Assembly: GCA_023136835.1 (NCBI GenBank)
Contig: JAGLQN010000003.1
Span: 1 to 37,564 of the forward strand
DNA length: 37,564 nucleotides
Reading direction: 5' to 3'
Origin: Candidatus Omnitrophota bacterium
GTDB lineage: Bacteria; Omnitrophota; Gorgyraeia; Zapsychrales; Zapsychraceae
The notes beneath the pieces were generated by a model. The model ran no database searches and was not told the DNA's origin. It worked only from the letters and a program-made list of their open reading frames with translations. The position numbers and the translations under genes were made by a program. This document shows positions 1 through 37,564 of the stretch, piece by piece. How positions within the stretch are numbered: the stretch's first letter is position 1; the number at the start of each line of letters is the position of its first letter.

Positions 1-2
1 CA

Positions 3-89
3 TTCTCGATCGTTGTGACCAATGATACACGGAACCATGCGATCAAATTAACGTTTAAGGCAACAATATTTGAGGACGTGCCATCGTAA
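3..89 (+). CDS. C-terminal fragment of an unidentified protein upstream of the pilP-like gene
   Basis: An open frame enters from the left edge, with the first full codon at base 3, and stops with TAA at 87-89. Only 28 residues are visible, ending in FEDVPS, with alternating hydrophobic and polar residues that suggest a beta strand near the end. The next genes encode a PilP-like protein and a secretin. In type IV pilus operons the gene before pilP is usually pilO, so a PilO-like protein is a reasonable guess from position. The fragment itself has no diagnostic motif. Confidence 0.4.
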   Translation, partial: FSIVVTNDTRNHAIKLTFKATIFEDVPS

Positions 90-110
90 GGATACAATAA
101 GGATTTTTTT

Positions 111-149
111 ACAGCATAGGATCGTAAAAATGCGGATACTACTAGAAAA
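111..149 (+). repeat. Half copy of a dispersed repeat (copy A) at the 5' end of the pilP-like gene
   Basis: This 39-base stretch begins ACAGCATAGG and ends CTACTAGAAAA. It matches 28751-28791 at 34 of 39 aligned positions, with one 2-base gap. The matching copy between rpsJ and rplC continues into a long hairpin, but here the similarity stops after CTAGAAAA and no matching right arm follows. The ATG at 130 and the AGGA at 118-121, which could serve as its ribosome binding site, both lie inside the repeat. Confidence 0.6.
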
Positions 150-531
150 TCGTTCAAAGGTCATCGAGCAAGTGATTTTCTTGTCAATAGTACTGGTTTT
201 AATGGCTGTTGGGGTGGCTGTTGCTCAGGAGGATCAGCAGGGCCAGGAACCGTTTGTCTATGATGATGGCGGACGGAGGGACCCTTTATGGCCGCTCGTT
301 AATTCTAACGGGGCCATTCTTAATTATGAATCGGAATTTTTGATTACAGATCTCGCTTTGGAAGGTATTATGGCCGGTACCGATGGCGAAAATATGGCTA
401 TTATCAATGGGCGCGTTTTGAAGGCGCGTGATGCCATCGGGCAGTTTGTTGTGGAAAGGATTGGCGAAGATTCGATTATTTTGAAGAAGGGTAAACAAAA
501 ATTTGAACTTAAACTAAAAAAGGGGGAATGA
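130..531 (+). CDS. PilP-like pilus assembly protein
   Basis: This predicts a 133-residue exported protein. Residues 1-32 look like a signal peptide: a basic start (R2, R8, K10), a hydrophobic stretch and a possible AVA-Q cleavage site, with no lipobox cysteine. The mature part has an RDPLWPL motif followed by a small beta-rich domain, as in PilP, which links the inner-membrane PilNO complex to the secretin PilQ. The secretin gene starts one base after the stop, which supports this role. ATG 130 is preferred over TTG 70, which would overlap the upstream gene, and over GTG 172, which would remove the basic end of the signal peptide. The assignment rests on context and a short motif. Confidence 0.6.
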   Translation: MRILLENRSKVIEQVIFLSIVLVLMAVGVAVAQEDQQGQEPFVYDDGGRRDPLWPLVNSNGAILNYESEFLITDLALEGIMAGTDGENMAIINGRVLKARDAIGQFVVERIGEDSIILKKGKQKFELKLKKGE

Positions 532-532
532 C

Positions 533-1849
533 ATGTTCCGAAGAGCGATTATCTTAAGTATGGTGGTAGGCCTGATGGCGACAAGTGTTTATGCGCAGCA
601 AAAAGCAACTTCGCAGACAACAGAGGCACCGGTAACGCAGGAAGGCAATGTGAGTTTTGATTTTCGTGATGCTGATATCCAAAATGTGTTCAGGATCCTT
701 TCATTTAAAAGCGGTGTGAATATTGTAGCGGGGCCGGAGGTTACGGGAGTTGTGACGATTAAATTAGACGATGTGCCATGGCAGCGGGCGTTGGAGGTCA
801 TCTTGGAGACGTACGGATATGCTTATGAAAAGAAGGGAAATATTATTTCCGTAACAACTATTGAGAACCTAAAACAGCGAAGAGAAAATGCGATGCTTCT
901 TGCCGAGCAGGAAGAATTAGAGACAAGGATCTTTACTTTGAACTTCAGCAAAGCTTCTGAAATTATCGAATCCATCAACAAAATGAAGTCTGAAAGAGGA
1001 TCTATCAATTTTGATGAAAGAACCAATACGGTTATCGTCACGGATATTCATGATAGGATTGAGTTAATGGCGAAGGTCATTGATACCTTAGATACAACGA
1101 CGCCGCAGGTTCTTATTGAGTCTAAAATTGTTGAAACTATTTTAAATGATACGGAAAATCTCGGGGTTGACTGGACAGTCCAAGCCACCGCAGCTGGGGC
1201 GCAAAGAGATACCACTTGGCCGTTTAAGCGGGGAGGTACGGAGAATAGATATGCGGGGGATGTTGATACGCCTACTACTGGCACTTTTGGAACCTTAAGT
1301 TTTTCTGCGTTCCAAGCTGTGCTTGAATTACTCAAGTCAAGAACAGATACGAACATTCTCTCGAACCCAAAAATTGTGACCCTTGACAATAAACCGGCGC
1401 ATATTCAAGTCGGCACAGAATATCCGATCCCAAGTTTTGGAGCCAACAGTGAAACGGGCCAATTGCAAACAACGGGGATTGAATACCAGAATATAGGAAT
1501 TAATTTTCAGGTCACGCCCCATGTCAACAATGCCGGATTTGTTACGCTTGAATTGCAGCCGGAAGTTTCGACATTTGCGGGCGAGCAAAGTTTTCAAGGC
1601 ATCAACGTGCCTTTGATCGGAACAGAATCAGTTAAGACCAGCGTTATGGTCAAAGACGGGGATACGCTCGTTATTGCCGGTTTGATCACAGATGAGCTGA
1701 CGGACACAATGAAGAAGGTGCCGTTTTTTGGAGATATTCCGGTGCTCGGCCTTATATTCCGAAAATCAGGAAAAACTATAATTAAAAAAGATCTGATTAT
1801 TTTCATAACTCCGCACATAATTACTCCTGAGATCCCTTTGGATTCTTAA
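533..1849 (+). CDS. Secretin, PilQ/GspD-type outer-membrane channel
   Basis: This 438-residue protein has a signal peptide (residues 1-21, ending VYA-Q). A short N-terminal secretin/TonB-like domain spans about residues 45-110 (starting VSFDFRDADIQNVFRIL). A second ring-forming domain spans about 130-190, and the secretin barrel domain about 195-430. The hallmark near the end is VPFFGDIPVLGLIFR at 396-410, followed by LIIFITPHII. Such proteins form multimeric gates for type IV pili or type II secretion. It is shorter than typical PilQ and has no obvious N-terminal AMIN domain. The pilP-like gene directly upstream favours the pilus role, but a GspD-like role cannot be excluded. Confidence 0.9.
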   Translation: MFRRAIILSMVVGLMATSVYAQQKATSQTTEAPVTQEGNVSFDFRDADIQNVFRILSFKSGVNIVAGPEVTGVVTIKLDDVPWQRALEVILETYGYAYEKKGNIISVTTIENLKQRRENAMLLAEQEELETRIFTLNFSKASEIIESINKMKSERGSINFDERTNTVIVTDIHDRIELMAKVIDTLDTTTPQVLIESKIVETILNDTENLGVDWTVQATAAGAQRDTTWPFKRGGTENRYAGDVDTPTTGTFGTLSFSAFQAVLELLKSRTDTNILSNPKIVTLDNKPAHIQVGTEYPIPSFGANSETGQLQTTGIEYQNIGINFQVTPHVNNAGFVTLELQPEVSTFAGEQSFQGINVPLIGTESVKTSVMVKDGDTLVIAGLITDELTDTMKKVPFFGDIPVLGLIFRKSGKTIIKKDLIIFITPHIITPEIPLDS

Positions 1850-1955
1850 AAAAGGAGTAACGGTAAAAGATTTTATCCCAAAAAGAACAGGGTCGAGGGT
1901 GTGTTAATGGTTACTCTATATCTATTCAGGGACAAGAAAGGTTTAAGGTGTTATT

Positions 1956-3284
1956 TTGTCGAGAGAAATTCTTATTCAAACACAAAAGGAGGAACGGCTT
2001 GTTGCCATTATCGAAAATGGCCGGGTCGATGATTTCTACATTGAGGTTGACCGTTTTCAATCTCTCTTGGGGAATATTTATAAAGGAAAAGTAGAGTCCA
2101 TTCTCCCTTCGATCAATGCGGCTTTTGTAAATATCGGCCAGGGGCGTAACGGATTTCTGTATCTAACGGATGCTGTTAATCCGCTGTTCGAGGAAGAGTT
2201 TTCCGGGACGCGCAAATTTATCGATAAAATTTTTGGAAACAAAAAGGCGGAAGCTAAAGCGCAACCCAAGCAAAGACGTCGAGGAAGAAGAGAAAAAAAT
2301 ACCATTTCCCTAAAAGTCGGGCAAGAGATCCTTGTCCAGGTCGTCAAAGACCCTTTCGGGGAAAAGGGAGCCCGTCTTACAACCCACCTCACTTTACCGG
2401 GGCGTTTCGTTGTTTATATGCCCTGTGACCAGCAAACAGGTATTTCCAAGAAAATCGAGAATTCCGAAGAGCGCCAGCGATTACGGGAAGTGATCAAAGG
2501 GTTTACTTTTGCGAAGAGCGGGGGATTTATCATTCGCACCGCTTCGCTTAAGCAGGGGAAACGCGAGCTTGTACGTGACGCAAAATTCCTCTATCACATC
2601 TGGGTTAAGATCTACAAAAAAGCGGAACAACAAAAGGCGCCGGCCCTGATCTATGAAGAGGGGGAATTGACATGGAAGATTGTCCGCGATTATTTGACAG
2701 AAAAAGTTGATAAGCTGATTATTGATTCTGAGGAAGAATATCAGAAAATCCGAAAATTTGTTCAAACACTTATCGGCCGTGAAATGGTTAGCAAGATCCA
2801 ATGTTATAAAGGCAATACGCCTTTATTTGATTCAAAGCGCGTTTCAAAAGATCTTCAAAGTATTTATGATACCCATGTTTACTGCAAATCGGGCGCCTAT
2901 ATTGTTATCAATCCAACTGAAGGCCTGATCGTTGTTGACGTTAATAGCGGTAAATTTAAGACAAAAGCGTCGCCGGGGGATGCGGCCTTTATGGTCAACA
3001 TGGAGGTCGTCCCCGAGATTGCCCGGCAGTTGCGCCTGCGTGACTTAGGTGGTATCATTGTCATGGATTTTATCGATATGACCAAGGAAGATCACAAGCG
3101 CAAGGTTTTGGACGCTTTGCAAAAAGCGCTGGCACGCGATCATGCGAAAACTGAGGTCGGAAGCCGCATTTCTCCTTTAGGTCTTGTTGAAATGACACGG
3201 GCGCGAACAGGCAAAACGATTGAGTCAATTTCTTTTGGAAAATGTCCTTTCTGTGATGGACGTGGCCGGGTTAAAATTATCTAA
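1956..3284 (+). CDS. rng: Ribonuclease G/E family endoribonuclease
   Basis: This 442-residue protein is close in size to RNase G and lacks the long C-terminal scaffold of RNase E. An S1 RNA-binding domain covers roughly residues 37-145, with a basic insertion near 95-115. The catalytic metal-binding aspartates appear as VVDVNSG (D328) and VMDFIDM (D371). A CPFC pair at 430-433 matches the zinc-link cysteines. It would cut single-stranded RNA in rRNA maturation and mRNA decay. The start is TTG, chosen because AAGGTG lies five bases upstream and the protein aligns with the family from there. It sits directly before rplU, a common arrangement. Confidence 0.92.
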   Translation: MSREILIQTQKEERLVAIIENGRVDDFYIEVDRFQSLLGNIYKGKVESILPSINAAFVNIGQGRNGFLYLTDAVNPLFEEEFSGTRKFIDKIFGNKKAEAKAQPKQRRRGRREKNTISLKVGQEILVQVVKDPFGEKGARLTTHLTLPGRFVVYMPCDQQTGISKKIENSEERQRLREVIKGFTFAKSGGFIIRTASLKQGKRELVRDAKFLYHIWVKIYKKAEQQKAPALIYEEGELTWKIVRDYLTEKVDKLIIDSEEEYQKIRKFVQTLIGREMVSKIQCYKGNTPLFDSKRVSKDLQSIYDTHVYCKSGAYIVINPTEGLIVVDVNSGKFKTKASPGDAAFMVNMEVVPEIARQLRLRDLGGIIVMDFIDMTKEDHKRKVLDALQKALARDHAKTEVGSRISPLGLVEMTRARTGKTIESISFGKCPFCDGRGRVKII

Positions 3285-3328
3285 AGAATTAAGAGGTTTC
3301 TTAAAGGGAAACAATAAGGAGGTTTAAC

Positions 3329-3640
3329 GTGTACGCAATTATTCAAGTAGGTTCTTCACAAATGAAAGTTTCTGAGGGTGATGTGATCGACGCCCGTCGC
3401 ATTAAAGAAGAGGCTGGAAAAAACATTATTTTCGATAAGGTGATGCTCTTTGCAAAGGGTTCGGATATTCGTATCGGTCAGCCGTATCTTAAAGATGTGA
3501 AAGTGACGGCGAAAGTCGTTGAGCATCACTCGGATGACAAAGTTGTGGCCTATAAATACCGCAAGCGTAAGAATTCGGCGAGCAAAGTAGGCCATCGCCA
3601 AAAGCTGACGGTTCTCAATATTACAAAGATATCTGCTTAA
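3329..3640 (+). CDS. rplU: 50S ribosomal protein L21
   Basis: This 103-residue protein has the usual L21 length. It begins YAIIQVGSSQMKV after the initiator and has the C-terminal KRKNS..KVGHRQ signature that contacts 23S rRNA. The start is GTG with a strong AAGGAGG site at 3317-3322. L21 is normally followed by rpmA (L27) and then obg. Here obg follows after 54 bases and rpmA is absent from the slot. Confidence 0.95.
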   Translation: MYAIIQVGSSQMKVSEGDVIDARRIKEEAGKNIIFDKVMLFAKGSDIRIGQPYLKDVKVTAKVVEHHSDDKVVAYKYRKRKNSASKVGHRQKLTVLNITKISA

Positions 3641-3694
3641 TGGGGAGAAGAAAGGCCGGTTCTTTTCAAAAGGCTTTCTCCGGTCAAGGGAACC

Positions 3695-4678
3695 ATGATA
3701 TTTGTCGATGAAGCGAGAATTTTTGTGCAGGGCGGCGACGGCGGGCAGGGATGCGAGAGTTTTTACAGAGACAAATATATGCGTTATCCGAGGCCCGATG
3801 GCGGTGACGGCGGTAAAGGCGGAGATGTAATCGTTTGTGCTCAGAGAAGTATTCGCACCCTTCTTGATTTCAAGTTCAGGCAACATCACAAGGCTCACAA
3901 AGGCGGCCATGCTAGCAGTAAGGGTAAAACAGGCAAGAATGGAAAGGACTCTATTCTGCGTGTTCCTGTCGGAACGATTATCCGGGACCAGGAGACGGAT
4001 TTGCTGATCAAGGATCTTTCCGTTGATCAGCAGTCTGTGGTTGTTGCCAAGGGCGGAGAAGGGGGTATCGGAAATGCCCGGCGTAAGACTCGTACGCCGC
4101 CTGAAAACGGACAGAAGCGTACTATTGGTCTTGAATTAAAGCTCGTCGCCGATGTTGGGATCGTCGGATTTCCCAATGCCGGAAAATCAACGCTCATATC
4201 CAATATTTCGAGAGTTAAATCCAAAATAGCCCGTTATCCTTTCACGACAAAACAGCCGATCCTTGGCATTGTTGAAGACGAGGATGAGTTTAGTTTTATT
4301 GTAGCTGACCTTCCTGGCATCATTGAAGGAGCGCATGAAGGAAAGGGCTTGGGCGACCGTTTTTTGCGGCATGCGGAGCGCACAAGGATTTTAATGCATC
4401 TTGTTGATATGTCAGGGTCGGAAGGACGCGATCCGCTTGATGATTATCGAAAGATCGATCATGAGTTGGAGGCTTATGGAGATACGCTTGCTTTCAAGCA
4501 TAAGTTGATCGTTGCCAATAAAATGGATTTGCCGGAAGCTGAAGGTCATTTGACCCGTTTTAGGGATGAAATCAAAGAAAAAATTCTTCCCGTGTCTGCT
4601 TTAGAAAAAAAAGGGCTTGAAGAGTTAGTTGGCGAAATCAAAGGTGTTTTATGCTCAGAAAATTTCCAGGAAAAGTAA
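3695..4678 (+). CDS. obg: GTPase Obg/CgtA
   Basis: This 327-residue protein contains the glycine-rich Obg fold (about residues 1-157) followed by a GTPase domain. The nucleotide motifs are clear: GFPNAGKST at 158-166, DLPG at 205-208, NKMD at 275-278 and SALE at 301-304. Obg binds the 50S subunit and acts as a late assembly checkpoint linked to ppGpp and growth control. The protein ends soon after the G domain, so the variable C-terminal extension of some homologues is missing. Its last 28 bases overlap the start of proB in another frame, which implies translational coupling. Confidence 0.95.
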   Translation: MIFVDEARIFVQGGDGGQGCESFYRDKYMRYPRPDGGDGGKGGDVIVCAQRSIRTLLDFKFRQHHKAHKGGHASSKGKTGKNGKDSILRVPVGTIIRDQETDLLIKDLSVDQQSVVVAKGGEGGIGNARRKTRTPPENGQKRTIGLELKLVADVGIVGFPNAGKSTLISNISRVKSKIARYPFTTKQPILGIVEDEDEFSFIVADLPGIIEGAHEGKGLGDRFLRHAERTRILMHLVDMSGSEGRDPLDDYRKIDHELEAYGDTLAFKHKLIVANKMDLPEAEGHLTRFRDEIKEKILPVSALEKKGLEELVGEIKGVLCSENFQEK

Positions 4679-5772
4679 AAAGAATTATTATTAAGGTCGG
4701 TTCGAGCGTGATCGCGACCGATCAAATGAAACCGCGCATGGCCCATTTACGTTCGCTGGTAGCTCAGGTCTCTGCTATTCGTCGACGGAATATCGATGTG
4801 ATTCTTGTTAGCTCCGGGGCGATTGTTCTTGGAATGGGCGAATTGAACCGCAAGCACCGTTCATCGGATTTAGCGTCATTACAAGCTTTGGCTGCCATCG
4901 GTCAAACGGTCTTAATGAGAAAGTATGATGAACTGTTCAAAAGGAACAAGCAGAAGTGCGCGCAGCTTCTTTTAACATGGGATGATTTTGACAATCGCCT
5001 GCGGCATAACAACGCGCGCAATACTCTTCGCACGATGTTGGAGTGGGGTGTGATCCCTGTTATTAATGAAAATGATACGATCTCCACAGATGAGATAAAA
5101 TTCGGCGACAATGACAAGCTTTCCGCTTTGGTGGCGAGCCTTGTTCAAGCGGACCTTTTGGTTCTTCTTTCGGATGTTGAAGGTTTTTATGATCTCAAAG
5201 GAGGCGAGAAAAAACTTTTTGAAGAGATCAAAGAAATTACGCGCGAAATTGAAGGCTTTGCTTCGGGGAGATCTTCTCATTCTGTCAGCGCGGTCAATCC
5301 GACGGCAAAAAAGCATATGTCGAAAGGCGGCATGGCGGCGAAATTAGACGCTATTAAAGTTGCGACACAGGCCAAGATTCCCTGTATTATCGCTAATGGA
5401 GAAACAGAGGACGTTCTACTGCGCATTTTAAAAGGAGAACGTATCGGCACGCTTTTTATGGAAAAAGAGGAGAAGGTATTGGCCCGTAAACATTGGATCT
5501 CTTTTGGGGCTAAACCCAAAGGTTCTGTTATCGTTGATAATGGAGCGAGGCAAGCTTTACTCAAAGGGGGCAAAAGCCTTCTTCTTCCTGGAGTTGTTGG
5601 CTGGGAAGGACATTTTAAAAAAGATGATGTGGTTGTTGTCAGAGATGAAGACGATCATGAAATTGCCCGCGGGATTACGAATTACTCGACGACAATGTTA
5701 CAAGCCATAGAAGAAAAAAAAGGTCAGCGCGAACTGATCCATTGCGATAATTTGGTTTTATGTAAACGCTGA
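4651..5772 (+). CDS. proB: Glutamate 5-kinase
   Basis: This 373-residue protein phosphorylates L-glutamate with ATP, the first step of proline synthesis. An amino-acid-kinase domain covers about residues 9-255, with the IIIKVGSSVI loop (12-21), SSGA (54-57), NENDT (139-143), FGDND (151-155) and LLSDVEGFY (172-180). A PUA domain follows at about 280-360, as in the full-length Escherichia coli type. The ATG lies inside the end of obg, with AAAGGTG a few bases upstream. proA follows after 14 bases, so the two pathway enzymes are adjacent. Confidence 0.95.
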   Translation: MLRKFPGKVKRIIIKVGSSVIATDQMKPRMAHLRSLVAQVSAIRRRNIDVILVSSGAIVLGMGELNRKHRSSDLASLQALAAIGQTVLMRKYDELFKRNKQKCAQLLLTWDDFDNRLRHNNARNTLRTMLEWGVIPVINENDTISTDEIKFGDNDKLSALVASLVQADLLVLLSDVEGFYDLKGGEKKLFEEIKEITREIEGFASGRSSHSVSAVNPTAKKHMSKGGMAAKLDAIKVATQAKIPCIIANGETEDVLLRILKGERIGTLFMEKEEKVLARKHWISFGAKPKGSVIVDNGARQALLKGGKSLLLPGVVGWEGHFKKDDVVVVRDEDDHEIARGITNYSTTMLQAIEEKKGQRELIHCDNLVLCKR

Positions 5773-5786
5773 ATGGTGGATCCCGG

Positions 5787-7058
5787 ATGATGAGCAGTAA
5801 GAAATTAGAAAATATGATTGTTAAAATGGTCAAAGAGGCAAAAAAGGCTTCCCAGTCGATGGCCCTTGTCAAAACTTCTGCCAAGAATACTGTTTTACGC
5901 AAGATGGCAAAGGCCTTGGTGGCTAACACGGATTATTTGATCAGAGAAAATAAAAAGGACCTCAAAGCAGGAGCAGCGAAAGGATTATCCAGTGCCCTTG
6001 TGGACCGTTTAACGCTCAATGAAAAACGCGTTAAAGGCATGGCTCGGTGCCTTCTCGATACGGTAGCCATTAAGGATCCGGTGGGGGGAATTATTGAGAC
6101 GATCAAACGGCCTAATGGTTTAGTGATAAAGAAAGTGCGCGCTCCGATGGGTGTTGTCGGGATCATTTATGAGTCACGGCCTAATGTGACAAGTGATTGC
6201 GTGGGGCTATGTCTCAAATCCGGAAATTCTGTCATCTTAAAAGGGGGGAAAGAGGCTTTTTATTCGAATAAAGCGATCTATTCTATTTTAAGAAAGGCAT
6301 TGAAGGGAAGTAAAATCCCGCCTGAGGCGGTACAATTTGTTTCCACGACGGACCGGGCAGCGGTCAACATCCTTCTTCAGCAAGATGAATATGTTGATCT
6401 TATTATTCCGCGTGGCGGAGAAGGATTGATCCGTTTTGTGGCTGACAACACGCGTATTCCGGTTGTCAAGCATTATAAAGGGATATGTCATACCTACGTC
6501 GCTAAGGATGCGGATCTAAAGATAGCACAGGCGGTCTGTTTCAACGCTAAAGTTCAAAGACCCGGAGTGTGCAATGCCATGGAAACCATGCTGGTGCACA
6601 AGAATTGTGCGGCCCGCTTTTTGCCGAAAATGATCAAGGTTTTTCAAGAAGCCGGCGTTGAGATAAGAGGGTGCCCTGGAACACGGTGTATTGTTAAAAA
6701 AGGTGTTAAGGCGGCAACTCTAAAGGATTGGAGTGAAGAATATCTTGATATGATCTTGTCGGTTAAAGTTGTTAACAGTCTTAAGGAGGCGATCGATCAT
6801 ATTAATACATACGGTTCGCGTCATTCGGATGCCATCATTACACGCGATAAAAAGCAAGCCGACCAATTTTTTAAATCGGTTGATTCGGCATGCCTTTATG
6901 TCAATACGTCGACGAGATTTACGGATGGTTTTGAATTTGGCTTTGGCGCGGAAGTTGGAATAAGCACAGATAAACTGCATGCACGCGGGCCTATGGCCCT
7001 AGAAGGTTTGACGACCTACAAATACGAGATCCATGGTAAAGGGCAGATACGCCAATGA
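5787..7058 (+). CDS. proA: Gamma-glutamyl phosphate reductase
   Basis: This 423-residue NADPH-dependent enzyme of the aldehyde dehydrogenase superfamily reduces the ProB product to glutamate-5-semialdehyde. The family motif YESRPNV lies at 128-134 and the catalytic cysteine is C262 in QRPGVCNAMET. Length and C-terminal pattern (FGFGAEVGIST) fit ProA throughout. Two adjacent ATGs (5787 and 5790) are possible starts, and GGTGG at 5775-5779 suits the first. The end overlaps nadD by four bases (ATGA). Confidence 0.95.
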   Translation: MMSSKKLENMIVKMVKEAKKASQSMALVKTSAKNTVLRKMAKALVANTDYLIRENKKDLKAGAAKGLSSALVDRLTLNEKRVKGMARCLLDTVAIKDPVGGIIETIKRPNGLVIKKVRAPMGVVGIIYESRPNVTSDCVGLCLKSGNSVILKGGKEAFYSNKAIYSILRKALKGSKIPPEAVQFVSTTDRAAVNILLQQDEYVDLIIPRGGEGLIRFVADNTRIPVVKHYKGICHTYVAKDADLKIAQAVCFNAKVQRPGVCNAMETMLVHKNCAARFLPKMIKVFQEAGVEIRGCPGTRCIVKKGVKAATLKDWSEEYLDMILSVKVVNSLKEAIDHINTYGSRHSDAIITRDKKQADQFFKSVDSACLYVNTSTRFTDGFEFGFGAEVGISTDKLHARGPMALEGLTTYKYEIHGKGQIRQ

Positions 7059-7672
7059 AGCGCATTGGGATTTTAGGCGGAACGTTTAATCCGATCCATA
7101 TCGGGCACCTTACGATTGCCGAGATGGTTCATGAGCAGTTGAACCTGGATAAGGTGATTTTTGTCCCTTCAAATCTTCCTCCGCATAAAAGCAGTAAGAA
7201 TGTTGTCTCGGCTGGGGATCGTTGTCATATGATCCGCTTGGCCGTTCGAGGAAATCCTCGTTTTGAAGTTTCTGATTATGAGATCAAAAAAGGAGGAAAA
7301 TCCTACAGTATAGAGACAGTAAACCATTTTCGTGACAGCTATCCTCCGGGGACCAAGTTGTTTTTCATTATCGGAAGCGACGTTCTTCCGACGTTACGCA
7401 CGTGGAAACGTATTAATGATATTTTTAAGATCGTTTCCTTTGTGTCGGTCAACCGGCCTGGATTTAAGGAAAAAAAATCAAAAGTCAAATTAAGATCGAT
7501 CACTGTTCCCGGCCTGCAGACCTCTTCGTCGTACGTGCGCAAACGCATAACATCAGGAAAGACAGTGAAATATTTAGTGCCGGATAATGTCTTGAGTTAT
7601 ATCGAGAAGAAAAGATTGTATAAAATAAATAATTCTAGAAAGGAAAAGCATGGCAAGAAGAGCGAAAGATGA
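7055..7672 (+). CDS. nadD: Nicotinate-nucleotide adenylyltransferase
   Basis: This 205-residue enzyme adenylates nicotinate mononucleotide in NAD synthesis. The nucleotidyltransferase signature GGTFNPIHIGH is at residues 8-18. FIIGSDVLPTLRTWKR and the C-terminal SSSYVRKRI motif are also present. It starts on the ATGA overlap with proA. obg-proB-proA-nadD is a common bacterial order, usually continued by rsfS. Here the next gene encodes a phosphohexomutase, whose start overlaps the end of nadD by 23 bases. The last dozen residues are lysine-rich and probably disordered. Confidence 0.94.
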   Translation: MKRIGILGGTFNPIHIGHLTIAEMVHEQLNLDKVIFVPSNLPPHKSSKNVVSAGDRCHMIRLAVRGNPRFEVSDYEIKKGGKSYSIETVNHFRDSYPPGTKLFFIIGSDVLPTLRTWKRINDIFKIVSFVSVNRPGFKEKKSKVKLRSITVPGLQTSSSYVRKRITSGKTVKYLVPDNVLSYIEKKRLYKINNSRKEKHGKKSER

Positions 7673-9071
7673 AATACAATTCGGGACCGATGGATGGCGG
7701 GCGGTCATCTCTGATAATTTTACATTCAAAAACGTTGCTATCGTCGGACAGGCGATCAGTGATTGGATTAGGAAAGATCTGAAACCCATTGGCGGATGCA
7801 GGAGGGTTGCCGTTGCTTATGATACGCGTTTTCTGGGACGGGAGTATGCGCAAATTATCGGATGCATTTTTGCCAAAAACAATATTAAGGTCTATTTCTC
7901 TGATAGGCCGGTTCCTACACCAGCGCTAAGCTATGGAGTTGTCAAAACCAGGAGCGTTGCCGGGATCATGGTCACGGCAAGCCACAATCCCGCAAAATTT
8001 AATGGCATTAAGATCAAGACAAGCCAGGGCGGCGGGGCACCGACGGAAGTCACCAAAAAGGTTGAGAAATATCTTGAGAAGACTCCTGTGAAAACCATGG
8101 ATTTTGATAAAGCAAAAAAAGAAAGGAAGATCAAGGCTCGTAATTTTAATGAGGCCTATTTGAAGTTTATGAAAGATTATATCGATCTTAAACGTATCAG
8201 GAAAGCAAAGTTCAAGGTTGTTCAAGATGTCATGCATGGCAGCGGCGGACGGTTGCTTGAAGAAGTGCTAAAAGGAAGTCATATCCGCTTATCATTGATG
8301 CGCGCCGAGATCAATCCGTATTTTAACGGAGGGAAGCCTGAGCCGGTCGCGGAATATTTAGACGATATTTTAAAGAAAGTTAAAAAGGAAAAATTCGATC
8401 TCGGTCTTGTTCTCGACGGTGATGCGGACCGTATCGCGGCCGTCGCGCCGGGGGGCGAATTTATTTCTCCGCAGAGGATACTAGGGTTGATCACGTTGCA
8501 TTTGGTGCGTAATTGCGGGCGTAAAGGCGGGGTTGTCAAAACAACGTGCGGAACTGTGCTTATTGATAATATTGCTGAGAAATTAGGGCTTAAACTTTAT
8601 GAAACACCCGTTGGGTTTAAATACATCTCTGATTTGATGGTTTCCGAACGCATTGTTGCCGGCGGGGAAGAAGCCGGCGGCATTGGCGTGCAGGATTATA
8701 TCCCTGAGCGCGACGGAACATTAGCTGGGCTGCTTTTGCTTGAAATGATGGTCTATGAAAAGAAAAATATTAAACGGCTTTTATATGATATGGAGAAAGA
8801 ATTCGGCCGGTATTATTACGAACGTTCGGACTTAGAATTAAAGGGCAGGAAGTTTGATGAAAAGCGCATGAAAGCGATCAAAAAACTTTTAGGCAAAAAG
8901 GTTGTCAAAATTATGGATTATGATGGAGTTAAACTTACCTGTGAAGATAAAAGCTGGTTAATGCTGCGCCCATCGGGAACCGAACCTCTTGTGCGCGCCT
9001 ATTCCGAGGCTAAATCGTTAAAGAAGGCTAAGGAATTAATCAAAGTCGGTGAGGCGTTACTGAAGAAATAA
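7650..9071 (+). CDS. Phosphoglucomutase/phosphomannomutase family protein
   Basis: This 473-residue alpha-D-phosphohexomutase would move a phosphate between C1 and C6 of a hexose. It starts with the FGTDGWRAVI motif. The phosphoserine loop is TASHNP with catalytic S111, the magnesium site is DGDADR at 256-261, and the phosphate-binding loop is RPSGTEP at 440-446. The sugar-specificity loop reads GEEAGG (339-344) where many members have GEESGG or GEMSGH. Overall it resembles bacterial phosphoglucomutases more than GlmM, but substrate cannot be fixed from sequence. AAAGGAAAAG just before the ATG is a good ribosome binding site. Confidence 0.9.
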   Translation: MARRAKDEIQFGTDGWRAVISDNFTFKNVAIVGQAISDWIRKDLKPIGGCRRVAVAYDTRFLGREYAQIIGCIFAKNNIKVYFSDRPVPTPALSYGVVKTRSVAGIMVTASHNPAKFNGIKIKTSQGGGAPTEVTKKVEKYLEKTPVKTMDFDKAKKERKIKARNFNEAYLKFMKDYIDLKRIRKAKFKVVQDVMHGSGGRLLEEVLKGSHIRLSLMRAEINPYFNGGKPEPVAEYLDDILKKVKKEKFDLGLVLDGDADRIAAVAPGGEFISPQRILGLITLHLVRNCGRKGGVVKTTCGTVLIDNIAEKLGLKLYETPVGFKYISDLMVSERIVAGGEEAGGIGVQDYIPERDGTLAGLLLLEMMVYEKKNIKRLLYDMEKEFGRYYYERSDLELKGRKFDEKRMKAIKKLLGKKVVKIMDYDGVKLTCEDKSWLMLRPSGTEPLVRAYSEAKSLKKAKELIKVGEALLKK

Positions 9072-9077
9072 TCTTTA

Positions 9078-9659
9078 ATGATCTATTGGGTCTCATATTA
9101 CATAATCAAGACCATTGGGCAGATCTTCTCTCCGCGGACTATATTAGGGAAGGAACACATCCCTAAGCAAGGCGGCTTTATTCTTGCCAGCAACCACAAG
9201 AGCAATCTTGATCCTTTCCTTATCGGCCTTTCTTTTAACCGCCGGATCAGTTACATGGCGAAAGATTCTTTATTCCGCAATCCGATCACGCGGTTTTTCC
9301 TTGATCATGTTGAGGCGTTTCCGGTTCGAAGGGGTGCTTCCGATGTCCGTGCGCTGCGGGAAACACTAAGACGCTTAAAAAGGGGGCTGCCGGTTGTTGT
9401 TTTCCCTCAAGGCACGCGGCAGGGTTCTGGGAGGAGCAGTAAAACACGTCCAGGAATCGGTTTTTTAGCCGTTAAGGGAGGCGTTCCTGTCGTTCCCGTA
9501 CATATTGATGGGTCAGATAAAATTCTGCCGCCAAAGAGCAGATTTCCAAAACGGGGCCGTATTACCATATCATTTGGGAGGCCTTTATCCTTTTCTGAAG
9601 GTCAGCCATACCAGGAAATTGTGACTTCCATTATGAAGGAAATTGAAGCCCTTTCTTAA
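9078..9659 (+). CDS. plsC: 1-acyl-sn-glycerol-3-phosphate acyltransferase family protein
   Basis: This 193-residue membrane-associated acyltransferase would add the second acyl chain to lysophosphatidic acid in phospholipid synthesis. Motif I is NHKSNLDP, giving the HX4D pair. Motif III reads FPQGTR, where most PlsC proteins have FPEGTR. Motif IV appears as VPVVPVHIDG. A short hydrophobic N-terminus could anchor it in the membrane. It starts six bases after the phosphohexomutase gene without an obvious ribosome binding site, so coupled translation is likely. plsC before rpsA is a familiar order, usually with cmk in front. Here no cmk is present. Confidence 0.85.
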   Translation: MIYWVSYYIIKTIGQIFSPRTILGKEHIPKQGGFILASNHKSNLDPFLIGLSFNRRISYMAKDSLFRNPITRFFLDHVEAFPVRRGASDVRALRETLRRLKRGLPVVVFPQGTRQGSGRSSKTRPGIGFLAVKGGVPVVPVHIDGSDKILPPKSRFPKRGRITISFGRPLSFSEGQPYQEIVTSIMKEIEALS

Positions 9660-9703
9660 GAACCCTCAAGTTTTTTCCTGCCATCTATTTTAGAGAAAAT
9701 AAT

Positions 9704-9865
9704 TGAGGAGTCGGGGTATTTACCCCGACTCCTCATCCTGCGCGAACTCTGGCGATAGCGAAGAGTGATTCGAAGGATCTTTTGTTTTGGTGAGATCCTT
9801 CGATTCGCCCTTTGGGCTCACTCAGGGTGAGCAGTCGGGGAGGAGAAGAGCTCCCCGACTGCTCA
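9704..9865. repeat. Symmetric cluster of stem-loops, REP-like intergenic repeat
   Basis: Three strong inverted repeats lie in 162 bases. A 15-bp perfect stem (9704-9718 with 9721-9735) has a 2-base loop. An 11-bp stem is at 9770-9780 with 9793-9803. A second 15-bp perfect stem (9828-9842 with 9851-9865) has an 8-base loop. The two outer stems match each other at 12 of 15 positions, so the cassette is roughly symmetric. The spacer contains TCACTCAGGGTGAGC and CGAAGGATC, which resemble short dispersed repeats common in candidate-phylum genomes. No T-run follows any stem, so it is not a clear intrinsic terminator. Confidence 0.7.
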
Positions 9866-9876
9866 AAATAATTCTA

Positions 9877-9904
9877 TTGACAAATTGATGAATTTTGCGA
9901 TAAT
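9877..9904 (+). promoter_or_regulatory. Sigma70-type promoter for rpsA
   Basis: A perfect -35 box TTGACA (9877-9882), a 16-base spacer and the -10 box GATAAT (9899-9904) lie about 145 bases before the rpsA start. Transcription would begin near 9911 and give a leader of roughly 140 bases. The surrounding DNA is AT-rich and non-coding. Confidence 0.65.
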
Positions 9905-9953
9905 GATCAGCTCAGATTTATAATTCACTATTTATAAGTCAATATTGTTGTTT

Positions 9954-10014
9954 ATGAACCTTTTAATTCGCAGTCATAAAAGGTTTATTTTCCGAAGTTT
10001 TGCGTTTAACTTCG
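9954..10014 (+). promoter_or_regulatory. Structured 5' leader of rpsA with two hairpins
   Basis: Downstream of the promoter the leader can form an 11-bp stem (9954-9964 with 9978-9988, one GU pair) and a second 7-bp stem (9993-9999 with 10008-10014). In Escherichia coli the rpsA leader also folds into consecutive hairpins that allow S1 to control its own translation. A similar role here is inference from position and shape only. Confidence 0.5.
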
Positions 10015-10050
10015 AGATCAAAAATCCACAAGAAAGAAGGTAATTTTTTT

Positions 10051-11598
10051 ATGAACGCAGAAAAACAAGCACTGATGGCAGAATTGTATAATGATACTTT
10101 CCGTGATATCAAAGAGGGAGAGATCGTTAAAGGAACAGTGGCTGCTGTCAACGAAAAGGAAGTGGTTGTTGATATTGGTTTTAAGTCGGAGGGATTCGTC
10201 GGGATCGAGGAATTCCGTAATGTTGAGAATTTAGAAGTAGGCAGTGAAATCGAGATATTGATCGAATCGATCGAAGATGATGAAGGACGCCTTGTCCTGT
10301 CTCATCAAAAAGCAGAAAAACTTCAAGGATGGATGAAGCTTGGCGATTCTATTAATGAAGGGGATAACGTCGAGGGAAGAATCGTCAAGCAGGTCAAAGG
10401 CGGCTTTATCGTCGATGTATATGGAGTGGAAGCGTTTCTGCCGATGTCCCTATCGGCATTCAAGGGAGTTCCTTCCGAGGAGATCATGGCGAACAAATAT
10501 ACATTTCAGGTCGCCAAGTTAAACAAGCTTCGAAGAAACTTGATCCTTTCCCGCCGTGAAGTCGTTCACAAAGAAAAAGAAATTGTTCGTGACAAGCTAT
10601 GGAATGAATTAGCCAAAGACCAGAAACGTGTCGGGGTCGTTAAGGGCATCACAGATTTCGGGGCCTTTATTGATCTTGGCGGTGTTGACGGCCTGTTGCA
10701 TATTACGGACATGAGTTGGACGCGCATCAATCATCCTTCTGAGGTTGTCTCGGTAGGTGATAAAGTTGAGGTCTTGGTTTTAGATTTTGACCGTGAAAAC
10801 TCAAAAGTTTCTTTAGGCCTTAAGCAGATTATCGAGAACCCGTGGGCTGATATCTATGACAAGTATCCGACCGGAACAAAAACTAAGGGGAAAGTCGTTA
10901 ATGTGATGCCTTACGGAGTTTTTGTTGAAGTCGAGCGGGGCATTGAAGGGTTGCTGCATTCTTCGGAGATCACATGGCAGAAGAAATTAGTTAATCCTCA
11001 AGAAATGTTCAGGGTCGGCGATGAGATTGAAGTCCAGATTATTAATGTGGACAAGGACTCTAAGAGGATTTCTTTGAGCATGAAGCAGCTCGAAGATAAC
11101 CCTTGGTTGGAAGTTGAAAAGCATTATGCGGTTAATGCGCGGGTGAAGGGTATTGTTCGCGGATTTACCGATTACGGCGCATTTGTGGAATTAGAATCCG
11201 GACTTGAAGGGATGATTCATATTTCTGATATGTCTTGGACAAAAAAGATCAATCATCCGCAGGATGTTCTTGAAAAAGGGCAGGAAGTGGAAGTGGCTGT
11301 TTTGGCCGTTGATGCCAACAATCGAAAGATTAACTTGGGTCTCAAACAGATTCAGCCGAATCCATGGCCGCAAATTGCCGAAAAATATCCAGTTGATACA
11401 GAAATGGAAGTGGAAGTTGTTTTGAATTCCAATTTTGGAGTTTTCGTTAAATTGGAAAATGATGTTGAAGCTTTGGTTTATTCATCGGAAATCGACAAGG
11501 AAAAAGCAGCTGCTTTGAAGCTGGGGGATAAGCTGAACGTGAAGATCATAAAAGTTGATATCGAACAAATGAAAATTGGGGTCAGTGCTCGCCCCTGA
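10051..11598 (+). CDS. rpsA: 30S ribosomal protein S1
   Basis: This 515-residue protein has six S1 (OB-fold) domains, at about residues 22-86, 103-168, 190-259, 275-344, 361-431 and 448-513. The first two are divergent and would bind the ribosome. The third to fifth carry the clear pattern ITDFGAFI...GLLHITDMSW and bind mRNA during initiation. The start is the ATG at 10051, with GAAGG at 10036-10040. An in-frame extension to 10000 adds nothing family-like and crosses the leader hairpin. The gene has its own promoter upstream and a terminator downstream, so it is probably a single-gene unit. Confidence 0.95.
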   Translation: MNAEKQALMAELYNDTFRDIKEGEIVKGTVAAVNEKEVVVDIGFKSEGFVGIEEFRNVENLEVGSEIEILIESIEDDEGRLVLSHQKAEKLQGWMKLGDSINEGDNVEGRIVKQVKGGFIVDVYGVEAFLPMSLSAFKGVPSEEIMANKYTFQVAKLNKLRRNLILSRREVVHKEKEIVRDKLWNELAKDQKRVGVVKGITDFGAFIDLGGVDGLLHITDMSWTRINHPSEVVSVGDKVEVLVLDFDRENSKVSLGLKQIIENPWADIYDKYPTGTKTKGKVVNVMPYGVFVEVERGIEGLLHSSEITWQKKLVNPQEMFRVGDEIEVQIINVDKDSKRISLSMKQLEDNPWLEVEKHYAVNARVKGIVRGFTDYGAFVELESGLEGMIHISDMSWTKKINHPQDVLEKGQEVEVAVLAVDANNRKINLGLKQIQPNPWPQIAEKYPVDTEMEVEVVLNSNFGVFVKLENDVEALVYSSEIDKEKAAALKLGDKLNVKIIKVDIEQMKIGVSARP

Positions 11599-11605
11599 GC
11601 TTAAT

Positions 11606-11686
11606 AAAAATCCGAAGCCCGTATATCACCTTTGATTATGCCTCGAAAAGAGAGAATTAAGGGAGTATTCGGGTTTCGGATTTTTT
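11606..11686 (+). terminator. Rho-independent terminator after rpsA
   Basis: The left arm AAAAATCCGAAGCCCG (11606-11621) pairs with CGGGTTTCGGATTTTT (11670-11685), giving 16 bp with one GU wobble, and the right arm runs into TTTTTT. The 48-base loop is unusually long for an intrinsic terminator. A smaller 8-bp hairpin (11693-11700 with 11704-11711) follows. Confidence 0.75.
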
Positions 11687-11751
11687 CAGTCAAGGAAAGT
11701 AAAACTTTCCTGGACTACGACACTCACTTTTCTAGAAAATATTAAAAAGTA

Positions 11752-12945
11752 ATGAGTAAGGAAGCGGATTTGACCATGGAAATTAAAAAGCTCATCCAGA
11801 ATATTGCCCGATCAACGACGGAAATTATTAATGTTGAGGGTTTGGAAAAGAAGCTTTTATCCAGCCAGAAAGAGAAGAAACCTTTATGTATCAAAGCGGG
11901 ATTTGACCCGACTGCTCCCGATATCCATTTAGGCCATGTTGTTTTGCTGCGCAAGCTGAGGCAATTCCAGGATTTGGGCCATCAAGTCTTTTTCTTGATC
12001 GGCGATTTTACGGCATGTATCGGCGACCCGACGGGGCAGATTCAGTTGCGGCCGGTACTTGGTTCTGCAGCCATTAAAAAAAATGCCAAGACTTACAAGA
12101 AACAAGTTTTTAAGATCCTTGACCAGGATCCCAAAAAATTAAAAGTTGTTTTTAACAGTACGTGGCTGGATAAACTTTCCGCTCAAGAAGCATTGCAGCT
12201 TGCGAAGCATTCAACGGTTGCTCAAATGCTCGCGCGGGCAGATTTTAAAAAGCGTTATGAAGAAGGCAAGGAGATTAGCATTCTGGAATTCGTTTATCCT
12301 CTTTTGCAGGGGTATGATTCCGTTCATTTAAAGGCTGACATCGAGCTTGGGGGTTCTGATCAAAAGTTTAACCTTCTGATGGGGCGCCAAATGCAGGAAA
12401 TTTATGGCCAAGAGCCCCAGGTTGTCATTATGACGCCGCTTTTAGAAGGGACTGATGGTGTTGCGAAGATGAGTAAATCTCTTGGGAATTATATCGGAAT
12501 CAACGAACCTGCTGATGAAATTTTCGGAAAGCTCATGTCTATCAGTGATGAGATGATGTACAAATATTTTGAATGTTTAACGGATTTTGACCTAAATGAG
12601 GTCGAAGGCCTCCATCCCAAGGAGGCTAAATTGAAATTAGGCGAGTCTATTGTTGAGCAATTCCATGATGCACAACAAGCGGTTAAGGCCAGGAGCCATT
12701 TTGAGAAAACATTCGCTCAACGCCAGGTGCCTGAAGAGGTTGAAGAGTATGTTTTAACCGGAAATAAACAGGGTTTAGTTGATGTTTTGATTGAAAAGGG
12801 CTTGGTCGCGTCAGTGCGGGAGTACCAGCGGCTTATAAAACAGGGAGCGGTTAGCTATGAAGGCGGCAAGCTAACCGACCCGAATTGGGCTCCTAAAGCG
12901 GGTGTTTTGAAGATCGGGAAACGCCGGTTTTTAAAGCTGGTTTAA
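11752..12945 (+). CDS. tyrS: Tyrosyl-tRNA synthetase
   Basis: This 397-residue class I synthetase charges tRNA-Tyr. The HIGH motif appears as PDIHLGH at residues 56-62 and the KMSKS loop is exact at 239-243. Tyrosine-pocket sequences include [23 protein letters not shown]-terminal S4-like RNA-binding domain covers about 330-397. The start is uncertain: ATG 11752 has no ribosome binding site, while ATG 11776, eight codons later, has AAGGAAG about a dozen bases upstream. It lies between the rpsA terminator and the promoter at 13016, so it appears to be monocistronic. Confidence 0.93.
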
Positions 12946-13015
12946 GCGGGTTCTTCAAGCTCATAACTGCAATAATCGTAGTAAATTAGCACCCTTACAG
13001 AATAAATAAAACCGC

Positions 13016-13043
13016 TTGACAAAATTTAATTATTAGTTATACT
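13016..13043 (+). promoter_or_regulatory. Sigma70-type promoter for the tRNA-Thr/rpmG/secE/nusG/rpl/rpo operon
   Basis: A perfect TTGACA (13016-13021) is followed after 16 bases by TATACT (13038-13043), in AT-rich non-coding DNA. It is about 100 bases before tRNA-Thr and is the only good promoter seen before the long gene chain that follows. The region 12946-13151 holds no gene. Confidence 0.7.
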
Positions 13044-13151
13044 TGACTAATTATTGTTCTGCTTTACTAAATACTTATTGTGTTTAGCTACGCAGAACTG
13101 TTCCTACGAAGTCAAAAGCGGGAACATTTTGGCGAAGTAGAATTGTGCGCT

Positions 13152-13224
13152 GCCCCTGTAGCTCAGTTGGTAGAGCACGTCCTTGGTAAGGACGAGGTCA
13201 CCGGTTCGATTCCGATCGGGGGCT
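13152..13224 (+). tRNA. tRNA-Thr (anticodon GGT)
   Basis: A full cloverleaf is visible: a 7-bp acceptor stem (13152-13158 with 13217-13223), a D stem GCTC/GAGC, an anticodon stem CGTCC/GGACG with loop TTGGTAA (anticodon 13185-13187), and a T loop TTCGATT. One C-A mismatch lies in the T stem (13201 with 13215). The CCA end is not encoded. It reads ACC and ACT codons. Confidence 0.95.
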
Positions 13225-13291
13225 TTTCCCCGAGCGCAAGTCTCGACGGATTTAATAAACATAAATGTCTTAATCAATAAGAGTATTTGTA

Positions 13292-13444
13292 ATGCGTGAA
13301 CCTATACAATTTCAATGCACAGAATGCAAACGTATTAATTACAATTCCATGAAGGATAAGAAAAAACATCCTGAAAAAATAGAACTCAAAAAATATTGTC
13401 GGTTTTGTCGTAAACATGTTGTTCATCGCGAGATGAAAAAATAA
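13292..13444 (+). CDS. rpmG: 50S ribosomal protein L33, zinc-binding form
   Basis: This 50-residue protein lies between two tRNA genes. Four cysteines in two pairs (CTEC at 9-12 and CRFC at 36-39) form the zinc ribbon of the C+ type of L33. The basic linker includes KDKKKHPEKIELKKY. It sits near the tRNA exit site on the large subunit. The spacing before secE and nusG is a known arrangement for rpmG. The ribosome binding site (AAGAG) is weak. The frame is short but its motif pattern is decisive. Confidence 0.93.
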   Translation: MREPIQFQCTECKRINYNSMKDKKKHPEKIELKKYCRFCRKHVVHREMKK

Positions 13445-13460
13445 TGTATAACGAGATTGA

Positions 13461-13534
13461 AGGCCTGTAGCTCCAACTGGCAGAGCAACGGTCTCCAAAA
13501 CCGTGTGTTGTAGGTTCGAATCCTACCAGGCCTG
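13461..13534 (+). tRNA. tRNA-Trp (anticodon CCA)
   Basis: The 7-bp acceptor stem is AGGCCTG with CAGGCCT, and the discriminator is G, as expected for tryptophan. The D stem is GCTC/GAGC with a 9-base loop, one base longer than in the Escherichia coli tRNA. The anticodon stem ACGGT/ACCGT carries loop CTCCAAA (anticodon 13495-13497), and the T stem GTAGG/CCTAC is perfect. No CCA is encoded. Confidence 0.95.
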
Positions 13535-13550
13535 TAAAACTAATAAGCGG

Positions 13551-13736
13551 ATGATTGGAAAAGTTAAAAAATTTATTTCAGAAGTCATGGTTGAACTCAA
13601 GAAAGTATCTTGGTCAACGCGCAAGGACTTGATTGATGCAACATGGATCGTGTTTTTAAGTTCAATTTTTTTAGGCGTCTTTATTGGCGCGACAGATTTT
13701 GTTCTTTCAAAACTTGTAGGGATAATTATTGGATAG
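13551..13736 (+). CDS. secE: Preprotein translocase subunit SecE
   Basis: This 61-residue protein is the short, single-span form of SecE. An amphipathic helix with the conserved VELKKVSWSTRKDLIDAT is followed by one transmembrane helix at about residues 34-58. It clamps the two halves of SecY in the inner membrane. Only 16 bases separate it from the 3' end of tRNA-Trp and no clear ribosome binding site is visible. nusG follows after four bases, the usual neighbour. Confidence 0.93.
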   Translation: MIGKVKKFISEVMVELKKVSWSTRKDLIDATWIVFLSSIFLGVFIGATDFVLSKLVGIIIG

Positions 13737-13740
13737 AATT

Positions 13741-14274
13741 ATGAGTGAGATGAAGTGGTACGTTGTTCATACGCAGACAGGTTCAGAAGAAAAGGCTAAA
13801 GCCGGCCTTGAGAGTCGCATGACCTCAACCGAGCTGAAAAGTTATATCGGCGAGATCGTTGTTCCTACCGAGCAGGTATCGGAAGTCCGCGGCGGAAAAA
13901 AGCGTATTACAGCCAGAAAATTCTTCCCGGGCTATATTATGATCAAGATGCTGATGAATAAAGAAAGTTGGTACTTGGTCAAAATGACACCCGGAATTAC
14001 TGGATTTATTGGGCCGGGACGAAGGCCCACGCCTATTTCCGAGGAGGAAATAAACGCGATTATCAGCCGCACTGAAGATACCGAAACCAAACCGATGCCG
14101 AAAACCGTTTTTGAGATCGGCGAATCTATCCGTATTGCTCAGGGGCCGTTTGCGAATTTTAATGGATCAGTCATGGAAGTGTATCCTGACCGCGGAAAAT
14201 TAAAAGTCAGCGTTTCCATTTTCGGTCGGTCAACGCTTGTTGAGTTGGAATACTGGCAAGTTGAAAAAATATAA
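13741..14274 (+). CDS. nusG: Transcription termination/antitermination factor NusG
   Basis: This 177-residue protein has the N-terminal NGN domain ([19 protein letters not shown], then FPGYIMIKM) that binds the RNA polymerase clamp. The C-terminal KOW domain ([22 protein letters not shown]) contacts Rho or S10. Length is typical, with no domain II insertion. ATG 13741 is chosen over TTG 13729, which overlaps secE. ATG 13750 is also possible. Its place between secE and rplK is the classical one. Confidence 0.95.
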
Positions 14275-14282
14275 AGGACATC

Positions 14283-14708
14283 ATGGCAAAAGAAGTTGTT
14301 GCGCAAATTAAATTATATGTTCCTGCGGGACAGGCGAATCCCGCCCCGCCGGTTGGTCCGGCTTTAGGCCAACATGGCGTTAATATTATGGGTTTTTGTA
14401 AGGCTTTTAATGACCAAACCAAAGGGAGAGAAGGCCTTATTTTACCTGCGGTTATCAGTGTTTATAAAGATAAGTCTTTCAGCTTTATTATCAAAACGCC
14501 CCCAAGTGCTGTTTTGATCAAAAAGGCAGCCAATTTAGCCAAAGCTTCGGGGATGGCCGGCAAAGAAAAAATCGCCCAGATCACAAAAAAACAAGTTGAA
14601 GAGATCGCCAAGACCAAGATGGAAGATCTTAATACGAATGATCTTAGTCAAGCGATGGTAACCATTGAGGGGACAGCGAGAAGCATGGGAATCGAGGTGG
14701 TGGCATAA
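14283..14708 (+). CDS. rplK: 50S ribosomal protein L11
   Basis: This 141-residue protein has the normal L11 length. The N-terminal domain starts after [19 protein letters not shown], with the flexible [24 protein letters not shown] segment. The C-terminal domain binds the GTPase-centre rRNA. It forms the base of the L7/L12 stalk and is needed for RelA activation. AAAGGAC lies five bases before the ATG. There is no room upstream for the L1-binding leader known from Escherichia coli. Confidence 0.96.
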
Positions 14709-14709
14709 A

Positions 14710-15390
14710 ATGGTTAAATTAAGCAAACGCATGAGAGAAGCACAAAAAATATTCGATCAAGGCGAAATATTTTCGCTGGAACAAGCTATTGAAAATGTTG
14801 AAAAATTCCCAAAAGTCAAATTTGATGAAACAGTTGAACTCCATCTTTCTTTGAACATTAATCCTAAGAGCTCTGACCAGATTGTGCGCGGCACAGTTGT
14901 TCTGCCTAACGGGCTCGGCAAGGATGTTCGAGTGGCTGTATTTTGTAAAGGCGAGCTTGAATTTAAAGCGAAAGATGCTGGTGCAGATTTGGTTGGATCT
15001 GCCGAGTTGATCGATAAAGTTTCAAAAGGTTTCCTGGGTTTTGATGTTGTCATTGCGGCTCCTGACATGATGCGCGATTTAAGTAAGCTAGGAAAAGTCT
15101 TAGGTCCAAGAGGGTTGATGCCTACACCGAAAGCCGGAACGGTCACAACGGATATCGAACGGGCTGTGAAAGAAGTGAAGGCCGGAAAAATCGAATTTAA
15201 GTCTGATAAACAAGCAGGAATCCATGTTGGCGTTGGGAAAAGGTCATTTTCTAAGGAAAAATTAATTGAGAATACAAAACATTTGATCGATGCCATTAAT
15301 CATTCAAAACCGACTGCGGTTAAAGGGCACCTTATTAAAACGGCGTCAGTAACAACAACAATGGGTCCTGGTTTGAGGGTCGCACTATGA
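14710..15390 (+). CDS. rplA: 50S ribosomal protein L1
   Basis: This 226-residue protein matches the family length and pattern. GLMPTPKAGTVT and the rRNA-binding stretch IEFKSDKQAGIHVGVGK are both present. It forms the L1 stalk that helps release deacylated tRNA. The start is ATG 14710, one base after rplK. An extension back to 14665 would overlap rplK and is not family-like. The stop overlaps the rplJ start by four bases, so rplA and rplJ are translationally coupled. Confidence 0.96.
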   Translation: MVKLSKRMREAQKIFDQGEIFSLEQAIENVEKFPKVKFDETVELHLSLNINPKSSDQIVRGTVVLPNGLGKDVRVAVFCKGELEFKAKDAGADLVGSAELIDKVSKGFLGFDVVIAAPDMMRDLSKLGKVLGPRGLMPTPKAGTVTTDIERAVKEVKAGKIEFKSDKQAGIHVGVGKRSFSKEKLIENTKHLIDAINHSKPTAVKGHLIKTASVTTTMGPGLRVAL

Positions 15391-15926
15391 AAAAAGTTGG
15401 TCTATTATACCGCGAATCTTTAGTCAATGAGGTTAAAAAGGGTGTTACCGATAATGATAATGTGTTTGTTTTAAGTTATTCCCAAGTTTCAGGACTGCAG
15501 ATGAGTAACTTAAGAAAGAACCTCAAGCAGTCAGGAGCGAATGTGTGTGCGACGAAGAATTCGGTTGTCCAATTAGCGCTCAAGGAAATGGAATATGAAG
15601 AGCTTTCACAAAAAGTATCCGGTCAGACTGCTGTGGTCTGGGGGGGAACTGATTCTGCTGAAATTTCAAAAATATTAATTGATTTCGTGAAAACTTCAGA
15701 GAATGTTGTTGTTCAAGGCGGACTACTTCAAGGAAGGATCCTCGAGCAGGAAGATATTCAAAAATTATCTGAATTGCCGTCAAAGGAAGTTCTCTTAGCG
15801 ACGCTTTTTGCTGCTATCCAATCGCCGTTGACGCGGTTTGCTGGGGCTCTTAATGCTAAAACAAGAGATCTGTTATCTGTATTGAAACAATTAAGAGAAA
15901 AAAAGGGAGGAAATGAAAATGTCTGA
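15387..15926 (+). CDS. rplJ: 50S ribosomal protein L10
   Basis: This 179-residue L10 anchors the L7/L12 dimers. The N-terminal rRNA-binding domain includes [17 protein letters not shown]. The C-terminal helix for L7/L12 binding ends in [10 protein letters not shown]. It starts on the ATGA overlap with rplA, so there is no intergenic leader of the kind where L10 represses its own operon. The end overlaps rplL by eight bases. Confidence 0.95.
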
Positions 15927-16365
15927 CGATACAGCTGTGGAAAAAACAGAAGAAAAAAAGGAGAGCGTTGAGCTTTCTTCGAAATTGGAAGAAGTTGTTA
16001 AGACCATCGAGCAGTTAACCGCTTTGGAGCTTTCCGAATTGGTTAAAGGACTTGAGGATAAGTTTGGTATTCAGGCGGCTGCACCTATGGCTATGGGCGC
16101 TATGATGCCGGGAGCGGCTGGGGCTGCTGCTGGCGGCGAAGCTGCTGAAGAAAAAACAAGCTTTGATGTTGTTCTTGCTGATGTCGGTCCTAACAAAATT
16201 TCCGTTATCAAGGAAGTCAGAGCGGCCACAAGTCTAGGCTTAAAAGAGGCTAAAGATTTGGTTGAAAGTGCTCCTAAAGCTGTCAAAGAAGGAACGACCA
16301 AGGAAGAAGCTGAAGAGCTTAAGAAGAAGCTTGAAGCCGCTGGTGCTAAAGTCGAATTGAAGTAA
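15919..16365 (+). CDS. rplL: 50S ribosomal protein L7/L12
   Basis: This 148-residue protein is about 25 residues longer than usual. Residues 1-20 are an extra charged segment ([14 protein letters not shown]...). The dimerization domain is about 22-55, an Ala/Gly/Met-rich hinge about 56-80, and the C-terminal factor-binding domain 80-148 ([17 protein letters not shown]). It recruits elongation factors to the ribosome. ATG 15919 is chosen because GGGAGG at 15905-15910 is eight bases upstream. The alternative ATG 15913 is only two bases from it. Confidence 0.95.
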
Positions 16366-16416
16366 GCGTGCAGTTTATTTCTTCGAAGAACAATGGTGGG
16401 GGGAGTATTTTGTGTC

Positions 16417-16437
16417 ATTTCTGTCTTTGACAGAAAT
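16417..16437 (+). promoter_or_regulatory. Hairpin between rplL and rpoB
   Basis: ATTTCTGTC (16417-16425) pairs perfectly with GACAGAAAT (16429-16437) over a TTT loop, and a T/C-rich stretch follows. In Escherichia coli this junction carries an attenuator and an RNase III site that reduce rpoBC relative to rplL. A similar attenuating role is inferred from location. The tail is too poor in T for a strong terminator. Confidence 0.5.
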
Positions 16438-16455
16438 TTCCCTCTTAAAGATATT
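16427..16455 (+). promoter_or_regulatory. Possible internal promoter for rpoBC
   Basis: TTGACA (16427-16432), a 17-base spacer and GATATT (16450-16455, four of six consensus positions) lie 29 bases before rpoB. The -35 box is part of the hairpin at 16417-16437. The -10 box is weak, so this is a candidate only. Confidence 0.35.
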
Positions 16456-16484
16456 GGTAACCGCCAACTTTTATCTGGAAAATT

Positions 16485-19400
16485 ATGGAAAAACTAAAAA
16501 CTAAAGACTTTCGTAAGTTCAGTGACGATTTTGTATTACCAAACCTGCTGGATATCCAATCGGTAGCCTATGAAAATTTTTTACAGCGTTATATCGCGCC
16601 AGAAAAACGTGGTGATCAAGGACTAGAAGAAGTTTTTCGCGAAGTATTCCCGCTTGAAAGCTATGATGGACAGATCAAGCTTGAATACATGAGCTATATG
16701 CTGGGCAAAGAAAAATATTCCGCTTTAGAATGTAAGCGTCGCGGTATGAATTATGCCGCTACCTTGAAAGTAAAGCTGCGTTTGATTACGCCGGTTGATA
16801 TCAAGGAGCAGGAAGTTTATTTCGGTGATTTTCCACTCATGACAGATACAGGCACGTTTATCATTAATGGCGATGAGCGTGTTGTTGTTTCACAGATTCA
16901 GCGCCCGCCGGGCGTTTCCTTCGAAGAAGAAATGCACCCGACCGGAAAAAGTTTTTACCATGGGCGTATTATCCCCTCCCGCGGAGCGTGGTTTGAGATC
17001 AAATACGATCTCAATGACGTTCTTTTGGCTTATATTGATCGACGGCGGAATTTTCCCGCGACCCAGATTTTGAGAATTATGGGGCTATCGAGCAATGAAG
17101 ACATTAAAAAAATGATGGGGGATGATTTCGATAAATTGCAGCCCACTTTTGAAAAAGATCATACAACCAACAAAGAAGAAGCTCTCCTGGATTTTTATCG
17201 CAAGATGCGTCCTACCGAACCGGCCACCATCGAGGTAGCTGATGCGCTCTTCTTTCGTTTGTTTTTTGAAGCCAAGCGATACGATTTAAGCAAAGTCGGG
17301 CGTCATATTATTAACCGTAAATTAGGCATGAAGACTCCTTTAGAGAACAGGGTGCTTGATATTGCGACGGTTGTCGAAGTGATCTGTTATCTCGTCGGTC
17401 TTCGCGCTGGAAACGGGGAAACGGATGATATCGACCATTTGGGTAACCGGCGTATTAAAACGGTCGGTGAACTCGTTCAAAACCAAGTACGTATCGGTCT
17501 TGCCCGTTTGGAACGTTCCATTAAAGAGCGTCTTGTTGTTATGAGCTCTTTTGAAAACCTCACGGCCCACCATCTGATCAACTCACGCCTTTTCTCGAAT
17601 CAAATCCAAGATTTCTTTGCTCGAAGCCAATTGTCCCAATTTATGGATCAAGTCAATCCTTTATCCGAGATGACGCATAAAAGACGGCTTAGCGCTTTAG
17701 GGCCCGGCGGATTATCCCGTGAGCGTGCCGGCTTCGAGGTTCGTGATGTTCACCCGACGCATTATGGGCGTGTTTGTCCGATTGAGACTCCTGAAGGACC
17801 GAACATCGGCCTTATTGCGTCTTTAACGACATGTGCCCGGGTTAATGATCTAGGCTTTATTGAAACACCTTACCGCAAAGTTGTTAATGGGTGCCTTACC
17901 AGAAAAACGGAATATCTTACGGCGGATATGGATCAGAATGAATATGTTGCGCAGGCAAATGCCGTAGTCAATAAAGATGGGAGTTTTAAAGGTCCTGATG
18001 TCTTATGCCGTTATAAGACAGATTTTCCACGGACACGTCCCCAAAATATTGGATACATGGACGTCTCTCCTTTACAGATCGTATCTGTGGCGGCTTCTCT
18101 TATACCGTTTCTAGAACATGATGATGCCAACCGTGCTCTGATGGGATCGAACATGCAGCGTCAGGCTGTTCCGTTAATGATCTCCGAAGTGCCTTATGTT
18201 GGAACAGGCATGGAAGGGAAGGTAGCGCGTGATTCTGGCGTTGTTGTGATCGCCAGGGAAGATGGAACGGTTAAAAAAGTTGATGCAAGTGAGATTGTCG
18301 TCGGCGGCACAGAGTATCCGTTGAAGAATTATCAACGGACTAACGCCAATACATGTATACATCAAAGGCCGATTGTTCAGATTGGGGATAAAGTCAAAGC
18401 GGGTCAAGTTATCGCTGATGGGGTTGCGACAAAAAACGGCCGTTTGGCGTTAGGACGTAATGTCCTGGTGGCTTTTATGCCATGGCGCGGATATAACTTT
18501 GAGGATGCTATTCTCATTAATGAAAAAATCGTCCGTGACGACGTATTTACTTCTATTCACATCGAGAAATTTGAAGTGGAATGCCGTGAAACGCGCTTAG
18601 GGAATGAAGAGATTACGCGCGACATTCCCAATGTCGGGGAAGAAGCTCTTATTAGTCTTAACGAAGATGGGATTATTCGCGTGGGGGCAGAAGTTAAAGC
18701 CGGCGATATTCTCGTTGGGAAAGTAACCCCGAAGAGCGAGAAAGAACTTTCTCCCGAAGAACGGCTGTTAAGAGCGATTTTCGGCGAGAAGGCGGCTGAC
18801 ATTCGGGATACGTCTTTGACCCTTTCCCCGGGCATTGAAGGCGTGATTGTTAATACCGAGGTCTTTCAGCGTAGCGAACGCGGAAGGAAAACCAAAGAGG
18901 ATAAGGCTAAGGAAAATGAAGCGATCGAGAAAATCAAAGCTTTCTACAGACAAGAAATCCGATTTACAGAAGAAGAGCGTGATACGAAATTAGGCAAACT
19001 TCTGGGTATTAATAAATCGAAGTTAAGCAAAATTAAGTTTGATGATTTTGAGGAAGAATCCGAGGAAAGAGAAACAGCGCGTTTCTATGATGATAAGATC
19101 GCTGAATTAATGGAAGAGGAAGCGCATGAGATCGAGCGTGTTAAACGCGGCGACGAGCTTCCGGCTGGTGTGCTTAAAAGGGTGGTGGTTTATGTTGCGA
19201 CGAAACGAAAACTTTCTGAAGGGGATAAAATGGCGGGTCGTCATGGAAATAAGGGTATCGTTTCGCGTATCTTGCCGGAATCCGACATGCCGTTTTTAGC
19301 TGATGGATCAGCCGTGGATATTGTGTTGAATCCGCTTGGTGTTCCTTCGCGTATGAACGTTGGGCAGCTTTTGGAAACGCATTTGGGATGGGCGGCTAAA

Positions 19401-19952
19401 GCGCTTGGTTTCTATGCGGAAACACCTGTATTTAACGGAGCGGTCGAGGGAGAGATCCACGAAAATCTCAAGGAAGCCGGTTTACCGGAAGATGGAAAAG
19501 CTGTTCTTTATGATGGTTATACCGGTCAGCCTTTCGATCAGAAAGTGACTGTCGGTATCATTTATATGTTGAAGTTGAACCATCTTGTTGATGAGAAAAT
19601 CCATGCGCGGTCGATTGGCCCGTACTCCTTAGTGACTCAGCAGCCGTTGGGCGGAAAAGCGCATTTTGGCGGTCAAAGATTCGGGGAAATGGAAGTTTGG
19701 GCCCTGGAGGCTTATGGGGCGGCCTATACTCTTCAGGAAATGCTGACGGTTAAAAGCGATGATGTTACCGGAAGAAGCCGTATGTATGAAGCTATTGTGA
19801 AGGGTCAACAAAAATTAGCTCCAGGAACACCGGAATCCTTTAACGTTCTTGTTAAAGAACTTCAAGGCTTGTGTCTTGATATCAAGATGGTGAGGGCCGG
19901 TTCTGAAGGGGATGGTAAACTTTCCGAAAAATCAAAGGACAAGAAGAAGTAA
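16485..19952 (+). CDS. rpoB: DNA-directed RNA polymerase subunit beta
   Basis: This 1155-residue protein is short compared with the 1342 residues of Escherichia coli and lacks the large lineage-specific insertions seen there. The rifampicin region is conserved near residues 383-411 ([21 protein letters not shown]...), with [20 protein letters not shown] just after. The position matching E. coli N518 is valine. GYNFEDAI and the C-terminal [21 protein letters not shown] are also present. Beta forms half of the catalytic cleft. The lysine-rich tail ends one base before rpoC. The ribosome binding site (CTGGAAA) is modest. Confidence 0.97.
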
Positions 19953-19953
19953 A

Positions 19954-22900
19954 ATGATAAAAAAACTCGATGATATTAAAAACAAAGACAGAATTACTAT
20001 TCAAATTGCTTCAGCCGATGTGATTCGCTCATGGTCTTCCGGGATTATTAAAAAGGCGGAAACGCTCAATTATAGAACTTTGAAACCCGAGAAGGATGGC
20101 CTTTTCTGTGAAAAGATCTTCGGGCCCGTCCGGGATTGGGAATGTAATTGTGGAAAGTACAAGGGTATCAAGTTCAAAGGCATTACATGTGACCGTTGCG
20201 GAGTGACCGTGACCCGGTCTTCCGTCCGTCGTGAACGTATGGGACACATTGAGCTGGCTTGCCCGGTGACCCATATCTGGTTTTACAAAGCCGTTCCAAG
20301 CCGTCTTTCGGCATTATTGCAGGTTGGTTTACGCGACCTGGAAAAGCTTATTTACTATGAAGAGTATATTGTGATCGATCCGGGCGATACGCCTTTGAAG
20401 CTAAAACAGTTTCTTTCCGAAGACGAATATCAAGATGCTTTGGTGAAATATGGAGCGGCGTTCAAGGCGAAGATCGGCGCTGATGCCGTCCGGGAAGTTC
20501 TTAGAGAACTTGATCTTAATGTGCTGTGCAAGAAACTACGTAAAGATCTTGAGAAGTCAAATCCCGCCGGAACGAATGCCAAGAAGATTGCGAAAACTCT
20601 AAAGATCGTTGAAGATTTCAAGAGTTCGGAAAATATGGCCGAGTGGATGGTTTTGGATGTACTGCCTGTGATCCCACCTGATTTAAGACCTTTAGTGCCT
20701 CTTGAAGGGGGAAGGTTCGCGACTTCTGATCTAAATGATCTTTATCGCCGTGTGATCAACCGAAATAACCGTTTAAAGAAACTTGTTGATCTTAAGGCCC
20801 CTGAGATTATCTGCCGTAATGAAAAGCGCATGCTTCAGGAAGCGGTCGATGCGCTTCTCGACAACGGCCGCCATGGCCGTCCGGTATTGGGTTCCGGTAA
20901 TCGTCCGTTAAAGTCTTTGTCGGATATGCTTAAAGGTAAGCAGGGGCGCTTCCGTATGAACCTTTTAGGAAAGCGCGTTGATTATTCAGGACGCTCTGTT
21001 ATTGTTGTTGGCCCGACTCTCAAATTGCACCAGTGCGGATTGCCTAAAAAGATGGCTCTTGAGCTCTTCGAGCCGTTCATTATCCGTAAGCTTCGCGAAA
21101 AAGGATTTGTTCATACGATCAAGGGTGCCAAGCGAATGGTCGAGAGAGCCAAAGTGGAAGTCTGGGACATTCTTGATGAGGTTATACAGGATCATCCTAT
21201 CATGCTTAACCGTGCTCCGACGCTGCATCGCTTAAGTATTCAAGCATTCTATCCGGTTCTTGTTGAGGGCAAAGCAATAAAGCTGCATCCGCTTGTGTGT
21301 GCGGCGTTCAATGCTGACTTTGATGGGGACCAAATGGCCGTGCATGTTCCGCTTTCTCTTGAAGCGCAGATCGAGTGCCGATTAGAACTTTTATCGGTCA
21401 ACAATCTATTCTCACCGGCCGACGGACGGCCTGTTATTTCACCTTCCCAAGACGTTGTTTTGGGCCTTTACTACATTACCAAAGAAGAGGAATTAAACAA
21501 GGAAGATGACAAGGTGTTTGCGTCTTCAGACGAAGTTGTTATCGCTTATAATGACGGCATGCGAAATATCCACAAGCGCATTAAATTACGGTTGGACCAG
21601 CCTGTCTGGGGAGAAGAAAAACCGTCGCTGATCATTTCTCAAGAAGAGGTTTTAAAAGCCGCTGAGGGTTCAAAGAAAAAGAAAGACCAGAGCAACTGGG
21701 TCATCATTGAGACGACAGTCGGCCGTGTTTTGGCCAATGAATTGTTGCCGGAAGGTTTTGGTTTCGTCAACGAATTGCTTACTAAAAAAAAGATCGGCGC
21801 TGTTATTTCTGATTGTTACAAAAGGTTTGGGCAGGCCAAGACAGTTCAATTGCTCGATAACCTAAAAGATTTTGGTTTCAATAATGCGACGCTCGCCGGG
21901 ATCTCGATCGGAATCTCTGACATGACCATTCCGAAAGAAAAAGGTGATATTATCAAGAACTCGAGACAAGAAGTTAGTAAGATCGAGGATCAATATCGGA
22001 AGGGGATTATTACCGGTCGCGAACGCTACAACAAAATTATTGACGTCTGGACACATACGACGGAATCTATTTCTGATCTGGTGTTCAAACAAATGGAACC
22101 ATTCAATCCCGTTTTTATTATGGCTGATTCCGGTGCGCGTGGTTCACGCCTTCAGATCCGTCAGCTCTCCGGCATGCGCGGGTTAATGGCTAAGCCATCC
22201 GGGGAAATTATTGAGAGTCCGATCACGGCAAGTTTCCGTGAAGGATTAACGGTTTTGGAATATTTCATCTCGACGCATGGCGCGCGTAAAGGATTGGCTG
22301 ATACGGCTCTTAAGACGGCAGACGCCGGTTATTTAACGCGCCGTTTAGTCGACGTGGCCCAAGAGCAGGTTGTTACGGTGGAAGATTGCGGAACACTTAA
22401 CGGGATCACTGTCTCGGCCATCGTCGAAGGTGATGAGCTGGTCGTTAGCTTGAAAGAACGTATTACGGGGCGTGTGGCGCTCGACAGTATTGTTGATATT
22501 GTCACTGACCAGCGCGTCGTCGAGGCAGGCGAGGTTATTACGGAAGAGAAAGCGGAATTCATCGAGCATCTGGGTATTGAAAAAGTGCGTATCCGCAGCG
22601 TCTTGACATGTGAGGCCGACCGGGGCCTGTGTATCAAATGTTACGGCCGCAACTTAGCAACGCACCGGTTGGTTGAAATCGGGGAGGCTGTTGGAACCAT
22701 TGCCGCCCAAAGTATCGGTGAACCTGGAACTCAGCTGACGATGCGTACGTTCCACATTGGCGGTACGGCAAGCCGTGCGATCGAACAATCATTTTTTAAG
22801 GCAAAAAACAGCGGTATGATCAAGTATCATCAATTGCGCGTCGTCGCTAAAGGTAATGAATTTATTGTTCTTAACCGCAATGGGTCGGTCAGTGTCAATA

Positions 22901-24078
22901 ATGAATTCGGCCGTGAATTTGAGCGATATCAGCTGCCGCAAGGCGCATCTATTAAAGTGGCGGATGGAGGCTCAATTGCCAAAGATAAGGTATTTGTGAA
23001 TTGGGATCCTTACACCGTTCCGATTATTACGGAGGTCAAAGGCGAGGTGAATTCGGAAGACCTTATTCCCGATGTCACTGTTCAGGAGGAACGGAATTCA
23101 TTGACCGGTGTTACCGAGCGTGTTGTCGTTGAGCATAAACAGGAATTTCATCCACAGATTATTATCACCGACGAAAAAGACGAGATTGTCGGAATTTATT
23201 CGATCCCGATCGGTGCTCATATTCTTGTCAAGGATAGGCAAAAGATCAATGCTGGGGATTTAATTGCGAAGATTCCAAGAGGAGCCGGTAAGACGCGTGA
23301 TATCACAGGTGGTTTACCGCGCGTTGCAGAATTGTTTGAAGCTCGCAAGCCGAAGGATCCTGCGGTTATCAGCGAGATTGACGGGGTTGTTGAATTCGGT
23401 GAGGATAAGCGCGGCCGGCGTACGATTATCGTCAAAAGCCCGACCGGAATGGCTTCGGAATATACGATTCCTCACGGAAAACACCCGAATGTTTATAAAG
23501 ATGATCGTGTTTTCGCCGGGCAGCAACTGACTGATGGCCCGGTTGTTCCCCATGATATTTTAAAGGTGTGTGGGGACAAGGTTCTCCAGGAATACCTGTT
23601 GAATGAAGTTCAAGAGGTTTACCGTCTTCAAGGTGTCCGTATCAATGATAAACACATCGAGCTGATTATCTCGCAAATGCTCAAAAAGGTTAAAATTGAA
23701 GATCCTGGTGACACAAGATTTTTGATAGGAGAGCAGATAAATCGTGTTACTTTTAAGAAAGAAAACGATGAAGTTATAAAGAAAAAGGGCAAGCCTGCGC
23801 AGGCAACACCGTTACTCTTGGGAATAACGAAAGTGTCTTTAACCACAGATAGTTTCATCTCTTCTGCAAGTTTTCAAGAGACAACTAGAGTGTTGACAGA
23901 GGCTGCTTCTTCTGGTAGAATCGACCTTCTTCGTGGACTTAAAGAGAATGTCATTGTAGGGCATTTGATCCCCGCGGGCACAGGTTTACCGCAATATAAA
24001 GAAATAGAAATGGTTAAATATGCCGACGATACAACAGTTGATCAGGAAGAGCAGGATACAGAAAAAAAAGAAGGGTAA
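19954..24078 (+). CDS. rpoC: DNA-directed RNA polymerase subunit beta'
   Basis: This is a 1374-residue protein. The N-terminal zinc ribbon (CNCGKYKG...CDRC) is followed by the catalytic NADFDGDQ loop at residues 453-460, which holds the three magnesium-binding aspartates. The second zinc site reads [15 protein letters not shown]. The trigger-loop region and [22 protein letters not shown] are conserved. The start is ATG 19954; a longer frame from 19912 lies within rpoB and is not conserved. The last 59 bases overlap the start of rpsL in another frame, giving beta' an acidic tail ([12 protein letters not shown]). Confidence 0.97.
23893..23921 (+). promoter_or_regulatory. Near-consensus promoter inside rpoC, upstream of the str genes
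   Basis: TTGACA (23893-23898), a 17-base spacer and TAGAAT (23916-23921) match sigma70 elements at 11 of 12 positions. The -35 box is exactly the Leu-Thr codons TTG ACA of the conserved RpoC motif RVLTEAA. The -10 box spans GGT AGA ATC. Transcription would start near 23928, about 92 bases before rpsL. Confidence 0.5.
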
Positions 24079-24397
24079 ATCACCGGCTTTGATGAACTCT
24101 CCGTTCCGCAGAGGTGTTTGTCTTCAGGTGAAAACCATGACTCCAAAAAAACCGAATTCGGCATTGCGTAAGATTGCCAGGGTTCGCTTATCTAATAAGT
24201 TTGAAGTCACTTCTTATATTCCTGGTGAAGGACATAATTTACAGGAACACTCGATCGTTTTAGTGCGTGGCGGACGCGTGAAAGATCTTCCGGGTGTTCG
24301 TTATCATATTGTTCGCGGAACATTAGATACGGCTGGAGTTGGAAAGCGAAAGAAATCACGCTCAAAATACGGAACCAAAAGAGACGAGGGTAAATAA
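24020..24397 (+). CDS. rpsL: 30S ribosomal protein S12
   Basis: This 125-residue S12 begins [12 protein letters not shown], which matches the universal family N-terminus and fixes the start inside rpoC, 59 bases before its stop. The decoding-centre loops [11 protein letters not shown] (41-51) and [10 protein letters not shown] (87-96) are intact. They include the lysines linked to streptomycin response and the aspartate that can be methylthiolated. Residues 26-30 (NSPFR) differ from the common QGCPQ. No ribosome binding site is evident. rpsG follows after three bases. Confidence 0.96.
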
Positions 24398-24400
24398 ACG

Positions 24401-24877
24401 ATGAGAAGACGCAGGGCTGAACACAGAGAAGCGATAGCAGATCCGAAATATACAAATCGCCTCTTGGCAAAATTCATTAACAATCTTATGCTGGATGGAA
24501 AAAAGACAGTTGCTGAAAATATTGTCTACGGTGCTTTAGAAATTTTTGAACAAAAGGCCCATCAAGAAGGAGTCGATGGATCCAAGCTCTTTAACAAAGC
24601 TATTGATAATGTGCGTCCAAGATTAGAGGTCAAGGCAAGACGTTTAGGCGGGGCGACGTATCAGGTTCCCGTTGAAGTTCCTGTTGCCCGCGGCAACGCG
24701 CTTGCCATGCGGTGGATCAGAGATTTTGCCCGCAAGAAAAAAGGCAGGCCGATGAAAAATAAATTGGCCGATGAACTTTTGGCGGCATATAAGGGTGAGG
24801 GTGCGGCGGTTAAGAAACGCGACGATACGCATAAAATGGCCGAATCAAATAAAGCATTTTCACATTTACGATGGTAA
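24401..24877 (+). CDS. rpsG: 30S ribosomal protein S7
   Basis: This 158-residue protein has the normal length and starts with the conserved basic MRRRRAEHR. YTNRLLAKFINNLMLDGKK and the GGATYQVPVEV beta hairpin, which reaches the tRNA exit site, are conserved. S7 starts assembly of the 30S head. It ends in the usual NKAFSHLRW. The intercistronic spacer to rpsL is three bases, so the S7-binding operator found there in Escherichia coli cannot be present. A hairpin lies after the gene instead. Confidence 0.96.
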   Translation: MRRRRAEHREAIADPKYTNRLLAKFINNLMLDGKKTVAENIVYGALEIFEQKAHQEGVDGSKLFNKAIDNVRPRLEVKARRLGGATYQVPVEVPVARGNALAMRWIRDFARKKKGRPMKNKLADELLAAYKGEGAAVKKRDDTHKMAESNKAFSHLRW

Positions 24878-24880
24878 TCT

Positions 24881-24927
24881 AATGGCTGTATGTACTTCTT
24901 ACGACAAACCGAAGTTATACAGCCATT
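24881..24927 (+). promoter_or_regulatory. Hairpin between rpsG and fusA
   Basis: AATGGCTGTAT (24881-24891) pairs perfectly with ATACAGCCATT (24917-24927). The stem can continue through a GU pair and a bulge into ACTTC/GAAGT (24894-24898 with 24911-24915). It lies 13 bases before the AGAGGAT ribosome binding site of fusA. No T-run follows, so translational control or RNA processing is more likely than termination. Confidence 0.5.
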
Positions 24928-24956
24928 CATACAAGCGCAAGAGGATAAGCAGTACG

Positions 24957-27059
24957 ATGACGGGTAAAATACCACTACAGGATATCCGGAATATAGGGAT
25001 TATTGCGCATATTGACGCCGGTAAGACGACGACGACGGAGCGTATCCTCTATTATGCCGGCGTGATTCATAAAATGGGTACGGTTGACGACGGTAATGCG
25101 ACAATGGATTGGATGGCGCAAGAGCAGGAAAGAGGCATAACGATCACATCGGCGAATACGACCTGTTATTGGCAAAACAAGAAGATCAATATTATCGATA
25201 CACCGGGTCACGTTGATTTTACGATGGAAGTTGAGCGTTCTTTGAAAATTTTAGACGGAGCGGTTGTTGTATTATGTGCGACGAGCGGTGTACAGTCCCA
25301 GACAGAAACGGTTTGGCGTCAAGCTGACCGGTACAATGTTCCCCGTATAGCTCTTATTAATAAGTTGGACCGTTTGGGGGCAAGTTTTGAGCGCGTCTTA
25401 GGTGAAATCCAGGAGCGTCTTGGGGCGAATGCCGCGGCTATCCAGTTTCCGAATGCTTCAGAGGAAGATTTCAACGCGATCGTTGACATTGTTGAGCGGA
25501 AATACCGTATTTACAAGGACGATCTCGGAAACAATATAGAGATCACGGATGTTCCTGAGGAATTTAAGGAAAAATGCGAAGAGTTACGCCACGTTTTAAT
25601 CGAGCGTTTAGCTGATGTTGATGACGCAATTGCGGAGAAATATTTAGAAGATCAAGAGATCTCGGTTGATGAGATAAAGAAAGCGATCCGTCAAGGTGTC
25701 GTGACCAATGAATTTCTTCCCGTTCTTTGCGGATCTTCGCTGAAGAACAAAGGCGTCCAGATGGTTTTAGACGCTGTTGCTGATTATCTGCCTTCCCCCT
25801 TAGATGTCCCTCCCATTTCCGGTATCAATCCCGACACAAAAGAAGAAATCACACGTGAAGTTTCCCCGACGGCACCTTTCAGCGCTTTGGTTTTTAAAGT
25901 GGCTACAGATCCTTATGTCGGCAAACTCTTTTATGCGCGGATTTATTCAGGAACACTTAAACAAGGATCGCAGATCTATAATGTCTCTGAGAAAAAAAAG
26001 GAAAGAATTGCGAAGATCGTTGTGATGCACTCTAATAAACAAGAGATCGTTGAAGAAATCGAAGCCGGGGAGATCGCTGCGTTGGTCGGATTAAAAGACA
26101 GCAAGTCTGGGAACACTCTTTGCGCTCTTGACAATAAAATTTTGATCGAAAATATGCGCATTCCTGAACCGGTTGTATCGATGTCCATCGAACCGAAAAC
26201 GAAGGCCGATCAGGATAAATTAGGATTAACATTACGAAAGTTTCTTGACGAAGACCCTTCATTGAGAGTGGATTACAATATGGAGACGGCGCAAACGATT
26301 ATATCCGGAATGGGCGAACTGCATTTGGAAATCATTATCGACCGTATGAAGCGCGAGTTTGGTTTAGAAACAAGTGTCGGCCGTCCCGAAGTCGCTTATA
26401 AAGAAACTTTAACGCGGAAAGTTACAGGCATTGTCGGAAAACATGTCGCTCAAAGCGGCGGACGCGGTCAATACGGTCATGTGGTCATTGATGTCGAGCC
26501 GGCTGATGAGAAGGGTAAGGGTATTATTTTTATTGATAGGATCAAAGGCGGCGCTATTCCACGAGAATACATTAAATCGGTTGAAAAGGGAATTCGCGAT
26601 GCGGCTTTAAACGGTGTTTTAGCGGGCTATCCGGTTGTTGATTTTACGGTGACATTAGTCGACGGATCTTACCATGAGGTTGATTCAAGCGAGTTAGCTT
26701 TTCAATTAGCGGCGAAAAATGCTTTACGGGAAGCTTTAAGTAAGGGAAAATCTGTTTTTCTTGAACCGATCATGGATATTGAAGCGACATCTCCGGAAGA
26801 GTTTATGGGGTCTGTCCTTGGCGATCTTAATCAGCGGCGAGCAAAGATCGTCAATTTAGGAAGTCGGGGTAATCTGAAAACGGCGCGTTGCGATGTTCCA
26901 TTGGCAGAAATGTTCAACTATGTCAATGCTCTTCGTTCTTTAACCCAAGGCCGCGCCTCATTCTCAATGGAACCGTCCTATTACGACCAGGTTCCTACAT
27001 ATATAGCCGATACGATCATCGGCGCAAGACAAGAAACTGTAACGAGTAAAAAAAGTTAG
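24957..27059 (+). CDS. fusA: Elongation factor G
   Basis: This is a 700-residue translocase. GTPase motifs are AHIDAGKT (17-24), DTPGH (81-85) and NKLD (135-138), with the switch I stretch ERGITIT. Later domains include the domain IV region [16 protein letters not shown] and the conserved end [15 protein letters not shown]. It moves tRNAs and mRNA after peptide bond formation and helps recycle ribosomes. ATG 24957 is supported by AGAGGAT ten bases upstream. An upstream in-frame extension overlaps rpsG and is not conserved. Confidence 0.97.
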
Positions 27060-27100
27060 ATAATAAAGAATTCAAGATATTTAGAAAAGGGAGGAATATT

Positions 27101-28294
27101 ATGGCTAAGGAGAAATTCGTAAGAAACAAACCGCATTTGAATATCGGAACCATCGGTCACGTTGACCATGGTAAAACAACGCTGAGTGCGGCGATTACGA
27201 CTTTGCTACAGAAAAAAGGTTTAGCTCAGGCGCGAAGCTATGATTCTATTGATAACGCTCCGGAAGAAAAAGAGCGCGGCGTTACGATCAATATCGCTCA
27301 CCTTGAATATGAGACGGAAAAGCGTCATTATGCGCATATTGATTGTCCTGGTCACGCTGACTATATTAAAAACATGATCACCGGAGCGGCCCAGATGGAC
27401 GGAGCTATTCTCGTTGTTTCTGCCGCTGATGGGGCCATGCCTCAGACAAAGGAGCATATTCTTCTGGCACGTCAGGTGAACGTTCCTTCTTTGGTCGTAT
27501 TCTTGAACAAGTGTGACCAAGTTGAGGATAAAGAGCTTCTTGAGCTGGTTGAGTTAGAACTGAGAGAGCTTTTAAGCAAATACCAATATGATGGTGACAA
27601 TACACCGATCATTATGGGAAGCGCGCTGAAGGCATTAGAAAATATCGATGACGAAGAACAAACAAAACCGATTCTCGATCTTATGCAGGCAGTTGACGAT
27701 TTCATTCCTGAACCGCCGCGCGAACTTGACAAACCGTTTTTAATGGCTATTGAAGATGTCTTTTCGATCTCCGGTCGTGGAACCGTTGCGACAGGCCGTA
27801 TCGAGCGCGGGGTTATCAAGGTTGGTCAAGAAGTTGATATCGTCGGTATGAAAGCAGAAATCAGTAAAACCGTTGTTACGGGTGTTGAGATGTTCCGTAA
27901 GGAATTAGAAGAAGGTCAAGCTGGAGACAATGTTGGTCTTCTTTTAAGAGGTGTTGAGAAGGATGCGATCGAAAGAGGCCAGGTTTTGGCGGCTAAGGGA
28001 ACGATCACGCCACATACAAAATTCAAAGCAAAAGCTTATATCTTAACAAAAGAAGAAGGTGGACGTCATACGCCTTTCTTTAAGGGATATAGGCCGCAGT
28101 TCTATTTCAGAACAACCGACGTGACCGGAACAGCCAGTCTTCCTGAAGGTATTGAGATGTGCATGCCGGGCGATAACGTTGAGATGGAAATCGAGTTAAT
28201 TCAGCCGATTGCTATGGAAAAAGAATTACGTTTTGCTATCCGTGAAGGCGGCCGCACTGTCGGTGCTGGAGTCATCCACGAGATAGTAGCGTAA
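27101..28294 (+). CDS. tuf: Elongation factor Tu
   Basis: This is a 397-residue GTPase that delivers aminoacyl-tRNA. GHVDHGKT (19-26), DCPGH with catalytic H85 (81-85) and NKCD (136-139) are intact, and switch I reads [10 protein letters not shown]. The kirromycin-site region [10 protein letters not shown] is normal. A strong GGGAGG lies before the ATG. This is the only tuf in the window. The slot between tRNA-Thr and tRNA-Trp, where many bacteria have a second copy, holds rpmG instead. Confidence 0.97.
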
Positions 28295-28334
28295 CATCAT
28301 ATTTCCTTCTATCGGGAAGCGGATATACTGCTGT

Positions 28335-28415
28335 CCTTGTTTTATCAGTTTCGAAGTCTTTGATGAAACAGGGGTACTCCCAACAATCCTTTTACTTCCT
28401 AAAAGACAAGTTGGG
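28335..28415 (+). promoter_or_regulatory. Two hairpins in the tuf-rpsJ spacer
   Basis: The first stem pairs 28335-28347 with 28361-28373 (13 pairs, two GU) over a 13-base loop. The second pairs CCCAAC (28379-28384) with GTTGGG (28410-28415), with a partial CTTTTA/TAAAAG inner stem. The 150-base spacer has no open frame and no good promoter. It could be an S10 leader or an attenuator, but the sequence alone does not settle this. Confidence 0.4.
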
Positions 28416-28444
28416 GTTCAACATAAACAAAGCGATTGGGTATT

Positions 28445-28747
28445 ATGCAAAAAATACGTATAAAATTAAAAGCTTTTGATCATAGGCTGATCGATCAGTC
28501 TGCTCAAGAGATCCTTGATACGGCTATCCGTACCGGAGCGAAAGTTTCCGGGCCGGTGCCGTTACCAACGAAAAAGGAGCTTTACACAGTGTTAAGGTCT
28601 CCTGTGATCGACAAGAAATCTCGAGAGCAGTTCGGATTAGCGACGCATAAGCGGCTTATTGACCTTATTGAGCCGACAGCAAAAACGGTTGAAGCTTTAC
28701 GGAAATTGAATTTACCTGCCGGTGTCGATGTCGAGATTAAGCAGTAA
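28445..28747 (+). CDS. rpsJ: 30S ribosomal protein S10
   Basis: This 100-residue protein starts [17 protein letters not shown], the family's standard beginning. That decides for ATG 28445 over an in-frame TTG at 28436. The loop [12 protein letters not shown] and the end VDVEIKQ are conserved. S10 is a 30S head protein and also the NusB partner in antitermination. The ribosome binding site is weak. It opens the S10 gene run, but a repeat element separates it from rplC. Confidence 0.96.
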
Positions 28748-28750
28748 TTC

Positions 28751-28866
28751 ACAGCATAGGAAAATATAAAAACGCGGATGCTACTAGAAAACTCCTTTCC
28801 TATGCAACAATGAAGACCTGCCTGCTGGCAGGCAGGTACAACGAACGAAGTAAGGAGTTTTCTAGT
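28751..28866 (+). repeat. Full copy of the dispersed repeat (copy B) with nested hairpins
   Basis: The element fills most of the rpsJ-rplC spacer. A 15-bp perfect stem (28783-28797 with 28852-28866) encloses a 10-bp perfect stem with a 2-base loop (28816-28825 with 28828-28837). An alternative 10-bp stem pairs GCATAGGAAA (28754-28763) with TTTCCTATGC (28796-28805) and would exclude the base of the long stem. The first 41 bases match the half copy at 111-149. Confidence 0.7.
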
Positions 28867-28883
28867 TAATTTAAGGTAAGACA

Positions 28884-29591
28884 ATGATAAGAGGCTTACT
28901 TGGAAAAAAACTTGGTATGACCCAGATCTTTGACAAAAACGGAAATATTGTTCCTGTAACTGTTGTTGAAGCTGGTCCGTGTACTGTTTTGGAGGTCAAA
29001 GAATCCCCGGATAAAATTAAATTGGGCTTTCAGACAGAAAGAAAATCGCGCATTAACAAGGCTCAAGAAGGATTTTTTAAGAAAATCGGTGTTGATTCAC
29101 TGCGCATTGTTAAGGAATTCTATTCGACAGATAATGCTGAATATAAGGTCGGGCAGGAGATTAAGGCTGACTTTTTCAAGGCGGGCGATTTTGTTGATGT
29201 GACAGGAATCTCGATCGGTAAAGGCTTCCAGGGCGGTATGAAGCGGTGGCACTGGAGCGGAGGACCTGCCGGGCATGGTTCTATGCATCACAGGAGAGTT
29301 GGTTCGATTGGTGCTAGTGCGGATCCTGCTAGAACGCTTCGTGGGACGAATATGCCGGGGCAAATGGGCTCGAAAAAAGCTACTGTTCAGGGGCTGTGCG
29401 TTATGGAGGTTGATGCGGAAACCAATACTATTTTGATCAAAGGAGCTGTTCCCGGGCATCAAAATACGATCCTGACGATCAATCGCTCCCAGAAGAAGGC
29501 GTTTAAAGACCTTAATGAGGTCAAACCGTTCGTTATACGTAAGGTGAATCCGATGAAGCACAGTAAAGCGAAAGCAAAAGGTAAGAAATAA
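28884..29591 (+). CDS. rplC: 50S ribosomal protein L3
   Basis: This is a 235-residue protein. It starts [20 protein letters not shown]. The central extension that reaches the peptidyl transferase centre includes [16 protein letters not shown], with the glutamine methylated in some bacteria. [16 protein letters not shown] is also typical. The C-terminal tail is lysine-rich and slightly longer than usual. The spacer before it carries a repeat, so its expression relative to rpsJ may be modified. Confidence 0.96.
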
Positions 29592-29592
29592 C

Positions 29593-30219
29593 GTGAAAAA
29601 ATTACCAGTTCTAGATAAAAAGGGAAGTGAAGTAGAGAAGATCGATCTTCCAGAGGAAATCTTTGACAGTCGTCTTAACACCGATGTCATTCATCAAGCT
29701 GTTGTGATGTATCAGGCATCCCTGCGTCAAGGGAATGCCTCGACGAAAGAAAGAGCGGATGTTTCCGGCGGAGGCAGGAAGCCTTATCGTCAGAAGGGAA
29801 CCGGCCAATCGCGCGCAGGTTCTTCCCGGTCACCGTTATGGCGCGGTGGCGGTGTAACCTTTGGTCCTCATCCACGTGATTTCGGCTATACGATCCCAAA
29901 GAAGATCAAAAAGGCGGCTTTGCGGGAAAGTTTAAAGGCGAAATCTCGGGATAATAACTTACTTTGTATTATTGATGTTAAAGATAGTTTTAATAAGACT
30001 AAAGAATTTGCTAAGTTTTTAGATGCGTTGGATCTCAAGGGAAAGGTTCTGGCGGTATTAGACGGCAGCGATGAAAGTATCGGTAGGGCTTCACGCAATA
30101 TTCCTTTGTTTAATGTTATGCGCGCGCAGGATGTCAATGCTTATGATATTATGCGCAATAAAAAGCTTTTAGTAACGAAAACGGCTTTTGCGAATTTATT
30201 GGAGCGAGTCAAAAAGTGA
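29593..30219 (+). CDS. rplD: 50S ribosomal protein L4
   Basis: This 208-residue L4 starts with GTG one base after rplC. The long loop that lines the exit tunnel is clear: SGGGRKPYRQKGTGQSRAGS then SPLWRGGGVTFGP. The globular part ends in LLVTKTAFANLLERV. In Escherichia coli L4 represses the S10 operon through its leader. Whether the hairpins before rpsJ serve that here is unknown. The stop overlaps rplW by four bases. Confidence 0.95.
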   Translation: MKKLPVLDKKGSEVEKIDLPEEIFDSRLNTDVIHQAVVMYQASLRQGNASTKERADVSGGGRKPYRQKGTGQSRAGSSRSPLWRGGGVTFGPHPRDFGYTIPKKIKKAALRESLKAKSRDNNLLCIIDVKDSFNKTKEFAKFLDALDLKGKVLAVLDGSDESIGRASRNIPLFNVMRAQDVNAYDIMRNKKLLVTKTAFANLLERVKK

Positions 30220-30494
30220 TTACCTGTTACGATATTATTAAAACATTAGTTCGAACAGAAAAAGGCACGGTCCTTGAGACTGAGCGGAAATATCTTTTTC
30301 AAGTCACCAAGAGCTCTAATAAAATTGAGATCAAAAAGGCGATTGAGGAAATTTACAAGGTTAAAGTCCAGGATGTTAATACAAGTATTGTGCGCGGAAA
30401 ATTAAAACGTGTTCGCCAGGAGCAGGGAAGCACAACTCCCTGGAAGAAGGCGATCGTTACCCTTAAAGAGGGTCAGAAGATAGAGGTCACATAA
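30216..30494 (+). CDS. rplW: 50S ribosomal protein L23
   Basis: This 92-residue protein has the usual length, with a GTG start overlapping the rplD stop (GTGA). [20 protein letters not shown] and [13 protein letters not shown] are family motifs. L23 lies at the tunnel exit and docks trigger factor and the signal recognition particle. Confidence 0.95.
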
Positions 30495-30496
30495 TC

Positions 30497-31336
30497 GTGG
30501 GTATCAAACGATATAAACCGACAACAAGTTCCATGAGATTTACGGTTCTTTCTGATTTCTCGGAGATTACGAAATCGAAACCGGAAAAGTCTTTATTGAG
30601 GCCACTGAAGAAAACTGGTGGGCGTAATGTCAATGGACGTATTACGGCTCGATACCGTGGCGGCGGGCATAAACGCCGTTATCGTGTTATGGATTTTAAA
30701 CGCGACCGGATTGATGAGCAAGCCGAGGTTATAGGCATCGAATATGATCCTAATCGTTCCGCGCGCATTGCTCTCATTCAATATCCGAATGGCGACAAGG
30801 CTTACATTATTGCTCCCCTTGAGCTGAAACCTGGACATAAAGTTCTCAGCACGGTTGATAAGGAAGTTGACATGAAAGCGGGCAACTGCATGCCGCTGCG
30901 GAGGATTCCGTTAGGAGCCGCCGTTCATAATATTGAGCTTAAGCCTGGTAAAGGAGGCCAGATCGTCCGTTCAGCCGGGACATCAGCCCAGATCATGGCC
31001 AAAGAAGGCGATGTTGCTTTTGTCCGGATGCCGTCGAGCGAAGTGCGCAAGATCCCGATCGAGTGCCGCGCGACGATCGGCCAGATCGGAAATGTTGAAC
31101 ACGAAAGCCGTTCTTTAGGGAAGGCCGGCAGAATGCGCTGGTCAGGACGCCGTGGAGGTGTTCGTGGTGTTGCGATGAACCCGGTCGACCATCCTCATGG
31201 TGGCGGTGAAGGAAAAGCTCCGCAGGGGGCACCTCACCCGGTAACTCCGTGGGGAAAGGCAACAAAGGGATTGAAGACGCGCAAAAAAAGAAAGTATTCC
31301 AATAAATATATTGTCAGAAGAAGAGGGGCAAAATAG
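30497..31336 (+). CDS. rplB: 50S ribosomal protein L2
   Basis: This is a 279-residue protein with a GTG start and GAGGT upstream. The core motifs [20 protein letters not shown] and [18 protein letters not shown] are intact, including the histidine near the peptidyl transferase centre. L2 is needed for subunit joining. It ends in a basic [17 protein letters not shown]. rpsS begins one base after its stop. Confidence 0.96.
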
Positions 31337-31337
31337 G

Positions 31338-31625
31338 ATGGCACGTTCAATTAAAAAAGGTCCTTACGTCGAAGAATCATTAGCGAAGAAATTTAAAAGA
31401 GCCGTAGAGTCCGGCCAGCGGCAGCCTATTAAAACATGGTCACGACGGTCGACAATCACGCCCGAGTTTGTAGGGTATACCGTGGCGATTCATGATGGGC
31501 GCAAGCATCATCCAGTGTTCATTACGGAAAATATGGTTGGATATAAATTCGGGGATTTTGCACCTTCAAGATTGTTCAGAAAACACGGCGGCGTGAAGGC
31601 CAAAAAGGCAGCGCAAAAAACGTAA
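31338..31625 (+). CDS. rpsS: 30S ribosomal protein S19
   Basis: This 95-residue protein starts [15 protein letters not shown], the normal S19 beginning. ATG 31338 is therefore chosen over an in-frame TTG at 31311 that overlaps rpl[24 protein letters not shown] and GEFAPTR-like [12 protein letters not shown] are conserved. S19 sits in the 30S head and contacts S13. GAGGGG lies about ten bases upstream of the start. Confidence 0.96.
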
Positions 31626-31642
31626 ATTTACGGAAATAGATT

Positions 31643-31978
31643 ATGATCGCACAAGCTAAAGCTAGATACATGCGCGTTTCACCTACGAAAGTAAGACAAG
31701 TCATCGATCTTATTCGGGGGAAAGATATCAATTCATCGATCGCGATCCTAGCGCATGTCAATAAAGGGTCAAAAGGAATGATTACGAAGGTGCTGGACTC
31801 AGCGATTAGCAATGCCAAGCAAAAAGGCCTTTCAGAAGAACAATTGTTTGTGTCGAAAATCCGTGCTGACCAAGGACCGAGCTGGAGAAGATACCGGTCT
31901 GCGGCATTTGGGCGGGCAACACCTATTTCGAAAAAAACAACACACTTAACCATTGAATTAGATTTAATAACTAAATAA
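31643..31978 (+). CDS. rplV: 50S ribosomal protein L22
   Basis: This 111-residue L22 has the globular part ARYMRVSPTKVRQVIDLIRGK. The tunnel hairpin is DQGPSWRRYRSAAFGRATPISKKTTH, where macrolide-resistance changes occur in other species. Nothing is missing. The ribosome binding site is weak (ACGGAAA). The stop overlaps the AAGGAG site for rpsC. Confidence 0.95.
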   Translation: MIAQAKARYMRVSPTKVRQVIDLIRGKDINSSIAILAHVNKGSKGMITKVLDSAISNAKQKGLSEEQLFVSKIRADQGPSWRRYRSAAFGRATPISKKTTHLTIELDLITK

Positions 31979-31990
31979 GGAGAATTCTCA

Positions 31991-32659
31991 GTGGGTCAAA
32001 AAGTCAGTCCAATAGCTCTAAGAATAGGATATATCGAAGATTGGCGTAGCCTTTGGTATGCCGATAAAAACGAATATGCTCAAAATGTAATCGAAGATCA
32101 TAAGATCAGAAAATTCATTAAAGAGCGTTTTAAGCAGGCGGCTGTCGCAAAAGTCGTTATTGAACGGCTTGCCGATAAGACTAAGATCATTATTCACACA
32201 GCACGCCCGGGGGTTATCATAGGACGCCGCGGGGCGGATATTGACCGGTTGAGAACGGAATTAGGCAAGATATCGTCAAGAGAAATCGCTATCGACCCGC
32301 GGGAGATCAAGAATCCTTCGACGGAAGCCCAGCTGATCGCTCAGAATGTTGCTTTTCAGCTTGAAAAACGTATTGCTTTTCGCCGCGCCATGAAAAGGGC
32401 TATTGACCAGTCGATGATGGCCGGTGTTGAAGGGATCAAGATCCGGTGTGCCGGTCGCCTCAACGGTGTCGAAATTGCCCGTCAGGAATCATATCAGGAA
32501 GGAAAGCTTCCTTTGCATACATTCCGCGCGAAGATTGATTTTGGTTTTGCTGAAGCAAAAACAACTTATGGCATTCTTGGCATTAAAGTTTGGGTTAACA
32601 AAGGTGAGATTATTAAACAGATCAAAAGGCAGGCTAAAGTAAGCGCAAAGGCAAGATAA
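31991..32659 (+). CDS. rpsC: 30S ribosomal protein S3
   Basis: This is a 222-residue protein with a GTG start nine bases after AAGGAG. It begins GQKVSPIALRIGYIEDW. The KH domain includes PGVIIGRRGADIDRLR, and the C-terminal domain includes GRLNGVEIARQESYQEGKLPLHTFRAKIDFG. S3 forms part of the mRNA entry tunnel and its helicase activity. Length is typical for species without a long tail. Confidence 0.96.
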   Translation: MGQKVSPIALRIGYIEDWRSLWYADKNEYAQNVIEDHKIRKFIKERFKQAAVAKVVIERLADKTKIIIHTARPGVIIGRRGADIDRLRTELGKISSREIAIDPREIKNPSTEAQLIAQNVAFQLEKRIAFRRAMKRAIDQSMMAGVEGIKIRCAGRLNGVEIARQESYQEGKLPLHTFRAKIDFGFAEAKTTYGILGIKVWVNKGEIIKQIKRQAKVSAKAR

Positions 32660-32688
32660 AGAACTTGCTTTTATGAGGAATAGGAAAG

Positions 32689-33111
32689 ATGGTTTTATTA
32701 CCGAAAAAAGTCAAATATCGCAAATCTCAAAAAGGGAAAATACGGGGTATTGCGACCGTTGGAAATAAAGTTCATTTTGGTGAATATGGACTTAAGGCGA
32801 TCGAGAATGGTCTTATCAGATCGAACCATATTGAGGCCTGCAGGGTTGTCGTTGCCCGAAAAATGAAGGGCGCGGGCAAGCTTTGGATCAATATCTTTCC
32901 TCATAAGCCTGTTTCCAAGAAACCGGCCGAAACACGTATGGGAAAAGGAAAAGGCGATCTTGACCATTGGGTGGCTGTTATTAAGCGGGGAAAAGTTATA
33001 TTTGAGATCAGTGGCATTCCTGAAGATTTTGCGAAAATAGTACTTCGGCTTGTTTCATTTAAACTGCCAGTAAAAACAAAGTTTGTTGCAAGATCTGGCG
33101 TAGGTCATTAA
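32689..33111 (+). CDS. rplP: 50S ribosomal protein L16
   Basis: This is a 140-residue protein. It starts MVLLPKKVKYRKSQKGKIRG and has the KPVSKKPAETRMGKGKG loop that reaches the A-site tRNA, including the arginine hydroxylated in Escherichia coli. AGGAA lies just before the ATG. The usual neighbour rpmC follows after 14 bases. Confidence 0.95.
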   Translation: MVLLPKKVKYRKSQKGKIRGIATVGNKVHFGEYGLKAIENGLIRSNHIEACRVVVARKMKGAGKLWINIFPHKPVSKKPAETRMGKGKGDLDHWVAVIKRGKVIFEISGIPEDFAKIVLRLVSFKLPVKTKFVARSGVGH

Positions 33112-33125
33112 TTAAGGACATTGTC

Positions 33126-33338
33126 ATGAAGCCTAGTGCATTAAGAGAATTAAGTTCAGAAGAGTTGGTTCAAAAGGAGAAAGTGTTCAAGAAAGAGCTC
33201 TACGGCCTTAATTTTCAGCGCAAGATAGGAAACATTGAAAAGCCGAACCGTTTTAGAATGTTGAAGCGGGATATCGCACGGATTTTTACGATTTTGCGCG
33301 AGCGCGAATTAGATCAAAAAAAAGAAGTTGCTTCTTAA
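33126..33338 (+). CDS. rpmC: 50S ribosomal protein L29
   Basis: This 70-residue all-helical protein has the L29 pattern: ALRELSSEELVQKEKVFKKELYGLNFQ, then KPNRFRMLKRDIARIFTILRERE. It sits near the tunnel exit beside L23. AAGGAC lies eight bases before the ATG. Confidence 0.94.
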   Translation: MKPSALRELSSEELVQKEKVFKKELYGLNFQRKIGNIEKPNRFRMLKRDIARIFTILRERELDQKKEVAS

Positions 33339-33369
33339 GTTCAATAAATGTATTTGAAAGAGGTTATTA

Positions 33370-33636
33370 ATGGTTGAGACAGAAAAGCGGGTTAATAGAC
33401 GGAAATTCTTACAGGGTACTGTTGTCAGCGATAAAATGGAAAAAACGCGTGTCGTGCAGGTTAAGTGGGTGACAAAGCATGCTAAATATAAGAAAGTTGT
33501 CCGTTCGGCTTCAAAATATAAAGCGCATGATGAGAAAAATGAAACAAAAGAAGGCGATGTCGTCCGCATTATGGAAACCCGCCCGCTTTCGAAAGATAAG
33601 CGCTGGGTGATCATGGGTGTTGTGAAGAGCAATTAA
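33370..33636 (+). CDS. rpsQ: 30S ribosomal protein S17
   Basis: This 88-residue OB-fold protein has the motifs LQGTVVSDKMEKTRVV, KYKAHDEKNETKEGDVV and ETRPLSKDKRW, standard for S17. It binds 16S rRNA early in assembly. AGAGG lies seven bases before the start. rplN follows after nine bases. Confidence 0.95.
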   Translation: MVETEKRVNRRKFLQGTVVSDKMEKTRVVQVKWVTKHAKYKKVVRSASKYKAHDEKNETKEGDVVRIMETRPLSKDKRWVIMGVVKSN

Positions 33637-33645
33637 GGGGTTATT

Positions 33646-34014
33646 ATGATTTATATGAAAACGATTTTAGATGTTGCGGATAATTCAGGCGCACGCAAGG
33701 CTTCGATGATCGGGGTTCTTAACGCCAAAGGAAGACGGTCTGCGCGCATTGGCGATATTATCCGGGTGAATATTAAAGAATCGGCTCCTGATGCTGCGAT
33801 CAAAAAAGGTGAGAAGGCTAGGGCGATCATTGTCCGCACAAAATCGCCGATCCGGCGCCAAGACGGAACTTATGTGCGTTTTGATACGAATGCCGTCGTT
33901 ATTATTGATGACGCGGGAAACCCAAAAGGAACGCGTGTCTTTGGGCCGGTCGCGCGTGAATTGCGGAATATGGAATATATGAAGATAGTCTCTTTAGCTC
34001 CCGAGGTGGTTTAA
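33646..34014 (+). CDS. rplN: 50S ribosomal protein L14
   Basis: This is a 122-residue protein. It starts MIYMKTILDVADNSGARK and has KEKARAIIVRTK-like GEKARAIIVRTKSPIRRQDG and GTRVFGPVARELR. L14 lies at the subunit interface and is where RsfS binds in species that have it. AGGGG precedes the ATG. The stop shares one base with the rplX start (TAATG). Confidence 0.96.
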   Translation: MIYMKTILDVADNSGARKASMIGVLNAKGRRSARIGDIIRVNIKESAPDAAIKKGEKARAIIVRTKSPIRRQDGTYVRFDTNAVVIIDDAGNPKGTRVFGPVARELRNMEYMKIVSLAPEVV

Positions 34015-34325
34015 TGTTAACGATTAAGCAAAATGATCAAGTTGTCGTCATTGCCGGAAAAGATAAAGGGAAAACGGGGAAAGTGTTGAAAGTTTTTCCG
34101 AAGCAGAACCGTGTCGTTGTTGAGCATATCAATTTATCAAAGAAAGCTCAGCGGCGGACTCAAGAAAATCAACAAGGCGGCTTTATTGAGATCGAAATGT
34201 CGATTCACCGTTCCAATGTCATGCTGGTGGATAAGAAAACAAATCAGTCGACGCGTATAGGCGTATCGATTCTCAAAGACGGCACAAAAGTACGTATAGG
34301 CAGGAAAAGCGGAGAGGTCATTTAA
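34014..34325 (+). CDS. rplX: 50S ribosomal protein L24
   Basis: This is a 103-residue protein. The KOW motif DQVVVIAGKDKGKTGKVLKV is near the start, followed by NRVVVEHINLSKKAQRR and GGFIEIEMSIHRSNVML. L24 starts 50S assembly. It is coupled to rplN by a one-base overlap and to rplE by a one-base gap. Confidence 0.95.
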   Translation: MLTIKQNDQVVVIAGKDKGKTGKVLKVFPKQNRVVVEHINLSKKAQRRTQENQQGGFIEIEMSIHRSNVMLVDKKTNQSTRIGVSILKDGTKVRIGRKSGEVI

Positions 34326-34326
34326 A

Positions 34327-34899
34327 GTGGTATCACGTTTACAGAAAAAATATGAAGATGAAGTTATCCCGAAGATGCAGGAGAAATTCGGTATTAAAAA
34401 TAAAATGGCTATACCTCACCTGGACAAGATTGTTGTGAACATGGGTGTAGGACGCGCGATTGGGGACATGAAGATCCTGGATAGTGCGGTGGCAGATATG
34501 ACGACGATTACCGGACAGAAGCCGATTATCACAAAAGCCAAAAAAGCTATATCCAATTTTAAATTACGCATCGGAATGCCGATCGGCTGCAAGGTAACGT
34601 TACGGCGGGTCAGAATGTATGAATTTATGGATCGTTTGGTCAATGTCACGCTGCCCAGGATCCGTGACTTTAACGGCGTTTCGTTCAAGTCATTTGATAA
34701 GGATGGGAATTATAGTATCGGTCTTGAAGAGCAGGCGATCTTTCCCGAGATTGATCCTGGAAGGATTACAAATGTTCAGGGGGTAGATATTACATTCGTT
34801 TTTAATAAAGGGCCTCGCGATCAGACTTTTGAATTATTGAGTCTTTTAGGGCTGCCTTTTCGTAAGAAAACCGCAAGACTGAATAAGTCCGGCGGATAA
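34327..34899 (+). CDS. rplE: 50S ribosomal protein L5
   Basis: This is a 190-residue protein with a GTG start and GAGAGG eight bases upstream. IPHLDKIVVNMGVGRA, GQKPIITKAKKAISNFKLR and GIEEQIIFPEID-like LEEQAIFPEIDPGRI are conserved. L5 binds 5S rRNA and the P-site tRNA. The C-terminal LLGLPFRKK is normal. About ten residues of basic tail follow. Confidence 0.96.
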   Translation: MVSRLQKKYEDEVIPKMQEKFGIKNKMAIPHLDKIVVNMGVGRAIGDMKILDSAVADMTTITGQKPIITKAKKAISNFKLRIGMPIGCKVTLRRVRMYEFMDRLVNVTLPRIRDFNGVSFKSFDKDGNYSIGLEEQAIFPEIDPGRITNVQGVDITFVFNKGPRDQTFELLSLLGLPFRKKTARLNKSGG

Positions 34900-34914
34900 G
34901 AAAGAAGATTATAC

Positions 34915-35100
34915 ATGGCAAAAAAAGGATTAATTGTTAAATCATCGAGGAAGCCGAAATTCTCGACAAGGCAATATAACCGCTGTAAACTCTGCGGCCG
35001 CTCTAAGGGATATTTGCGTCGTTTTGCGGTTTGCCGGATCTGTTTTCGTGAACTTGCCTGGCGCGGCGAGCTTCCCGGGGTTAAAAAGGCAAGCTGGTAA
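34915..35100 (+). CDS. rpsN: 30S ribosomal protein S14, zinc-binding type Z
   Basis: This 61-residue short form has two cysteine pairs (CKLC at 24-27, CRIC at 40-43) that bind zinc. [20 protein letters not shown] and the end [11 protein letters not shown] are diagnostic of the type Z S14. With the zinc form of L33 encoded at 13292, both optional zinc ribbons in the window are of the C+ kind. It lies in its usual place between rplE and rpsH. Confidence 0.96.
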
Positions 35101-35139
35101 TAAAACTCCGTCAGGGACGGAAGGGAGAAATTTGTAATT

Positions 35140-35535
35140 ATGTCATTAAATGACCCAATTAGTAATTTATTAACGATTATTCGAAACGGGGCCCGAGTCA
35201 GTAAGGAGACGGTAGATATTCCGGCTTCAAAGTTGATGGGAAGGATTCTTGAGATCTTTAAAGCCGACGGTTATATTGAGGATTTCCGGCTGATGAAGGA
35301 CAGCGTTCAGGGTTCTTATAAGGTCTATTTGAAATATGAAAATAAGGAATCGGTCATTATAGGTCTTAAGCGCGTATCACGTCCAGGTTTGCGTGTTTAT
35401 GCGCAAAGTGATAAAGTTCCGCGTGTCTTAAACGGAATGGGAACGGCGGTTATTTCTACTTCAAAAGGCATTATTGGTGACCGTGAGGCCCGCAAGATGA
35501 AAGTCGGAGGGGAAGTCTTGTGTTACGTTTGGTAG
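35140..35535 (+). CDS. rpsH: 30S ribosomal protein S8
   Basis: This is a 131-residue protein. It starts SLNDPISNLLTIIRNGARV and has SRPGLRVYAQSDKVPRVLNGMG and ISTSKGIIGDREARKMKVGGEVLCYVW. S8 organises the central domain of 16S rRNA and in Escherichia coli also represses the spc operon. A small 6-bp hairpin (35107-35112 with 35116-35121) lies next to its AAGGGAG site. Downstream a repeat separates it from rplF. Confidence 0.96.
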   Translation: MSLNDPISNLLTIIRNGARVSKETVDIPASKLMGRILEIFKADGYIEDFRLMKDSVQGSYKVYLKYENKESVIIGLKRVSRPGLRVYAQSDKVPRVLNGMGTAVISTSKGIIGDREARKMKVGGEVLCYVW

Positions 35536-35640
35536 TGGTTCGACGAGTTCCGCATTAAATAATGCAGGACTTACTTACCATCTGATGCGGCGAACCATCC
35601 TGAGCAAGCGACGAACGTAGTGAGGAGCGCGTCGAAGGAG
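35536..35640. repeat. Repeat-like hairpin insertion between rpsH and rplF
   Basis: TGGTTCG (35536-35542) and CCGCAT (35550-35555) pair with CGAACCA (35591-35597) and ATGCGG (35585-35590), leaving a 7-base bulge on the left arm. A competing small stem GCATTA/TAATGC lies at 35552-35565. The right part has CATCCTGAGCAAGCGACGAACG and GCGTCGAAGGAG, similar in style to the repeat at 9704-9865. It starts right at the rpsH stop and no open frame crosses it. Confidence 0.55.
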
Positions 35641-35682
35641 TCAAAACAAATAAGTTGCGATAAAGTTGTGGAGTTGTGAATT

Positions 35683-36222
35683 ATGTCAAGAACAGGTAAA
35701 AATCCAGTTGATTTGCCAAAAGGTGTGAAGGTTGACACTACGGCGAATAAAGTCTCGGTCGAAGGCCCAAAAGGCAAGTTAGACCTTAATATTCCCCATG
35801 GGGTCAATGTCGAATTTAAGGACGATAAGCTGACGGTTACACGTATTTCGGATGCCAAGCAAAACCGTTCTAACCATGGAACGATCCGCTCGCGTTTGGC
35901 TAATATGGTTGTTGGTGTCACGGATGGACACAAGAAAGATCTTGAGATCCAGGGGATCGGTTTCCGCGCCCAATTGCAGGGAAAAAAGATTGTATTTAAC
36001 TTAGGATTCAGTCATCCGGTTGAATTTGATGTTCCGGATTGTGTTACGGCAACCATTCCGACCCAGACTTCGATCACTATCGAAGGGCCTGATAACGTTA
36101 TGGTTGGGCAGATTGCCGCAAAGATCCGCGCTCTGAAACCGGTTGAACCTTATAAGGGAAAAGGTATTCGATACGTCGGGGAATTTGTCCGGAGGAAACA
36201 AGGCAAATCAGCAACAAAATAA
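35683..36222 (+). CDS. rplF: 50S ribosomal protein L6
   Basis: This is a 179-residue protein with two similar domains. It begins SRTGKNPVDLPKGVKVD. The C-terminal GPDNVMVGQIAAKIRALKPVEPYKGKGIRY is diagnostic. L6 lies near the sarcin-ricin loop and the factor-binding site. GTGGAG is nine bases before the ATG, downstream of the repeat, so the ribosome binding site is intact. Confidence 0.96.
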   Translation: MSRTGKNPVDLPKGVKVDTTANKVSVEGPKGKLDLNIPHGVNVEFKDDKLTVTRISDAKQNRSNHGTIRSRLANMVVGVTDGHKKDLEIQGIGFRAQLQGKKIVFNLGFSHPVEFDVPDCVTATIPTQTSITIEGPDNVMVGQIAAKIRALKPVEPYKGKGIRYVGEFVRRKQGKSATK

Positions 36223-36230
36223 GATAAGTC

Positions 36231-36599
36231 ATGAGTATAACTAAAGATAAAGAACAAAAAAGAATCGGAAGGCATAGAAGAATACGCAAGAAAATTGCAG
36301 GCACTGTTGACCAGCCAAGATTGTGTGTTCATAGAAGCCTCACGAATTTTTATGCCCAAATCGTTGATGATAGCGCAGGGAAAGTTTTATTCGGGATGTC
36401 AACACGCAATAAAGGTGTATCGAGTAAAGCCAAAGGCGGGGGTAATATTGCCGCTGCCTCAGTTCTAGGAGAAGCTTTTGCGGCTGAAGCCCAGAAAAAA
36501 GGGATCAAAAAAGTTTGTTTTGATCGCGGCGGTTACCTTTATCATGGCCGTATTAAGGCGTTTGCTGAAGGAGCACGAAAAGGCGGAATGGAGTTTTAA
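36231..36599 (+). CDS. rplR: 50S ribosomal protein L18
   Basis: This 122-residue 5S rRNA-binding protein has [40 protein letters not shown] and the end [28 protein letters not shown]. All family features are present and length is standard. Eight bases separate it from rplF and five from rpsE. Confidence 0.96.
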
Positions 36600-36604
36600 G
36601 GATT

Positions 36605-37297
36605 ATGAATAAAGAAAATACAGAACAGCCGGAAAATATCGAAGATCCAAAACAACAGGAAACTCCTGAGGTTGATTTTCAAGCAAAAGAAGCTTCTGGT
36701 GAAGAGAAAAAGGCGGATGAAAAGCAGGCTGATAAACAAGTAAGCAAGGCTCAAGAACCGCCAGCAAAGGCTCCCGAAGTCAAGGAAGCAAAAGTTTCGG
36801 GTTCAGGTCCAGAGACAGTTGCAAAAGAGCCGGAAGTATTGGAAACTGTTGAGAAGGTCATTTCTATTAACCGTATTACCAAGGTCACAAAGGGCGGCAA
36901 GAAATTATCGTTCAGTGCTTTAGTGGTTGTCGGTGATACGCGCGGTAATGTCGGCTATAGCTTATCAAAAGCTGCGGAAGTTTCCATTGCCATCCGCAAA
37001 GCCATGGCAACAGCAAAGAAAAATATGATTAAGATCCCGATGAAAGGAACGACAATTCCCCATGAGATTATCGGGCAGTGCGGCGGATCACGGGTCTTAT
37101 TAAAACCAGCTTCTGATGGAACCGGTGTTATTGCTTCAGGACCGGTACGTGCTGTATGTGACGGAGCCGGAATTCACAATATCTTAACAAAGTGCCACAG
37201 ATCTAATAATCCGATCAATGTTGTCAAAGCAACAATTGACGGACTTACTCGTCTTAAGACGAGGGGATCATTAAACGAAGAAGAAACGAGAGTTTAG
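36605..37297 (+). CDS. rpsE: 30S ribosomal protein S5 with long N-terminal extension
   Basis: This 230-residue S5 is about 65 residues longer than usual. Residues 80-218 are the conserved double-stranded RNA-binding and S5 fold: [60 protein letters not shown] and [13 protein letters not shown]. Residues 1 to about 78 are low-complexity and rich in Glu, Lys, Ala, Pro and Gln, probably disordered. ATG 36605 has AAGGAT next to it and directly follows rplR. No internal Met near residue 80 could serve as a normal start, so the extension appears genuine. S5 ensures decoding accuracy. rplO follows directly, without rpmD. Confidence 0.95.
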
Positions 37298-37298
37298 A

Positions 37299-37564
37299 AT
37301 GCAATTACAAGATCTAAAATCACCGAAAGGTTCACGAAAACGCAAGAAGATCGTCGGACGGGGCAGAGGATCGGGTCATGGAAAAACAAGCGGACGGGGC
37401 GAAAATGGTCAGAAATCGCGCAGTACAGGACGTTTTTTAGTCGGTTCTTCCGAAGGCGGCCAAATCCCTTTGATCCGCCGTCTTCCCAAAGTCGGTTTTC
37501 GTAGTAAGCGGCCGATACTTAATCAGATCGTTTCTTTGGCAAGACTCAATGAATTTGAGAACGG
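37299..37564 (+). CDS. rplO: 50S ribosomal protein L15 (cut by the window end)
   Basis: The first 88 codons of L15 are present. It starts [22 protein letters not shown] with the glycine/arginine-rich [20 protein letters not shown] tail that threads into 23S rRNA, then [15 protein letters not shown]. The ATG is one base after the rpsE stop. In most spc operons rpmD (L30) lies between them, but here there is no room for it. Confidence 0.95.

Follow-up and report, generated by a model that had tools for sequence, protein, structure and literature searches.

The stretch of DNA analysed here (the window, 37,564 nucleotides of a Candidatus Omnitrophota bacterium) carries near its left end a gene for a pilP/GspB-like exported protein, with a secretin gene after it, and further downstream the genes rpsJ and rplC. 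The name pilP/GspB-like is chosen with caution, since the T2SSB score of the product, 28.1 bits, sits just under the cut-off of 28.4. A complete 72-nt member of a family of palindromic elements dispersed in this genome occupies positions 112-183, at the beginning of the pilP-like gene (Table 1).

Table 1. Positions in the window of the palindromic element, its relative between rpsJ and rplC, and the signals of the pilP-like gene.
Feature	Position	Strand	Basis
Former start codon, ATG in G004 and ATA here	97..99	+	Gap-free by-eye alignment with L037 ATAATGAGGATTTTC; one relative only
Target flank, T-rich with a final A (GGATTTTTTTA, element directly after it)	101..111	+	Same flank type at most stand-alone left ends; T-run native by G004 comparison
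Complete 72-nt palindromic element in the pilP-like gene, between ancestral codons 5 and 6	112..183	+	Alignment with C101, C466 and C457 copies; empty G004 and G001 sites; length
AGGA, candidate Shine-Dalgarno site within the element, 8 nt before ATG130	118..121	+	Sequence
ATG within the element, earliest ATG or GTG in this frame; most copies have ACG here	130..132	+	Sequence; copy comparison
Gene of the pilP/GspB-like exported protein (133 aa), of which residues 1-18 would come from the element if started at ATG130	130..531	+	T2SSB 28.1 bits (cut-off 28.4); G004 and G001 orthologs
Right-hand hairpin, left arm AGAAAATC	144..151	+	Sequence; fold, energy itself ordinary
Right-hand hairpin, right arm GATTTTCT	174..181	+	Sequence; fold
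rpsJ-rplC copy, a longer composite with added palindrome	28752..28865	+	G004 and G003 without element

The short form of the element measures about 72-73 nt, begins with CA and ends with CTTG. The window copy aligns with the two closest short copies, stand-alone elements of 73 nt on contigs C101 and C466, from position 117 through the right end at 183, the right end GATTTTCTTG included, and with a further copy on C457 the alignment begins at 112 (BLAST E 4.5e-10). Local alignment scores against the C101 and C466 copies are 64, as compared to 27 and 29 for the best of 1000 dinucleotide shuffles. An earlier note on this DNA had described positions 111-149 as a half copy matching the left end of the rpsJ-rplC repeat. 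The resemblance is upheld by alignment and BLAST and lies above shuffles; the half-copy reading is ruled out because the match continues to the right end, making the window element a full short member and the rpsJ-rplC copy the longer composite. The left palindrome has decayed in the window copy (CAGCAT/ATACTA), and the folding energy of the element is no better than that of shuffled sequences (z -0.57), for which reason it was dropped as evidence for the element.

Five genomes of the genus were compared, the own genome (G000) and G001 to G004, the relatives named here being Omnitrophota MAGs. With the rpsJ-rplC repeat as query, BLAST found 40 places in the same genome with E values of 10 or less, of which 17 were below 0.01 and several shared contigs; the C457 copy as query retrieved the window copy and further copies on other contigs. 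The repeat is thus dispersed, as the earlier note had supposed. G000, G003 and G004 carry the family, whereas in G001 and G002 it is weak or absent. Individual copies are mosaics in which one element sits inside another, and on contigs C115 (L006) and C241 (L004) of G000 several different palindromic units are nested, spanning as much as about 300 nt. In G004 the rpsJ-rplC site is empty, the point of insertion following TTCA. Among listed copies, a list that took in only those with at least 4 pairs, the left palindrome is paired at 5-6 of 6 positions in 13, with three covarying types (CAGCAT/ATGCTG, CACTCT/AGAGTG and CAGTCC/AGACTG). The right end GAGGAGTTTTCTTG, whose first base is G or A, occurs at 38 sites in G000, G003 and G004, where the pattern is concentrated; this count comprises exact matches to AGGAGTTTTCTTG preceded by A or G and leaves decayed right ends aside. 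G016 (L261-L269), a member of another genus of the same family, has ten sites of the right-end pattern, eight of which are the variant GAGGAATTTTCTTG, and at one GAGGAG copy (L261) a GTG-started ORF of 123 codons begins at the junction.

What did the element do to the pilP-like gene? The gene is present in G000, G001 and G004, and the element is absent in both congeners with an ortholog, whose proteins are 79-80% identical to the pilP-like protein over the matched residues and begin with ordinary short signal peptides. In G004 the start region reads ATA ATG AGG ATT TTC and the protein begins with MRIFITVWMALMIAGTAAAQ; the G001 ortholog starts differently, with MKRKALSFALILIMAGAVAAQ. Removal of positions 112-183 from the window leaves ATA AGG ATT TTT TTA joined to TCA ATA GTA and so on, which gives 20 codons up to the Q that G004 also has. 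The codon aligned with the G004 start is thus now ATA, with the element inserted after codon 5 counted from that start and the frame kept; the change from ATG to ATA is read from a by-eye alignment with the single relative G004. Since both the C101 and the C466 copy measure 73 nt, keeping the frame with the old start requires a 1-nt deletion in the window copy or a 72-nt parent. Most other copies have ACG at the position of ATG130, AAAACGCGG corresponding to AAAATGCGG in the window copy. The predicted protein would start with MRILLENRSKVIEQVIFL, encoded by the element, followed by SIVLVLMAVGVAVAQ, the old signal peptide.

These observations suggest that a non-autonomous palindromic element inserted after codon 5 of the pilP-like gene, within its signal peptide, and that translation now probably begins at ATG130, served by the AGGA at 118-121. 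If the start is ATG130, the 18 element-derived residues would form the front of the signal peptide, that is its n-region and the beginning of its h-region, and they would be removed with the signal peptide, leaving the mature protein unchanged, which as a proposal would explain why the insertion is tolerated. We assign a probability of roughly 0.78 to the reading that a mobile element inserted in the pilP-like signal peptide and shifted the start to ATG130, while sister copies placed between the A and TG of other start codons keep their genes translatable (see below). The earlier note had placed ATG130 and its AGGA inside the repeat, which holds by sequence, and had taken the repeat as a translation start, which gains support from the existence of the repeat family and from the orthologs lacking the repeat that it had proposed for comparison. 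Its interpretation is supported in substance and was too small in scope: 18 residues instead of seven would be repeat-derived.

Alternatively, it could be imagined that the in-frame insertion is real and that translation still starts upstream, at AUA97 acting as a weak start or at TTG70 inside the upstream gene, in which case ATG130 would be incidental and the element would lengthen the signal peptide by 24 internal codons. The frame is indeed open from before position 97 through the element, the element is exactly 24 codons long, and an AAGGA at 88-92 sits 4 nt before ATA97. However, in-frame ATG, GTG and TTG are all absent between 97 and 129, AUA is a very weak start codon, and ATG130 has a well-placed AGGA, all of which makes an upstream start rather unlikely. 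It is far less likely still that a repeat near a contig end caused two unrelated pieces to be joined during assembly. Contig C223 consists of the window alone, and the element starts 112 bases in from the contig end, as a misjoin would have it, but in G001 and G004, too, the end of the upstream gene (FKATIFED..) lies next to the pilP-like gene, and the junction follows the target rule of the family. Chance resemblance or a conserved coding motif in common, in place of a mobile element, would fit the 39-base match, which taken alone is short and gapped, but scores far above shuffles, many copies at non-homologous places, full copies and empty sites rule it out. An element entering the signal peptide and moving the start to ATG130 therefore is the reading retained here.

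In-frame insertion inside ORFs was found for two of the 12 tested copies of this subfamily, the one in the pilP-like gene and one in an ORF on C179. In the latter (L142, reverse strand, 993-1112) a 120-nt element lies in frame, the ORF stays open for at least 667 codons, and about 40 residues are added.

A different relation to gene starts is seen in other copies. Of the 38 exact right ends, 7 adjoin the TG of the start codon of an orthologous gene, four in the own genome (trkH, pgpA, a glycosyltransferase 2 gene and the gene after a gspF-like gene on C423) and three in G004 (purD, map and a gene on C84). The names purD, map, adk and gspF are assigned from motifs and neighbouring genes, not from a family search. 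In all seven genes the element lies exactly between the A and the TG of the ancestral ATG, target duplication is absent, and at least one congener has an empty ortholog split exactly at this point. The purD site is empty, with A joined to TG, in all four other genomes; the map site is empty in G000, G001 and G002, likewise with ATG, whereas the start is GTG in G003; and the pgpA site is empty with ATG in G001 and G002 and with GTG in G003 and G004. Empty sites were also found in G003 for trkH, in G002, G003 and G004 for the glycosyltransferase gene, in G002 and G004 for the C423 gene and in G002 for the C84 gene, the comparison being limited to orthologs resolved by the scripts (outside it are C423 in G001 and G003, the glycosyltransferase in G001, C84 in G001 and trkH in G002). 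Left flank meets right flank without duplication, and some flank bases are substituted. On contig C90 of G004 (L213/L168) the element separates adk and map, which overlap in G000 and G002; adk ends at the TAG of the element and map starts at its right end.

Each of these insertions converts A joined to TG into CTT-GTG with GGAG 7 nt upstream, the right end GGAG-TTTTCTT-G thereby supplying a Shine-Dalgarno sequence plus GTG, so that the gene would stay translatable. Since the subfamily of the window copy is without the GGAG right end, its start would work differently from these seven. A possible, tentatively held extension is that the mobile element heals the start codons it breaks and that host genes then tune and depend on the element. 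Within this extension, insertion into packed operons would cost little because the terminal GGAG-TTTTCTT-G restores GTG with a well-spaced Shine-Dalgarno sequence; the element end may have evolved for start repair or may only happen to suit it. At one further right end (L271, contig C111 of G000) a GTG-started ORF of 73 aa, without Pfam family, begins exactly at the junction.

Signs of use come from the family consensus octamer GTGAGGAG, which precedes TTTTCTTG. Of the 31 non-start copies 27 retain it, compared with 1 of the 7 start copies; departures (6/7 versus 4/31) are associated with start copies over the three genomes (Fisher p=4.8e-4), with p=0.050 for G000 and G004 together and p=0.010 for G000 alone. 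Of the 38 right ends 20 belong to G003, none of these a validated start, and the G003 copies on C19, C27 and C98 have near-identical flanks and hence are not independent. The C111 copy was counted as non-start as it has no ortholog evidence, and omitting it gives p=2.3e-4. The changes in start copies lean A-rich, for example AAAAGGAG, GAAAGGAG and GAGAGGAG. Two start copies, on C191 and C204, have an exact right end while most of the remaining element is lost or altered, as might be expected if only the right end were still needed; because the census demanded an exact right end this is only suggestive. A strong enrichment of landings at starts was also considered and is not relied on: 7 of 38 compares to an expected 2.4-9.3%, an expectation derived from one gene-dense window and a rough gene list, with p between 3e-5 and 0.06 depending on the target model.

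How do these elements move? Most stand-alone left ends follow a T-rich stretch and an A, and this flank is native where the empty site is known (pilP-like gene and rplC); the base after the right end is T in 22 of 38 cases. Target duplication is absent in the comparison of filled and empty sites for purD, map, pgpA, trkH, the glycosyltransferase gene, the C423 and C84 genes and rplC. The lack of target duplication together with palindromes near both ends suggests a single-strand mechanism, possibly mobilisation by a Y1 transposase of the IS200/IS605 kind. Y1 genes exist in all five genomes. Among the 12 Y1 loci scanned in these genomes, which are incomplete, only one on contig C20 of G000 has a family element nearby (both ends), which lies directly upstream of the RAYT-like Y1 gene and not around it (L209, 1197-1950). 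Its protein reaches 48.5 bits with NF047646, below the cut-off of 80, and has lost the HUH pair, judged against the HUH motif. An IS200/IS605 or RAYT gene may still be the carrier; a mobilising enzyme was not found among the 12 loci of the five genomes.

The window copy is an in-frame insertion that we infer to have moved a start into the element, and elsewhere the family has split start codons exactly and, on sequence evidence, rebuilt them. It would show concretely how a mobile repeat can turn into the translation start of a gene and the front of its signal peptide. The seven other insertions amount to a natural experiment run several times over, with one and the same element seeming to have replaced both ribosome-binding site and start codon in housekeeping genes that are unrelated to each other. 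Should expression bear this out, it would reveal how selfish repeats can enter tightly packed operons of bacteria, and it would give one cause for the shifting of gene starts among closely related genomes.

A literature search, with many subscription journals outside its coverage, found no repeat described as restoring both a split start codon and its ribosome-binding site. Several known systems share parts of the picture. The family has in common with REP/REPIN sequences and their RAYT (TnpA-REP) transposases the palindromic units, the composite arrays and a relation to Y1 transposases, one RAYT-like gene adjoining a family element (PMC2817692). REPs are described there as extragenic, and the RAYT gene as lying between two inverted REPs, whereas the C20 gene has an element on one side only, no flanking inverted pair, no HUH pair and a score below the NCBIfam cut-off. 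Rickettsia palindromic elements, about 150 bp long, encode conserved peptides in frame within ORFs according to a review (PMC10969869), similar to the copies in the pilP-like gene and the C179 ORF; this likeness concerns the insertion pattern as described there and not sequence homology, and in contrast to the Rickettsia elements most copies examined here lie outside ORFs or at start codons, where the element itself would give the start signal. The pneumococcal BOX repeats are modular and intergenic, encode stop codons in 36 cases and sometimes the starts of small ORFs, which are reported to lack good Shine-Dalgarno sites (PMC3049150), whereas here known genes appear to use an element-borne Shine-Dalgarno site. 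The closest anatomy is that of the palindrome-associated transposable elements (PATEs) of Haloquadratum walsbyi, which also are without terminal inverted repeats and target duplication, have palindromes near their ends, are too short for a transposase, heterogeneous and often nested with other mobile elements (PMC3119063). PATEs differ in belonging to another phylum, and the parts of their description drawn on here mention no supply of start codons or ribosome sites; they are linked to an IS605-type transposase, and of the 12 Y1 loci scanned here one had both ends of a family element nearby, upstream of the gene and not around it, so the assignment is one of anatomy only. With palindromes close to both ends (left by pairing, right arms by sequence and fold), no target duplication between filled and empty sites, and a short form of 72-73 nt with ends CA.. 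and ..CTTG and without terminal inverted repeats, the element matches the definition and is PATE-like by anatomy.
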